In this document: in pieces, positions 1-64,000 of the stretch
Layout: every line of letters begins with the position of its first letter
Numbering within the stretch: position 1 is the stretch's first letter
Assembly: GCA_031265205.1 (NCBI GenBank)
Contig: JAISCZ010000051.1
Span: forward strand, 1 to 64,000
Direction of reading: 5' to 3'
DNA length: 64,000 bases
DNA from: Deltaproteobacteria bacterium
Lineage (GTDB): Bacteria; Desulfobacterota; Desulfarculia; Adiutricales; Adiutricaceae
The notes under the pieces: generated by a model
What the model saw: the letters and a program-made list of their open reading frames with translations, nothing else
The model's database searches: none
What the model was told of the DNA's origin: nothing
Made by a program: the position numbers and the translations under genes

Positions 1-94
1 GCTATCGCGTCGAAAATTTTACGCGCGCGCGTTACGACGCGTCGCGTTAAGATATTTCGGCTGGTTTCGGCGCCGGCTATCAACCAGCTCCGAG

Positions 95-385
95 TTAAGA
101 CGGGGTGAAGGCTTGTTCACGATTAGTCGCGCAATCTTCCGTGAGCTTGAACTTTGAAAAATATTGACGAACCAAGGACTCGATGTCTTCCCGCGTTTTA
201 ACGCCCAGCTTGTTTATCAAAAATCGGGTATCGATAAAATCATGGCTTAGTTGCCGGGAACTTTTGATCTTCATGGCCAACAGATAATCAGGAGCTACAA
301 CTTTTACCTTCAGACCCGGTAAATCCATGACGAAACCGCAAAAAGTCAACGAGGAGGTTCGCGGTGAAGAGCTGGGTAAGGGCAT
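95..385 (-). pseudogene. C-terminal remnant of a nucleotidyltransferase-like (DUF6036/AbiEii-type) protein
   Basis: The 96-residue frame contains a stretch typical of the C-terminal half of small AbiEii/DUF6036-type nucleotidyltransferases: a conserved VVAPDYLLAMKIKSSR segment, then HDFIDTRFLINKLG and a helix ending in LVRQYF. The N-terminal catalytic part, with the G-S and D-x-D motifs that bind nucleotide, is absent, and the first 20 residues look unlike the family. I read it as the tail of a broken gene. In intact form such proteins are often half of a toxin-antitoxin or abortive-infection pair, but no partner is visible. The following 350 bases (386-742) hold no gene I can support. The family assignment rests on sequence pattern alone. 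Confidence 0.35.
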
Positions 386-742
386 TGCCTAAAGAAACAG
401 ACGCGCTGAACAGTCATGGCACTATATATAGCATATTATATCTCCCTCCCAGCCTATCTAAGGCTAACAACCGAAAGACGTAAACAACTCGGGGCGGGCG
501 AGCCGACTTATTGCGGCTTCGTCATATATTCCGCTTAAGTTGAACCCGAAGCCAAAATTATTGTTTTAAGTCTCGTGGGAAATATTCTTTTTAAAGAGTA
601 GGTTCTTGTATCCTGAAAACCATAAGAAAATTTTATCGAGGGGGTCTTTCAATCCAAATTTGTTGGAATTCCGCTGAAAGTACTTATCTATAAGGACTTC
701 ACAAAAATGCTCTTCAACTTTTAGGACGGATGTGATTCCATA

Positions 743-2428
743 TTAAGGCCGATTCTTATATCCGACTTCCCAAGCGCCGATAGTTCGCTTCGATTCGTTA
801 ATGGCTATTCCCAAAAGAATCGGATTGTCGTATGGTCCAGCGTAATCTTTGTCCCGTATCTGTTTAAGAGCGTTTTTGGCTACCGTTTCGTCATTGTCGT
901 TTCTGACCATCTTAAGCTCTATAACCCATATTTTTCCCGCGTGGATCGCCACCAAGTCGGACTGTCCAAGACTCGTATGTTTTTCCGCGCGCGCGGTTAC
1001 GCCCGCCCCAATAAGAAAGGATAAAATATTGGAGTGATACAGCCATTCGTCAAAATTAATTTTAATACCGTCAATTTTTACCGTTTTACGATTTGCTTTG
1101 GAATAAAAGTCATATGGTATCTCCGCCAAAAATTCATTAAATACCTCAATTAAAGCGCTCGCCTCGCCGCTTTTCAGCGCATCTCGCAATTTGTCGCGCT
1201 CCTCTTCAGCTATCGGCGCGGCGTCAAAATAATTATCAACCAGGAGCCGCGACATAGATTCGTAAACTTCGCGGTTTGGGTAATCAAGGGTATATTTGTT
1301 TGTTAGCTCATCAAGCCGAACGCTCAGGTAGCCAGACTGGTATAAAAAACTCGCTGGTCCCGAGGAGTCTATCTCTCCGGGGTTACTGATGAAATACCTG
1401 GGAACTAGCATTCCGCGAAACTCTTCCACGGTCAGACGCTTATCTTTGAGATAATGAGCTATTATTTGCGGGGTTCCGCTAATAAACCAAAAATTGTCAA
1501 AGACTCTTTTTTTGAAGAAAAGCAGCGCGCTAAAAGGATTGTAGACGCGCGTCTTTCCGTCAAAAGAAAATCCATCGTAATAATCCTTAAGCTTTTCAAG
1601 CAGATCTTCGCGGCTACTCCCAAGAATTATGGCTGTCTCTTCCAAATGCGCGGCAAATTTTTCGGTAAACTCATTGTGGGTAAAACCGCATATTGCCGAA
1701 TATTTTTCGTCAATTGAGATATCATCAAGATTATTCATTGCGGAAAATACGCTCATACGCGAAAATTTACTGATACCGGAAATAAAAATAAATGAAATAT
1801 ATTTATCGTTTGATTTCAGGCGCGCGTAATAATTGCGCATAGTTTCGCGAATCATTTCAGCCTCGTCTGGCTTTTTGATAAAATCCAGAATTGGCTTGTC
1901 GTACTCGTCGATAAGCACCGCTACCCGCTGTCCAGAGCGCTTAGAGAGAGTTTGGATAAGATCCCCCAAAATTTCAGCGGCTGAAAGAGTGGCGTCCGGC
2001 GGAAAAATAAAGGCCGCCGCCGGGGAGGAAGCGGAACTCGCGAGAGAGCGCTCGTCTTCCCGCCAAATGGCCGAAGAGGATGTCAAACGGGCTAGAGACC
2101 GTCGAAACTCGTCCACTCCCAAGTCAGTGACAGCGTCGCTCATGTCCAACGAGATAACCGGACGAGGCGCGAAGATCTCCTCTCCAAGCCTTTTTTCGAT
2201 GGCGAGGCTCTTAAAAAGCTCCCTTGGGCCTGTGAATAAAGACTCAAGCGTGGAGACAATGAGGGATTTGCCAAAACGCCTGGGCCTGGCCAAAAACCAA
2301 GCCTTTGTTCCGTAGCTGGAAACCATCTCGGCGATATAGGCGGTTTTGTCCACGTAAAGAAGTCCGTTATTGATAATTTGCGCGAAAGTCTGAACTCCGA
2401 CTGGTAGCTCTTGGCGCGGTCCAGACAT
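743..2428 (-). CDS. AAA-ATPase-like / PD-(D/E)XK nuclease superfamily protein (copy 1)
   Basis: 561 residues. The N-terminal half matches the AAA-ATPase-like domain (PF09820 type): YVDKT near residue 28, a Walker-A-like FLARPRRFGKSL, a Walker-B-like VLIDEYDKPIL, and a sensor-like ISGISKFSR. The C-terminal half carries the PD-(D/E)XK signature (PDDEXK_9 type): GQSDLVAIHAGK followed by VIELKM. The start is set by a strong ribosome site, AGGGAGGTGA, five bases before the ATG at 2428; a longer reading to 2458 lacks one. The cellular role of this very abundant family is not established; nuclease activity is inferred from motifs. Four more members lie in this window. It is closest to the broken copy at 60759, sharing the KFSRM motif and overall layout. 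Confidence 0.85.
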   Translation of the reverse strand: MSGPRQELPVGVQTFAQIINNGLLYVDKTAYIAEMVSSYGTKAWFLARPRRFGKSLIVSTLESLFTGPRELFKSLAIEKRLGEEIFAPRPVISLDMSDAVTDLGVDEFRRSLARLTSSSAIWREDERSLASSASSPAAAFIFPPDATLSAAEILGDLIQTLSKRSGQRVAVLIDEYDKPILDFIKKPDEAEMIRETMRNYYARLKSNDKYISFIFISGISKFSRMSVFSAMNNLDDISIDEKYSAICGFTHNEFTEKFAAHLEETAIILGSSREDLLEKLKDYYDGFSFDGKTRVYNPFSALLFFKKRVFDNFWFISGTPQIIAHYLKDKRLTVEEFRGMLVPRYFISNPGEIDSSGPASFLYQSGYLSVRLDELTNKYTLDYPNREVYESMSRLLVDNYFDAAPIAEEERDKLRDALKSGEASALIEVFNEFLAEIPYDFYSKANRKTVKIDGIKINFDEWLYHSNILSFLIGAGVTARAEKHTSLGQSDLVAIHAGKIWVIELKMVRNDNDETVAKNALKQIRDKDYAGPYDNPILLGIAINESKRTIGAWEVGYKNRP

Positions 2429-2897
2429 ACTCACCTCCCTTTTAAATACTTGAACCATATCATATTAACCTATTAAGCGATCGAATGAAAAGGGTATGAG
2501 GGTATGGTGTCGCGGGTTCCCAGCGCCAGCGTGGCGCGAGACTCTTTTGACTGAAAAGCCATAGGAGCTGTTTCGCGTCCGCCCGTGGGGAAGATCTTGG
2601 CGACGCGTTCGCCTTTTATTTTCAGCGCGTCGCCTTTTTTGAGTCTGACCCGCGAACTGGGCGGAAACTCCACCGCCAAAAAGAGCCAATTCGATCGAGG
2701 CGAGCCCTATCCGCGAAGTTCCCTCGCGCCTGGCTGGAAGAGCGTTTCGCGTGGAGCCTTTTAAATTTCGAGGCGGATATTTGGCTTTGGAAAGCGAGCG
2801 TTTCCCCGCGGCCCTTTCTCCTTTGGGGCGCTTTCGCCGCGGCTGGAAGGCGCCCCCGGCTTGAAGTGGAGATTTGGCGGAAAAAGGGCGGGAAAGG
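2429..2897. other. Intergenic stretch without a supported gene
   Basis: Short open frames occur on the minus strand around 2473-2679, including a segment reading RVRLKKGDALKIKGERVAK, but I recognise no family and see no convincing start, so none is called. The proximal 60 bases hold the AT-rich leader and ribosome site of the gene ending at 743. Confidence 0.5.
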
Positions 2898-3548
2898 CTA
2901 TTTTTTGGAGGCCTTTTCGTAATCGGCCAGGAAAGAGGCCAAACCTTTGTCCGTCAAAGGGTGTTTGGCGAGTTGTTCTATGACTTTAAAGGGGATTGTC
3001 GCGATATCGGCGCCCATTAAAGCGGCGCGGAGAACGTGTTGGGGGTGGCGTATGGAAGCCACGATGACTTCCGTCTCGTAGGCGTAATTGTTATAGATCC
3101 CGATAATCTGTTCCACAAGGTCCATGCCGTCCTGGCCGATATCGTCTAAGCGTCCCACGAAGGGGCTCGTGAAATGGGCGCCCGCTTTCGCCGCCAGGAG
3201 GGCTTGGAGCGGCGAGAAGATCAGCGTGAGATTGATTTTGATTCCTTCGGCGGACAGGGATTTGGTCGCCTCCAGGCCAGCCATGGTCAGAGGGAGTTTC
3301 ACGGCCACGTTGGGGGCCAGGCCCGCCAGCCGCCTGGCCTCGGCGAGCATGCCGGGGACATCGGTCGAGAGCGCTTCGGCGGAGACCGGACCATCGGTGA
3401 GTTTGCAGATTTCCTTGATCCGCTCTTCCTGGCTCGCGATCCCTTCTTTGGCCATGAGGGAGGGGTTGGTGGTGACCCCATCCAAAAATCCGTAACTGGC
3501 GGCTTTGGCGATTTCGTCAAGATTGGCGGTGTCGAGAAAAAATTTCAT
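2898..3548 (-). CDS. tal: Transaldolase / fructose-6-phosphate aldolase family protein
   Basis: 216 residues, the usual length for the short TalC/MipB class. It is a single TIM-barrel enzyme that transfers dihydroxyacetone units between sugar phosphates in the non-oxidative pentose phosphate pathway, or cleaves fructose 6-phosphate. Visible hallmarks: the N-terminal [26 protein letters not shown], the Schiff-base lysine K84 in [24 protein letters not shown] and [11 protein letters not shown]. The ATG at 3548 is preceded by AAGGA eight bases upstream and begins at the family's conserved N-terminus. A longer frame to 3890 is only an open GC-rich extension. It is monocistronic, with a sigma-70-like promoter about 190 bases upstream. 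Sequence alone does not separate transaldolase from aldolase activity. Confidence 0.93.
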
Positions 3549-3733
3549 GTCTGAATCCTTGGAGGGGTATCGAGCGAAACGAGAGGGAGCGCCGTCTCTA
3601 AGCTCCAGAGGCGCTTGGGGTTGGAAACGGAGGGGCCCGCCTATCGTGGAGGGGAAAGGCGGCGCGCGGCTGTCGGCGCGAAGCCTCGCGAGGCCCCGCG
3701 CGTGGGCCGCGATATCCTTATAGAACTTTACTT

Positions 3734-3763
3734 TTGATAGCACCCGACCGCCTTTTTTGTCAA
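3734..3763 (-). promoter_or_regulatory. Sigma-70-type promoter for the transaldolase gene
   Basis: On the minus strand TTGACA (3758-3763) is followed after 18 bases by TATCAA (3734-3739). It lies in an otherwise GC-rich block, has the same TTGACAAAAAA lead-in as the promoter before rpmH, and reads towards the gene starting at 3548, giving a leader of about 180 bases. Confidence 0.5.
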
Positions 3764-5098
3764 TCGTGGGGAAAGGCGCCGCCCGTCGGGGCGCGGAAGC
3801 GCGGAAAGAACCGTGGTGGCCTGGGGAAAAATAGCTCTCCTTGACCCTAAGCCTCGGGGCGCCAGTTCCCACGCTTCCCCATGGGGCCAAAAGTCCTTGG
3901 CGGCGAAAGCGCTTTATGGGCAGTCGCCGACGGGGACGCTTTTAAGGTCGCGCTTGGGGGGAGAGGCCGACCGCGGCGGAGCCTGAGGCCCAGCCCCGTC
4001 ACGCCTCGGAAGCCGGCGCTTCCATCGGCGCGATCCATGACATAGGGGCGCGCCAGAGGAAGCCTGTTGGGGAACGGAAAAAAGCGCTCGGGCGCGAGTG
4101 TCGCCGCGAATCGCGGCGCCAGGCGGAGGAGAACCGGGGCCACGGAGGAAATGACGCTATTAAGGCCCGCGAGGATAATTTATTTCGCGGGGCTGAGGCG
4201 CGAGCCGGCGCGAGAGCGCCGGGGAGACGAAATGGGAGGCGCCCTATTGGCCGCGCGGGAAGAGACAAGCCTGAAGGGTCCAATAGGACAGGCTTGGCGA
4301 AGGTCAAATCGACGGTGGCGGAGGTCAAGGAGATGGCCTGGGAAAAGAGCCAGCGGAGAGGGAAGAGCGCCAGTCGCGCGGCCCAGGGGGGAGAGCGAAA
4401 AATCGTTCCAGATGGCCCCTACTTGGGAGCGAAACATGGCGCGCGCGTAAACTTTGATGAAAGCGCAAAAACTTTTAAGCGCAGCAACCGGAAGCAAGAC
4501 AATGCCGTATATAGCTATTTATCTAATTAATTGTCCTCATTTAGCATTAGCGGCTGACCGAATTTAAATTTCGGGACTTTTTGCACTCTCATCAAACTTT
4601 GGGAACCTACGTTCCAGAGGCGGGGAAAATGGCCGCGAACTCGCTTTTCAAAAGGTGGGGACGGGACTTTCGATAGGGAAGCCCCTCGCGCGAGAGTCTA
4701 GTTTAGGAGCGGAGCGCCGCCCCGGCCCAAGGTTCGGCCTTTTGGCGCCCGGGTCCGGGCGCTTCGCGAGAAACCCAGGAAGGCGAGGCTGGCCGCGAGC
4801 GCCATGGGGGCGACGACGAGCCCCTGGGCTGGCTCATGGCCCGGCGCGGGAGCGCGGGCCGCGCCCCAAAGGTGGGTTCCGCCAGCGCGGGAACGCGGCC
4901 CGCCTCGCGGAGAGGAAAGATGGCGACGCTGGCTTCCGCCTTCGGTCCCCTCAAGGCGTCTCCCGTGGAGCCGCCGGAGCGTGGAGGGGCGCTCTTGGGT
5001 CTTGGCGCGGGCGCCCCCCCTCCCCCATAGCCGGAAGGAAGACCTGGGGAAGGCCTTTAAGGCCTCGTAAGCTTATCCAGAGGACGCGCCAAAGGGAC
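3764..5098. other. Long GC-rich intergenic region
   Basis: About 1.3 kb with no gene I can support. Many overlapping frames stay open only because of the high GC content; none has a recognisable domain or ribosome site. The exception is the AT-richer 142-bp repeat element at 4454-4595, listed separately. Confidence 0.6.
4454..4595. mobile_element. MITE-like 142-bp element, copy 1
   Basis: An AT-richer element bounded by inverted termini: left end TTGATGAAAGCGCAAAAA, right end TTTTTGCACTCTCATCAA (16 of 18 positions complementary). A second copy of exactly the same length lies at 60291-60432; aligning by eye about 130 of 142 positions agree, and the right half (from AGCTATTTATCTAATTAA on) is nearly identical. 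It encodes no protein. Size, terminal inverted repeats and dispersal fit a miniature inverted-repeat transposable element; no convincing target-site duplication is visible, and the parent transposase is unknown. Confidence 0.65.
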
Positions 5099-5983
5099 CT
5101 AGCTAGGCCGCTTTTGGTCCCCGCCGGCGCTTTCCAGAATGTTGGAAACCTCGGACGGAGAAATATTCAATAACTCGCTTATCTCCACCACGCTCTTGTT
5201 CTCGGCGCTCATGGCCAGGATGGCGCGCTGGGCAATGACAGCGAGGGTCTCTTTCTCCGCGGACAGGGTCTCTTTCTCCGCGGACAGGGTCTCTTTCTCC
5301 TTCATAAGGCGCGAAAATTGCCCGTCCGTCAACATGTCCACGACTTTTACGTCGGTTCCGTTCATCATAGCGAATTCCTCCTTAAATTTTTTCGCTATCG
5401 CGGCGAGGGGGGCTCCCCGCGCCATATAACCATTGAAGGCCATTCTCATTATATCCGAGTCTCCGGTATTCGCGAGAGCTTGAACGCCAGGAGAGAGAAA
5501 TTTGTAGGCTAGCGGGCCAGGGTTTTTGTCGTCAATTTTACCCATGGGGGCGAAATAAAACATGGCGAGATCGAGTTCCGACAAGGCGGGGACGGGCGCT
5601 CCCGCCTCCAAGTCCGCGATTATGAGCCAGAATTTCTCGACGAACTCGGCCATGTAGCTCCTGGCGACTAATAGAATTTGCTCGAATACGCGCCACAAGT
5701 ATTGCGCGTTCTTGTTGAGTTCGCGGGGGACGCTTCCAGCTGGGAGTTTCTTAACGTCGGTCGAGTAGACGATTATAGTCCTGACCTCCGCGTCACCGCC
5801 AGCTGGCGAGAGATCTCTAATCGCTAACGCGGCGTAAACCAATGAACCTATGGAGATCGGACTGTTTCGCGTGGACTGAAACTGTATATTTAGAAAACTG
5901 CCATCGCTCAACTTGATCAGGCTGTCAAGCGTCATGGTCCTCATGGGAAAGGCGGGGTAAAGGCCGGGAAACGACCGAGTCAC
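5099..5983 (-). CDS. Rpn-type PD-(D/E)XK nuclease / putative transposase, possibly 5'-truncated
   Basis: About 280-294 residues. The N-terminal part reads TLDSLIKLSDGSFLNIQFQS, matching the D...(E/Q)xQ core of the Rpn/PDDEXK_2 family (recombination-promoting nucleases), followed by a helical region and a C-terminal helix-turn-helix-like segment (VVEISELLNISPSEVSNIL). The usual first 40-50 residues of the family (DxxFK, then a leucine-rich helix) are missing, and the normal Glu of the ExQ motif is Gln. Start is uncertain: GTG at 5983 or ATG at 5943, neither with a good ribosome site, and the frame stays open further upstream. Three tandem ETLSAEK repeats sit before the C-terminal helices. It may be a decayed copy. 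Confidence 0.6.
   Translation of the reverse strand: MTRSFPGLYPAFPMRTMTLDSLIKLSDGSFLNIQFQSTRNSPISIGSLVYAALAIRDLSPAGGDAEVRTIIVYSTDVKKLPAGSVPRELNKNAQYLWRVFEQILLVARSYMAEFVEKFWLIIADLEAGAPVPALSELDLAMFYFAPMGKIDDKNPGPLAYKFLSPGVQALANTGDSDIMRMAFNGYMARGAPLAAIAKKFKEEFAMMNGTDVKVVDMLTDGQFSRLMKEKETLSAEKETLSAEKETLAVIAQRAILAMSAENKSVVEISELLNISPSEVSNILESAGGDQKRPS
5245..5300. repeat. 21-bp tandem repeat inside the Rpn-type gene
   Basis: GGGTCTCTTTCTCCGCGGAC plus one A is present twice in full (5245-5265 and 5266-5286), then 14 more bases of a third unit. It keeps frame and encodes the repeated heptad-like ETLSAEK, probably a short coiled coil. Confidence 0.8.
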
Positions 5984-6687
5984 GGTGGCGTGGCGTTCGG
6001 GGGTAGCGCGGCGGGTTTGCCCGCGCGGGTAGCGGGGAAGAAGGCGGCGCCCGCGGATGAGGGGGGAGGGCTTCGGGCTGGCGCGGCGCCGCGCGGAAAA
6101 GCCGTTTTGCCCCTTCGAGCGCGGCTTGGCGGGGCCGGGGGCCCCGCCGCTGGGTTAGGGCCGTTGGCGTATTAACGGTCAGCGCGCGCGGCCGCGCGGG
6201 AGAATAATTGACAAAAAAATGACGATATTTGACGGAAAGCGAGCTAAAATTCGCGCGTTTGGGCCCTTTCGCGCGGGAAAGGCTCGGAAGGACGATTATG
6301 GCAAAGATTTAATTGGCGAATTGGCGGCGCGCTCAATGTTTTAAGGATGGCGGGATGGCAATGCCGCTTTACAAAAGGGCGCCGCGAGTCTAATATTTTA
6401 AGCTTAAGGGGAGCGAGGCTGATTCGGGTAAAAAATAGCCAAAGCGTGGGGGAATTATTACCCATCTTTTTGGCTCTCGCGTCCGCGCCTTTTTCTTTTT
6501 TAACCACTTTTTGACGCTTCTTGGCGGAATTTAGCGGGCGTGGCGCGGGTTTTGCTTGGACGCTTAACATAGGGTTAGTTCGCGCGCGGCGCGCTTGGGG
6601 CCTTTCGCGGCCAGAGTTCCGCGATCAAGGAATCAGGGCGCCTTTCCGCGCCTGTTAGCAACGAGATTCGCGAGGGCGGGTTTTTGG
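5984..6687. other. Intergenic region upstream of the efflux genes
   Basis: About 700 bases. The first half is very GC-rich, the second AT-richer. A TTGACA at 6208-6213 has no good -10 hexamer at the right distance, so I do not call a promoter. No gene or RNA is recognisable. Confidence 0.5.
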
Positions 6688-7941
6688 ATGTTTAATAAAT
6701 TAAACGCGTTTTCCCGCGGCCACAAAAAGCTTTGCCTGATCGTGGCTCTTTTCGTGGGTTTTACCGCCTTCCGACTGATAAGCTCCGCGGCTTCCCCCTT
6801 CGCCAGCGTCCCGCCAGGCCAAGAGGCGGTTTACGTGCAATTGGGGGAGGCGAAATACGGGACCATGCGGGAACTGAGTTTCTACCACGGAACCCTTTCC
6901 GCGCCCAACCGTTTTTTCCTGGCGCCTAAGGTCGGGGGGGAACTCAAAGAAATTCTGGTGGATATCGGCGATAGGCTCCAGAACGGGGACTTGGTGGCCC
7001 TTTTGGACGACGAGGAATACGTCTTGGCCCGGGATAGGGCCAAACTCAGCGTCACCTTGGCCGAGGCCCAGCTCTCCGAGGCGCGGGCCAATTTGGAATT
7101 GGCCCAGAGCGACATGAGCCGTCAGCTCAACCTTTCCCAAAAGAGCATCGTCACCCAGTCCGACTACGAGAACGCCGTAAATAGGCTCCTCCAGGCCGAG
7201 GCTCGGCTCAACGTGGCGACAAGCCAGCTGAACGGCGCTTTAAACCAGTTGGCGGACGCGGAGCTGAAGCTCTCCTACACCCGGGTGAGCGCCGCCTGGC
7301 CGCCGGTGGAGGAGAGGGCGGAAGGCGACTATCGCTACGTGGGCTCGCGGCTCGCGGACGGTGGGACGCTACTGACCGCCAACTCTCCCATTTTGGACGT
7401 GGTGTCGCTGGATCCGCTCCTCGTGGTGGTGGACGTTATCGAAAAGGATTATCCCAAGATTCAGGTGGGGATGGAGGCCACCATTAGGACCGAGGCCTAT
7501 CCCGACCGCGCCTTCCCCGGGAAGATTTTGCGGATCGCCCCGGTCCTTTCCACGGATTCCCGGCAGGCCCGGGTGGAACTGGAGGTCGCGAACCCCGCCC
7601 TGGCTCTCAAGCCCGGAATGTTCGCGGAGGTGGTTTTCGTGTTCAGCCAGCGCGAGGGAGTCTGGTCCGTGGAAGCGGACGTGCCCTTCCGCCGTCACGA
7701 CGGATACGTCCTGTTCGTGGCCGATCCGGTCACCTCCACGGTCTCGGAAAGGCGCGTGAGTTTGGGGATCAGGGAAGGAAGCCGCGTGGAAGTGAGCGGC
7801 GGCGGCCCCATTGACGGGCCCGTGGTGACCTTGGGCCAACACCTCTTGCGCGACGGTCAAGTCTACCGCCTCCCGGAAGCCAGTCTCGCGCCCGCCGAAG
7901 GCGGGGGCGAGAACCGTCGGCCCGGCGAGCTGCCCTCCTAA
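6688..7941 (+). CDS. RND efflux periplasmic adaptor (membrane fusion protein)
   Basis: 417 residues. An uncleaved N-terminal membrane segment (LCLIVALFVGFTAFRLI, about residues 14-30) precedes the lipoyl half (KVGGELKEILVDIGDRLQNG), an alpha-helical hairpin rich in Ala/Leu/Gln (about 120-210), the second lipoyl half, and a beta-barrel region (DVIEKDYPKIQVGMEATI, then ARVELEVANPALALKPGMF). This is the order in AcrA/MexE-type adaptors that link an inner-membrane RND pump to an outer-membrane channel. The ATG at 6688 was chosen because the membrane segment follows directly; the frame is open to 6595. It ends seven bases before the pump gene, so the two are co-transcribed. No TolC-like channel or regulator gene is adjacent. 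The substrate cannot be told. Confidence 0.92.
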   Translation: MFNKLNAFSRGHKKLCLIVALFVGFTAFRLISSAASPFASVPPGQEAVYVQLGEAKYGTMRELSFYHGTLSAPNRFFLAPKVGGELKEILVDIGDRLQNGDLVALLDDEEYVLARDRAKLSVTLAEAQLSEARANLELAQSDMSRQLNLSQKSIVTQSDYENAVNRLLQAEARLNVATSQLNGALNQLADAELKLSYTRVSAAWPPVEERAEGDYRYVGSRLADGGTLLTANSPILDVVSLDPLLVVVDVIEKDYPKIQVGMEATIRTEAYPDRAFPGKILRIAPVLSTDSRQARVELEVANPALALKPGMFAEVVFVFSQREGVWSVEADVPFRRHDGYVLFVADPVTSTVSERRVSLGIREGSRVEVSGGGPIDGPVVTLGQHLLRDGQVYRLPEASLAPAEGGGENRRPGELPS

Positions 7942-7948
7942 AATTCCT

Positions 7949-10900
7949 ATGAAAATCATCGCCTTCGCCGTCGATCGGCCCATTTTCACCACCATGACGA
8001 TTTTAATCGTCTCGGTTCTGGGGCTCTTCGCTTTGACGCGCATTCCCCTGGATTTGATGCCCGAGCTCACCTACCCGGTTATCTCGGTGCGCACCAACTA
8101 CGAGAACGCGGCCCCCGGCGACATTGAAGAGCAGATCACCAAACCCCTGGAGAGGGCTATCGTGGCCACGCCGGGGACGGAAAACATTTCGTCCCTCTCT
8201 TCCGAGGGTTCCAGCAATATCTTCGTGGAATTCGGGTGGGGAACGAACCTCGACGAGGCGACCAACGATATCCGCGATCGCATCGACCGGGTTATCTCGC
8301 GCCTTCCCGACGAGATCGATCGGCCCTTCCTGCAAAAATTCGACACCTCCGCGCGGCCCATCATGGCTTTGGGGGTCTCTTCCAATTTCCACCCGGTGGA
8401 CTTGAAGCGCTACATCGAGGACGAGATCGGCTACCTTTTGGAGAGGGCCCCGGGCGTGGCCTCGGCTTCCCCCTTCGGGGGCTTGGACCGGGAATTTAGG
8501 GTGGAGATAGACCCCTTTAAGGTCAAGGCCCAGGGTCTGGATCTTAATAATATCGTCAACCTGATCCGCGCCGAAAACGTCACCGAGGCCGGGGGCGACC
8601 TGGACCGGGGGCGGGTGGCCGTGGCCGTCCGCACCAAGGGCGAGTTCGCCTCCCTCGATGACTTGGGGAGCGTCATGGTCGCCAGGGCGGCGAACGGGCG
8701 GGCCCCGGTTTATCTGAGGGATATCGCGGACGTTTTTGACGGCTGGGAGAAGATTACCCGCATTACCCGGGTCAATAGCCTGGAAGGCCAGTTCATGGGG
8801 GTCTTCAAGCAGTCCGGGGCCAACACCGTGGTGGTCTCCAACGCCGCCAACCAGGTGATCGAGGAGATCAACCGGACCTTCGCCAACGTCCATATCGATC
8901 ACCTCTTCGACAGCGCGATCTATATCAAAAGGTCCATCCAAACGGTCACCACCTCCGCCGTTTTGGGGGGACTCTTGGCCGTGGTCGTCATTCTCTTTTT
9001 CCTCCAGCACATTAAAAGCACTCTTGTCTTAAGCGTCGCCATTCCCATCTCGGTCATCGCCACTTTTATGGCCATGTACTTCTGCGGGCTCACCTTAAAT
9101 ATCGTGACCTTAGGCTCCTTGGCCCTGGGGGTGGGCATGCTGGTGGACAATTCCATCGTGGTGCTGGACAATATTTTTAGGCTCCGCTCCACGGGGCTCC
9201 CCCCCAAACAGGCGGCGGTGGAGGGCGCGGGGGAAGTCGCCTCGGCCATTTTAGCCTCCACCCTCACCACCCTTTCGGTTTTTCTCCCCCTAGTCTTTTT
9301 GACGGGTCTCGCGGGGGTGATGTTCCGGCCCTTCGCCCTCACCATCTGTTTTGCCCTCGCCTCGTCCCTCTTTGTCGCCCTGACTTTGGTCCCCATGCTC
9401 GCGGGCTTTTTGCTTAAAGACAAAAAGACGGGGGCAGGCGCTACGGGGGACGCCTCGGCCGCTCCCCAGCCCTTCGGGGAGCCGAAATACTTCAAGTCCT
9501 TCTTTAAGGGCGTGGAAAATCTCTATCTCTCCTGGCTCCGCAGGGCCCTGGCGCGGCCTTGGACCGTGGTTATTCTGGCCTTCGTCATCACCGCCGCCTC
9601 CCTGGGGGTGGCTTACCGGGTGGGGACGGAGTTTATCCCGCGGACGGACGAGAGCCTCTTTCGGGTAATACTGACCCTGGAACCTGGGTCCCGGGTGGAG
9701 ACCACTTCGGCGGTTCTAAAGGGCATTGAGGACATCGTGGTCCGGGAAGTCCCGGAGATTATCGCCACTTCCTCGGATATTGGGGGATCGGGCGGCTTTA
9801 ACGGTCGGGGCAGCCACAAGGGCGAGTTCCAGGTGCGGATTCTTCCCGTGGCCGAGAGGGAGCGTTCCGTCTTTGAGATTATTGATAGTTTAAGGCCCCT
9901 GATAACCAACATCCCCGGGGCCACGGTGCGCCTGAGGGCCGAGCAATCCTTTTTAGTGGGCGGCGGCGGCATGGGCGGGGATAGACTCCAAATTGAGCTG
10001 CGCGGCAACGACATGGAAGAGGCCACGCGCCTTTCCCTGGCCATGAAAGCGATCGTGGAAAGGGTGCCGGGGATCACGGACGTGTATCTCTCCAACGAGG
10101 AAGCGACCTTGGAAGAGCTCATCGTCGTGGACCGCGACCGCGCGGCGGACGCGGGGCTCAGCGTCAACGCCATTTCCTCCCTGATTAAGACGGCGGTGGG
10201 CGGCAGCGTGGCCGGCTATTTCCGGGAGAACGGCAAAGAATACGATATCCGCGTGCGCCTCAAAGACTCCGAGACCTTGAGCGTGGACGAGATCATGACG
10301 CTCCCTCTGACCAACAGCAAAGGGGAGACGACCATGCTCGCGAGCGTCGCGCGCGCCGTCCCCGGTTCCGGGCCCCTGTCCATTTCCCGGAAAAATCAGG
10401 CGCGGATTGTCACCCTAAACGCCGATTTGACGGACAGGCCCCTGGGAGACGTGGTCGCCGACATCGATAGGGAACTCAAAAACCTCCCCATGGGCCTGGA
10501 TTTCAGCTATTCCTTCACCGGCGAGGCCGAGGAACTCAAGGAGACCTTTGACGGGCTCTTGACCGTTCTGACCATGGGCGTTTTTTTGGTCTACATGGTC
10601 ATGGCCTGTCAGTTCGAGCAGCTGAAAGGTCCCCTGGTCGTCATGTTTTCGCTACCCTTCGCGGCCATCGGGGTGGTCTGGGCGCACTTCTTAACGAATA
10701 TTTCTTTCAATATCAATTCTTTTATCGGAGTCATCATGCTCGCCGGGATTGTGGTGAACAACGCCATTATCCTGGTGGACCACGCCAACCTACTGAGGCG
10801 CCGGGACCGCTACGATTTGATTCCCGCTCTGGTGGAGACCGGCAAAAGGCGCCTGCGGCCCATCCTGATGACGACTTTGACGACCATTTTGGGGCTCGTC

Positions 10901-11095
10901 CCCATGGCCATGGGCATGGGAGAGGGCGGAGAGTCCCAGATCCCCCTGGGCAGGGCGGTTATCGGGGGACTCGCCAGTTCCACCTTTATCACGCTTTTTG
11001 TGGTGCCTTCCATCTATTACCTCTTTTTCGCCAAAGAGGCCAAAGAGCCCCTCAAGGCGACCTATGGCGCGACAGAGGAGATTTGGGGGAAGTAG
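7949..11095 (+). CDS. RND multidrug efflux transporter, inner-membrane pump
   Basis: 1048 residues, the standard AcrB/HAE1-family length. Visible features: N-terminal helix ending in LFALTRIPLDLMPELTYPVISV, the two large periplasmic loops, TM4 with the proton-relay acidic residues (GVGMLVDNSIVVLDNI), the central cytoplasmic break near residue 490, a second half starting TVVILAFVITAASLGV, and a C-terminal helix bundle with GIVVNNAIILVDHANLLR. It pumps substrates out of the periplasm or membrane using the proton gradient, as a trimer joined to the adaptor encoded immediately upstream. The gene starts seven bases after the adaptor stop. The architecture is typical of drug/solvent pumps rather than CusA metal pumps. 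Confidence 0.95.
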   Translation: MKIIAFAVDRPIFTTMTILIVSVLGLFALTRIPLDLMPELTYPVISVRTNYENAAPGDIEEQITKPLERAIVATPGTENISSLSSEGSSNIFVEFGWGTNLDEATNDIRDRIDRVISRLPDEIDRPFLQKFDTSARPIMALGVSSNFHPVDLKRYIEDEIGYLLERAPGVASASPFGGLDREFRVEIDPFKVKAQGLDLNNIVNLIRAENVTEAGGDLDRGRVAVAVRTKGEFASLDDLGSVMVARAANGRAPVYLRDIADVFDGWEKITRITRVNSLEGQFMGVFKQSGANTVVVSNAANQVIEEINRTFANVHIDHLFDSAIYIKRSIQTVTTSAVLGGLLAVVVILFFLQHIKSTLVLSVAIPISVIATFMAMYFCGLTLNIVTLGSLALGVGMLVDNSIVVLDNIFRLRSTGLPPKQAAVEGAGEVASAILASTLTTLSVFLPLVFLTGLAGVMFRPFALTICFALASSLFVALTLVPMLAGFLLKDKKTGAGATGDASAAPQPFGEPKYFKSFFKGVENLYLSWLRRALARPWTVVILAFVITAASLGVAYRVGTEFIPRTDESLFRVILTLEPGSRVETTSAVLKGIEDIVVREVPEIIATSSDIGGSGGFNGRGSHKGEFQVRILPVAERERSVFEIIDSLRPLITNIPGATVRLRAEQSFLVGGGGMGGDRLQIELRGNDMEEATRLSLAMKAIVERVPGITDVYLSNEEATLEELIVVDRDRAADAGLSVNAISSLIKTAVGGSVAGYFRENGKEYDIRVRLKDSETLSVDEIMTLPLTNSKGETTMLASVARAVPGSGPLSISRKNQARIVTLNADLTDRPLGDVVADIDRELKNLPMGLDFSYSFTGEAEELKETFDGLLTVLTMGVFLVYMVMACQFEQLKGPLVVMFSLPFAAIGVVWAHFLTNISFNINSFIGVIMLAGIVVNNAIILVDHANLLRRRDRYDLIPALVETGKRRLRPILMTTLTTILGLVPMAMGMGEGGESQIPLGRAVIGGLASSTFITLFVVPSIYYLFFAKEAKEPLKATYGATEEIWGK

Positions 11096-11636
11096 CGAGG
11101 CCTCGGGCGCGCTCGGGCGCGCCCTCAGGGGCGGACCTTAAGCGATTCCAGGCGGGATTCCGGTTGGAAATCCACTGTCTTGAGGAGCGAGCGCGCGCCT
11201 TCCCGCATTCCGCTTTTCTTCCCACTCGGGGGCTGGCCAACGTGGGCCGCGAGGCGAATCGCGAAAAACTTCGAAGAGGGCTTTTCCGTTGGGGCCGCCG
11301 CGCGTTATTAGTGACTCGTTAACGCTCCCAAGATACAAAAAGAGCCTTGGCCCCTTGCCCAGTTGAAAGCGTCGAGACTCGCGCGAAAATTGGCGAGCGC
11401 TCTCGTTTAAGGGCCTCGCGGAGACGCGTGAGGTCGCCGTTTGGCTTGAGGGCCTGGGACGAGCGTTCGCGTAATCGTCAAACTCATAAGTCTCGACGAG
11501 GCAAAAAAACGTTCGCGGCGCTTGAAAAAAAATGGAAATACGCTTTAGAGCGCCAACAAAATTAGATCGCGGAAAGCGTAAGCGTTTGGCCTCGCGGAGC
11601 TTAAGCCAAAACGCGCGAAAAGGGCGTGGGATTTCC
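11096..11636. other. Intergenic region; distal part is one arm of a duplicated flank
   Basis: Directly after the efflux gene is a GGGCGCGC...GCGCGCCC hairpin (about 11106-11125) without a T-run. From about 11394 on, the sequence is homologous to 13796-14066, the matching flank of the neighbouring paralogue. It contains decayed coding sequence on the minus strand (reads like TFFCLVETYEF) but no intact gene. Confidence 0.5.
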
Positions 11637-13378
11637 CTATTCGCGGGGTCGCTTCGCTTCTTTGGGGTTAGCCGGTCGTTTTCCGTTTTTCAATAACGCT
11701 TGGCTGCGTCCTCTGCCATAAATACCTAATCCCATTTTTAATATTTTTTTGGCGTCTACAATGTAAGGGGTCGCGTAGTTAATGTCTTCGATGGCTTTTA
11801 ATCCTTTTTCCGCTAAACGCTTAGTAATATCCTTAATTTTGTCTTCCGATAGCGAGTCCGTTTCTTTTTCGGCTTGTCGGTATTTCAGTTCGATTATTAC
11901 GTATAGGCCGTCATTGAATTTAACGACGAGGTCAGGGGTTCCTTGGGAACCGGCAGGCTCGCAGAGGACTTCAACGTTTGGCAATCCAAGAAAATAAAAA
12001 AACAGTAACCCATGGTAACGGGATTCCGTGGGCTGGTGATGTTGAGCGGGGAGCTTGCTAAAATTCGCGGTTATTAGGTCGGAAATTGTTTCGGCGTTCT
12101 CGCTTAAAATAGCCTCTCTGAAGATTTGTATTTCATCTTCAGGTTTTATATTAAGAGTTTCAAATATAAAATCCGTAAAATCTGATTTAAATTTTAATCT
12201 GATTTCCTCGTTTGGAATTCTGAGGTAATATTCAGGGACTTCCATTTCGCCTTTGACAATTTTATCCACGGTCATATAACCGGTTTGGAATAGGATAGTT
12301 GCCGGAGCCATGGAATTCGTATCAGTAATCTTGATCGATTCAGACGGAAGCTTAGATAGCGTATCCTTCGCGAAATGGAAAGGATTACTGAGAACAAAGG
12401 CGGTTAAAAATTTTGACGAAGATTCCTGTTCCGCCCAGTATGTTTTAAAAATATTGTTATTGTCGAAATAATTAAGAAGCGAATATGGGTTTAGGACTCT
12501 GGTTGTTCCATCCCAGCTATAACCATCATACATGTCAAGGATTTTTTGTCGCTCAAGGATATTTGGCCGCGTTTCCGCGACGATATCGTTCGGGCCATTC
12601 GTGTTAATAATATTTAAATTATCTAAGGCGAATGGGTAATAATCACTGAAACAGTAGTCCATTTCTTCATGCGTGAATCCACATATGGTCGAAAACCGCT
12701 CACGCATGGTCAGATCTATTAAGTGATTGAGAACGCCAGTATGCCATAATAAGGCGTAACTTGTTACCCCGGTGAGAAAAACAAAGCGGAGATCCTTTAT
12801 CAGAGGTTTTAGCGCGGAATAAAATTCTTTGAGGACTTGAAGGTTTTTAATGGCCAATTCTAAATCGTCAATGTTATAGCTTATGGGCGCGTCATATTCA
12901 TCAATAAGCAATACCACGTTTTTTTGGTATTTTCGCTTGAGATTTCGAATGAGGTCGTAAAACAGCAATGAAATCGAAGGGGCGGAAATATTTAGATCGT
13001 GTGATCGCGCGATTGACTGTATTATATGCGTAAACCCACCTTCGAGATTCTGGGGAGATTTACTATTGAGCATGGCAAAATTGAGGTGGATGATAGGGAA
13101 TGATTCCTCTAAATTATATGTATTGTTGGAGTTGCCTTGAGCTTTGGCGTTGTCGCCAATCCATAAACCATCAAAAAGTTCTTTACGCCCACTAAAAAGG
13201 GCTTCAAAAGAGCTTAAAAGGAGGGATTTTCCGAATCTCCTGGGTCTCGCCAGAAAAAAAGCTTTGCCTGGGGAGTTGGCAATTTCGTGGATAAATCTGG
13301 TCTTGTCAGCGTAAACGCAATTATTTTCGATGATTTCTTGAAAAGTTTCGACACCAAGTGGGAGTTTTTTCATTAGCT
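11394..13378 (-). repeat. Tandem duplication, unit A
   Basis: This stretch, made of about 240 bases of 3' flank plus one AAA-like/PD-(D/E)XK gene, is repeated in the same orientation at 13796-15755. Homology extends beyond the coding sequence on both sides: downstream the blocks AGGTCGCCGT, AACGTTCGC and GCGCTTGAAAAAA recur in order; upstream a CTTTAAATA block recurs. Divergence is substantial, so the duplication is old or came as two related imports. Confidence 0.7.
11637..13373 (-). CDS. AAA-ATPase-like / PD-(D/E)XK nuclease superfamily protein (copy 2)
   Basis: 578 residues. It begins MKKLPLGVETFQEIIENN, the conserved family start, with YADKTRFIHEI, the Walker-A-like FLARPRRFGKSLLLSSFEAL, the Walker-B-like VVLLIDEYDAPIS and FLTGVTSYALLW. 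The C-terminal nuclease-like part shows GTPDLVVKFNDG followed by VIIELKYRQAEK, the D...ExK core. The ATG at 13373 has AAGGA seven bases upstream. It is very similar to the gene at 14067 over its whole length and AT-richer than the flanking housekeeping genes, consistent with acquisition. Family function is unknown; the motifs suggest an NTP-binding module joined to a nuclease fold. The last 20 residues (KRPANPKEAKRPRE) are basic and extend beyond the paralogue. Confidence 0.85.
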   Translation of the reverse strand: MKKLPLGVETFQEIIENNCVYADKTRFIHEIANSPGKAFFLARPRRFGKSLLLSSFEALFSGRKELFDGLWIGDNAKAQGNSNNTYNLEESFPIIHLNFAMLNSKSPQNLEGGFTHIIQSIARSHDLNISAPSISLLFYDLIRNLKRKYQKNVVLLIDEYDAPISYNIDDLELAIKNLQVLKEFYSALKPLIKDLRFVFLTGVTSYALLWHTGVLNHLIDLTMRERFSTICGFTHEEMDYCFSDYYPFALDNLNIINTNGPNDIVAETRPNILERQKILDMYDGYSWDGTTRVLNPYSLLNYFDNNNIFKTYWAEQESSSKFLTAFVLSNPFHFAKDTLSKLPSESIKITDTNSMAPATILFQTGYMTVDKIVKGEMEVPEYYLRIPNEEIRLKFKSDFTDFIFETLNIKPEDEIQIFREAILSENAETISDLITANFSKLPAQHHQPTESRYHGLLFFYFLGLPNVEVLCEPAGSQGTPDLVVKFNDGLYVIIELKYRQAEKETDSLSEDKIKDITKRLAEKGLKAIEDINYATPYIVDAKKILKMGLGIYGRGRSQALLKNGKRPANPKEAKRPRE

Positions 13379-14066
13379 ATCCTTGGGATTACCTTTAAAT
13401 AACGCCAATCAAAGATTACCTTTTGACGTTATCGCAATGTTAGCGCTTTTACCTTACTTAAGTCAACGGCCTTAATCGCGCAATCGCGCGATAGCGTGAA
13501 CTCCAAGCGAGCGCGCGGTTGGTCAAGAAGCCGTATTTGAGAGCTTTCGCGTTTGAGATCGGTTTGGCGACGCGCCCGATACCTCTAATTTTGGACGCTA
13601 TTTAAAACAGTGAGATTAATATTGTTAAATAGCAATATAATAATGCTATATATGATAGTTAAATAAATAGCCATTAAATTTGAAGGTTTTTCGGCTCCGG
13701 CGAGTTTGAAAATGTTTCCTCCTTCGCGTATTTTAGCGTTTTAGCCCGAAAATTCCTAATTTTCGTGGTTCAGGATGGTCTCTCTCTCTCAATTTTAGGC
13801 GAGAGAGCGCTTCGAAGGTCTCGCGGAGCAGCGAGAGGTCGCCGTCTGGATTGAGGTCATGGCGACAAGCGCTCGCTATATAGACAAATTCGAAAGGCTC
13901 GACGAAGGAAAGAAACGTTCGCTGCGCTTGAAAAAACAAAATGCGCTTTAAATGGCAAAAAATTGGCATGCGGAAAGCGAATTTTTTAACTTCGCGGAGT
14001 TTAAGAACAAGCGCGCGAAAAGGCTTAGGGATTACCTTACGCGCGGGGAGCCTTTATTTTCTGCCT
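13374..14066. other. Spacer between duplicated genes, with conserved decayed coding sequence
   Basis: 13600-13680 is strongly AT-rich with short dyads (ATATTG...CAATAT). On the minus strand 13733-13969 reads as a 78-residue frame with RTFLSFVEPFEF and NPDGDLSLLRETFEAL. The same words, broken by a frameshift, occur in the matching flank near 11400-11540, so this looks like a shared remnant of a gene rather than random sequence. I do not recognise the family. Confidence 0.4.
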
Positions 14067-15755
14067 TTAAGCCGTTCGCTTTTCGGTTTTTAACAACGCG
14101 AGGCAATGTCCTTCGCCGTAAATCCCTAACCCCAATTTATGGATTTTTGTGGCTCCAACCATATAAGGGGCGCCGTAGTTAATATCTTCAATATCCTTCA
14201 AACCTTGTCGCGCTAAAGGTCGAGTAATTTCTTTAATTTTGCGTTTTGTTAGCGAGTCCTTTTTAGCGTATTGGAATTTCAGTTCGATTATGACGTATAG
14301 GCCGTCATCAAATTTAACGACGAGGTCAGGAGGGGTGTCGGCGCCGGCTGGCTCGAAAAGGACTTCAACGTCTGGCAATCCATAAAAATAAAAAAACAGC
14401 GCCCCATGTAAAACGCGCTCCACTTTCGCGCTACTTTGAGAGATGATCTTGCGTAAATTAGCGGTGATTTGGGCGGAAATTTTCTCGGCGTCCTCGCAGA
14501 AAAGCGCCGCTGTGAAGATTTCTTTTTCGTCGTCAGGGCGCGTATTAAGAGTCTCAAATAAAAATTGCGTAAATTCCGATTTGAATTTAAAATCAATTTC
14601 CGCGTTAGGAATTCTGAGGCGATATTCATGGAAATGATTTGGTATTTGGACAATTTTATCCAAGGTCAGATACCCTTTCTGAAACAGAAGCGGCTCTGGA
14701 GCCCAATAATTCGGATCGGCCATCTCAAGCTTTTCCGAACCGAATGTTGATAGAGTTTCCCGCGCGAAATAGAGAGGATTTTGTAAAACAAAGTCGGTTA
14801 TGAGTTTTGATGGCGAGTCCATGTCCGCCCAGTATCTTTGAAATTGATTGTTATAGAAAAAATAAAGTAGCGAATGTGGGTTAAGAACTTTCTTTATTCC
14901 ATCCCAGCTGTAACCATCGTACATGTCAAGGATTTTTTGCCGCGCTTCCGCGATGGCGTCGTTGGGGCCCAAACTATTTGAATTTTTAAATTTTTCTAAC
15001 GCGATGGGGTAATAATCCTTGAAACAGCTGTCCATTTCTTCATGGGTGAATCCGCAGACGGTCGAAAACCGCTTATCCATGGTCAGGTTAATTACGTGAT
15101 TGAGCGCGGGGATTCGCCATAGCATGGCGTAACTGGTTATGCCGGTGATAAAAACAAAGCGGAGATCCTTTATCAGAGGTTTTAACGAAGCGTAAAAATT
15201 TTTAAGGACGCGCGCGTTTTTTTGGGCTAATTCTAAATCGTCAATGTTGCCGCTGACGGGCGCGTCATATTCGTCGATAAGCAATACCACGTTTTTTTGA
15301 TATTTCCGCTTGAGATTTCGAATGAATTCGGCGAACAGCGCTGGAAGCGTGGGCGCGTCAATATTTAGATCGTATGAGCGCGCTATTGACTTTAGTCTAT
15401 GCGTAATCCCCGCTTCGAGAATCTGGGGAGAATCGAAATCGAATGAGGCAAAATTGAGATTTATGATAGGGAAGGATTCCTCTAAATTATACGCGTTGTT
15501 GGAGCTGCCTTGAGTTTTGGCGTTTTCGCCAATCCATAAACCGTCAAACAGGTCTTTGCGCCCGCTAAAAAGGGCCTCAAAAGCGCTTAAGAGAAGGGTT
15601 TTCCCGAATCTACTGGGTCTCGCCAGAAAAAAAGTTTTGCCCGCGAAGCTGAGAATTTCGTGGATAAATCTGGTTTTGTCCGCGTATACGTAATTCTGTT
15701 CAATGATTTCTGGAAAACTCTGGACGCCAAGGGGGAGCCGTTTCATTTTTGTACC
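13796..15755 (-). repeat. Tandem duplication, unit B
   Basis: Second copy of the unit described at 11394-13378, in the same orientation, separated from unit A by about 400 AT-rich bases. Confidence 0.7.
14067..15746 (-). CDS. AAA-ATPase-like / PD-(D/E)XK nuclease superfamily protein (copy 3)
   Basis: 559 residues, paralogue of the protein encoded at 11637. The start MKRLPLGVQSFPEIIEQN is conserved; YADKTRFIHEI and FLARPSRFGKTLLLSAFEAL follow, where the usual second Arg of the RPRRFGKS motif is Ser. Then come VVLLIDEYDAPVS and FITGITSYAMLW. The C-terminal nuclease core is DTPPDLVVKFDDG then VIIELKFQYAKK. The ATG at 15746 lacks a clear ribosome site, unlike copy 2. The RPRR-to-RPSR change near the nucleotide-binding loop is worth noting but may be tolerated. 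No partner gene lies beside it except its paralogue. Confidence 0.83.
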   Translation of the reverse strand: MKRLPLGVQSFPEIIEQNYVYADKTRFIHEILSFAGKTFFLARPSRFGKTLLLSAFEALFSGRKDLFDGLWIGENAKTQGSSNNAYNLEESFPIINLNFASFDFDSPQILEAGITHRLKSIARSYDLNIDAPTLPALFAEFIRNLKRKYQKNVVLLIDEYDAPVSGNIDDLELAQKNARVLKNFYASLKPLIKDLRFVFITGITSYAMLWRIPALNHVINLTMDKRFSTVCGFTHEEMDSCFKDYYPIALEKFKNSNSLGPNDAIAEARQKILDMYDGYSWDGIKKVLNPHSLLYFFYNNQFQRYWADMDSPSKLITDFVLQNPLYFARETLSTFGSEKLEMADPNYWAPEPLLFQKGYLTLDKIVQIPNHFHEYRLRIPNAEIDFKFKSEFTQFLFETLNTRPDDEKEIFTAALFCEDAEKISAQITANLRKIISQSSAKVERVLHGALFFYFYGLPDVEVLFEPAGADTPPDLVVKFDDGLYVIIELKFQYAKKDSLTKRKIKEITRPLARQGLKDIEDINYGAPYMVGATKIHKLGLGIYGEGHCLALLKTEKRTA

Positions 15756-16089
15756 CGCTATAGCCTTTAAATATGGCCGGGCGAAGATTTCCCGTGGAGA
15801 TTTTCAAAAAACGAAGCCCGCGCGCCCAACTTTAAAAGACATTGGAACAATCGAGCCGCGTATGGCGGTCAATTCGGTTTTGCCTTGAAGCGCCTTCGCG
15901 CCGAAGGATGGGCTGAAAAATCTTCTCTTCCGTCAGCGATTATAGTCTCTTTTTCGCGCTTTGCGAAGGGCGCCTAAAAGAATCCTAAATGTTCTTGTTT
16001 TATCGTTTGAACGGCGCGATTGAGAAAACAAGAAAACTTATTCCTCGTCGCGCGCCAGCGCGCGCGTTATCCGCAAGGTTAAACGCCTT
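15756..16089. other. Intergenic region
   Basis: About 330 bases between two minus-strand genes. I see no terminator with a T-run and no small gene. Confidence 0.5.
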
Positions 16090-17067
16090 CTACGCCGTCG
16101 TGTCGGCGGGGCGCGCTTCGTCGAGGATTTTTAAGAGCGTCTCCAAATCGTTTTTGATAACCGCGATATCCGCGGCTTTCCAATCGGCTTTTTTCACTTT
16201 AGCGAGGTATTTTTTCCAGGCTTCCACGCGCTGGCGCGCTTGGGCGAGAGACACGCCGCCGTGGGCGGGTTTGCGGATGGTCCCAGCGCCTCCCCCTCCG
16301 TTAGGCGTGGGAGGGGAGGGGGAGTTGGCTCTCGCTTTCTCCATTTTTTTGTCGACAACCGCTTTTAACTCTAAAAATTTTTCCGTTCTGGACTTAATAT
16401 TTTTGATTTTAGCGAGCCTTAAAAGCTTTTTAGATGACCATTCTTGGGATTTTTCCGCCTCATTTTTAATCACGGGGTCCAGGGAGCTGATTTTCAGAAA
16501 TTCGGATATGGACGTTTCTTTAAGGTTAACAATTTTGGTCAACGCTTTTTGTTTGAATTTATTGTTCTCGCCCTTCATTTTTGCCAAGAGAGCGGCGAGA
16601 GCGTTGGCCTTTTCGATTGGCAAAAGGTCTTCGCGTTGCATATTTTGCGTCAGCGCCAGTATTTGGTACCCGCGCTCGTCGCTTTTGACTACGCGGCATT
16701 GAATAGTCTTAAGTTTGAGTTCCGCGCAAGCTTGCCAGCGCCTTTGACCGTCAATAATGACAAAAGAGTCCGTTCGGCGCTCGCTCGCGCGGACTAAAAT
16801 AGGGTTTAGCACCGAATTGGCGGCTATAGAGTCTTTGAGGTTGCTTAAGGCGTCGCTGTCGAAGAATTTGCGGGGTTGCCCGAGATCTGGCTCAATTCGG
16901 TCAATTTCGATAAACGATATCTCGGGGGAAACGTCAATTTGGTCCGTTGGGTCGCCAGGCTCAAGAGTGGCCATTTCTGGTGGCGTTCCGTCGCTCGCGA
17001 CTGAGATTGGGCCTGACGCGGCGTTGGGGGCGTTTTCGTCTATTTTGAGGTCTTGTTTTGTAGTCAT
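16090..17067 (-). CDS. ParB/RepB/Spo0J-family partition-like protein
   Basis: 325 residues. After about 45 variable residues comes the ParB N-terminal CTP-binding domain: IEIDRIEPDLGQPRKFFD, then VIIDGQRRWQACAELK (equivalent to the GERRxRA box) and LTQNMQREDLLPIEKANAL (equivalent to the ENIQR box). A helix-turn-helix region (about 170-215) follows. The C-terminus contains a Pro/Gly linker (SPSPPTPNGGGG) and a helical tail instead of the usual dimerisation domain. It follows jag in the same direction, where chromosomal parAB often lies, but no parA is present and a 24-bp repeat array intervenes. It could be the chromosomal ParB, or a plasmid/phage-type orphan. No parS-like TGTTTCACGTGAAACA was seen. 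Confidence 0.75.
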   Translation of the reverse strand: MTTKQDLKIDENAPNAASGPISVASDGTPPEMATLEPGDPTDQIDVSPEISFIEIDRIEPDLGQPRKFFDSDALSNLKDSIAANSVLNPILVRASERRTDSFVIIDGQRRWQACAELKLKTIQCRVVKSDERGYQILALTQNMQREDLLPIEKANALAALLAKMKGENNKFKQKALTKIVNLKETSISEFLKISSLDPVIKNEAEKSQEWSSKKLLRLAKIKNIKSRTEKFLELKAVVDKKMEKARANSPSPPTPNGGGGAGTIRKPAHGGVSLAQARQRVEAWKKYLAKVKKADWKAADIAVIKNDLETLLKILDEARPADTTA

Positions 17068-17914
17068 TACTTTTCTATACGACCGAGGCGGGGGAAAACT
17101 TCGGCGCGCCGAAGTTTTAGCGAAAGAAGCCGTTAAGTGGGAGGCCCCTCGCTCTGAACGCTAAGGGAGGAGCTGACATTGGGCGCGAGAGGAGCGCGGC
17201 CTACGCGGGCCGCTGGGTTAAGGCTCAATTCGCCAATTTCGCGAAAATTGGCGGCGGGGAGGACGAGGGGAGAAGGGAGCGCGTTAAAGGCCAAAGAGGC
17301 GGAAAGGCGCTATATTTTATAAAAAATTATTACTCTCTTTTAATTTGGGCGTCAAGAAGCTAATTTCTTTATTTTAGGCTCAATTCGCCCCCCCGTCAGT
17401 GGCGCTTCTATCCTCGGGCGCGCGGAGCTTTGGGGGCTTTTTAGGGCCTGGCTAAGTCCCCCTCAATCGCCCCTCAATCGCGACGCGCGCTCCTCTTAGA
17501 GTCCCCAATCCCGGGCGCCGGCCTTGACGCCCCTGGCGGACCCATCCCCATGAAGGCCTTCAATCCCTTTCCTCGCGCGCGACCAAACCCCAGCGCGGCC
17601 CCAAACGGGGTTTGGGGGGACAATGGCGCTCCCTTTCGGGGGAGGCGCCGCGAGCGAGGCGACGCGCGTCTCGGGCGTCCGGGATAAACCCCAGCGCGCG
17701 TCTTGGGAGGCGAAGCGCCTCGCGCGAGAAAGAAGGGCCAAGGCCCAAAGTTCGGCGGCCCGCCCAGAGCGCGCCGTCAAAGCTCACTTCATGGGCGGCC
17801 AAGCCAAGGATCGCGCGCGCCAAAAATTTTTAGAGAGGCGACCCGAGGGCCCTTATTTAGGGCGCTTGGGCCTCTAAACTGTGAGAGTCGGCGAGATTGA
17901 CGCGAAAGGAAAAT
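17068..17914. other. Intergenic region between the parB-like gene and the repeat array
   Basis: Apart from the promoter at 17327-17355 I see no gene. The 17400-17880 part is very GC-rich; open frames there carry no recognisable domain. No DnaA-box cluster (TTATCCACA-like) was found. Confidence 0.5.
17327..17355 (-). promoter_or_regulatory. Sigma-70-type promoter for the parB-like gene
   Basis: On the minus strand TTGACG (17350-17355), 17 bases, then TAATAA (17327-17332), in a local AT-rich island of an otherwise GC-rich gap. It reads towards the gene starting at 17067 with a leader of about 250 bases. Confidence 0.5.
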
Positions 17915-18394
17915 ATGGCGCCACTGGACGCTATGGGGACAGAGCTTCCCGTCAAATTGCGGACAAAGATTGTCGGCAAATCTCGGACAGAGATTCCCGT
18001 CAAATTGCGGACAAAGATTGTCGGCAAATCTCGGACAGAGCTTCCCGTCAAATTGCGGACAAAGATTGTCGGCAAATCTCGGACAGAGTTTCCCGTCAGA
18101 TTTCGGACAGAGCTTCCCGTCAGATTTCGGACAAAGATTGTCGGCAAATCTCGGACAAAGCTTCCCGTCAAATTTTGGACAAAGCTTCCCGTCAAATTTT
18201 GGACAAAGCTTCCCGGCAAATTTTGGACAAAGCTTCCCGGCAAATCTCGGACAAAGATTGTTGGCAAATCTCGGACAAAGCTTCCCGGCAAATCTTGGAC
18301 AAAGCTTCCCGTCAGATTTCGGACAGAGCTTCCCGTCAGATTTCGGACAAAGATTGTCGGCAAATCTCGGACAGAGCTTCCCGGCCCTTTTTAG
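17915..18394 (+). CDS. Possible repetitive basic protein encoded by the 24-bp array
   Basis: Because every repeat unit is exactly 24 bp, several frames on both strands are open through the array. This frame is the only one with a plausible ribosome site (AAAGGA four bases before the ATG at 17915). It would give a 159-residue, strongly basic protein of eight-residue repeats such as TELPVKLR and TKIVGKSR. Competing readings are D(K/R)xxRQIS on the same strand and FVRNLTGS / FVRDLPTI on the opposite strand. No family is recognisable. Codon changes between units do not clearly favour one frame, so the array may be non-coding. Confidence 0.25.
   Translation: MAPLDAMGTELPVKLRTKIVGKSRTEIPVKLRTKIVGKSRTELPVKLRTKIVGKSRTEFPVRFRTELPVRFRTKIVGKSRTKLPVKFWTKLPVKFWTKLPGKFWTKLPGKSRTKIVGKSRTKLPGKSWTKLPVRFRTELPVRFRTKIVGKSRTELPGPF
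17938..18384. repeat. Array of 24-bp tandem repeats (18 full units plus a partial)
   Basis: Eighteen contiguous units of exactly 24 bp without a single indel, then 15 bases of a nineteenth. Two unit types alternate irregularly. Type A reads GACAGAGCTTCCCGTCAAAT and ends TGCG or a variant. Type B reads GACAAAGATTGTCGGCAAAT and ends CTCG. B-type units sit at positions 2, 4, 6, 9, 14 and 18. Type B contains the dyad GACAA-AGA-TTGTC. There are no spacers, so it is not a CRISPR array. It lies between the divergently read jag and parB-like transcription units, in the gene neighbourhood usual for replication origins. Confidence 0.95.
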
Positions 18395-18571
18395 ATAAAA
18401 TTAACCCGCCACGCCACCGTGGCCATTAACATGGCGCGCGCGGAGCGAGCCCACGGCGACTAAAATTTGAAATCACGGCGCCCCACCGCGATTCTCCGCC
18501 ACGACGCCTCAAGGCCCCGGACGGTCGCGCGCCCCATCAAGGTAAGTTGGGGGGCTGGCCAACGCGGCGGC

Positions 18572-19597
18572 TTATTTTTTGCGGGGATAGATAATCATGT
18601 TGCGGAGGGCCCCGGTCCCCTGGCTGCGGAGGGCCACGCCTTCCACCATCTCCAAGGTCAAGCGCACCAACTGTCGCTCCGTGGCCGTCAGTTGGGGAAT
18701 GCCCTGGGGTTTGAGCGTTTCCGCGGCCCCGTTGGCGAGGACCAAGCTCTTCTGGAGGATTCCTAAATGGCGGCGGGCCCGGTATTCCTCGGAATCCACC
18801 ATCAGGCGCTGCCGGTCTTTGTAGGCCTTGTCCCGGGTCTGGCGGAAAAAGATCTTGTTGACGACGAGTTCCATGGCGTCGAGGCCGACTCCCCGGCGAC
18901 CGATCAGAAGGGCGCTCTCGGCGCTCTTAATATCCAGAATAGCCCTCTCCCCGAGGGTCTTGACGACAACCTCGACCTTAAAGCCCATATGGCCTAAGAT
19001 GTTTAAGAGAATATCCTGGGCGAGCTTTTCGTAAGGGCCGTCGGCGCCGATTTGGACCTTTTCCCCAGGCAGGGGCAAGGTGAGGGGCCGGGGCAGAAAG
19101 ATCCGCTCTTTCGCCAAGGTCAGGCGCTCGAGGGGCGCGAAATCGCCGGCCGCGAAACCCTCCTCGCTCCACTCTTGGAAAAGGGCGGGGATCACGAAGA
19201 CGTGGCTCGCCGGCGCCAGGCCCACCATGATCCCGTTGGCCTCTTTGGCCAAGGCCTCCTGGACCGTGGGCAGAAAACCCGCTTCGCGATCGTCGGACAC
19301 CCGCGGGAGCGTCGTGGGGATGGGCCAGAGGGGGTCCTTGAGGGAGGGGAGGGACAGCGTGGGAAAGGAGTCCGGGTCCCCGCCGTCCGCGAGGGGCGAT
19401 GGCTCTTTGTCGTCGCTCGCTCCGGAACTCTCCGTGTCCACGACGATGCGCGCTTTTTTGCCGCCGAGCCCAAAAAGGCCCTTGCTGCCCGTGGACATAA
19501 TCTGAAAAGAGAGACATTCGGGCGGAACGTTTAAAGCGCGAGCCGCTTTGTTAATGGCTTCCTCGGCGCTTTTTCCTTCAAATTCGACCAGAGGCAT
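18572..19597 (-). CDS. jag: Jag / SpoIIIJ-associated RNA-binding protein
   Basis: 341 residues. Domain order: Jag_N (MPLVEFEGKSAEEAINKAA through KGLFGLGGKKARIVV, residues 1-55), a Pro/Ser-rich linker and variable middle region (60-190), a KH domain (ILLNILGHMGFKVEVVV, then IGRRGVGLDAMELVVNK) and a C-terminal R3H domain (ERQLVRLTLEMVEG to GALRNMIIYP). Jag (KhpB) binds RNA and is almost always beside yidC, with which it may couple mRNA binding to membrane insertion. The ATG at 19597 is preceded by GAGGT at seven bases. It lies 36 bases after yidC in the same operon. The middle region, about 130 residues, is longer than in most relatives. Confidence 0.92.
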   Translation of the reverse strand: MPLVEFEGKSAEEAINKAARALNVPPECLSFQIMSTGSKGLFGLGGKKARIVVDTESSGASDDKEPSPLADGGDPDSFPTLSLPSLKDPLWPIPTTLPRVSDDREAGFLPTVQEALAKEANGIMVGLAPASHVFVIPALFQEWSEEGFAAGDFAPLERLTLAKERIFLPRPLTLPLPGEKVQIGADGPYEKLAQDILLNILGHMGFKVEVVVKTLGERAILDIKSAESALLIGRRGVGLDAMELVVNKIFFRQTRDKAYKDRQRLMVDSEEYRARRHLGILQKSLVLANGAAETLKPQGIPQLTATERQLVRLTLEMVEGVALRSQGTGALRNMIIYPRKK

Positions 19598-19633
19598 GGG
19601 CAGACCTCGAAAGTTGGATTTTCGCCAAAACGC

Positions 19634-21409
19634 CTAACTGGCGCGCGCCGCTTTGGCGCGGGGCGGCGCGGGCGGGCCTCCCGCCCTGTTTATCAGCTTT
19701 TGCTGAAAAATGGAGAGAATATTGTTGACCAGCCAATATAACACGAGACCCGAGGGCATATTCAAAAGGAAGAAGATGAAGACCAGGGGCAAGAGCATCA
19801 TCATCTTGGCTTGGAGGGGGTCGCCCATGGCGGGCGTCATGCGCTGCTGCCAGAGCATGGTCGCGCCCATAATCAGGGTTAGAACGGGTATTCCCGTGGG
19901 AGGGCTCAAGAGGGGAACGGAAACGTCGAAATGGAAGAGGCGGTCCGGGGCGCTCAGATCGTGGATCCAGAGCATAAAGGGGGCCCCCCGGAGTTCCAAG
20001 GCGTAGTCCAGGACCCGGTAAAAGGCGATGAAAAAAGGAATCTGGAGGAGCATGGGCAAACAGCCGCCCATGGGGGAGACTTTTTCGGCCTTATAGAGGG
20101 CCATCATCTCCTTGTTCATTTCCTGGGGGGCGTCTTTGAACTTTTCGCGGATCTTTTGGACCTTCGGGCTGAGCTTCTGCATGTTCTTCATGGACTTGTA
20201 GCTCTTGGCGGTGAGCGGCCACAGAAGAATCTTGATGAGGACGGTGACCAGGATAATGGCCACCCCGTAGTTGCCCACGAAACCGTAGAAGAATCTGAGG
20301 AGCCAGCCCAGGGGCCTTCCCAAAAAGGAAAACCATCCCAAATCCACGCTGCGGACGAGATCGTGCCCCGCCTCCCGCAGAATGTCCATGTCCTTGGGGC
20401 CGTAATAGACGTCAAAGGAATAGCTCCGGGAGGCGCCCGGGGGAAGGTTTAAAGGCCAGAAGACCGAAAGGGCGACCCCTTGGCCCTTAAGCTCCCTTCC
20501 GCGCAGGCGGACCTTGCCGATTTCCTGCCACTCGGCCGTCGCTTCCCCCGCGTCGGGGAAGAGGAAGGCCGAGAGGAAATACTGGTCCATGTACCCCAGG
20601 TAGCCCGCGCGGGTGACGACGGCGAGGGAGGCGAGCTCGCTCTGGGCGTCGTCCACGGTCTCCGAGATGAAGGAGTTGTTGACATAGCCCGTCATCGCGT
20701 TGTAGCGGTTCTGCTGGGCGCCGTAGGGCCAGGAGGAGAGGCCCAAGCCCAGCTGACCCTCGTAGGAGACGGACCCGCCGTTTTCGAGGCGCGCCACCTG
20801 GCCGATGGCGTAGGTCCCGGCCCGGAAGGTTAAGACCTTGACGATGGTCAGGCCCGCCGGGGTGGTGGCGCTAAAGGAAAGGGTCCCGACTCCCCCGGCG
20901 CCGACGTTGACGCTATCCGCGTCCGCGGCGAACCTTAAATCCTTTAAATCCTCAATTTCGTTTTGGTTGTTGTAAAAAAGAAAATTGAGGGGGAATTCGC
21001 CGCTGTCCGCCGGGGGGTTGACGAGTTCCTGGGGCCGCGGGGGATCGTCCGGGGTCGGCCGGTACGCGAGGTAGTTCTTGAGCTCAAAATGAATGAGCCG
21101 CGCCCCGCTCTCGGAAAAGACCGCCCGGTATTCCGGGGTGTCCACGCTGACCATCCGCGGGGGAGCGACGGGGAGGGCCGGGGGCGCCGCTTCGGCGCCC
21201 TCGGGGAGGGAAGGCGCCTGGGCGCCCGTCTCCAAGGGAGCGACCGGGCCTTGGCCCGCGGCGGTTAAAAGGCTCGGGCCGCGCTGTTCCGAGGCGTTTG
21301 TCGCCGCGGTCCGCGCTGGCGGGGACGGGAAAATAAGGGGGTAGATATAGCTTACCGCCATAAAAAATCCCATCATGGCCAGCATGGTGATCACGACGCG
21401 CTTATCCAT
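19634..21409 (-). CDS. yidC: Membrane protein insertase YidC
   Basis: 591 residues, Gram-negative YidC architecture. TM1 (VITMLAMMGFFMAVSYIYPL) at residues 5-24, a Pro/Ala-rich linker, the large periplasmic beta-sandwich domain (about 80-370), then the conserved insertase core with a cytoplasmic hairpin (SPKVQKIREKFKDAPQEMNK) and TM2-TM6 (LLQIPFFIAFYRVLDYALEL, LMLLPLVFIFFLLNMPSGLV). The hydrophilic-groove arginine is expected near the start of TM2. YidC inserts proteins alone or with SecYEG. AAGGA lies nine bases before the ATG at 21409. yidD is upstream, jag downstream. Confidence 0.97.
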   Translation of the reverse strand: MDKRVVITMLAMMGFFMAVSYIYPLIFPSPPARTAATNASEQRGPSLLTAAGQGPVAPLETGAQAPSLPEGAEAAPPALPVAPPRMVSVDTPEYRAVFSESGARLIHFELKNYLAYRPTPDDPPRPQELVNPPADSGEFPLNFLFYNNQNEIEDLKDLRFAADADSVNVGAGGVGTLSFSATTPAGLTIVKVLTFRAGTYAIGQVARLENGGSVSYEGQLGLGLSSWPYGAQQNRYNAMTGYVNNSFISETVDDAQSELASLAVVTRAGYLGYMDQYFLSAFLFPDAGEATAEWQEIGKVRLRGRELKGQGVALSVFWPLNLPPGASRSYSFDVYYGPKDMDILREAGHDLVRSVDLGWFSFLGRPLGWLLRFFYGFVGNYGVAIILVTVLIKILLWPLTAKSYKSMKNMQKLSPKVQKIREKFKDAPQEMNKEMMALYKAEKVSPMGGCLPMLLQIPFFIAFYRVLDYALELRGAPFMLWIHDLSAPDRLFHFDVSVPLLSPPTGIPVLTLIMGATMLWQQRMTPAMGDPLQAKMMMLLPLVFIFFLLNMPSGLVLYWLVNNILSIFQQKLINRAGGPPAPPRAKAARAS

Positions 21410-21466
21410 AAAATTAAATCCTTAGGGGAAGGCCCCAAAGGCCCCGCGGGCGGGCGCGAGGCTTCT

Positions 21467-21778
21467 TTAAGTGGGGGGGCCCGGGGCGGGGGGCTTTCCG
21501 GGGGGAGAGCCCGCGCGCGGCGGGACCGGGTCGGGCCCACCCCGGCAAAAGGGGTGGCACCGCGAAAGGCGGCGAAAGGCGAGATAGGAGCCCCGCCAAA
21601 ACCCGTGGATTCTGAGGGCCTCGAGGGCGTATTGGGAGCACGTCGGGACGAAACGGCAGGTCGGGGGCGTGAGGGGCGAAATAAATCTTTGGTAAAAGCG
21701 GATGAGCGCGACGGCGAGCGAGCGCGGCGCGTTCGCCAGAAGGGCTGGAAATCGGCGGAATCCGGAAAATTTGGCCAC
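21467..21778 (-). CDS. yidD: Membrane protein insertion efficiency factor YidD
   Basis: About 103 residues. The core [56 protein letters not shown] is the full YidD signature, with its conserved cysteines. YidD is an inner-membrane-associated amphipathic protein that assists YidC. I chose GTG at 21778 because AAAGGGA lies seven bases before it; a TTG at 21832 would add 18 poorly conserved residues. The C-terminal tail after CRGG is Pro/Gly-rich. It sits between rnpA and yidC as in most bacteria. Confidence 0.9.
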
Positions 21779-21871
21779 GCGCGCGTCCCTTTGTCGCCCG
21801 CCCCTTCCCGCGCCTTTTGGCTCTTGGGCCAAAGGCCCGTCGCGGCGAGCGGAAGCCGCGGCCCAATTAGG

Positions 21872-22387
21872 TTAGGGGCGAGGGGGGAGAGACTCCCCTC
21901 GGGCCGCTTTTTCTTTTTCCGTCTGCCGTTTCAGCTTCAGCTTCCCGTCTTTGATTTTCCGGTTGACCGCCCTGGCCGTGGGCAAAAGATCGGCGCGGAA
22001 TCCGAGGCCGTGGGCGTGACGCAGAAAGCCGAAAAAACTCCTCTCTTCCGGGCCCTCCGCGAGGCTCAGGAGGGTGCGGCGGCGCTTCTCCCAGCCGATG
22101 TCGCGGTGGGCGATAAAAATGACGTCCAAACCCTGGGGCCAAAAAGGCGAGCGGAGGCGGAAATATTCCCGGGCCTCCCTTTTGAGGCGGTTTCTTTCCA
22201 CCGCGTCGCCGGTTTTTTTGGTGGCCGTGATTCCCAGGCGGTTGCGCGCTAAACCGTTATAGACGGCGAGGGCCGTAAAGTTGCCGAAATCCCTGCGGGA
22301 CACGCGCGCGTATTTTAAGCGCGCGAAGAGCCATCTTTTGCGGAGGCGGCTGTCTTTGGGGTAAAAAAACCTTCGCTTTGTCGCCAA
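21872..22387 (-). CDS. rnpA: Ribonuclease P protein component
   Basis: 171 residues, longer than the usual 110-130. The diagnostic RNR motif is intact (RLGITATKKTGDAVERNRLK then REAREYFR), preceded by KDSRLRKRW and followed by DVIFIAHRDIGW. The protein binds the RNase P RNA and helps recognise pre-tRNA leaders. The start appears to be TTG at 22387 without a strong ribosome site. The C-terminal 40 residues (from RADLLPTARAV, ending in a basic KLKLKRQTEKEK tail) are a lineage-specific extension. It lies 47 bases after rpmH. Confidence 0.93.
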   Translation of the reverse strand: MATKRRFFYPKDSRLRKRWLFARLKYARVSRRDFGNFTALAVYNGLARNRLGITATKKTGDAVERNRLKREAREYFRLRSPFWPQGLDVIFIAHRDIGWEKRRRTLLSLAEGPEERSFFGFLRHAHGLGFRADLLPTARAVNRKIKDGKLKLKRQTEKEKAARGESLPPRP

Positions 22388-22434
22388 GTTAAAATCTCGC
22401 GCGCGACCGGGGCGCCGGCCCTCGGGAAGGGGCG

Positions 22435-22569
22435 TTACACGCCCAGGCGCTTACGGCCTTTGGCCCGGCGGGCGCGGATGACCGCCCGACCGGCCCGGGT
22501 CCGCATGCGGACCAAAAAGCCGTGGGTCCTTTTGCGCCGTAAGTTATGGGGCTGAAAAGTCATTTTCAT
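22435..22569 (-). CDS. rpmH: 50S ribosomal protein L34
   Basis: 44 residues. It begins [18 protein letters not shown] and continues [11 protein letters not shown] and [11 protein letters not shown], matching L34 over its entire length. It is a basic structural protein of the large ribosomal subunit. The first ATG (22569) is used because the family starts MKxTFQP; no strong Shine-Dalgarno sequence precedes it. It is the first gene of the rpmH-rnpA-yidD-yidC-jag operon. A promoter lies at 22790-22818 and a terminator-like hairpin sits between promoter and gene. Confidence 0.97.
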
Positions 22570-22662
22570 AGTGGTCAATTAGCCAAAAGCCCGAAAGGAA
22601 AAAAACCTTAAAGGCCTTTCCCCTCAAAGGGGAGCGGCTATCCTCCTTGCCAGTCTGCCGTT

Positions 22663-22697
22663 AAAAAAAAGCCCTGAGGCGAAAAGGGCTTTTTTCC
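22663..22697 (-). terminator. Intrinsic terminator / possible attenuator in the rpmH leader
   Basis: On the minus strand AAGCCCT, eight bases, AGGGCTT, then a run of eight T in total. With its A-run on the other side it is symmetrical. It lies downstream of the rpmH promoter at 22790-22818 and about 95 bases before the rpmH ATG. Transcripts starting there must read through it or end as an RNA of about 120 bases. It could also serve as the terminator of dksA. Confidence 0.75.
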
Positions 22698-22789
22698 GAA
22701 AAATAAAGAGCGCGCGCGCTCCTTGGGGCGCCGAGGCGTATCGCTCGGCGGGGGCCGGGCCTCTTGGGGCCCAAAGACCTAAGCTAACG

Positions 22790-22818
22790 ATAATAGAGGG
22801 CGGGGCTTTTTTTGTCAA
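22790..22818 (-). promoter_or_regulatory. Sigma-70 promoter of the rpmH operon
   Basis: On the minus strand a perfect TTGACA (22813-22818), exactly 17 bases, then TATTAT (22790-22795). This is the best sigma-70 match I found in the window. The predicted start is near 22783, giving a leader of about 210 bases for rpmH. Confidence 0.75.
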
Positions 22819-22829
22819 ACCCGCGACGG

Positions 22830-22851
22830 GGCCCAGGGTCTCGCCTGGGCC
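22830..22851 (-). terminator. Hairpin after dksA
   Basis: GGCCCAGG, six bases, CCTGGGCC: a perfect eight-bp GC stem about 30 bases beyond the dksA stop. It has no T-run, so it may act only as a 3'-end or Rho-assisted signal. Confidence 0.35.
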
Positions 22852-22882
22852 GCGAGGGGGCTTGTTCCCCGGGACGGGCTTT

Positions 22883-23245
22883 TTAGTTGCCCCGCAGTTT
22901 TTCCATGTCCTCTTGGGCGTTCTTGCAGCGGATGCAGAGGGTGGAGACGGGGCGGGCCTCCAGGCGGGCCTGGCTGATTTCCTCGCCGCAGCTCTCGCAG
23001 ATTCCGAAGGACCCGTTGTTGACGCGCTCCAAGGCGCCGTCGATCTTGTTTAAAAGGTGCCTCTCCCGCTCGCGGAGCCTCAGGTTGAAGCTGCGGTCCG
23101 TTTCCAGGGAGGCCCGGTCCGTGGGGTCGGGAAAATTTTCCGCGGGGGCGAGCATGTCGTTGACCGTGTTGGCGGCGTTATTCATTATTTCCTGTTTCTG
23201 TTCCAGGAGGAGATTTCGATATTTGTCCAGTAAAGCGCTGTCCAT
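22883..23245 (-). CDS. dksA: RNA polymerase-binding transcription factor DksA
   Basis: 120 residues. An N-terminal helical region leads to the coiled-coil tip with two aspartates (FPDPTDRAS, D40 and D43), the position used by DksA at the polymerase secondary channel. A C4 zinc finger follows: Cys83 and Cys86 in CESCGEE, Cys104 and Cys107 in CIRCKNA. DksA with ppGpp tunes rRNA and amino-acid promoters. The two tip aspartates favour true DksA over shorter TraR-type proteins. It is slightly shorter than the E. coli protein (151) at the N-terminus. AGGGA lies seven bases before the ATG at 23245. Confidence 0.92.
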   Translation of the reverse strand: MDSALLDKYRNLLLEQKQEIMNNAANTVNDMLAPAENFPDPTDRASLETDRSFNLRLRERERHLLNKIDGALERVNNGSFGICESCGEEISQARLEARPVSTLCIRCKNAQEDMEKLRGN

Positions 23246-23329
23246 GGAAAAATCCCTAAAGAAGAAATTAATATTTCCCCTCCGCGCGGGGGGAAGAAAG
23301 AAAGAAAAAAGGAACTATACTAACAAAAC

Positions 23330-23391
23330 GCGAAAAAGAAAAGGCCCGAACGCGAAAAAGAAAAGGCCCGAAGGCGAAAAAGAAAAGGCCC
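23330..23391. repeat. 22-bp tandem repeat upstream of dksA
   Basis: GCGAAAAAGAAAAGGCCCGA followed by AC or AG occurs twice in full (23330-23351 and 23352-23373), then 18 bases of a third unit. It lies in the dksA leader or promoter region and is non-coding. Confidence 0.85.
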
Positions 23392-23754
23392 TCGCCCGCG
23401 GCGGGGCGCGGCGGGGCGAAAGGCGCCGCCCGGCGCGGGGACGCGCGGGAAAAGGGGAAAGGCGTGGGCGAAATAACTCTTTATTTTAGCCGCGCGGGCG
23501 GGGATATTCAATAAGCCCGAAGGGGAGGGGAAAGGGAGAGCGGGGCCTTTAAGGGAGGGCGGCGGGGCCCTGGGGGAGGCGCGCCTGGGGCGCGAAAGGG
23601 GAAAAATCCCCGTTTCCGTGGTATAAGCTTTCTTTTTCCCCCGTTTTTGTGCCCAAACGCCACTAGCGCGGACGCGCCCCCGGGGGTCCGGAAAAAGGCC
23701 TAAACTCTCCGGGAGTCTCGATAAAACGCGCGTCCCGCGCCCCCCTGGGGCCGC

Positions 23755-23770
23755 GGGCGCGCTTGTTGCA
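23755..23770 (+). promoter_or_regulatory. Sigma-54-type promoter for glnN
   Basis: GGGCGCGCTTGTTGCA matches the -24/-12 consensus (TGGCACG, four bases, TTGCA) with GG and GC separated by the required ten bases. The predicted start is near 23781, about 205 bases before the glnN ATG. Sigma-54 control is usual for glutamine synthetase genes and would tie expression to nitrogen supply through an NtrC-type activator, which is not in the window. Confidence 0.5.
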
Positions 23771-23985
23771 TAGGAAAGCGCGAATGAGCGGACGGAGATT
23801 TTCTTTCGCCGGCGAAGGAATGAGCCTCGCTCCCCTTCCCGGGCCTTCCGCCTTTTGGGTCACGCTTTTTCCGAAGAATTCCCCCTTAAGGGGATTTTTA
23901 AGGAAAGGCGCTCAATCCCCCCATCCCCCGTCGGCCCTCTTTAGGGGCCTTGCGCGCGCCAATTTCTCTCCACAAAGGAGCGACC

Positions 23986-26172
23986 ATGACCAAAAGTAAT
24001 CCCCGCGCCGCCGTCAAGGCGCTAAGCGCCCAGGCGCCCAACGGTTATCCCACCTCGGAAAGCTTGCCCCCCGCCGAGCTTTTCGGGCGGGACATCTTCA
24101 GCCTCAAGATTATGCGCGAGCGGCTGCCTAAAAGCGTTTACGAGCGTTTGCTCTCCACCATCGAGGACGACTCCCCCATTAGCCCCGCGGACGCCGACGT
24201 GATCGCGAGCGCCATGAAAGACTGGGCCATCGAGCGGGGCGCCACCCATTTCACCCACTGGTTTCAGCCCTTGACCGGGGTCACGGCGGAGAAGCACGAC
24301 GCTTTTTTAACCCCCACCCCCAACGGCGAGATTATCAACGAGTTTTCCGGCAAACTCCTCATCAAGGGCGAGCCGGACGCCTCCTCCTTTCCCTCCGGCG
24401 GCATTCGCTCCACCTTCGAGGCGCGGGGCTACACCGCCTGGGATCCCACTTCCCCGGCCTTCCTCCTCAAGAACGCGGGGCGCCACACCCTCTACGTGCC
24501 CTCTATCTTCATCTCCCACACGGGGGAAGCCCTGGACGTGAAGACCCCCCTTCTGCGCTCCCAGGAGGCCGTCTCCCGGCAAGCTTTAAGGATCCTGCGC
24601 TTCTTCGGGGACGACACGGCCACCCGCGCGCTGGCCATGGTGGGTCCCGAGCAGGAGTACTTTCTGGTGGACCGGCGCTTCTACGGGCTGCGGCCCGACC
24701 TCGTGATGGCCGGGCGCACGGTCTTCGGGGCCCCGGCGGCCAAGGGCCAGGAGCTCGAGGACCACTATTTCGGGGCCATCAGCCCCCGCAACCTCGCTTT
24801 CATGGCCGAGGTGGAAAATAGGCTCTGGGCCCTGGGCGTGCCCGCCCGCACCCGCCACAACGAAGTCGCCCCGGCCCAGTTCGAGCTCGCGCCCCTCTAC
24901 GAGCGGGTCAACCTGGCCGTGGACCATAACATGCTCGTCCTCAAGATCCTCCGGGACACCGCCTCGGAGTTCGGGCTCGCCTGCCTTCTCCACGAAAAGC
25001 CCTTCGCCGGCGTCAACGGCTCGGGGAAGCATAACAACTGGTCCCTCTGCGACAGCAACGGCCGCAACCTCATCGACCCCGGGCCCACCCCCTGGAACAA
25101 CGGCCAGTTCATGGTCTTTCTGGCGGCGGTTTTACGGGCGGTGCATATCTACGCCATCCCCTTGCGCGTCGGCGTCACCGGGGCCGGCAACGATCACCGC
25201 CTGGGCGCCAACGAGGCCCCCCCGGCGATCCTGTCGGTCTTTTTGGGCGAGCAGCTCACCGACGTCATCAAGGCCTACTCCACTGGCCAAGACGACGCCG
25301 AGAGCTGGCGCGTGGCTTCCATGGCCCCGGGCGTGTCGGCCCTGGCCCCCCTGGCCCGCGACATTACGGACCGCAACCGCACGAGCCCCTTCGCCTTCAC
25401 GGGCAACAAGTTCGAGTTTCGGGCCGTGGGCTCTTCCCAGTCCATCGCCCCGGCCAACATCGCCTTGAACGCGGCCGTGGCCTGCGCCCTGGAAGATATC
25501 GCCGCGGAACTGGAAAAAGCGGCGGCCGGGGGCCTTTCCCCCGCGGAAGCGGCGCGCGCCACGCTCCCCAAGTTTTTTGAAAAACATCTCCCCGTGGTCT
25601 TCAACGGCAACAACTACGACCCCGAGTGGGAAAAGGAAGCGGCGGAACGGGGCCTCTTGAACCTCAAGGACAGCGTCTCCGCCATCGCGCGCTACTCCGA
25701 CCCCGAGGTCAAGGACGTTTTTTCGCGGCACGGGGTTTTAACCGAGCGCGAGCTCTTGGCCCGCCAGGAAGTTCTCCTGGAAAACTACGTGAAGACCTGC
25801 ATGGTGGAGGTCAAGCTCGTCCGGAACCTGGGGCGCTCCGCCATCCTCCCGGTGGCCTTCGACTCCTTAAAGAAGGCCGCGGAGCTGGCCCTCGTCGCGC
25901 GCGAGCTCGGCTCCAATCTCGACGGCGCCCCGGCGCGCCAATACGGGATTTTAAAAGATCTGACGGAGGCCCTCTTCCGGGATCTGGGCGAGCTGGACCG
26001 CGAGAGCGAGAAAGTGGAGGCCATCGAGGAGTCCCTCGCCAAGGCCGAGGCGGTCCGCGACGTCCTGCTCCCGCTGACGCTGAAGGTCCGCGCCTCCGTC
26101 GACGCCTTGGAGACCGTCGTCGACGACAACCTTTGGCCTCTCCCCAAGTATAGCGAACTGCTCTGGCGATGA
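23986..26172 (+). CDS. glnN: Glutamine synthetase type III
   Basis: 728 residues, matching the GSIII class (about 700-730) rather than GSI (about 470). It makes glutamine from glutamate, ammonia and ATP. Visible blocks: the N-terminal ELFGRDIFSLKIMRERLPK, THFTHWFQPLTG-TAEKHDAF, FPSGGIRSTFEARGYTAWD, MVGPEQEYFLVD (metal-binding Glu), HEKPFAGVNGSGKHNNWS, GAGNDHRLGANEAPPAI, and ARDITDRNRTSPFAFTGNKF-EFR. The C-terminal half includes the GSIII-specific helical domain. No adenylylation site is expected in this class. AAAGGAG five bases before the ATG at 23986 sets the start. Its neighbour gltBD completes GS-GOGAT ammonia assimilation. A sigma-54-like promoter lies upstream. Confidence 0.97.
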   Translation: MTKSNPRAAVKALSAQAPNGYPTSESLPPAELFGRDIFSLKIMRERLPKSVYERLLSTIEDDSPISPADADVIASAMKDWAIERGATHFTHWFQPLTGVTAEKHDAFLTPTPNGEIINEFSGKLLIKGEPDASSFPSGGIRSTFEARGYTAWDPTSPAFLLKNAGRHTLYVPSIFISHTGEALDVKTPLLRSQEAVSRQALRILRFFGDDTATRALAMVGPEQEYFLVDRRFYGLRPDLVMAGRTVFGAPAAKGQELEDHYFGAISPRNLAFMAEVENRLWALGVPARTRHNEVAPAQFELAPLYERVNLAVDHNMLVLKILRDTASEFGLACLLHEKPFAGVNGSGKHNNWSLCDSNGRNLIDPGPTPWNNGQFMVFLAAVLRAVHIYAIPLRVGVTGAGNDHRLGANEAPPAILSVFLGEQLTDVIKAYSTGQDDAESWRVASMAPGVSALAPLARDITDRNRTSPFAFTGNKFEFRAVGSSQSIAPANIALNAAVACALEDIAAELEKAAAGGLSPAEAARATLPKFFEKHLPVVFNGNNYDPEWEKEAAERGLLNLKDSVSAIARYSDPEVKDVFSRHGVLTERELLARQEVLLENYVKTCMVEVKLVRNLGRSAILPVAFDSLKKAAELALVARELGSNLDGAPARQYGILKDLTEALFRDLGELDRESEKVEAIEESLAKAEAVRDVLLPLTLKVRASVDALETVVDDNLWPLPKYSELLWR

Positions 26173-26230
26173 CCGCGGGCCTGTGCTATAGTCCCCCTCA
26201 GCCACTCCCTTAATTAACCTTATCGGAACG

Positions 26231-26290
26231 AAGCGGCCGGCCGGCGCCCCTCCGGGAGATCTTTCCCCCTTGGGCGCCCGTCGGCCGCTT
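26231..26290 (+). terminator. Long stem-loop between glnN and gltB
   Basis: The arms 26231-26249 and 26272-26290 pair at 17 of 19 positions (outer AAGCGGCCG with CGGCCGCTT, inner GGCGCCC with GGGCGCC), closing a loop of about 22 bases and followed by TGTTG. It could terminate glnN or be a leader structure for gltB. Without a proper T-run I cannot decide. Confidence 0.5.
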
Positions 26291-26398
26291 TGTTGACCGG
26301 AGGCCACGCGGGAGGTGGCTCGCGGCTCTCGCGGCCGTCCTCCCTCCGGCTAGAGGCGAGGGCGCTTTTCGCTTTTCCTTTTGGCGAGTTTTTTTTCT

Positions 26399-31033
<4,635 letters not shown>

Positions 31034-31115
31034 AGCTCCCCACGCGCCTTTCCCCCTTTGGCGTGGGTGGCCGCCAAACCCCCCTTCCCCAGCGGGCCCC
31101 CCCGGAATATTTCTT

Positions 31116-32504
31116 ATGAGCGAGTACCGTCCCGTCGCCGAGCGCGTCAAAGACTTTAACCCCGTGGAAATCGCCCCCGGCGCGCTCGCGCTGGAGCCGG
31201 AGCTCAAGCGCTGCCAGGACTGCGGCGTGCCCTTCTGCCACGCCATGGGCTGCCCTCTCTATAACGTCATCCCGGAGATCAACGTGGAGGCCTTAAACGG
31301 GCGCTACGAGTCGGCCTTCGCGCGGCTCGTGGAGACAGCCCCCTTTCCGGAGTTTACCGCGCGCGTCTGCCCCGCCCTCTGCGAGGGGGCCTGCGTCCAG
31401 GGCCTTAACGAGGCGCCGGTGCCCGCGCGCCTCGTCGAGTGGCTGGTGAGCGAAAAGGGTTTCGCGGAAGGCTGGCTCGCGCCCTACGTTCCCCCGCGGC
31501 GCTTGGATTTTAGCGTGGCGGTGGTGGGCTCGGGCCCCGCGGGTCTCGCGGCGGCCTTTTACCTCAACCGCGCCGGGGCTAGGGTTAGGGTTTGGGAAAA
31601 GGACGCCAAGCCCGGGGGCTTTCTGCGCTACGGGATCCCGGACTTTAAGCTCGACAAGGGCGTCATCGACCGCCGGATAAAGCTCATGGAGGCGGAGGGC
31701 GTGATCTTTGACGCCAATGTCGCGGTGGGGGAAGACGTTTCCGCGCGCCTTTTGGGGAAACGCCACGACGCGGTTATTTTGGCCGTGGGGTCCCGGGTCA
31801 AAAGGGATTTGCCTCTTCCCGGCCGGGATTTGACGGGAATTTTTTTCGCGACGGATTATCTCTCCGCGCAGAACAGGGTCATCGGCGGGGAAATCGACGC
31901 TTTGCCGCCCGGCTTGAGCGCCAAGGGCCAGGAAGTTATCGTCGTCGGCGGCGGGGACACGGGTTCCGACTGCGTGGGGACGGCCTTCCGCCAAGGGGCG
32001 CGGCGGGTGACCCAGCTGGAAATCTTGCCCAAGCCTCCCCGGGAAAGGGCCCCGGACAATCCTTGGCCCCAATGGCCCCGGATCGCGCGCTCCTCCACTA
32101 GCCACGAAGAAGGCTGCGAACGCCGCTTTAGCGTGGAGAGCTTGGAGTTTTCGCCGCGCGAGGACGCCTCGGGCGCGGTGGGCGCTTTAAAGATCCGGGA
32201 AGTCGCCTGGGTAAGCGAGGGCGGTCGGCCTCGGCCCGTTCCCGTTCCGGGCTCGGAAGCCGTTTTGCCCGCCCAGAAGATTCTCCTCGCCTTAGGCTTT
32301 ACGGGCCCGGATTTCGGGACCCTCGCCCCCACGGGGGGCGGTCGCCCCGACAAGGAGGGCCGCTTTGGGCCTCCGGGCTTCTACGTCGCGGGGGACGCGG
32401 CCACGGGGCCTTCCCTCGTCGTGAAGGCGATCGCGGACGGCCTGCGGGTGGCGCGGACGGTCTTAAAGGATCGCGCCGAACTCGCTCTCCGCGCGAGCGC
32501 CTGA
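31116..32504 (+). CDS. gltD: Glutamate synthase small subunit
   Basis: 462 residues. The N-terminal domain carries the cysteines for the 4Fe-4S clusters (RCQDCGVPFCHAMGCPLYN and RVCPALCEGACVQG). A FAD-binding motif (VVGSGPAGLAAAFYLNRAGA) and the NADPH-binding motif (VIVVGGGDTGSDCVGTA) follow; the C-terminus has FYVAGDAATGPSLVVKAI. It feeds electrons from NADPH to GltB. The ATG at 31116 follows a weak GGAA site. The rfbD ATG begins one base after the stop codon, so rfbD is in the same operon. Confidence 0.96.
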   Translation: MSEYRPVAERVKDFNPVEIAPGALALEPELKRCQDCGVPFCHAMGCPLYNVIPEINVEALNGRYESAFARLVETAPFPEFTARVCPALCEGACVQGLNEAPVPARLVEWLVSEKGFAEGWLAPYVPPRRLDFSVAVVGSGPAGLAAAFYLNRAGARVRVWEKDAKPGGFLRYGIPDFKLDKGVIDRRIKLMEAEGVIFDANVAVGEDVSARLLGKRHDAVILAVGSRVKRDLPLPGRDLTGIFFATDYLSAQNRVIGGEIDALPPGLSAKGQEVIVVGGGDTGSDCVGTAFRQGARRVTQLEILPKPPRERAPDNPWPQWPRIARSSTSHEEGCERRFSVESLEFSPREDASGAVGALKIREVAWVSEGGRPRPVPVPGSEAVLPAQKILLALGFTGPDFGTLAPTGGGRPDKEGRFGPPGFYVAGDAATGPSLVVKAIADGLRVARTVLKDRAELALRASA

Positions 32505-32505
32505 C

Positions 32506-33459
32506 ATGGGGCCCGGCCCGATCCTGCTCCTCGGCGCCCAAGGCCAGCTGGGCGCGACTTTGCGGGACTATCTCTCCCCCTGGGGGGCGCCGTTGGCCTG
32601 GGGCCGCGCGGAGGCCGATTTAGCGGAGCCGGGGCGCTTGCGGGAAAAACTGGAGGCCCTGCCTTTCGTTCCGGCCGCCATCGTGAACGCCGCGGCCTAT
32701 ACCAAGGTCGATCGGGCGGAGAGCGAAAGGGATATCTGCTTTAAAACGAACGCCGAGTCCCCCGCCGTCCTGGCGCGGCACGCCCGGGACAGGGGAATCC
32801 TTTTCGTGAGCTACTCCACGGACTACGTCTACGGGGGCGGCGGGGCCGCGCCTTGGTCGGAGGGGGACGGGGAGGCTCCCCTAAACGTCTACGGGGAAAG
32901 CAAGCTCGCGGGCGACCGGGCCGTTCTCGCCATTGGCGGCAAGATTTTGCTCTTGCGGACCTCCTGGGTCTATTCCCCCTTGGGAAACAATTTCGCGCGG
33001 ACCGTGCTCAAGCTCGCGGAGGAAAAAGACTCCCTTTCCATGGATCGGACCCAAGTTGGCGTCCCCACCCCCACTTCCCTTTTGGCGGGGGTCACGGCCC
33101 TCGTTTTGGGGCGCTTTTTGGGGGCGCCGAGGGAGACGCGCGGGGAGGGCCCCGGCCCGTGGGGGCTTTACCATTTGGCGCCCAAGGGCGAGACCACCTG
33201 GTGGGAGTTTTCCCGTTTTTTGGTCGGCGCGGCGCGCGCGGGGGGCCTCCCGCTCCGGCTGCGCCCGGAGGATATCGTGGCCCGGGATAGCGAAGATTTG
33301 AGCCGCCCGGCGCGGCGTCCCTTAAATTCCAGGCTTAACACTCGTAAAATAGAGGAAACCTTCGGCCTGCGACTCCCCCACTGGACCGTGGGCGCGGGGA
33401 AGTTTATTGAGGACCGCCTGCGTTTCGCGGGAGTCGCGGGCCCGCGCGGGCCTTTTTAG
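32506..33459 (+). CDS. rfbD: dTDP-4-dehydrorhamnose reductase
   Basis: 317 residues, an extended short-chain dehydrogenase. N-terminal NAD(P)-binding GAQGQLGATLRDYL, NAAAYTKVDRAES, STDYVYGGGG, the catalytic YGESKLAGDR (Tyr and Lys) and RTSWVYSPLGNNFARTVL are the RmlD signatures. It performs the last step of dTDP-L-rhamnose synthesis for surface polysaccharide. It starts one base after gltD, an unusual partner; rmlA, rmlB and rmlC are not nearby. An 18-residue loop (LGAPRETRGEGPGPWGL) near residue 205 is GC-driven and longer than usual. The stop codon lies inside the T-run of the terminator at 33438-33457. Confidence 0.92.
   Translation: MGPGPILLLGAQGQLGATLRDYLSPWGAPLAWGRAEADLAEPGRLREKLEALPFVPAAIVNAAAYTKVDRAESERDICFKTNAESPAVLARHARDRGILFVSYSTDYVYGGGGAAPWSEGDGEAPLNVYGESKLAGDRAVLAIGGKILLLRTSWVYSPLGNNFARTVLKLAEEKDSLSMDRTQVGVPTPTSLLAGVTALVLGRFLGAPRETRGEGPGPWGLYHLAPKGETTWWEFSRFLVGAARAGGLPLRLRPEDIVARDSEDLSRPARRPLNSRLNTRKIEETFGLRLPHWTVGAGKFIEDRLRFAGVAGPRGPF
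33438..33457 (+). terminator. Intrinsic terminator of the gltBD-rfbD operon
   Basis: GGGCCCGCGCGGGCC followed by TTTTT. The stem is within the last codons of rfbD and the stop codon TAG follows from the last T of the run. Confidence 0.75.
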
Positions 33460-33555
33460 CTTCCGGGCCCCCGGCGGCCCTTTTGGGGGGCGCGCGCTAG
33501 AAGAGCGCCCGCGCGCGCCGCTCATATTTTAAGGGACGCGGGCCTTCAATTTAAC

Positions 33556-33583
33556 TTGACGCCGCCCGCGAAATAAGTATTAT
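33556..33583 (+). promoter_or_regulatory. Sigma-70-type promoter for the 2H-like gene
   Basis: TTGACG (33556-33561), 16 bases, TATTAT (33578-33583), about 110 bases before the ATG at 33700. Confidence 0.5.
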
Positions 33584-33699
33584 AGATTTTATCAATATTT
33601 ACGCCTCTTTCTTTTTTTACTCCGCCGCGATTCTTGAGGGGGCTCCCGACGCGCGCGGAAACGCCAAAGTTTTTAACTTTAATTTGAGGAGACAATCTT

Positions 33700-34395
33700 A
33701 TGTCGCCCGTTTTATCCCGCGACTTCGAGCCGCCCGCGCGGACGGTTCGCCTTGTTCTTACCAGTCCGCCTCTCCCGGAAATCCACAAATATTTCGCCAA
33801 GCTCCTCCGGAAGGCGCCATCGCTACGGAGAGCGCGTCCCGAGGAACCGCGCCTCGTTTTGAGCTATTTTCGGGACGTGCCCGCGCGCGCGCTCCCGCGC
33901 GTGGTCGCGGGGCTCGCCGAGAGCGAGTGGAGCGACTTCGACGTGGAGTTCCGGGGCCTTGGGATCGCCCGTAACCCACTCGAAGGGAATCTGGCCCTTA
34001 TTTTACCGGGCTTCCCGCGCGGGAAGGGTTTAGCGGCCTTCCAGCGGAAAGCGGGCGAGATTGTCGCGGGGATCGCCGGCTCGCCCGCTGGCCGGGCCCA
34101 AGTGGCGTCCAACGTGTCTTTGGCCGTTTGGGAAAAAGGGGATCCCGCCCCCGATATCTCCGAAATCGCGCGGGAAGGCGCCTCTTCCGACTCCGCGCTC
34201 GTCAGGGTCGATGGCTTTTCCCTCATGGAGCTGAACGCGGCCGGCGAGCCGGAGCGCGTGGTTTGCCGGGCGCGCGTCTCCTTTGTGGACTCCTTCGCGC
34301 CCAAGCTCGTCCGCTATCCGGAGGCGGAGGCGGAGGAGAAGCGAGCCCCACGCCACCGGCCACGGAGCGCGCGCCGGCAAAAAGTCCTCGCTTAG
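33700..34395 (+). CDS. 2H-phosphoesterase-like (ThpR/LigT fold) protein lacking catalytic histidines
   Basis: 231 residues. The length, the start (TVRLVLTSPPLPEIHKYFAK) and the motif spacing resemble the 2'-5' RNA ligase/cyclic phosphodiesterase family ThpR. The first HxTL motif, normally in an ENLHLTLxFLG context, appears as EEPRLVLSYFRDV (R51-L-V-L54). The second, normally HVTLAR, appears as ASNVSLAVWEKG (N138-V-S-L141). A following VDGFSLMEL fits the family's FxLxxS strand. Both catalytic histidines are therefore replaced while the surrounding frame is intact. I infer a non-catalytic RNA- or nucleotide-binding role, or loss of function. The last 25 residues are very basic (RHRPRSARRQK). 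GAGGAGA eight bases before the ATG is a good ribosome site. Family assignment is by pattern and could be wrong. Confidence 0.6.
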   Translation: MSPVLSRDFEPPARTVRLVLTSPPLPEIHKYFAKLLRKAPSLRRARPEEPRLVLSYFRDVPARALPRVVAGLAESEWSDFDVEFRGLGIARNPLEGNLALILPGFPRGKGLAAFQRKAGEIVAGIAGSPAGRAQVASNVSLAVWEKGDPAPDISEIAREGASSDSALVRVDGFSLMELNAAGEPERVVCRARVSFVDSFAPKLVRYPEAEAEEKRAPRHRPRSARRQKVLA

Positions 34396-34456
34396 GGTCG
34401 CGGCGGGCGTTCGCGCGCGCTTAAAATTTCCTTATTCTTTCAACCTGGGGAGACAA

Positions 34457-34491
34457 GGGCGCGCCGCTCTTCCAACGGCGGCGCGCCCTTT
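34457..34491 (+). terminator. Terminator-like hairpin after the 2H-like gene
   Basis: GGGCGCGCCGC (34457-34467), ten bases, GCGGCGCGCCC (34478-34488), then TTT: a perfect 11-bp stem 60 bases after the stop. Confidence 0.6.
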
Positions 34492-35073
34492 CGCCCTCCA
34501 AAGAAGAGGGGGGAGGCGAGGGGCCCCTGGAAATGGAGAAGGGGCGCGCGCGGCTCTAAGGCCGCCGCGAATCTCTCGCGGCGGCTCCCAATTTTGGGGC
34601 GGGCGCGTCTGAGGCGCGAGGCGGCGAGCGCCTTTGGAAGCCTCGCCCGCGCTCCGCGGTGATTTCTCGCCTTAAAATTTGAGCGCGAGCCGGCGCGACC
34701 CAAGCGCGCGCGTTTTCACGGGGACGGCCAATTCGCGGATTCTAAAAGATCCTAAGCGTCTCCCGAGGGGCGCGATTCGCGGCGGACGCGAGCGAGGGGG
34801 GAGGGGCGACCCTCGCGTTTTTTCCATTTTTTCCGCGGGGCGCTTGGGGAAAGCGGGAAAGCGGCGGGAAAGCGGGGAAGGGAAAGCCCCAGAAAAGGAA
34901 AATTTGGCAATGGTATACACAAGTAGTGCAATATATTATAGGATAAATGTAAGCTTTTTTATATAAACGGTAGAAGGGGCTATGGACGAAGGTTTTTCTT
35001 ATCGTGGGCGCGCGATATCTTGTAAACTGGGTTTTAGAGGCCTTTTGTTTGGCGTCGGACAAGGAGTTAAAAA
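34492..35073. other. Intergenic region before the Panacea gene
   Basis: GC-rich to about 34890, including a second perfect hairpin at 34563-34586 (GCCGCCGCGA with TCGCGGCGGC). It then changes sharply to AT-rich sequence (34900-34975), which must hold the promoter of the next operon (TTGGCA at 34904, several TATTAT/TATAAA-like hexamers), but I cannot fix one pair. No gene is seen. Confidence 0.5.
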
Positions 35074-35607
35074 ATGGCGGAAATTGTAGCGTTAAATTCA
35101 GCGGCCGCCGTGGTGAACTGGTTCATTGACAAGAACCGGACGGATGGCGTTGACCTTACGCGCTTAAAAATCCAGAAGCTTCCGTGCTTTGCTCAGGGTT
35201 GGCGCCTGGCTCATTTTGACGCGCCCTTGTTTGAGGACAATATCCACGCCTGGAAATATGGTCCCGTGGTTGAGACCATTTATCAGGCGCTAAAGCGCCA
35301 TGAGAAAGAGGAAATTATAAAGGACTATCTTCCGGTATATGAATTTGTGAACGGGGCTTATTTTAATACGCGGTCTAAGCTTAATTTTCCTACGGACAGA
35401 AGCGAAGAATTTTTGCTCGCCTACTGGGATCAGTATTCTCCAGTTGACGCGTGGAGGCTCGTTTCGGGAAGCCATGAAAAAAATTCGCCGTGGGACCAGG
35501 TGGTATCTTCTCCGGCGTATGACAAGCGCGCAAACTCGCTTACGCCGTTAAAAATTATAAGGTCTTACTTTAAGTCGCCTCTCGTGGGGATGAAGGCTTA
35601 TGCCTGA
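35074..35607 (+). CDS. Panacea (SocA-like, DUF4065) domain protein, putative antitoxin
   Basis: 177 residues. The Panacea core is clear: AAAVVNWFIDKN, LKIQKLPCFAQGWRLAHFD (family LQKLLYFAQGWHLA) and IHAWKYGPVVETIYQALKR (family IEAWxxGPVVPxLY). Panacea proteins neutralise unrelated toxins in PanAT toxin-antitoxin pairs; some also act as SocA-type proteolytic adaptors. The usual LY in KLLYFAQ is PC here. AAGGAG seven bases before the ATG is strong. The stop overlaps the next ATG (ATGCCTGA), so the downstream gene is translationally coupled. Composition is AT-richer than neighbours and IS fragments follow, consistent with an acquired module. Confidence 0.8.
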   Translation: MAEIVALNSAAAVVNWFIDKNRTDGVDLTRLKIQKLPCFAQGWRLAHFDAPLFEDNIHAWKYGPVVETIYQALKRHEKEEIIKDYLPVYEFVNGAYFNTRSKLNFPTDRSEEFLLAYWDQYSPVDAWRLVSGSHEKNSPWDQVVSSPAYDKRANSLTPLKIIRSYFKSPLVGMKAYA

Positions 35608-35794
35608 GAATAGCCCTCCGGCACAGTATTTACCTCCATTTCAAAATAATGAACCAGAGGCCGATTTTGGAGAGGAGAGAAAAAAGGCTTCAGATGAGCT
35701 GTATTTAAAAAGAGAATACGATTTATTGGCGAATAGAGCTCACTCTCCTGAAAAGGAAAAAAGACGCGCTTCAGAAGAGAAATTTCGCGTATGA
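35600..35794 (+). CDS. Small charged protein coupled to the Panacea gene
   Basis: 64 residues. It starts at an ATG overlapping the Panacea stop by eight bases. The sequence is highly charged and helical (GEERKKASDELYLKREYDL, EKEKRRASEEKFR), without a recognised domain. The next frame begins two bases after its stop, and the reading frames overlap here. It may therefore be the N-terminal part of one longer protein with the following membrane segment, split by a single-base change, or an independent small partner. Confidence 0.45.
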   Translation: MPENSPPAQYLPPFQNNEPEADFGEERKKASDELYLKREYDLLANRAHSPEKEKRRASEEKFRV

Positions 35795-35795
35795 A

Positions 35796-36086
35796 GTGGA
35801 ACAGAGGGAGTTTATCAGGCTAAAAAAGGATAGGGTAAACGCGGTTGTAACCTTTATTCTTTGTGCGGGCTTGACTGCGTTAGGAGGGATTATTGTAGCT
35901 CCTGACGACTACTGGTGGTTATTTCCCGCTGAATATAATAGATATTGTGGATTAATGGTTATTGGGTTGTCCTATATTATGGGTCCTGTCGCGACTTTTA
36001 TGTCCGGTTGGGCGTGGCGCTTAGGTAAGCTTATAAATAAATATTTTCCGTGGGTAAACCCTCCCCGTGGACCCCACGAGAAATAG
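35796..36086 (+). CDS. Two-helix membrane protein, candidate toxin of the Panacea module
   Basis: 96 residues from a GTG at 35796. Two hydrophobic segments are visible: AVVTFILCAGLTALGGIIVA (about 15-34) and LMVIGLSYIMGPVATFMSG (about 53-71), with charged ends. No database family is recognised. Membrane-active toxins are known among Panacea partners, so a toxin role is plausible but only inferred from position. The start has no ribosome site of its own; expression probably depends on coupling to, or a frame change from, the preceding frame. Confidence 0.5.
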   Translation: MEQREFIRLKKDRVNAVVTFILCAGLTALGGIIVAPDDYWWLFPAEYNRYCGLMVIGLSYIMGPVATFMSGWAWRLGKLINKYFPWVNPPRGPHEK

Positions 36087-36103
36087 CTATAACTAGTACC
36101 GTG

Positions 36104-36600
36104 TCAATTTTGTATTTGTGGGTAGGTCTTTCGCGTTTTTTCCCTGGCTTTCGCGGCGGTAAAAGTCCACTTTCTTTTGCCGCGGCCTGAATTTTTTCTC
36201 CTTTCCCAAGCCTTCGCTTCGGCGTTTAACTGTTTTATCGTAGGGATTCGTTGTTTCAATCCGTTATTGATAAGGTTACTAAACTCGATCTCCGCCATAT
36301 TCAACCAGGAGCCATGGATTGGAGCGTAATGAATCTCTACCCGCCTGGCAAGCGATCTTGCCTCTTCAGGTGGCGACGCCTCATATAACGCGCTAATTGT
36401 GTGGATATTCAGATTGTCACAAACCAAAACTATCTTTTCGGCGTCAGGAAAGTCTTCGTGGCGCGGCTTCGTCACTTGCCGCGCCCAGTCAATTTTAGTC
36501 CCGCGCTCTACCGCCTCAACTCTTCGCAAACCTATGTGAAGCGCGATAAACGTGAATAACGACGCTGTTCCATTACGCTCGCGTTTGGAAGATTGTTTAT
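36104..36600 (-). pseudogene. IS630-family transposase, C-terminal fragment
   Basis: From KRERNGTASLFTFIALH at about 36586 the frame reads continuously as the catalytic C-terminal half of an IS630 (DDE_3) transposase: IVLVCDNLNIHTISALYEA (second Asp of DDE), IHYAPIHGSWLNMAEIEFSN (catalytic Glu) and a basic tail ending TYPQIQN. The N-terminal half with the helix-turn-helix and first Asp is missing; the frame is cut by a stop at about 36603, where it abuts another transposase fragment. The CTAGTACCGTG just beyond the stop (36095) is probably the remaining element end. Confidence 0.85.
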
Positions 36601-36774
36601 ATCAACAAAAACCCCGTCTCCTTTCAGTGATTGCCTAAAATTCTCAATGACGTCGCTTGACAATTTTGAAAGGTTCGCCAGGGCCTTTTTTACCGCCTTC
36701 CCGTTTTCTCGGTGGCGTTCGCGAAGAAGGATCGCCGGCTTATCGCTTTTGTTAGGAACTGACTCGACGCGCGT
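36601..36774 (-). pseudogene. IS1634-type transposase, N-terminal fragment
   Basis: The frame reads RVESVPNKSDKPAILLRERH, then ENGKAVKKALANLSKLSSDV and IENFRQSLKGDGVF. This matches the N-terminus of IS1634/IS4-like transposases (VERVPN-xxxPPAxLLRESYREGGKVKKRTLANLS). The expected start codon is ACG at 36772-36774. After about 58 residues homology stops at the junction with the IS630 fragment. It is a dead remnant. Confidence 0.65.
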
Positions 36775-36837
36775 TTTGCCTCCTCGCCGAAATCGAGCGT
36801 TTACTCCATTTCGCGCCCTGGCTTCTCGTCTCCCAGG

Positions 36838-37070
36838 CCTTCTTAAGGCCTCTCGCGCCATATCCGACCTGTCTCCCAGGCCTCTCCGGCCTCCTTAAGG
36901 CCTCTCGCGCCACGTCCGACCCGTCTCCCAGGCCTCTCCGGCCTCCCAGGCCTCCTTAGGCCTCCTTAAGGCCTCTCGCGCCACGTCCGGCCTGTCTCCC
37001 AGGCCTCCTTAAGGCCTCTCGCCCCACGTCCGCCCCGCCTTCTCGTCTCCCAGGCCTCTTGCCACATCCC
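36838..37070. repeat. Degenerate GC-rich tandem repeats
   Basis: Four imperfect units share CCTCCTTAAGGCCTCTCGCG, then CCACGTCCG and GTCTCCCAGGCCT, each about 45-70 bases, with internal CCTCCGGCCT duplications. It lies beside the transposase remnants and encodes nothing recognisable. Confidence 0.8.
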
Positions 37071-37500
37071 GCCCTCCTTGGCCCAATGGCCCCGCCGTTC
37101 CCGATTTAGGGGCGTCATCCCCAAGGCGATATCGCCTTGTCAAGGTATTTTCATAAAAATATTATGGGCGCGATGAATTTTAAAAAAATAGCGATTACAG
37201 ATACTTAGCCGCAAAACTGGTGGAAGTTCAGTTTAGCTATAGATTTTAGGGCCTAAAGGCGCGCGCGAAGCGACGCGCGGCGGGGGAAAGTCCGCGCCCA
37301 GGCGCCGGAGAGAGCCCTGGAGAGAGGGAGAGAGCGGGGCGCTTGCATTTGGGCCCAAGAAGAGGTATTTTAACTAACTTAGAAATTCCGCTCCCCGGGA
37401 TGGGCCCTCCGCTCCGCCCAGGGGACCGAGCGGAGCGCTTGGGCCGCGTGGATTCTTCCACTGGGCGCGAAGGCCAAAAAAAAGTAGCGAGGAAAACGGC
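37071..37500. other. Leader region of the first Sel1-repeat gene
   Basis: Contains the promoter at 37137-37165, then GC-rich sequence with several short dyads. No gene is supported. A GGGGGAAAGTCCG motif at about 37280 recalls RNase P RNA, but the rest of that RNA is absent. Confidence 0.5.
37137..37165 (+). promoter_or_regulatory. Sigma-70-type promoter for the Sel1-repeat gene
   Basis: TTGTCA (37137-37142), exactly 17 bases, TATTAT (37160-37165), in an AT-rich patch; leader of about 330 bases to the GTG at 37501. Confidence 0.55.
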
Positions 37501-39330
37501 GTGAGTAAAGCGAAAGTCAGCCAAACTTCCCTTGAGGGAGTCGACGGGGAAGACATCCGTCAAGCTCTAGGCGAATTAGCCATGAGGGGCAATTTTTTCG
37601 CGCGTAAAACCGCGGAACTGTTGAAAAATAGAGATTATCTTTTTTCCCTCTCCAGAGGAAAAGTAATCCGCGCCATCCGCAAGGAATCTTTGGCTGGCGA
37701 CTTGGAAATCCAAACCGTTTACGCTTGGCTTTGCCTTCTGGGGCTTTTTGTCGAAAGAGATCTCGAAAAGGCCTTCGCGCTGGCTCAAGAGTCATACGCC
37801 AAGAATAATTTAGAAGCCGCCTATCTTTTGGGTGTCTGTCACGCCAATGGATTTGGAACGCCGAGCGACTCGCGAAAAGCTTCCCTTTATTTGGAAGAGG
37901 CGATAAAGGGCGGGGTAACTGACGCCGACCTCTTTTTGGCCGTCATTATGGTTTCCGCTCCCGACTTAAAACCAGAGGATGGATTCGCGCTTTTGAACGC
38001 CGCGGCGGAACGTGGCGATTCTTTCGCGATGTGTTTATTGTTTTCTTTGTTCGAAAGCGGGTTAATCGGAAATTTTATCGATGAGGACGGCGCCGTTCTT
38101 TGGCTTGAGAAAGCCGCCGCGACGGAATTCCCGGAAGCCGTTATAAGCCTCGCGCGCGTTTATTACGATGGCGATCTCGTCGACAAAAATTACGTTAAAG
38201 CCTATAAAACTTACTCAAAAGCCTTAAAATTTAAAGCCTACGACGGGGAAATCCATTACGCCTTGGGGAAAATGAACCAATACGGAAACGGAATTCCCGT
38301 TAATAAAGAATTGGCCAAAATGTACTTAAAGCAATCGGCCGATAAGACATATTCGCCGGGCATGTTCGATTACGGCCTGCTTCTTTACGAAAATAACGAG
38401 AAATTCGGCGACGAGGAAACGGGCCTTAAATACATTTTAAGAGCCGGCGAGCGCGGCAACGAGACGGCGCGTCGCTTTTTCGGCCGGGCTTTGGCCAACG
38501 ACGATAGTATTTCCAAAAACCATAGACTTTACCCATGGGTCCTTTTAGTCAACCGCGACGAAAATGACGACCCTGACGATCTTTACGTTCTGGGGTGCCT
38601 TTACGAGAACGGCGTTTCGGTCAATAAAAATATTATGAAAGCTTTCAGTATTTTTCTCGATTCGGCGAACGCCGGCAACCGAATCGCGATGTATAAAGTG
38701 GCTTTTACTTATTTATACAGTAACGAAATAGAAATTGACATGGATCTTCACAATTATTGGCTAAAAAAAGCGGCTGACGCCAACTACCCTTTGGCGCAGT
38801 ATAAGTTAGCCTTTTTGTATTTAAAGAGATCCACCCTTTTTTCGGAGCAGCTCAAAAAGGTCGAAACGTACCTTACCATGGCCTGCGACAACAATTTTCC
38901 CAAAGCGTTCGGAATGCTGAGTTTTCTCTATATCACGAAAACTTTAAAAAGCCCAAGCGCGAAAAAAGTTTTAAGCGTCATAAACAGGGGAATTGAACTC
39001 GAGGACGATTCCTGCTACGCCTGCTTGGGAAAGATGTACTTGGAAGGCAGAGGAGTTAAAAAAAGCGTTGAGCAGGGCCTTAACTATCTTGATTTGGCCA
39101 AGAGAAAGGGAAGCCTTTTAAGCTACTATTTCCTGTCCGAGCGGTACGACGAGACCGGGGAATCGCCGCCGCCGGAAGATGAAGAAAACTTTGAAATATT
39201 AAGCGACAAGGAAGTTATTTTTAACAATGAGTATCATGGGGATTATGAGGAAAAATTTAAAAGCTCTATGCTAAACGTTTCTTCGGATTCGATTAAAGTC
39301 ACGTTTATCCCCGCGGAAATGAAGAAATAA
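37501..39330 (+). CDS. Sel1-like repeat protein, paralogue 1
   Basis: 609 residues built of about 12-14 Sel1-type helical pairs (36-38 residues each), for example AAYLLGVCHANGFGTPSDSR, AVISLARVYYDGDLVDKNY and IHYALGKMNQYGNGIPVNKE. Sel1 repeats are alpha-alpha protein-binding scaffolds. There is no signal peptide or membrane segment, so it is cytoplasmic or exported by a non-Sec route. The start is GTG at 37501 with GAGGA about seven bases upstream. The C-terminal 70 residues are acidic and non-repetitive. A full-length paralogue follows at 39535 in the same direction. The binding partner is unknown; related proteins can act in signalling or, in host-associated bacteria, as effectors. Confidence 0.85.
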   Translation: MSKAKVSQTSLEGVDGEDIRQALGELAMRGNFFARKTAELLKNRDYLFSLSRGKVIRAIRKESLAGDLEIQTVYAWLCLLGLFVERDLEKAFALAQESYAKNNLEAAYLLGVCHANGFGTPSDSRKASLYLEEAIKGGVTDADLFLAVIMVSAPDLKPEDGFALLNAAAERGDSFAMCLLFSLFESGLIGNFIDEDGAVLWLEKAAATEFPEAVISLARVYYDGDLVDKNYVKAYKTYSKALKFKAYDGEIHYALGKMNQYGNGIPVNKELAKMYLKQSADKTYSPGMFDYGLLLYENNEKFGDEETGLKYILRAGERGNETARRFFGRALANDDSISKNHRLYPWVLLVNRDENDDPDDLYVLGCLYENGVSVNKNIMKAFSIFLDSANAGNRIAMYKVAFTYLYSNEIEIDMDLHNYWLKKAADANYPLAQYKLAFLYLKRSTLFSEQLKKVETYLTMACDNNFPKAFGMLSFLYITKTLKSPSAKKVLSVINRGIELEDDSCYACLGKMYLEGRGVKKSVEQGLNYLDLAKRKGSLLSYYFLSERYDETGESPPPEDEENFEILSDKEVIFNNEYHGDYEEKFKSSMLNVSSDSIKVTFIPAEMKK

Positions 39331-39534
39331 CCGCGCTCCGTAAGGCGATATTTCCTTATCCCGCTTTAGCGGGAGATAGATTTCCGGAAAAGGGGATAGA
39401 TCAAGGGGGTGGTTAATTCGCGTTTCAAAAATGGGGAGCTTTGGGGGAATCCTTTCTGGTGAGCGCGGAGGCTTTTAAGGACACGCGAGGGGACGGCGTG
39501 GGATCTTTAAGAGTTTATATAAAAGGAAAAAAGA

Positions 39535-41313
39535 ATGATTAGCAAAGACATTAAAGCGGACTTAATATCGCTCGCCGTAAATGGCGATTTTGTCGCGCGC
39601 AAGGCCGTGGAAATATTAGGCGAGAAAATAGACTCTCTCCCTTTCGACGGAGCGTATTTTAAAGCGCTCGAAAAAGAAGCCTGGAGCGTCGCCGGGGAGG
39701 CGCTGATCCTTTTTGGGTGTTTCTCCATCCTGGGTTTGGGAGTCGCCTCGAACGAGAAGAAAGTCTATAAATCGCTTCAAAAAGCCCGCGCCCAAGGCGA
39801 TATGAACGCGTCATATCTTCTGGCGGCGTGCGCTTATTACGGCTACGGAGTCGCCAAAAGCCACCAGAAAATCTTGGAATACGCCGAAGAAGCGATTAGC
39901 GCCGCCGTCCCCGACGCCGGCGCCTTTTTGGCCCTCGCCGCCCTGGAGCCCCCTTTCGCGAACCTTGAGCGCGCTTTCGCGTTGGCTTCCAAGGCGGCGG
40001 AAGCCGAAAACCCTTACGCCATGTTTCTCCTTTTCAAAATTTTCCGCGAGACCGGGAGAGACGATTTGATTGACGCGGAACGGGCTTTGGCTTACCTTCG
40101 CCGAGCGGTGGAATTGGATTTTCCCCTCGCGGTCCTCGCCTTGGCGGATCTCGCGCGCGCGGGAGAGATTATCCCCGTGGACAACAATTTGGCGCTAAAG
40201 CTGTATTCAAGGGCTTTAAAATTTAAAGGCCTCGCTTCCGAGGCGAACCTTAAATTAGGCCAAATGGCGATGAACGGGGAAGGCGTTCCGAAAAACGCGG
40301 ATTTGGCGACTTCCTATTTTAAGCGTTCTCACCACGCGGGGAATAACGAGGCTAGTTTTTTTTTGGGAAAAATGGCGTATGACGATCCGTTGACGAGCCG
40401 GCGCGGCGCTTTGATGTCCATCAAGATGATTTTGAGAGCCGCGGAAAGAGGCTGCGACGCCGCTCAAACTTTTATCGGGAACGCGCTCGTCAACGACGAA
40501 AACATTTCCAAGCGCCATAAACTATATTACGCGATCGCCAAAGCCGACCCTGACGCCGAGGGCGATCCGGAAGCTATTTTCCGTCTCGGCGCGATTTACG
40601 AAATCGGCGAAGGCTTGACGCGAAGCGAGGAAAATAGTTTTTATTACTACGAAAAAGCGGCGGCGCTTGGGAGCGCGCGGGCCAATTATCATCTCTCCTC
40701 GAAATATTTAAATGGGACGTGGACGCCCAAAAACGCCGAACTCTTCTTGAGCGCGCTGACAAAGGCCGCCGAGGCGGGCCTCGGCGCGGCGCGCTTTTCT
40801 TTGGGATTGGCTTATTTGCGTAGCTTGAAGGACATTCCCCTGGACGCCGCGCTGGCCCAAAAATGGCTCGAAAAAGGGGTTGAGAGCGGCTACCCTTCGG
40901 CTTTCGGTTATCTTGGTTTTTTCGTCTTAATGGGTCTTTTCGGGGAAAAAGACTACAAAAAGGCCGTGGGGATTCTGCGCCGGGGACTGGCCCTCGAGGA
41001 CAGCCATTCCTACGCCTGTTTGGGATACCTTCTTTTAGCGGGCAAGGGAGTGGAGCGTAACGAGGAGAAGGGCCTCAATTATCTCGCGCATTCTATCGAC
41101 GAGCGCTCAGAGTTAGGCGTCTATTTTTACGCCCAAGCGCTCGCCGATGGCAAACATTTTCCCAAGAGCCTTCCCAAGGCGCTCGAGGCTCTGGATAAAG
41201 GCGACGTGGAAGTTCCGATCTTCGCGAAGGAATTGCGCGCGCGCGTGGTCTTGGAGATGGAAGAGGAAATCCGCGCGCTAATAGTCGAGGGCGCGCGAAC
41301 GGAAAAGCCTTAA
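39535..41313 (+). CDS. Sel1-like repeat protein, paralogue 2
   Basis: 592 residues with the same architecture and start as the preceding protein (here AVNGDFVARKAVEIL, there LAMRGNFFARKTAELL). Clear units include ASYLLAACAYYGYGVAKSHQ, LKLGQMAMNGEGVPKNADLA and AIFRLGAIYEIGEGLTRSEE, about 13 in total. It is somewhat more GC-rich and Ala-rich than paralogue 1. AAAGGA lies a few bases before the ATG at 39535. A 200-base gap with a hairpin (ATCCCGCTTTAGCGGGAGAT, about 39358) separates the two genes. It probably arose by tandem duplication followed by divergence. Function unknown. Confidence 0.85.
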   Translation: MISKDIKADLISLAVNGDFVARKAVEILGEKIDSLPFDGAYFKALEKEAWSVAGEALILFGCFSILGLGVASNEKKVYKSLQKARAQGDMNASYLLAACAYYGYGVAKSHQKILEYAEEAISAAVPDAGAFLALAALEPPFANLERAFALASKAAEAENPYAMFLLFKIFRETGRDDLIDAERALAYLRRAVELDFPLAVLALADLARAGEIIPVDNNLALKLYSRALKFKGLASEANLKLGQMAMNGEGVPKNADLATSYFKRSHHAGNNEASFFLGKMAYDDPLTSRRGALMSIKMILRAAERGCDAAQTFIGNALVNDENISKRHKLYYAIAKADPDAEGDPEAIFRLGAIYEIGEGLTRSEENSFYYYEKAAALGSARANYHLSSKYLNGTWTPKNAELFLSALTKAAEAGLGAARFSLGLAYLRSLKDIPLDAALAQKWLEKGVESGYPSAFGYLGFFVLMGLFGEKDYKKAVGILRRGLALEDSHSYACLGYLLLAGKGVERNEEKGLNYLAHSIDERSELGVYFYAQALADGKHFPKSLPKALEALDKGDVEVPIFAKELRARVVLEMEEEIRALIVEGARTEKP

Positions 41314-41409
41314 TTTTTTCGCGTTCCCCCAGGGCGCGAGCGCGCGGCGACGCGCCGCGGTTTCTGGCCGCGGCGCCGGAAACGCCTGGCGGGCCCCAAG
41401 CGCGCGCTT

Positions 41410-42633
41410 TTAGCCGCTTTTTTCCCGCGGGCCCGCCGCCTTGGAGAGTTCGGGCGCGGGGGCTCTCGCCGCTTCCGCGAGAGGCTCCGCCGCGCGCGGG
41501 AATTCCGGGGACGCCGGGAACTCCGGGGCCGCCGCGGCCAGGGAGGCGGCGGGGAGCGCTCCTTGGGAGGACGCGGCGAGTTCTCCCCGCGAGGCCGCGC
41601 CTTGGGCGCGCCGGCGCGCGCTCTCCCGCGCGGGTTTGGCGCGGGTTATTTCCACGCGCGCGCGCTCCGGCGCCCGCGCCGTGGCGGGGCTCTCGCCGAG
41701 GCGCGAGATTTTCAGCGCGAAGGCGCGCTCCCCTTTTTCTTTTTTCCCCAAGGCCTCCGCGGCGGGCGCGCTCTCTTGGGCTTCCACGGAAAGGATTTCC
41801 GTGGCGGCGAGGTTCCAACGGTAGGCCCCGCGCGGCAGATAGAGAACCTTTAAGGCGAGTCCCCTCTCCCGCGCGAGGCTTTGGGCGCCGTCCTGGAGCG
41901 CGCTGGGCGCCAGCGCGCGCCGCCTCCCGTCGCGTATCAGCGCGAGGGCCGCGCGCGGCGGCGTCTCTTCCGCCGCGAGAAGGGCGCCCAGCCTCGCCAG
42001 GGCGAAGGCCGCGAAGTCCTCGGCCCGCTCGGGGGGCGGCGGCGGCGGCGCGCCGCTCTCCCGGGGCTCGGGCTCCAAGATCTCGCAAAAGAGGGCCCAG
42101 TCCCCCGTCTCCAGGGCGCGCGCCGTTTCCGCGTTGATTTGGGCGAAGGTCGCGCAAAATTCCGGATCGGGGCCCGTTCCGCCCCGCTTCTGGTTGCCCT
42201 TGAGGCGGTAGCCCAGATCCTTTAAGAGCTGACCCACTTTAACGTAACTGATGGGGTGCTGGAGCGCGACAAGTTCCTTGGCGAGGGTTCTGGTGCTCTT
42301 TTGGGTCCAGGACAGCGGGCCCTGGGGCGCCGCGCCCGTTTCCCGCGCCAAAAGCCCGTTTAAGGCGGAAATGAGCTCCGGGTCGGATTTAGCCAGAGGG
42401 GGCCGGCCCGCGCCGGGTTTGCGGACCCGGGCGCCGATTTGGGGAGGGGAGTCCAACTCCTTGACTCCCTTGCTGATGGTCGCCCGGGAGAGCCCGCAGA
42501 GAGAGCTTACGAGGGTGACGCCGCCGTAGCCCAATTTTTTGGCCTCCGCGGCGGCGAAAAGCCTTTTCTCCTTTTCCGAGAGCTGGGGCCAGGCCGTTTT
42601 AAAGATTTCGGTCAATTTTTCGCGTGATTCCAT
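41410..42633 (-). CDS. ISAzo13-type transposase homologue with degenerate catalytic centre
   Basis: 407 residues, uninterrupted. The N-terminal 175 residues match ISAzo13-family transposases: KRLFAAAEAKKLGYGGVT, the helix-turn-helix CGLSRATISKGVKEL, RKPGAGRPPL, LSWTQKSTRTLAKEL and VGQLLKDLGYRLKGNQK. The catalytic half is eroded. The VDTKKKE position reads CEILEPE (Asp to Glu184). The ADGG position keeps Asp235 (RDGRRR). The WNKIEH position reads WNLAATE (Glu to Ala277), and about 60 residues between the first and second acidic positions are gone. The last 120 residues are Ala/Pro/Glu-rich low-complexity sequence not found in transposases. I infer loss of transposition with retained DNA binding, possibly domestication. 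No flanking inverted repeats were identified. Confidence 0.65.
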   Translation of the reverse strand: MESREKLTEIFKTAWPQLSEKEKRLFAAAEAKKLGYGGVTLVSSLCGLSRATISKGVKELDSPPQIGARVRKPGAGRPPLAKSDPELISALNGLLARETGAAPQGPLSWTQKSTRTLAKELVALQHPISYVKVGQLLKDLGYRLKGNQKRGGTGPDPEFCATFAQINAETARALETGDWALFCEILEPEPRESGAPPPPPPERAEDFAAFALARLGALLAAEETPPRAALALIRDGRRRALAPSALQDGAQSLARERGLALKVLYLPRGAYRWNLAATEILSVEAQESAPAAEALGKKEKGERAFALKISRLGESPATARAPERARVEITRAKPARESARRRAQGAASRGELAASSQGALPAASLAAAAPEFPASPEFPRAAEPLAEAARAPAPELSKAAGPREKSG

Positions 42634-42829
42634 CTCGCTTTTCGCTTTCTTCCCCGCGCGGGCCCGGAGAGGTCTCCCTGGCGGCTTTGCCCCGCGCCCC
42701 GCGAAGGCGGCCGCGCCTCCCCGGCGCGCCCGTCTCCGTTTCGCGTCCCAGGGCCTTGGCGGGCGGGAGAGGACGAGGGGAAGCGCGCGCTCGCGCGCCG
42801 GGATTCTAAGGGGGGCCGCGCGCCGTCCG

Positions 42830-44200
42830 TCATAAGGCCTCGCGGAGGGCCTCGTTAAAGACCCTGACAATGGTTTCGACGTCTTCCTTGGTGGCGATAT
42901 AGGCCGGCGCGAAGTTGATGATATTGTTGAAGCCCCGCATGGAGCGGTTGGTGCGGCCCACGAGGACTCCTTTGGAGGCCATGGCCGCCGCCACGGCGAC
43001 GACCCGCTCCTCCGGGAGGGGAGCGCGCGTTTTTTTGTCCGCGACGAATTCCACCCCGCAGAGGAGGCCCACGCCCCGCGCGTCGCCCACCCAAGGGTGG
43101 GAGAGAGTTTCTTTGAGGCCCGCGAGCAAAAGTTCCCCCTGTTTCCGGACGTTGGAAAGGAGGTTTTCCTCCTCAATAATCCGGAGGCAGGCGAGGGCGG
43201 CCGCGGGCGCGGCCGCCGAGCCCCCGAAGGTGGATATGTCCCGAAAGTAATGGAGTTTGTCCTCCAGCGCGCCGTCGGGCTCGCTTCCCGCCTCGTCCCG
43301 GAAGGCCTCAAAGACGCGCTCCGCGACCCAGGTGACGGAGATGGGCATATAGGCGCTGGCGAGGCCCTTGGCCAGGGTCACGATATCGGGTCGGATCCCG
43401 TAACGCTGAAAGGCGAACATCTCCCCGGTCCGGCCCACGCCCGTGACGACCTCGTCGAGGATTAAAAGCGCGTCGGCCGCGCGGACGAGCCCCGCGACTT
43501 CCGGCCAATACTCGGGCGGGGGAACGATAATCCCGCCTCCGGCGACGACGGTCTCAAAGATGGCGGCCCCGACTTTGCCCTCCTCCCTTTCCAAGAGCGC
43601 GCCGACGGCGCGGGCGCAGTCCAGAGAGCAGTCCGGATACCTTTTCCCGAAAGGGCAGCGGTAGCAGTTGACCGCGGGCGCCTCCACGAAGCCCGGGGCG
43701 AAGGGCCCGAAACCGCTCCGGCGCTCGCCCTGGCCCGCCGCGGAAAGGGCGCCGATGGTGGTCCCGTGGTAGTCGCGGTCGCGGTAGAGCACGCGTTCCT
43801 TGCCGTTCCCGCGCGCGCTCGAAAGGAGGCGCGCGATCTTAAAGGCCTTTTCGTTGGCCTCGGAGCCGCTGCTGGAGTAATAGGCCCGGGTGAGGCTCGG
43901 CTCGTGGGACGAAAGTTTTTCCGCCAAGAGGGCCGCGGGGACGTTGCCCGCCGTGGGGGAGAAATAGGGCATCTTAACGAGCTGGTCGTAGACCGCCTGG
44001 GCTATTTCCGCGCGCCCGTAGCCCACGTTGACGCACCAGACGCCCCCGGAGGTGGCGTCGAGGTATTCGCGGCCGCGCGCGTCCCGGACCCTCAGGCCGC
44101 TGGCCTCGACTATCATCGGGCCTAAGGGGCCCCGGTAATCGGTTAAATGGCGCCAAACGTGGTCGCGGTCGCTCTCAAGGGGGCGGGAGTAATCTGTCAT
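42830..44200 (-). CDS. tpa: Taurine--pyruvate aminotransferase
   Basis: 456 residues, a class III PLP aminotransferase of the Bilophila Tpa type. It moves the amino group of taurine to pyruvate, giving sulfoacetaldehyde and alanine. Visible: YYSSSGSEANEKAFKIAR (PLP phosphate), YRDRDYHGTTIGALSAAGQ, LLILDEVVTGVGRTGEMF (Asp249) and the PLP lysine K278 in TLAKGLASAYMPIS. A Cys-rich segment (CYRCPFGKRYPDCSLDC, residues 179-195) is also present in Tpa. It is the last gene of the tauC-tauA-tauB-islA-tpa operon, 204 bases after islA. Context with a sulfonate transporter and an isethionate-lyase-type enzyme makes taurine the likely substrate. Confidence 0.9.
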   Translation of the reverse strand: MTDYSRPLESDRDHVWRHLTDYRGPLGPMIVEASGLRVRDARGREYLDATSGGVWCVNVGYGRAEIAQAVYDQLVKMPYFSPTAGNVPAALLAEKLSSHEPSLTRAYYSSSGSEANEKAFKIARLLSSARGNGKERVLYRDRDYHGTTIGALSAAGQGERRSGFGPFAPGFVEAPAVNCYRCPFGKRYPDCSLDCARAVGALLEREEGKVGAAIFETVVAGGGIIVPPPEYWPEVAGLVRAADALLILDEVVTGVGRTGEMFAFQRYGIRPDIVTLAKGLASAYMPISVTWVAERVFEAFRDEAGSEPDGALEDKLHYFRDISTFGGSAAAPAAALACLRIIEEENLLSNVRKQGELLLAGLKETLSHPWVGDARGVGLLCGVEFVADKKTRAPLPEERVVAVAAAMASKGVLVGRTNRSMRGFNNIINFAPAYIATKEDVETIVRVFNEALREAL

Positions 44201-44404
44201 GGGGTTTTTTCCAAGGGAAAAAGCGCGGGAAAAGCTTGTGGCGCGCCAGGCCTCAAGGCGAACAAACTTGGGGCTTGGCTTTTGGCCCCCGCGGCCGCGA
44301 CTCGCGCGCCGGAGGGGCCCTAAAGGGAACGCGCGGAGAGTCCGGCGGGGAGACGAGCGGATGTTAGGGAGCCGCGCGGAGGGAACGGGGCGCCGCCGGA
44401 GGCT

Positions 44405-46906
44405 TTAAAGGCTCTCGTGTCCCCGCCGGGCGATGAGGTCGTTTTGGAGGTCCCGCGAGAGATCGGTGAAATAGGCGCTGTAGCCCGCGACGCGCACGAT
44501 GAGGTTCCGGTATTCCTCCGGGTTTTTTTGGGCCTTGATTAAGGTTTCCTGGTTAATCACGTTGAACTGCGCGTGCCAGAGCTTTAAATCGCAGAAGGCG
44601 CGGATAAAGGACACGAGCTTGTCCGTGCCCTCCTCCCCCGCGAGGCTTTGGGGGGTAAACTTCAGGTTGAGCATGCGGGCCGCCCGGCCCGCCAGGTCGA
44701 CGTTTTTCGTGCGGTAATTGGAAAGGAGGACGCTCGTGGGCCCGTTCTCGTCCGCTCCCTGGGAGGGCGAGGCCCCGTCGGAGAGGGGGAACCAGGCGAG
44801 CCTCCCGTTGGGGGTGGCGGCGATGACTTTCCCGAAGGGCACGTGGGAGGTGAAAGGCACGTAGCGGACGTCGTTATGGATTCCCAAGTCCTTGGAGTAT
44901 TTCTCCGCGAACCGCACCGTGACCCGGTCCAGCTCGCGGGCGACCTCGTCCGCCCGGGGATCGTCGTTTCCGTAGCGGGGGGCCCTTTGGAGGAGGGCCC
45001 GCGCGACTTCGTGGCCCACGAAGTTGTCCTCCAGGGCCGCCAGCGTCCGTTCCATGGAAAGTTTCTTTTCCTCGAAGACGACGCTCTTTAAGGCGACGAG
45101 GGAGTCGGTCACGGTTCCGTAGCCGATAAACTCCACGTAGCCCAAATCGATCCCCTCGGGGGAGCGCTCCTGATGGAGATCGACCGCGTGCTTCATGGCC
45201 AGGTCGTGGAGGGCCGAGCCCAAGGGCTGGGCGAAGCTCTGGGCGCGGAGCCGGTTCACGTGCCACTGCTGGATAAAGGCGGCCCTGAGCAAATGGTAAT
45301 GCTGGGCGAGATAGGCCTCGAAGAGCGCGTCGAAGCTTCGCAATTCCGTCGGCGGGGGCGTGACGGGCCCCAGTTGGATCCCGGGGTAGCGTTTCAGTTG
45401 GCCGCGCCTTAAAGTCATCTCCAGAGCCGCCGCGAAATTGACGTAGGCGCCCCCGGAGGTGTAGGTGTCCCGGTTGGGCATACGGGCCTCGGAGCAGCCC
45501 GAGACCGCGTAGTCCAAAGCCTCCCGGAAAGTCGCGCCCTTTTGCACGTAGAGGGGGATCACCTCCTCGTCGTTGATGAGCTTGGGAAAACCCGTCCCGT
45601 CCTTGATGGTCTCGGCCACGTCCGCCAAAAAGGCCCGCGGGGACTTGAGGTGCACCCGGGCGGCCAGATCGGGGTAATGGAGCGGGAACTCCCGTTTGGA
45701 GCGCAAAAAGAGGTGGCTTAAAGGGTTCGTGGCGTCAAGGCCCTCGGGGGTCTGGCCGCCGATGGTCACGGCCTCCCAGTGGGCGTAGCCTTCGTTGAAG
45801 GCCCCGCCCGCGGGGGAGACGTAGAGGTCCACGAACTCGGAGAGGTTGACCCAGAGGCATTCCAAAAGCTCCAAGGCCCCTTCCTCGTCCAGGCGGCCTT
45901 CCTCCAGGTCTTTTTTATAATAAGGATAGAGGTACTGATCCATGCGCCCGTTGGAGACGATGGTCCCGGTCTTTTGCTCTAAGCGCGAGAGGACCTGGGT
46001 GAGCCACTGGGCCTGGAGGGCCTCGTGGAAGGTGGAGCTGGGCTCCCAGGGGACTTTAAAGGAAATGGCCGCGAGCTTTTCCAACTCCGCGCGCCGCGCG
46101 GGGTCGATCCCGTCTTTGGCGGCCTCGTGGAGGGCCGCCTCGGCGTGCCGGCGCGCGAAGGTCCGCGCGGCTTCGCAGACGATGAGGACGGACTCGTAGA
46201 AGGGCTTTTTGGCGCAGTTGTCCCGGGGACTGTAGGGGTCCAGGGCCGCGAGTTTTTCTTGGGCCTCTTCCGCGAGGCCCCGAAAGCCCCCGCGGAGGAT
46301 CTTCTCGTAGTCGTGGACCCATTGGATGGAGGAGCGGAAGGAGGCGGTCTCGTTGACGATAAAGCGCGAGACTAAGCCTTGGGGGTCGTCGTAGGTGAGG
46401 CGGTGGACGTCCGGTGGCAGGGCGGCGCAAAGGGCCTCGTGGAAGGTGCGGCCCTTCCAGAAAGGGACGATTTCCCGAAGGACGACGGGGATATCCTCCG
46501 GGTCGACGCTCGCGGGGGAGCTTTCCCGCTCGGGAAGCTTTTGGAGGGCCTCGCCCAAGAAATCCCCGTCCAGTTCCGGGTAGAGGATCCCGTGGCGGCC
46601 GGGCTTGCCGGCGCGCCCCAAAAGGAGTTGGCCCTCGATGGGGCGCGCGGTTATATTTTCCGCGACGCGCTTTAAGGCCAGCGCCCACCTGAGATTTAAG
46701 GGCAGGCCCACGGTTTCGGACATGGAGCGGGTAAAGTAGAGGGCCCTTTCAATGTCTATCCGGGGCTTTTGGCTTTGCCCTTTTTGGAGAAGAAGCGCGA
46801 CTCTCTCCCGGGCCGCGCGGGCGGGGCCGCCCGCGCGCGCGGAAAGGATTCTCTTTTCCTGGGGGGAAAGGTCGAGCGCGCTCTCAAAGCTCGCGTTAAT
46901 GTCCAT
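44405..46906 (-). CDS. islA: Isethionate sulfite-lyase (glycyl radical enzyme)
   Basis: 833 residues, a PFL-like glycyl radical enzyme. The radical site is G808 in RVAGYSAYF; the thiyl Cys and acid/base Glu are C471 and E473 in SGCSEARMPN. From memory, Bilophila IslA uses R189, Q193, C468, E470 and R678. Here R191, Q195, C471, E473 and R681 occur at the same spacing, which supports isethionate over choline, glycerol or propanediol. The reaction cleaves isethionate to acetaldehyde and sulfite. The ATG at 46906 follows GGGAG at eight bases; the site lies in the last codons of tauB, whose stop is five bases upstream. The required radical-SAM activator (IslB) is not in the window. The protein is oxygen-sensitive, hence the organism is anaerobic. 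Confidence 0.87.
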   Translation of the reverse strand: MDINASFESALDLSPQEKRILSARAGGPARAARERVALLLQKGQSQKPRIDIERALYFTRSMSETVGLPLNLRWALALKRVAENITARPIEGQLLLGRAGKPGRHGILYPELDGDFLGEALQKLPERESSPASVDPEDIPVVLREIVPFWKGRTFHEALCAALPPDVHRLTYDDPQGLVSRFIVNETASFRSSIQWVHDYEKILRGGFRGLAEEAQEKLAALDPYSPRDNCAKKPFYESVLIVCEAARTFARRHAEAALHEAAKDGIDPARRAELEKLAAISFKVPWEPSSTFHEALQAQWLTQVLSRLEQKTGTIVSNGRMDQYLYPYYKKDLEEGRLDEEGALELLECLWVNLSEFVDLYVSPAGGAFNEGYAHWEAVTIGGQTPEGLDATNPLSHLFLRSKREFPLHYPDLAARVHLKSPRAFLADVAETIKDGTGFPKLINDEEVIPLYVQKGATFREALDYAVSGCSEARMPNRDTYTSGGAYVNFAAALEMTLRRGQLKRYPGIQLGPVTPPPTELRSFDALFEAYLAQHYHLLRAAFIQQWHVNRLRAQSFAQPLGSALHDLAMKHAVDLHQERSPEGIDLGYVEFIGYGTVTDSLVALKSVVFEEKKLSMERTLAALEDNFVGHEVARALLQRAPRYGNDDPRADEVARELDRVTVRFAEKYSKDLGIHNDVRYVPFTSHVPFGKVIAATPNGRLAWFPLSDGASPSQGADENGPTSVLLSNYRTKNVDLAGRAARMLNLKFTPQSLAGEEGTDKLVSFIRAFCDLKLWHAQFNVINQETLIKAQKNPEEYRNLIVRVAGYSAYFTDLSRDLQNDLIARRGHESL

Positions 46907-46911
46907 GTGGG

Positions 46912-47808
46912 TCACTCCCGTTCTTTTTCGCTTAAGCGCGGCCCTAAGGCCGCTTCCGCGTCGCGGTCGGCGCGACCGGCGATCAGATCCAAAATAGCCT
47001 TGCGGGCCCGGTAGAATTCCTCGGAAAACCACGCTCGGTCGTCGGAATCCTCGATAAAGGCCCGGCTGAACCCCAAGGAAAACTCCCGGGCGATTGTTCC
47101 GGGGGACTCGGTCATGACGAGGACCCGGGTCGCGAGCTTTAAGGCCTCGTCCACGTCGTGGGTGATAAAGAAAATGGTCTTGCGGGAGTTCCACCAGATT
47201 TTGCGGACGAGATCCTGCATTTTTTCCCGGGTCAAAGCGTCCAAGGCCCCAAAAGGCTCGTCCATGAGGAGAATCATGGGGTCGTTAATGAGGGAACGGG
47301 CGATGGCCACCCGCTGTTTCATGCCCCCGGAAAGCTCGTAGACCTTTTTGTCCGCCCAGGCGGAAAGGCCCACCCGCTCCAAAAAGACCGCGACGGAGCG
47401 CCTGATTTCCTCCTTGGGACGGTGGCGGGCCTTGGGGCCGAAGGCCACGTTTTCCCAGACGGAAAACCACTCGAAGAGGGGCGGCTTCTGGAAGACCACA
47501 CCCCGGTGCCAGTCCACCCCGGAGATTTCCTTTTGGCTTAAAAGGACGCGTCCTTCCGAAGGGGCGACGAAGCCCGCGAGGATATTTAAAATGGTGCTCT
47601 TGCCGCAGCCCGAGGGGCCCATGACGCAGACGAATTCCCCGGGGAAGACGCTGAAATTCACGTTTAAGATGGCGGCGCGCCGTTTTTCCCCCCGCCCGTA
47701 ATAGAGGGAGAGATTCTGGGCGCCAATGAGATCCTCGGGGACCTCGTAGGGCCCGGGAAAATCCTCGGGACGGTCCGGGGGCGGCGGGGAAAGGGGCTCT
47801 GGGGTCAT
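46912..47808 (-). CDS. tauB: Taurine/sulfonate ABC transporter, ATP-binding protein
   Basis: 298 residues. Walker A GPSGCGKST, Q-loop region VVFQKPPLFEW, signature LSGGMKQRVAIARSL, Walker B ILLMDEPFGALD and the H-loop THDVDEAL are all intact. It belongs to the nitrate/sulfonate/taurine (SsuB/TauB) group and powers import by the TauC permease. About 25 Pro-rich residues precede the nucleotide-binding domain. AAGG lies six bases before the ATG at 47808. Its 3' end carries the ribosome site of islA. Confidence 0.92.
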   Translation of the reverse strand: MTPEPLSPPPPDRPEDFPGPYEVPEDLIGAQNLSLYYGRGEKRRAAILNVNFSVFPGEFVCVMGPSGCGKSTILNILAGFVAPSEGRVLLSQKEISGVDWHRGVVFQKPPLFEWFSVWENVAFGPKARHRPKEEIRRSVAVFLERVGLSAWADKKVYELSGGMKQRVAIARSLINDPMILLMDEPFGALDALTREKMQDLVRKIWWNSRKTIFFITHDVDEALKLATRVLVMTESPGTIAREFSLGFSRAFIEDSDDRAWFSEEFYRARKAILDLIAGRADRDAEAALGPRLSEKERE

Positions 47809-47910
47809 GGAACGCCTTGTGGGGGGGAAGGCGGCCGGCGGCCCCGTCCTGGTAGGCGGAGCCGCCGGTCGCTTGAGGCTGGCGGAAGAGCTCCTTAAGG
47901 AGGGCGGCGT

Positions 47911-48984
47911 TTATTGGGCCTTTAAGGCTTCCTCCAGATAATGGCCGTTCACGGCGGCCTGGTATAAAGCGAGATCGCCCGCCTCCGCGAGGTTTTTCTG
48001 GGTTACGTGGAAATCGGCCGTGTCTTTGAGGGTGTTCGCGAAGCGCCCCGGATTTCCGGTGGTCCCCAGGTACTGTTCGCCCAGCTGCTCCTGGCCTTTG
48101 ACGTAGTTGTTGCCCGAGAGCTGCTCCGCGGCCTCCGTCGGGCTTACCCCGATATTGCGGGCGACGATGGCCGCCGCTCTTTGGGGCTCGTCGTTAATAA
48201 TATTGTTGGTCCGAACCAGGGCGGCGACGTAATTGGCGACCAGGGTCGGGTATTTTTGGGCGAAGCTTTGGCGGACCACCGTGACGTCGGCCGTGGTCGC
48301 GCCCTTCGCGGCGAGTTGGAGGCTGTCTGTGACAATGACCCCGTCGTTTTGGACGAGTTCCTTCAAGACCGGGGTCCAGACGTAGGCGGCGTCAATGTCC
48401 CCGCGGATCCAGGCGGCCAGAATGTCCTGGGTTTGGAGGTCGAGGATGGTCACGTCGTTCGGGTTCACGTTTTCCAGCTGGAGCGCGGCCAGGAGGCTGT
48501 AATGGGCCGTGGAGGCGAAGGGGGTGGCGACTTTTTTGCCGACGAGGTCGGCGACGGAGCGGACGCCGGATTTTTTGGTGGCCACCAGGGACTCGGCCGG
48601 CCCGATAACGTCATTGATAAAAATCACCTCGTAGCCGAGCTTGTTGGAGACGCCCAAAGACACCGGGGAAGAGCCGATGGTCGCGGCGTCGACGCCCCCC
48701 GCGGCGAAGGCCGTGTTGATATCCTTGCCGCTGTCAAAAAAGATCACCTTGGCGGGAACCCCCAATTCGTTAAAAAAGCCTTCCTCGATGGGAATGGCGG
48801 TGGCCGTGGCGCTGTTGAAGGTCGCGATGTTGAAGACTTCGGGGTAAGTCTCGCCGGTGATAGGATCGGTGGCGGCGAAAAGGCGCGCGCCGGAAAGCGT
48901 CAGAGACAGGGCGGCGGCGGCCAAAAGGATGAGGGGAAGGCTGGCGAGGGATACAAAGGGGCGGGGCGGGGTCGTCCGAGACAT
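47911..48984 (-). CDS. tauA: Taurine/sulfonate ABC transporter, periplasmic binding protein
   Basis: 357 residues. A signal peptide (SLASLPLILLAAAALSLTLS, cut probably after LFA near residue 38) precedes an NMT1/TauA-type periplasmic domain: FNIATFNSATATAIPIEEGF, GGVDAATIGSSPVSLGVSNK, LVATKKSGVRSVADLVGKKV, and IRGDIDAAYVWTPVLKEL (the family's substrate-cleft region). It delivers taurine, or another short sulfonate, to TauBC. The ATG at 48984 was chosen because GGAG lies seven bases upstream and the signal peptide follows; the frame runs open to 49692 but is unlike any protein there. Confidence 0.92.
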   Translation of the reverse strand: MSRTTPPRPFVSLASLPLILLAAAALSLTLSGARLFAATDPITGETYPEVFNIATFNSATATAIPIEEGFFNELGVPAKVIFFDSGKDINTAFAAGGVDAATIGSSPVSLGVSNKLGYEVIFINDVIGPAESLVATKKSGVRSVADLVGKKVATPFASTAHYSLLAALQLENVNPNDVTILDLQTQDILAAWIRGDIDAAYVWTPVLKELVQNDGVIVTDSLQLAAKGATTADVTVVRQSFAQKYPTLVANYVAALVRTNNIINDEPQRAAAIVARNIGVSPTEAAEQLSGNNYVKGQEQLGEQYLGTTGNPGRFANTLKDTADFHVTQKNLAEAGDLALYQAAVNGHYLEEALKAQ

Positions 48985-49184
48985 AAATAAACTCCGGGAA
49001 AAAAAGGTTAAGGGCGAGGGGGAAAGAAAATAACGGTTCAGGGGAGCGGCGCTGGGGGGGCGCCTTGGGAAAAAGAGTTTTTGAGGACTGAGGCCTTGCT
49101 GGGCCTTGAGGGGCCTTGTGGGGCTTAATGGCCCTTGGCGGGCTGAGGTTGGCCCTGGGGGGAAAAGGCCGCGAAAGCCGGGCG

Positions 49185-49958
49185 CTATTCGCGTCCCTTC
49201 CAAAAAACGATTTTGCGCTCCAAAAGGTTTAAGGCCCCGTCTAAAACGATTCCCGTAAGGCCCATGACGATGATCCCCATAAAAATCACGTCGCTTTGGA
49301 GGTATTTGCTGGCGTCCAAGACCATCCAGCCGATTCCCGAGATGGCGGCCACCATTTCGGCCGCGACCAGGGTGCTGTACATAAAGCCCAAAGAGGTCCT
49401 CAGGCCCACGAAGACGTCGGGGAGGGCCACGGGGAAGATGACGAGGAAGAAGACGCGCTGGGAACTGGCCCCCAGGGTTTTGGCCCCGTTCACGTAATCG
49501 GGGCGCATGCGGGCCACGCCGGCCACGGAGGAGATATACATGGGCGAAAAGCCGGCCAGGAAGAGGAGGGCGATTTTGGAGCCGTCGTCGATGCCCATCC
49601 AGAGAACCAGGACCGTGTAATAGGCCAGGGGCGGAAGGGGGCGGTAGAAAGAAACGAGCGGGTCGAGGGCGGAGCGGAGTTTGGGGAGGCACCCGCTTAA
49701 GAGCCCTAGGGGAACGGCCGTGACCATGGCGAGCCCGTAGGCGATAAAAAGGCGCCTTAAGCTGTCGGCTAGGTGGGCTACGAGGCTGTGGCCTTTGTAG
49801 CCGTCCTCCCAGATAAGCCAGAATTTTTGGAGAACGCCCCCGGGGGACGGTAGGATAATCCGCGGCAGGTCGGCGAAACGAGCGACCAGATACCAGGCGA
49901 GCAGGATGATTCCCGCCGCCAATACGCCGTAAATTTTGTTCGCGAAAAAGCGCCGCAT
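49185..49958 (-). CDS. tauC: Taurine/sulfonate ABC transporter, permease
   Basis: 257 residues with six predicted membrane helices (first VLAAGIILLAWYLVARF). The EAA loop GAKTLGASSQRVFFLVIFPV, which contacts the ATPase, is conserved. It is a BPD_transp_1 / SsuC-TauC family member and the first gene of the operon. AAGG lies four bases before the ATG at 49958. 200 bases separate it from tauA. Confidence 0.92.
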   Translation of the reverse strand: MRRFFANKIYGVLAAGIILLAWYLVARFADLPRIILPSPGGVLQKFWLIWEDGYKGHSLVAHLADSLRRLFIAYGLAMVTAVPLGLLSGCLPKLRSALDPLVSFYRPLPPLAYYTVLVLWMGIDDGSKIALLFLAGFSPMYISSVAGVARMRPDYVNGAKTLGASSQRVFFLVIFPVALPDVFVGLRTSLGFMYSTLVAAEMVAAISGIGWMVLDASKYLQSDVIFMGIIVMGLTGIVLDGALNLLERKIVFWKGRE

Positions 49959-50079
49959 AAAGCCTTAAGGGATCCCCAGGGAGGGGCTTGGGACAAAAAA
50001 AAGACTGAAATCAAAACCCCGAAAAGGGGGCTTGAATTCAGCCTTCATGAAAATGATCAGCCGCGCGTGGATGGCCGGG

Positions 50080-50107
50080 GCTAATTAACCGAAGAGGGTA
50101 ATTAGGC
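50080..50107 (-). promoter_or_regulatory. Dyad upstream of the taurine operon (candidate operator)
   Basis: GCTAATTAACC, five bases, GGGTAATTAGGC: a near-perfect inverted repeat about 120 bases before the tauC ATG. A weak promoter on the minus strand (TTAGCG, 18 bases, TAATTA) would have its -10 inside it, so a bound regulator could block transcription. No regulator gene is adjacent. Confidence 0.4.
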
Positions 50108-51015
50108 CCGCTAAAGATTAAACGCTAACTTAATTTATTACCTTCCTGGATAGGGGAGAAAAAGCCTCGCTCAAAGCGCGAGGAGGCGGACGCGAAAATT
50201 TTGCGCCCGTTAAAATATAAAAAAAGCGCGCGAAAAAAGCAAGGCTCGCGAGAGCCGGCCCTCGGGAGCGCGCGTGGATTTTTGGGGGGGGAGCTTATTG
50301 AGGGCTCGCGCCTAGCGCGCCCCCTCGCCAGCGCGCGAGATTTAAGCCGGGAGCGCGGGGCGCGCGCGAACAATCAGCCGAGCCAATTTTGAGGAAATGT
50401 CAACGCCCCTGTCGCGAAGCCGGGATATTAGGGGAAAAGGCGGGGCTGGGCGCGCCCTCAAATTATCCGGATCTTCCAGGGGGAGGTGGGGCCGGGGAGT
50501 CCCCAGGGCGCCTCGCGGGGCTCCCAAGGGCGGAGTTAAGGCGCGTTCCCGGCGAGCCGCGGGGGGAAAGGGCCGGCGCGAACGAGGAGGGCTTCCGGCG
50601 GAGGGCCGCGGCGGGCCGCCGCGCCCCAAAAAGAAGGTTTTCCCCGCTATTTAAATAATTGTATAATGTGCCCCCACAAATAAATTTTGTGGCGCCCATG
50701 TTCTCTCCCAAGCCTTCATTCTTTGGGCAAGCCGCTTTTTCCAGGGGCTTTCGCCAAGGGCGGCGCTCGCCTCCCTAAGGGCGGCAAATTTTACCGCGCG
50801 AGGCGTCTGGCGGGGCGACCCACAAGGTCTTTTTTCCGTTTCGCGCGGCCAATATTTAACGCGCGCGCTGATTTTAAGACTCCAAAGGGCTTTTTCGCGG
50901 GGATTTAAGCGATAGTTTAGGACAAACTTTTTTTCCCTAAAATTTTCTCCAAAAGAGGCCTCCGCCCTGGTGGCGCCAGTGAAAATCCCTCGCGGTCGCG
51001 GTTATTTAGGTTATT
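50108..51015. other. Intergenic region between the tau operon and the chemoreceptor gene
   Basis: About 900 bases, mostly GC-rich. One AT-rich island holds TATAAT at 50662-50667 and the perfect dyad CCACAAATAAATTTTGTGG at 50674-50692, with no recognisable gene immediately downstream. Nothing else is supported. Confidence 0.5.
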
Positions 51016-52878
51016 ATGACTTTACACTCCAAACTAATATTGTCATTTTTAATTCCGCTTTTTTTGGCGTTTGGGGCCCTCGCCTCCCAAAATTACAGAT
51101 CCCAAAAAATGGTGGCTTTAAACGACATAAATAACCTCGTCGCCGAGCGGGGAGGGCGCGTGGCGGCGCGCGTCGACTCCTTTTTTTATTCCTTGGAGGA
51201 AGGCCCAAAGATCGTCGCCGCCATCGTAGCGGACTCTCTTCCCCAAACTGACGACGAGTTTTTCGCGCTTTTGGAAAATTCCATCGCCTCCGCGCCCAAC
51301 GCCCTCGGGGCGTCGGTCGCCTTCGCCAAAGGGAAATATTCCCCGGACAAGGAGCTTTACGCCCCCAGCGTCTCCAAGGAAGGCGGGCGGGCCTTTATCG
51401 ATCCCGAGCGCGGCTCTTACGACTACCTTAGCGACGCGAGCCAGGGCCGTTGGTTTAGGGAAGCCCTCCAAGCCCAAAAACCCATCTGGACCGAGCCCTC
51501 TCTGGGCGGGGGGGCCGGGGCGACCGGGACTCTCTCTTACGGCGTTCCCTTCCAGCTCCGAGGGGAGTGGGCGGGAGTGGCGACCGTGGACGCCAGCCTC
51601 GCCGCTTTAGCCGACGTCGCGCGCGACGCGGAGGCGCCGCCGCGCCCCGACGCGCCGAGCGCGTACTTCTTTATCGTGAGCCGCGAAGGCCAGGTTATCT
51701 CCCACCCCCGGGAGCTGATGGTCGCGAACGGGGAAAACCTTTTTGAGGCCAATATCAATTCCCCCAAGCTCTCCGAGGAGGACAAGGCCCTCTGGCGGAA
51801 AGTTTCCGCCTCGGCGGGACAAAACGGGGACTTTTACGCGCGCTTGAAAAACGTCTGGGACGATGACGGGGTAAGTTACAAGCTTATCCATTTCGCTCCC
51901 CTCAACGCCACGGGCTGGCTCTTGGGGTCGTGTTACGACGAAAAGGAAGCCTTCGCCCCCATGAGAAGGCTCGTCAGGAACGCCGTCATTTTCCACGCGG
52001 CGTGTTTGGCCCTTTTGGTCGTCGCCGTTTATTTCTCGGTGACGGGGCTGGTCCGGAGACTGGAGGGCATGGCCCAGGGACTGAGCCAGAAGTTCAAAAA
52101 ATTTAGGGCGACCTCCGCCATCATCACCGAGTGTAACCAGGACATGTTTCTGTCGGCCAACGATCAGTCCTCCCAGTTTGACGAGCTGGACGCCAATTTG
52201 CTGGAACTTTCCAAGAGTTCCGAGGAAAACCGCAAGCAGGCCCAAGGGGGCGCCAACCTGAGCCGCGAGACCACGAGCCTTATCGAGGCCGGGTCCTCCT
52301 CGGTTACGGACATGGCCAAGGCCATGGTCGCCATCCGGGACTCTTCCGAGAGCATCGAGGAAATTTTAAAGAACATCGAGAATATTTCCTTCCAGACCAA
52401 CCTGCTCGCCCTCAACGCCTCGGTGGAGGCGGCGCGGGCGGGGGAAGCGGGCAGCGGGTTCGCCATCGTGGCCGAAGAGGTGCGGAACCTGGCCCAACGC
52501 AGCGCCGAGTCCGTCCATAACACCACCGCCTTTATCGGCGCCAACCACGCCCAGGTCGCCAACGGCGACAAGATTTCCCAGAAACTGTCCCAGAGTTTCC
52601 AAAAGATTTCCCTCAGCGCCGGGGAAACCATCGAAGCCCTGGAGGCCATTATGGGCGCGGTGATGAGCGACGGGGAGAAAATCGCCAATTTAAACGTCGT
52701 TATCGGAAACCTGAGGGATATCTCCAACGAGACCATGGAAAACGCCCAGAAGGCCATGTCCGCCGTGGTGGAGTTGGTGTCCGAGTCCGAGTCCCTCAGC
52801 GAGGTTATCGCGAGCGTGGAATCTCAGTTTAGCCGCGGGAAACCGTCGCCCCGCGACTCCCAAGAAGAAGAGGGATAG
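51016..52878 (+). CDS. Methyl-accepting chemotaxis protein with dCache sensor
   Basis: 620 residues. TM1 (SKLILSFLIPLFLAFGALAS, about 5-24), a periplasmic dCache_1 sensor (about 30-310), TM2 (HAACLALLVVAVYFSVTGLV, about 329-348), no clear HAMP domain, then the cytoplasmic signalling domain with the conserved hairpin tip (ISFQTNLLALNASVEAARAG, EEVRNLAQRSAESV). The sensor contains GRWFREAL, later a Trp/Tyr and VATVDASL, resembling the R-W-Y...D ligand signature of amino-acid-binding dCache domains. It is divergent from the taurine operon, so an amino-acid-like ligand such as taurine is possible but inferred. The ribosome site is weak. Confidence 0.9.
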   Translation: MTLHSKLILSFLIPLFLAFGALASQNYRSQKMVALNDINNLVAERGGRVAARVDSFFYSLEEGPKIVAAIVADSLPQTDDEFFALLENSIASAPNALGASVAFAKGKYSPDKELYAPSVSKEGGRAFIDPERGSYDYLSDASQGRWFREALQAQKPIWTEPSLGGGAGATGTLSYGVPFQLRGEWAGVATVDASLAALADVARDAEAPPRPDAPSAYFFIVSREGQVISHPRELMVANGENLFEANINSPKLSEEDKALWRKVSASAGQNGDFYARLKNVWDDDGVSYKLIHFAPLNATGWLLGSCYDEKEAFAPMRRLVRNAVIFHAACLALLVVAVYFSVTGLVRRLEGMAQGLSQKFKKFRATSAIITECNQDMFLSANDQSSQFDELDANLLELSKSSEENRKQAQGGANLSRETTSLIEAGSSSVTDMAKAMVAIRDSSESIEEILKNIENISFQTNLLALNASVEAARAGEAGSGFAIVAEEVRNLAQRSAESVHNTTAFIGANHAQVANGDKISQKLSQSFQKISLSAGETIEALEAIMGAVMSDGEKIANLNVVIGNLRDISNETMENAQKAMSAVVELVSESESLSEVIASVESQFSRGKPSPRDSQEEEG

Positions 52879-53235
52879 CGAGGAATAGCGAGAGGTAGCG
52901 CCATATTTTTTTCGCGCGAGCGAGCGCGACTTGGCGGACGAATAAGCGCGCTCCGTAAGGACCGCGGCGGCCCCGGCGCGCCTTTGCCGCTCTCGGGGGA
53001 AGGGAGAGGGAAAATTGTCTCCGCGAGAGCCCGGGGGGGGGGGCGCGCCGCGCGTTTTCGCTTCAATATTCGCGTTAAGCGCGGATTCCGCGCGCGTCCC
53101 GCGCGAGTTTCGCGCGCCGCGATTCATTTCCGCTTGGTGAGGGCGAGCGAAGGGGGCGCGAAAGCCCGCGGTCGGAAATCGGGCGAGGCCGCCACCCCCT
53201 GGCGCGCGTCGCGTCAGGGGGCGCTATCGTGTTTT
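52879..53235. other. Intergenic region between convergent genes
   Basis: About 360 GC-rich bases. A hairpin CCCCCTG...CAGGGGG at about 53193-53219 with TGTTTTTTAG some bases further on the plus strand could terminate transcription. No gene is seen. Confidence 0.4.
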
Positions 53236-55149
53236 TTAGGGCTGAGGATCTTCCGCGCGCGGGGAGGCGCTTGTCGCGAGGCCACGGTCGCGCAAGCTAT
53301 CGCGCGTCTGAATCAACCTATCGCTTAGCGTTGGAATATCGGAGTATTTCGCGAAACAGTCGGAAAATAAACGCGAAACGTCGTCATAGAGTTTTTTCTC
53401 GGATAGCGTTATGGCGATGGCGTTGAAAATATTCATCCAATCCTCAAGAACGTCTCTCTTGGATCGCGAGTCAATCCGGTATAAATTAAAGAGTTCTAAC
53501 ACTTTGTCTTTATCGAAAGCCTTCGCGCTCAAGTAATACGACATAAGCTGGACTGAAAGATTGTTCAAGAAACTTATTCTGTCAAGATCGTTTTCGCCGC
53601 TTCCGGCGTATTTGAGATACAGGCCGTTGGCTTCCTCTATTAAATTCGCTTTGAGCAATATCTCCGTATAGGCGTGAATCGCGGCGAAGAAAACGTCCTC
53701 CACGCCTTTCGCGAATTTCGGGTCGTCCGAGTATCTCGCGTCTTTCTCGTCGAAAGAGATTCGCGTAAATTCAAAGAGTTCGCGGGCGTAATTAAGGTCA
53801 GCGTCGTTTTCGCCCCCCAGTCTCCCGAACTCGCGCGCGACCGCCATAATTTTGGAAAAAAAGACGGAGTTTTTAGGGGAATCGATGGCTAAAACTCTTC
53901 GCAACGCGTTCTTGGCTTTGAGCGAAATGTCCGGGATTTGTTGAGCGTTAGCGCGTAAAGAGTAGTAGACGGAATAAAGATTGCGCGATAATTTAGCCTC
54001 GTTTTCAGACGCCTCGTCGCCGCCGCCCGCGATGAACAGAAGGCTTTTTTCGAAGAATTCCTCCACCAGCGGCAATGTTTCAATTTTGGCGTTTTTAGTA
54101 AAGGAGTGAGAGATACGCGCGGCTACGTTGGCTATCGCGGATTCGGCTTTTCGGGACGCGGGGTTCGCCAGCAGTCTTTCCAAATAGCCGTTCACGGCGA
54201 CAATGTTTCCCTCGGCGATCAGAGGCGGCGCGAGCGTCATCAAGATATCGGCTTGAGTGACAACCATTTCAATTAAAATAGAGTTAAAATAATTCCTGTT
54301 TTTAGCGACGGTAGCGACGGTAGCGGATTTGGGAATTGGCGTCCCGCCTTCTTGGGGGAAGCTGACAGAGATATATTCCACGCAGTTAAAGTTATTTTTG
54401 AGGGTAATTTCGTTAGGCGCGATAAACGTTCTGGGAGAATATAGAAACGAGTAATTGACGGCGGGAATTTTTTTAAGCGGGATTGGCTTTCCGCCTTCGC
54501 TCGCGTCATTTTTAGCGTTAGGCCGTGTCGTTTCCGCGTCGTTAAGCAAACCGAAAATGAAGTAAGCGATCGTCGTTAATTTATCGTAATAGTGAAAACT
54601 TTCCTCAAAAGAACCGACGCGCGCGGCGTAAAAGGAGATAAAGGCGGTTAATTTCGCGAAAGACAGATAGTCTTTGGTGGGCAAATCGGATAAGGGAAAA
54701 TTATTGTACGCGTCGAGAGCTTTAGCGAAACCTTCTGGTTCGGACGAGTACAGTAATTTTACGTATATAATGAAAAAGACGAAAGAAGCGACGCTTGACG
54801 GCGGAAAAAACTCTAAAATCAATTTATAGTATTTTTCGGCCTCGGCGAATTCGCCGCGATCGTAACGCGAATAAAAAAGATACTCGGCGGCTTTGGTTAA
54901 AGGACCCGCGTAGCGTAAAATGTCGTCTGGCGCGTTGGAGCGGAGAGACGCGCAAATTTGGTTCAGATAGTACTCAATTTTATCCGCGCCGTCATCCACC
55001 TTTTTCAGAAAAGTCCGTTCAATGGCGGTTTTATTGGTGGGGCTCCGCTCGGTTAAACATCCGTCAATCAATTTGTCGAGCGTGGGAGCGTATTTTTCGA
55101 GAATCATAATGAAAATGGCGAACAGTTTGTTGAAATCATTCGCTTTCAT
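53236..55149 (-). CDS. Uncharacterised helical (TPR-like) protein
   Basis: 637 residues, not recognised. Mostly alpha-helical with weak TPR-like periodicity: AEYLFYSRYDRGEFAEAEKY near residue 88, FYAARVGSFEESFHYYDKLT near 173, and helices through the C-terminus (LLKANLIEEANGLYLKYAG). A less structured insert (about 205-295) contains PKSATVATVAKNRN from a short duplicated ACGGTAGCG. No signal peptide or clear membrane span; the segment SVASFVFFIIYVKLLY is probably a buried helix. It is AT-richer than neighbours. The ATG at 55149 follows GGAG at nine bases. It stands alone between two intergenic gaps. A scaffold role is possible, but nothing in the sequence gives a function. Confidence 0.7.
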   Translation of the reverse strand: MKANDFNKLFAIFIMILEKYAPTLDKLIDGCLTERSPTNKTAIERTFLKKVDDGADKIEYYLNQICASLRSNAPDDILRYAGPLTKAAEYLFYSRYDRGEFAEAEKYYKLILEFFPPSSVASFVFFIIYVKLLYSSEPEGFAKALDAYNNFPLSDLPTKDYLSFAKLTAFISFYAARVGSFEESFHYYDKLTTIAYFIFGLLNDAETTRPNAKNDASEGGKPIPLKKIPAVNYSFLYSPRTFIAPNEITLKNNFNCVEYISVSFPQEGGTPIPKSATVATVAKNRNYFNSILIEMVVTQADILMTLAPPLIAEGNIVAVNGYLERLLANPASRKAESAIANVAARISHSFTKNAKIETLPLVEEFFEKSLLFIAGGGDEASENEAKLSRNLYSVYYSLRANAQQIPDISLKAKNALRRVLAIDSPKNSVFFSKIMAVAREFGRLGGENDADLNYARELFEFTRISFDEKDARYSDDPKFAKGVEDVFFAAIHAYTEILLKANLIEEANGLYLKYAGSGENDLDRISFLNNLSVQLMSYYLSAKAFDKDKVLELFNLYRIDSRSKRDVLEDWMNIFNAIAITLSEKKLYDDVSRLFSDCFAKYSDIPTLSDRLIQTRDSLRDRGLATSASPRAEDPQP

Positions 55150-56734
55150 TTATTAAAACTCCGTAATTAAAATAATTTCGCGAAAACGAAAGCCGCGGGG
55201 AAAAATCTCCAAAATATAGGGAAGATTAGGGTGAAATTGAGGAAAACTGACGAAAACCCGAAAAAAGCGGTCGCCTTGGAATTTGGGGCTAAGAAGGCGC
55301 CGCTATTTTTCTCGCGATTGTAACAAAAGAGCGAATGTAAAGCAAAAACGCCTCTTTCGCGCCCTTTTCGCGCTTTTTGGCCCGCGCGCCAGCGGCTTTG
55401 GGCGCGCGTGAGTCACGGCCGCGCCCCCAAGCCCTTAAGTTTTATCCCGGCTCGCGCGGACGCTCCGCGAGGCGCGCCGGGGCCTTAAGTTTTCCAAGCC
55501 GGGTACCTCTGGCTCGCGGAGGCCAAGGCCCTCGCCAGCGCTCCTGGTTTCCCTGGCGGGCTTGGGGGACGGTCCGGCGAGCCCTGATTGTTCCGAATAC
55601 GCGCCGCGGGCGGAGGCGATATGGCGTCCCTTCCCTCGCGGAAAAATCTTAAAAGCGCCTTGCCCTGGGCGCCTCCCGCGTGACTGTCGCGCGCGGGGCC
55701 CCTTGAAAGCGCGAAGCGGGGTCCGCCGCCCCCGCGCGCCTCAAAGCTCCTCTCGCGAGGCGCGGCTCGCCCTTTGCGGCCTTGAAGGTTATTGAGGCGT
55801 TACCCCGTGAAGGCGTGGGCTTCATGGGAATTATTTTTGGCCAACGCGCCGCCGCGAGAATATCTGGGCTCGCGGCCAATTTTGGCGAAAAGCCCTCTCT
55901 CCCGGCGCGAAAATTTTCAGGTCGCCGCGATATTTCGCGAAGGGACTCGCGAGAGCGCGGCGAGCCGCGAACGCCGCGTTCGTTTCCGGGCGCTTTTTTG
56001 TAAATATTACGCTCGCTGTCGCGACTTACGAGCCACGCCGCTTGGATGGTTATCCAAGGCGCCGCCAAATTACGCCTTCGCGGGAAGGGAATCCCTTGAG
56101 GCTGGAAGGCGCGAAAATGGCGGCGCGTTCCCGCCCTGGCGGGCCAGGGGGCGGCCCCCGACAGGAGCTAAAAACGCCCGCCCGCCAAGACGGCGCGCGA
56201 ATCTCCCTATTATTCTCGCTCTATCGCCTTTCGCCCCGTCGGCTAAAGGAAAACCGTCCCTTAGAAGCGGCCCGCTTGGAGAGACGCGAGCGCGCGGCGG
56301 TAAACGTTAAGCGAATTTTTTTTCGTTTGACCGTCGCTTATGTCTCGCTTTCGGCGCGCGCGACGCGGCGCGTCTCGGCGAAACGCGTCGCCCAGGGAGG
56401 CGACGGCGAAAAACTAAATCCTCGCCGGGGGGAAAGCGACCGCGCGCGCGAAAATCGTTCTCTCTCCTCTTGGAGGCGGTATAATTTAATCTATAGCTTA
56501 AGAGGCGCGGCCATCCATTTTCCACGCGCCAGGCGAGGTTGGCGTCGTCTCTCTTTTTCTCTCCCGCGCCCCCAGTCTCCATCGCGAGGGAGCGGGCGCG
56601 CGCCGCCTGGGAGATTTACCGCGGATCCTCCGCCCTCTGGGGACGGAACCCCGCCTTCCCCCGCGCCGCGGGCCGTCTCGCCGCGAGATTTGAGGCCCGC
56701 CAACGCCTTTGGCCTTAAATCGCGAAAGCCGCGC
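55150..56734. other. Long intergenic region upstream of the two-component genes
   Basis: About 1.6 kb with no supported gene. Near 55150-55340 it is AT-rich and probably holds the promoter of the minus-strand gene (TACAAT at about 55317 with a poor -35). From 55370 on the sequence is GC-rich and frames are open on both strands without recognisable domains. Confidence 0.5.
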
Positions 56735-58036
56735 ATGATCACGTTAACTTCACTCAGCCAATTCGTTCTTTCCTTCATTGATCCCAGGCTCCACATCCGG
56801 GTTCGGCTCTTCAACGTTTTAGCCATCGGCGGAACCCTCATCAGCCTCGCCATCGGCGGCGTGGGCGCGGCCGTTAAGAGCGGGCCCCTCAACCTCGCGG
56901 TAACCTTCGCCGTCGCGGCCCTGTCCTTCGCCCTCTTGGCCTATTCGCGCCTGACGGGGCGTTATCAGGCTTGCTACCTGCTCTCGATTACGGTCATCTT
57001 TCTTCTGGCTTTTCCCGTTCTCTTTTTCGCCGTCGGGGGCTACGAGAGCGGCATGCCCTCCTTTTTTATCTTCGCGGTGGCTTTCACCATTTTTATGCTG
57101 GAGGGCAAGAAGGCTCTTTTTTTCGCTTTAGGCGAGCTAATCCTTTACGTGGGGTGCTGCGCGCTCGCCTACGCGCGCCCCGACGCGGTTCGGGTCCAGT
57201 TTTCCGACGAGCTGGGGCGCGTCCTTGACGTCGCCTCCGCTTTTACCTTGGTTAGCCTCGTTTTGGGCGCCAGCCTGTACCTTCATTTTAAGCTCTACAA
57301 CGACCAGAAGGCTCTTTTGGATCGGCGAAACGAGATCCTCGCCAAGGCCAGCCAAGCCAAAACGGAGTTTTTAGCCAACTCCTCGCACGAGATGCGCGCT
57401 CCTTTGACCGTCATTTCCGTAAATGTCCAGACCGTCGCGGAAATCCTCGAGGATCTGGGCGTCCGGGACCCGGAGGTAGAGGAACTGCTCCAAAGCGCCC
57501 AGAGCGAGATCATGCGCCTGGCCCGCATGGTGGGGGGAATGCTGACTTTGGCTTCCATGAGCGAGAGCCCGGACAAGGAAGTTCTCGACCTCTCTTCTTT
57601 GCTCCAAAGCGGCGCCGAAACGTTTCGCTTAAATCTCAGCCAACGCGGCAACGTTTTGCTGACGGAGGTGGAACCGGGCCTCAAGGCCTTCGGGAGCGCC
57701 GATCTTTTGGCCCAAGTGACCGCGAATCTTTTGCAAAACGCCAACGCCCACACGGAAAACGGGACGATCTCTTTGCGGGCGGCCCGGGTCGGACGCGAAA
57801 TTGTCGTCGCGGTCAGGGACACGGGAGAAGGCGTCTCCCCGGAACTCCTGCCCCGGGTGTTTGAGCGTGGGGTGTCCGCGAAAGGCACCGGTTTCGGGCT
57901 TTATCTGTGCAAGACCGTCGTGGAGTCGCACGGGGGCCGCGTTTGGCTCGAAAGCGAGCTGGGCGGCGGCGCGACCGCCTCCCTTTCCCTGCCGGCCTAC
58001 GAGGGACAGTTAGGCGCGGCGAGGCGGCGAGCGTGA
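56735..58036 (+). CDS. Membrane sensor histidine kinase
   Basis: 433 residues. About six membrane helices (residues 25-190, for example AVTFAVAALSFALLAYSRL and VIFLLAFPVLFFAVGGYE), then a coiled-coil linker, the HisKA phospho-acceptor box (NSSHEMRAPLTVISVNVQ) and a HATPase_c domain with N box (NLLQNANAHTENG), G1 (DTGEGVSPEL) and G2 (GTGFGLYLCKTVVESHGG). The acceptor motif has Ala in place of the common Thr (RAPL for RTPL). Signal unknown. The ATG at 56735 begins just before the first helix; the frame is open far upstream but unlike protein. Its response regulator follows 263 bases later. Confidence 0.88.
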   Translation: MITLTSLSQFVLSFIDPRLHIRVRLFNVLAIGGTLISLAIGGVGAAVKSGPLNLAVTFAVAALSFALLAYSRLTGRYQACYLLSITVIFLLAFPVLFFAVGGYESGMPSFFIFAVAFTIFMLEGKKALFFALGELILYVGCCALAYARPDAVRVQFSDELGRVLDVASAFTLVSLVLGASLYLHFKLYNDQKALLDRRNEILAKASQAKTEFLANSSHEMRAPLTVISVNVQTVAEILEDLGVRDPEVEELLQSAQSEIMRLARMVGGMLTLASMSESPDKEVLDLSSLLQSGAETFRLNLSQRGNVLLTEVEPGLKAFGSADLLAQVTANLLQNANAHTENGTISLRAARVGREIVVAVRDTGEGVSPELLPRVFERGVSAKGTGFGLYLCKTVVESHGGRVWLESELGGGATASLSLPAYEGQLGAARRRA

Positions 58037-58299
58037 GGCGGGGGATGGGGGGGCGCGCCGGGATTTTGGGGGACGCCCAAAGGGGCGCCCGCGCGGACGC
58101 TGGCCGCGGCGCGCTCGCGGGCGAGGTTGCGCTTTCGCAACAATTCCGCGCGACGCTACCAGGGGGAGCTTATAATTCATTAACAAGCCTTATCCCAATG
58201 TTTTGCCCGAGGGAGAGGCCCGTTCCGCGCGGGAGGATTAGGCCCCGATAGGGTTCCGGTAGCGCGCGCCAGCGATAATTATGAGGTGAAACCAGGGTC

Positions 58300-58971
58300 A
58301 TGAGCGAGAGCATTCTGCTGGTCGAAGACAACGATCGGATCATGAACGGCAACGCGCGCATGCTCCGCCGTCGCGGATATAGCGTCTGGACGGCGTTTAA
58401 CCTCGCCGAGGCGCGTAAAATCGTTTCCGAGCGCCCACTGGACGCCATTGTCCTCGACATCATGCTCCCGGACGGCAGCGGGTTGGATTTCACGCGCGAG
58501 CTCCGTCAGAGCTCGGAGGTGCCCATTTTGCTCCTCACGGGGCTGACGGCGGGGGAAGACGTGGTCGCGGGCTTTCGGAGCGGAGGCGACGACTATCTCG
58601 CGAAGCCCTATGATTTTGGGGTCCTCTTGGCCAGGATCGAATCCCTCCTGCGCCGGGCGGCGAGCATTCCCGCGACTTTCCGGAAAGGCGAGCTGGAATT
58701 CGACATTATCGCCAACAAGGCCTTTCTAAATGGCGAGGACCTGTCGCTGACCCATAAAGAATTCGCCGTGCTCCTGCTTTTGGCCAAAAACGAGCGAAAA
58801 CCCTTAAGCGCCGAGTATCTTTACGAGACGGCCTGGAAAAGGAACCCCGCTCCTGAGGAAAGCGCGGTCAAGACGGTCGTCTCCCGCTTGCGCCGCAAAC
58901 TGGGGGAAGGCTACTTTATCGACATGGACCAAAGCGAGGGAGGTTACGTTTTTACCGCGATCCGCTCCTGA
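58300..58971 (+). CDS. OmpR/PhoB-family response regulator
   Basis: 223 residues. A receiver domain with the acidic pair (LLVEDND), phospho-acceptor D53 (IVLDIMLPDGSGLDF), conserved Thr (LLLTGLTAG) and Lys (YLAKPYDFG) is followed by a winged-helix DNA-binding domain (LSLTHKEFAVLLLLAKNE to VVSRLRRKLGEGYFID). It is phosphorylated by the kinase encoded upstream and binds DNA as a dimer. The ATG at 58300 is preceded by GAGGTG and AGGG. A TATAAT at about 58171 may be its own promoter. Confidence 0.95.
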   Translation: MSESILLVEDNDRIMNGNARMLRRRGYSVWTAFNLAEARKIVSERPLDAIVLDIMLPDGSGLDFTRELRQSSEVPILLLTGLTAGEDVVAGFRSGGDDYLAKPYDFGVLLARIESLLRRAASIPATFRKGELEFDIIANKAFLNGEDLSLTHKEFAVLLLLAKNERKPLSAEYLYETAWKRNPAPEESAVKTVVSRLRRKLGEGYFIDMDQSEGGYVFTAIRS

Positions 58972-60758
58972 GCGCGCTAAAAGCGCCGAGAGCCCCTCCC
59001 CCGCCGCCGCCCCGCCGCGAGACTCTTTGGGGATAATTTCTGACAAAGGCCTGGGCCACGCCGCCAAGGGCTTGGCTTTACGCCCTTCGCGCGTCGCGAG
59101 ACCCTCTCGCGCCTCGCGCGCCCGCGCCACGAGAGTTCCCCTTCGCGCGACTAATTCCGCGATTGACGCCTGTTTTCAGACAAATTGAGGCAAAGCCTTA
59201 ATGAGACTTTGAGGGCCTTCCCCGGCTCTTTAAGGCGCCTCGCCGCAAACGGCGCGCCGCGAAAGGCGCTTGGGAAGGGGTTTGGCGGTTTTAGGGAGCG
59301 TCCCCCTCAGGCGGCGAGCCGCCAAGGCTTAAAGGTTCGCGGCGCGGACGCTGGGCGCTCTTTCCTTCGTGAAGCCGGGCGCGCGAGCCCTGCCCACGGG
59401 CTAACGCGGCGGCGCCGTTCTTTGGAGCCAATCCGCCCACTCGCGTTAAATTCGGCGCCCGCGAGGCGGCGGTCGCCGCCGGATTTCTCCCAGGAGTTTG
59501 GCCCTGGGCGCTTTCTTGGAGTTCTGGCGCGGGTCGCGCGCCTTTTTTAACTCCTTCGCGGGCGCCCGCGTCCGTCCGCGGCGCCGGCTACGCGCGCGAT
59601 CGCGGCGCTGGTCTTCTGGATCGCCGCGTCTCCTGGCGCGGAGGCGGGAATTGGCGCGCCGAAGCCAGTCGCGGGGTCATAAAGGCTCGCTCCGAATACG
59701 CCCGTGGAGGATGAGCGGACGCGCCGTAGGCGCGACGCGCTGGGGCGAGAGGGGCGCGGGGCGATTTTGAGGCCTTGGCCGTCGCGTCCAAAAGAGGCGG
59801 ATGGGCGACTTGACGGAGGCGCGCCGCGTAAGGCGCGAACGCCGGCGAGGCGTCCGCGTGGGACGGAGGGACAAAAGCGTTTTGACTTTGTCGTTAGGGC
59901 CGCGAAAGCTTCGGGGGCCTTGGCGCGCCCAAAGGTCCCTCAAAGCGTGGTTGGCCCCGCGAGACGCGTAATTCCAATCTCAAAGGGGACTCTCGCGACC
60001 GTTTGGGACGGCGCCGGCGAAGCGTCGCCGCGAGGAGACTCGCTTTAGGCGCGAGTGAAAAGAGGGGCGGGGAAGAGGCCTTGGGGGCGGGACTTCCTTT
60101 TGTCGACTTCGCCTGAAAGCTTGACGGAGTCGGGAACTGGGTATGGGGGATCTTCTTTGGTCTCTTTCTCCGTTTTGGGGGTCGTCTGGGGAGGTCTGGG
60201 CGGTCGCGGAGAGGTTTAGCGTTCAAGAGTTAAGCGCCGATATCCTCAGTCTTTCAAAATTGCCTTAAGGCCGTTCAGCTCTGGTTAAAGTTGATGAAAG
60301 CGCAAAAACCTTAAAGAGAAGCAACCGGACGCAAAATACTACCGCATATAGCTATTTATCTAATTAATTGTCCTCATTTAGCATTAGCGGCTGACCGAAT
60401 TTAAGTTTCGGGACTTTTTGCGCTCTCATCAAAGTTAGCCTTGGCCAGCGTCGCGGGTCGACTCCCCGTCTGACGGCCTCCTTGAGCCCGGACCAGGAGA
60501 AGGTCGCGCGGCTCCCATTCTTGAGCCATTGGCGTGACTTTTTCGCCGCGAAAGGAAGCGACCGAAGCTCGCTCGGCTCCCCTCGCCCCTTCTGGGGACT
60601 CCAGGCCTCAAGGCCCTGGGGTTGGCCTGGGCCGCTCGGGCCTTTTGAGGAGCGAAATTTATGGCGGAGTCGCCCAGCGAATATTATAATATTTCTTGAC
60701 GTTGGCGTGGCCTGGTTGTGGGATTTATATTGGAGAGGCAAGGCTAAAGGTGGAATAT
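58972..60758. other. Long intergenic region containing MITE copy 2
   Basis: About 1.8 kb, GC-rich to about 60240, with many open frames but no recognisable protein. It then holds the MITE-like element (60291-60432). An AT-rich leader for the next gene includes TATAAT at about 60685 without a good -35. Confidence 0.55.
60291..60432. mobile_element. MITE-like 142-bp element, copy 2
   Basis: Same length and orientation as the element at 4454-4595. Termini TTGATGAAAGCGCAAAAA and TTTTTGCGCTCTCATCAA are complementary at 17 of 18 positions. It sits about 330 bases upstream of a broken AAA-like/PD-(D/E)XK gene. No protein is encoded. Confidence 0.65.
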
Positions 60759-62538
60759 ATGTTGCCAGAACTGCCCGCTGGGACGCGTGCCTTTGAGGAA
60801 TTACGGATAAGAAATACCATATATGTGGATAAGACCAATTATTTTCCATTATTGTCTAGGGGGAGAAAAGTCGCCTTTTGCGCCCGTCCCAGGCGTTTCG
60901 GAAAATCTTTGACCGTTTCGGCTCTTAACGCTTTTTACTCCGGGAGGAAAGAGCTTTTTCAAGATTTGGCCGCCGAGAAGTTTATGAATTCCCCAGAATT
61001 TTTTCCAAAACCGGTTATCCACCTTGACATGAGCGAATTAGATAACTGCGTAAGTCTAGAAAATCTGGAAACGAAAGCGCGAAATTATTTAAAAACTATC
61101 GCGGAACAGTACAATGTCTCCTTACAAACCGATGACGTGGTTAGCGCCTTTTCCAATTTGTTGAAGAGTGTCCACGATGTCACATCCAAAAAAATCGTCT
61201 TATTGATTGACGAATATGATACGCCCATTCTCAGTATAATCCGGAGGGAATTAACCTATAGCGGCCTTCTGATTGAACAAACCCAAAACTTCATGAGTTC
61301 ATTTTATTCAAAAATAAAATCTAATGATCAGTATCTTGATTTTATCTTTGTCACCGGAGTTTCCAAGTTTTCTCGGATGGGGGGCTTTTCCACTCTCAAT
61401 AACCTCGAGGATATCTCGAATGATTCTGAATTCGCGTCCTTTATGGGCTTGACTCAGGAGGAGTTAGAGCGTTACTTCGCCCCGTATGTCCAGGCAGGAT
61501 ACGGCGGAACATCTCAAAATGGAAGAAGCGGAGCTTTTAAATCGCGTACGAGACTATTATGATGGTTATTCTTTTGATGGAAAAATCAGGGTCTATAATC
61601 CCTTCTCCACTCTGCTTTTCTTTAAAAAAAGAAAATTCAACAAATACTGGATAGAATCCTGTTCCAACGGACTCATTCGGAAATTCTTGAAAGACCGGAA
61701 CCTTGTCTTGGAAAATTTTTCCGGCTTTAAAGTCAACGAAGATTTTATCAGTTCTCCCGGGGAAATCGGCTCAACGCCTCCGGCTGGATTTCTTTACCAG
61801 GCGGGATATTTGACCTTGCGTAAAAATGACCAAGGATCCTTCTTCCTGGACTATCCCAACTTTGAAGTCCGGTCCGCGCTAGCCGCCCTGTTCATGGATA
61901 ATTTATATTCATCAGAGGATCTAGCCCTGTACGCTAGGGTGGAAATGGGCGATTATCTGGCCGTCGGCGACGTTCCGAACATGGTAGCCAATATTAGGCG
62001 TATGTACTCTGGCCTAACTTATCTGGATCATACGGATATAGTTTCCCCAAGGTTGGTTAGGAGAATTATGGGAGTATTTTCCAAGTTTTTGGGGAAACAA
62101 TCTCGGGATCTTCCTGTTTTGAACTTCAGTGAGACTTATCTGGAAGAGTTGCGCCAGAAGCTGGGAGAGTCTTTCTATCGGGCAACTTTACAAGCGTGTC
62201 TGTGGGGGGCTGAAGCCATTGTGCGTCCTGAAGCGCGTACTAATCTTGGCCGGATAGATTTAGAGGTCAGGTATAAAGACCAGGTTTTCATTATTGAGTT
62301 GAAAACGGCCCAAGGCGCTCGCGCCGCCCTGAAGGCGGCCCGCGCGGGGATGGCTCAGATCCAGAAACGCGACTACGGAGGGACCCACAACAACCCTATC
62401 CTCATTTCTATGGCCGTGGATTTAGAAATTCGTAACCTCGGAGCGTGCGTCTTCGCCAAAAACGGCGAGATCACGATTCTGGACAGCGGGGCTTTGAATC
62501 TCCTCAATAAACCTAAGGCGATAAGCGGAGAAAATTAA
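60759..62538 (+). pseudogene. AAA-ATPase-like / PD-(D/E)XK protein, frameshifted (copy 4)
   Basis: The first part (60759-61562) starts MLPELPAGTRAFEELRIRNT and holds YVDKTNYF, the Walker-A-like FCARPRRFGKSLTVSALNAF, VLLIDEYDTPILS and FVTGVSKFSRM. The second part (from 61486, one frame over) continues AEHLKMEEAELLNRVRDYYD and ends with the nuclease core LGRIDLEVRYKD and FIIELKTAQ. One extra base near 61492-61496 (around TCCAGGCAGGA) explains the shift; joined, they give about 590 residues, normal for the family. AAGGTGGA before the ATG at 60759 is a good ribosome site. It may be a real mutation, a sequencing error or two separate products. The relatedness is to copy 1 at 743. Confidence 0.8.
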
Positions 62539-63551
62539 GAAGCTCCCATAAAGAAAGCCAATCCACGGTCCATCCGGGCTCCAAGGCTATCTCGTGGGGA
62601 TCGTCCGCTCGGCTCGTTTCGGCCTTCCGCGCCGCGAAAACCCGTAAGGCGGAAATTTTGGCGACGGCGCCGCGCGGGAGGCGGTTTTACAACTTCGGCT
62701 TGGCGCTTAAGCCCCCGGAAAAATCCTCTCAATTTTCGGCGTAACCTCCGCGTCCCCGAGATCGTTTTAGCGCTTCGCGCGCGCGGGGGGAGTTAAGCGC
62801 CCACTCGCGTTCGCGGTTTGCGTTATCGCCTTCAAGATGGCTCCGTTTGGCCGGTCACGGGTAACCCAAAGCGCCGCGCGGCCAATAATTTCGGCCTTTG
62901 GCGTTAAACGAAACCCCGACGCGTCCGCCGCGGGACGGCGCCGCGGAAAACGCGGAAGACTCGTTTCGGGCGTTGGGGACGGGCCGCGGGGATTTTGTTT
63001 GAGAGCTGGGTTTGGGGCTCTTATGAACCTCGCGGAAGGCGGTCACGCGACTTTTAAGCTAATTTTCTGAAGACGCGGCGGAAAGACGACGGGCGCCGTT
63101 CAGGCCAAGGGAGGCCGCGGCGAAAGGGAAGAGAACGCCTCGCGAGGGAAGGAGGGGGACATTTCTTACCGGAAGACCCGCGCGACAAGGGCTCGCCCCG
63201 CGGCTATCCCGCGTGGGCGTTCGCTTTCTTCGGACGCGTCCCGTGGCGCGAGGCGGGGAATCCCCGCGGGGGCGAGTGACGGCGGATATTTGAGACGTAT
63301 TGGCCCCGCTGATCCCTAGCGCGCTTTTGGCGCCGCGTTGTGGCTCGCCTTCGGGGATTTATTGTTTTATAACGCTCCCCAAGATAGCGGAGAAGAAAGG
63401 AGCGCGGTTCGCGCGTTATTTATTTGTTTGGCGCGAAATTTTACTCCAATTAAATTATGGCAAACGCGTTTCAAGAGCTTGCGAGCCATTTATCAAAATT
63501 GAACGTAAAATACCCTAAAAGAGAAAAGCGCGTCTTTATCCGCGCGGTTGT
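62539..63551. other. Intergenic region
   Basis: About 1 kb, GC-rich until 63300, then AT-richer. No supported gene, RNA or repeat was found. Confidence 0.5.
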
Positions 63552-64000
63552 TTAGGAAAGGTTTGGAGGAATTGTTAAGTCGCGGCCTTCCCAAAATTTC
63601 GTTCTTGCAATATTTTTTCCATAGAAGACGACGGCCAGGCCTATTATCTCGGTGGGCCTCTCTATCCGTAATGTTTTAGCGTAATCGGCTTTATCAATTT
63701 GTTTTAGCGCTTTATCGAGGGCGTTTTCCAGAGTCTCCTCGCTCATGTTTTTTCGGGTGCCGGACAAACGCTTAATTTCAATAATTACGTATCTTCTATC
63801 GGATAATTCAACTATTAAATCGGAGCGCCCAGTTCTTCCCTCTATCTCGCTTTCGACCTTCACGCCCGTGGCGAGCATTGCCATTTGAAAAAGAGCGTGG
63901 TAATATTTTTCATCGGCGATCCTTTGCCAATAAGTGACTTTGGCCAGCATCTCATTGAGACACGTGTTTAAATCATTGGAATTTTTTAAAGTAAAGGCCG
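63552..64000 (-). CDS. AAA-ATPase-like / PD-(D/E)XK protein, C-terminal part (copy 5, runs off the window)
   Basis: The frame is open to the last base of the window, so only the C-terminal 149 residues are seen. They show the nuclease half of the same family: DEKYYHALFQMAMLATG, then GRSDLIVELSDRR and VIIEIKRLSG (Asp and Glu-x-Lys of the PD-(D/E)XK core), and an ending ALKQIDKADYAKTL typical of PDDEXK_9. An internal Met at 63950 is not the start. The N-terminal AAA-like half should lie beyond 64000. Confidence 0.8.
   Translation of the reverse strand, partial: AFTLKNSNDLNTCLNEMLAKVTYWQRIADEKYYHALFQMAMLATGVKVESEIEGRTGRSDLIVELSDRRYVIIEIKRLSGTRKNMSEETLENALDKALKQIDKADYAKTLRIERPTEIIGLAVVFYGKNIARTKFWEGRDLTIPPNLS

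What the first reader, a model, noticed from the sequence alone, without database searches (positions are those of the whole stretch)
41410..42633. Intact ISAzo13-type transposase that has lost its catalytic triad: possible domestication
The reading frame is uninterrupted and the helix-turn-helix half is well kept. The DDE positions read Glu, Asp, Ala, with a deletion between the first two, and a 120-residue low-complexity tail replaces the end. A decaying transposase normally accumulates stops first; here the frame survived while catalysis was lost. The alignment is from memory of the family.
Basis: partly seen in the sequence, partly recalled or inferred. Interest (0 to 1): 0.65.

Follow-up and report, generated by a model that had tools for sequence, protein, structure and literature searches.

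The report
Dead transposase kept beside sulfur genes
A jumping-gene enzyme that has lost its cutting residues has been kept, under selection and at the same spot between sulfur-metabolism genes, in eleven related termite-gut bacteria, most likely as a DNA-binding switch for those genes; it looks like a bacterial case of a transposase turned into a gene regulator.

Summary
The ORF (41410-42633, minus strand) is an ISAzo13-type protein reading E184-D235-A277 at the DDE positions, with about 42 residues lost between the first two.

It is not a lone relic. A monophyletic clade ("A") of such triad-less proteins occurs exactly once in all 11 genomes of four related genera (termite-gut 'Deltaproteobacteria' MAGs) and was found in none of the 26 other genomes of that family. 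Among six congeneric species the DNA-binding half evolves at omega 0.12-0.13 and the dead catalytic half at 0.32. No terminal repeats flank it, although active copies carry them.

The locus is conserved. In the window and three other genomes the gene follows a sulfonate cluster (ABC transporter, HpsG-type glycyl-radical enzyme, class III aminotransferase). In seven it directly precedes a cysteine operon (cysM, JAB, ThiF-rhodanese, family 2A encapsulin, cysteine desulfurase, cysE, as far as contigs reach). One genome shows both sides.

Best explanation: a domesticated, catalytically dead transposase acting as a DNA-binding regulator of sulfur acquisition and storage. Domestication is well supported; the regulatory role is inferred. 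Other triad-less clades sit beside other conserved genes, so this happened at least twice.

The parts
41410..42633 (-). Triad-less ISAzo13-derived gene (clade A), 407 aa
42451..42633 (-). First helical DNA-binding (HTH-like) domain, residues 1-61
   Evidence: AlphaFold helices 3-17, 20-34, 38-46, 50-61 with block pLDDT 77-92; omega about 0.12 in genus g7
42214..42396 (-). Second helical domain, residues 80-140 (SWTxKSTR...HPISYVKVGQ block)
   Evidence: AlphaFold helices 80-83, 85-99, 111-123, 130-139; omega about 0.13; invariant columns
41773..42099 (-). Shrunken RNase H-like former catalytic region, residues 179-287; E184 (42082-42084), D235 (41929-41931), A277 (41803-41805) at the DDE positions
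41413..41640 (-). Disordered Ala/Pro/Arg-rich tail, residues 332-407; not conserved in length or sequence among orthologues
42830..44200 (-). Class III aminotransferase, upstream neighbour, same strand, about 200 bp from the ATG of the finding; orthologue directly upstream of clade A in G014, G028 and G020
44405..46918 (-). Glycyl-radical enzyme of the (2S)-3-sulfopropanediol dehydratase type (HpsG, NF048011, 1332 bits, cut-off 1000)
46912..47808 (-). ABC transporter ATPase; best family is the taurine ATPase but below its cut-off (231.8 vs 357 bits)
47911..49000 (-). ABC transporter substrate-binding protein (upstream end approximate; named from its sequence and operon position, no family search run)
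49185..49958 (-). ABC transporter permease (named from its sequence and operon position, no family search run)

Best explanation
The gene is a domesticated, catalytically dead descendant of an ISAzo13 transposase. It lost the DDE triad and the terminal repeats before four related genera of termite-gut bacteria split, has since been inherited vertically as a single-copy gene, and is kept for its DNA-binding half. Its most likely job is sequence-specific transcriptional regulation of the sulfur locus in which it sits: uptake and cleavage of organosulfonates upstream, and cysteine synthesis with encapsulin-based sulfur storage downstream. The two N-terminal helical domains would bind operator DNA, and the shrunken RNase H-like part would serve for oligomerisation or sensing instead of DNA cutting. 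Shown: homology, triad loss, purifying selection, single copy, conserved synteny, absence of terminal repeats. Inferred: DNA binding, operator position, direction of control, any ligand.
For: Triad replaced in all 11 clade A members; the first position is not even acidic in three (Q, M, R). Clade A monophyletic at 100/99 on the N-half alone, exactly one per genome in 11/11 genomes of genera g1, g2, g7, g8 and none found in the 26 other family members. The A and B gene trees place the shared genera in a similar order (g1 outermost), as vertical descent predicts. Omega 0.12/0.13/0.32/0.53 for first domain/second domain/catalytic half/tail among six species, median dS 0.5-1.0; one orthologue (G007) is open at 47% GC. 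Conserved order permease-SBP-ATPase-GRE-aminotransferase-A in the window and G028, and its parts in G014 and G020; A-cysM-JAB-ThiF/rhodanese-SrpI-cysteine desulfurase-CysE in seven genomes of three genera as far as the contigs reach; G014 has both sides. Terminal repeats above shuffles in at least 8 of 15 triad-intact ISAzo13 copies, none convincing at clade A or B loci. Clade A persists in G007 and G001 (93% and 91% complete), where no intact D-D-E copy was seen among the copies examined. In five genus g7 loci a GGAGGA Shine-Dalgarno and start region is conserved in front of the gene.
Against: No expression or binding data. In genera without A both sulfur clusters exist without it, so it is not required for them. 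In the window genome the cysteine operon lies on another contig without an adjacent A gene, so one of the two associations is lost there; G028 also shows no A-cysM linkage within about 2 kb on either side. No operator was established: a CGGAA-N6-CTTGAC element 143-199 bp upstream of cysM occurs in 3 of 6 genus g7 loci and in a similar form upstream of A in one (G032), but it was found post hoc and may just be an inherited -35 box. E279, two residues after the lost third position, is conserved in 10/11, so residual metal chemistry in some members cannot be fully excluded. Foldseek gives only a weak transposase match (IstA, E 2.4e-3).
Confidence: 0.65

Rival explanations
1. Dominant-negative repressor of transposition: the dead protein still binds ISAzo13 ends and keeps active copies quiet.
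For: The DNA-binding half is conserved and closely resembles that of active copies; intact ISAzo13 copies occur in several of these genomes, including the window's own.
Against: Fixed position beside sulfur genes in several genera is not predicted. Clade A persists in G007 and G001, and clade B in G016, G029 and G008, where no intact D-D-E copy was seen. The TIR-like consensus has only poor matches at clade A loci.
Confidence: 0.1
2. Domesticated for a different DNA- or RNA-binding role (chromosome organisation, antitermination or a structural partner in the locus), not classical promoter control.
For: The RNase H-like part keeps moderate constraint (omega 0.32); A-cysM spacers of up to 1.3 kb without a recognised RNA family; no operator established.
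Against: HTH-like architecture and strong constraint on that half; placement at operon borders is typical of local regulators (general knowledge).
Confidence: 0.17
3. Ordinary decaying transposase whose frame happens to be open in GC-rich DNA.
For: 70% GC gene; spurious long ORFs exist in other frames; low-complexity tail; at 0.1 neutral substitutions per site the frame stays open about 18% of the time; the window copy departs at 4 of 7 conserved C-half sites.
Against: Orthologues in 11/11 genomes with the same triad loss, omega 0.12-0.32 among six of them, conserved synteny, no N-half departures at universally conserved sites, no excess branch length in the window lineage.
Confidence: 0.05
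4. Altered-chemistry enzyme: the E/D pair plus the neighbouring E279 form a shifted active site for a new nuclease or recombinase activity.
For: Acidic residue near the second position in all 11 and an E279-type Glu in 10/11; the fold region is retained in the model.
Against: First position is Q, M or R in three orthologues; the catalytic half evolves faster than the DNA-binding half; 42 residues lost from the core.
Confidence: 0.03

Closest known systems
ISAzo13-family insertion-sequence transposase (NF033519, PF07592)
   Same: Common ancestry; the N-terminal DNA-binding half aligns at 142.5 bits and an intact D-D-E copy is present in the same genome
   Different: No DDE triad, 42 residues lost from the core, no terminal repeats, single copy, vertically inherited at a conserved locus
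TldR, TnpB-like nuclease-dead repressors (PMC13418256)
   Same: Transposon-derived bacterial protein, repeated inactivation of the catalytic site, tight association with particular host genes
   Different: DDE transposase with HTH domains, not an RNA-guided RuvC protein; no guide RNA found or expected; regulation not yet shown experimentally
FHY3/FAR1 plant transcription factors (PMC13306707)
   Same: Transposase turned into a transcriptional regulator
   Different: Eukaryotic, Mutator-like ancestor, experimentally established
Family 2A encapsulin cysteine-desulfurase operons (PMC8346489)
   Same: The downstream operon (SrpI shell NF041162, cargo desulfurase, CysE, rhodanese, cysteine synthase) is of this known kind
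   Different: The word 'transposase' does not occur in that survey's main text

Membership tests
ISAzo13-family transposase | Full-length profile match over the curated cut-off | tested here: not met
   142.5 bits vs cut-off 200, only profile positions 3-168
ISAzo13-family transposase | DDE catalytic triad | tested here: not met
   E184-D235-A277
ISAzo13-family transposase | Flanking terminal inverted repeats | tested here: not met
   Best arm pair within shuffle range; at least 8 active copies above it
ISAzo13-family transposase | Common ancestry of the DNA-binding half | tested here: met
Domesticated transposase gene | Single copy at a conserved locus in related species | tested here: met
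   11/11 genomes of four genera, one copy each; locus conserved wherever the contigs allow a check, with one half of it lost in G000 and G028
Domesticated transposase gene | Purifying selection after loss of transposition | tested here: met
   omega 0.12-0.32; window copy itself tested only indirectly
Domesticated transposase gene | Demonstrated host function | not testable with these tools
   needs binding, expression or deletion data
Sequence-specific transcriptional regulator | HTH-like DNA-binding domains | tested here: met
   By homology and AlphaFold helices in the N-half; binding itself not tested
Sequence-specific transcriptional regulator | Conserved operator at target promoters | tested here: inconclusive
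   Post hoc element in 3/6 loci
TldR | TnpB ancestry and guide RNA | tested here: not met
   ISAzo13 ancestry; no Rfam RNA in the eight loci searched except a tRNA in L032

The most novel reading that the evidence does not exclude
One bacterial family has repeatedly turned catalytically dead ISAzo13 DDE transposases into a set of single-copy local regulators, each tied to a different conserved gene set (A: sulfonate/cysteine/encapsulin; B: flavodoxin, in many genomes also nuo genes; C: CheA-like kinase and response regulator; D: glycogen phosphorylase). This would be a DDE counterpart of the TldR domestications of TnpB.
Probability: 0.5. Interest if true: 0.85.

Novelty: new variant of a known kind. 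Interest (0 to 1): 0.72.

Why it matters
Domesticated DDE transposases acting as transcription factors are well known in eukaryotes. In bacteria the clear cases I found concern TnpB. A vertically inherited, selected, triad-less DDE transposase wedged between sulfonate-degradation and cysteine/encapsulin genes offers a testable bacterial example and a candidate regulator for encapsulin sulfur-storage operons. The presence of several such clades, with at least two independent origins, makes it possible to ask how a transposase's end-binding domain becomes a promoter-binding domain.

Tried and rejected
GC-rich chance ORF: considered, insufficient. Terminal repeats at the window gene: within shuffles. 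ISAzo13 TIR consensus at clade A loci: only poor matches, 4-7 mismatches. Riboswitch or sRNA between A and cysM: no Rfam match. Solved-structure relatives by sequence: none. Foldseek of the window model: no match under 0.001, best IstA. A second model, of the compact G007 orthologue, was no better (pTM 0.47). YN00 dN/dS failed in Biopython and was replaced by an NG86 script. Papers on ISAzo13 domestication: three hits, each naming ISAzo13 once. The first synteny pass seemed to leave the window out of the conserved context; searching with the window's own neighbours corrected that.

Full report
WHAT IS THERE. The window carries, on the minus strand at 41410-42633, a 407-codon uninterrupted ORF. 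Its first half belongs to the ISAzo13 transposase family (NF033519, 142.5 bits, residues 16-178; PF07592, 55 bits). Against an intact copy from the same genome (G000:C176, reading D-D-E), the catalytic positions are E184, D235 and A277, with about 42 residues missing between the first two. AlphaFold gives mostly confident helices in the N-terminal domains, a shrunken region with RNase H-like strand/helix order, and a disordered tail (mean pLDDT 69, pTM 0.49, so the overall arrangement is unsure).

IT IS ONE MEMBER OF A CLADE. Searching whole genomes of the same family, order and class gave relatives that align over both halves. In a tree of the N-terminal half only, so that lost catalytic columns cannot drive it, the window protein and ten others form clade A (100/99). 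All 11 genomes of genera g1, g2, g7 and g8 have exactly one; none was found in the other 26 genomes of the family. Record titles identify the named members as 'Deltaproteobacteria' MAGs; that these are termite-gut MAGs and belong to Adiutricaceae is my inference from the isolate naming and the description of that termite-gut family in PMC9137090. The triad is lost in every clade A member; the first position is Q, M or R in three of them.

SELECTION. Among the six species of genus g7, median NG86 omega is 0.116 for the first domain, 0.133 for the second, 0.32 for the former catalytic half and 0.53 for the tail, with median dS 0.54-1.03. For the window copy synonymous sites are near saturation against all orthologues. 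At 24 N-half sites conserved in clade A, clade B and active copies the window has no departure, and at 68 sites invariant in the other ten it has seven, mostly conservative. Its N-half branch (0.59) is about as long as the root-to-tip paths of the g2 and g8 orthologues. In the C-half it departs at 4 of 7 conserved sites. An open frame by itself is weak evidence here: a spurious 354-aa ORF exists in this stretch, although neutral simulation to one substitution per site leaves the frame open in under 1% of runs.

LOCUS. In the window the genes upstream on the same strand are an ABC permease, binding protein and ATPase, a glycyl-radical enzyme well over the cut-off for (2S)-3-sulfopropanediol dehydratase, and a class III aminotransferase. 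The same order ending in clade A is found in G028 (permease to A), G014 (ATPase to A) and G020 (enzyme to A). In seven genomes of three genera clade A is followed on the same strand by cysM, a Prok-JAB gene, ThiF-rhodanese, the SrpI-type encapsulin shell, the cargo cysteine desulfurase and cysE, as far as contigs reach. G014 shows both sides in one contig. Genomes in which the sulfonate enzyme was not found (g2, g8, G006, G032) keep A beside cysM where the contig allows a check; the window genome keeps A beside the sulfonate cluster while its encapsulin operon lies on contig C162. Genera without A have both clusters without it.

NOT A MOBILE ELEMENT. At least eight of fifteen triad-intact ISAzo13 copies show terminal inverted repeats above shuffles, most of them containing an AGG start; clade A and clade B loci show none that convinces.

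OTHER TRIAD-LESS CLADES. Clade B (23 genomes, one each; E or D, then D or E, then A/S/C/N/Q) lies next to a flavodoxin gene in 22 of 23 and is under purifying selection (omega 0.08-0.19 in the N-half). Clade C (six g7 genomes; E, G, A/C/V) follows CheA-like and response-regulator genes, with weaker constraint (omega 0.40/0.61). Clade D lies near a glycogen phosphorylase-type gene in four genomes of genus g6. Clade C nests with active copies apart from A and B (99/97), so at least two losses are independent; A and B could share one.

HOW IT PROBABLY WORKS. What selection keeps most strictly is the DNA-binding half; what has gone is catalysis and the element's ends. A single-copy gene with that profile, placed at the junction of operons for sulfonate-sulfur release and cysteine/sulfur storage, is most simply a local transcriptional regulator. 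That step is inference. I found no established operator: a CGGAA-N6-CTTGAC element upstream of cysM in three of six g7 loci, echoed upstream of A in one, is a lead only.

COMPARISON. Nothing in the held literature describes ISAzo13 domestication. The nearest bacterial parallel is TldR, nuclease-dead TnpB proteins domesticated as regulators. This would be the DDE counterpart, by a protein-DNA rather than RNA-guided route. The library holds open-licence papers only, so priority cannot be claimed.

Noticed in passing
L040:7847-9067 (G000:C92) and 22 further genomes: Clade B: another triad-less ISAzo13 descendant, one per genome, beside a flavodoxin gene in 22/23 and, in about ten genomes, also near nuo (complex I) genes; under purifying selection
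   Followed up: partly
L098:3822-5729, L101:3202-4518 and four more (genus g7): Clade C: triad-less ISAzo13 descendant (E, G, A/C/V) near CheA-like kinase and response-regulator genes; weaker constraint; nests with a different group of active copies, so an independent loss
   Followed up: partly
L108, L109, L110, L111 (genus g6): Clade D: very divergent ISAzo13 homologues near an 844-aa glycogen phosphorylase-type gene in four genomes
   Followed up: partly
L057:4520-5656 (Lentisphaeria MAG): Single ISAzo13 homologue reading S, D, A outside this bacterial family, near a protein-kinase-like gene; possible separate case
   Followed up: no
L037:2034-4082, L038, L039: Clade A proteins of three g7 genomes carry long low-complexity insertions between the two N-terminal domains (up to 683 aa in all)
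   Followed up: no
window 60696-62538: Two overlapping ORFs that look like one split AAA-ATPase/PD-(D/E)XK-type gene (by eye; no family search run)
   Followed up: no
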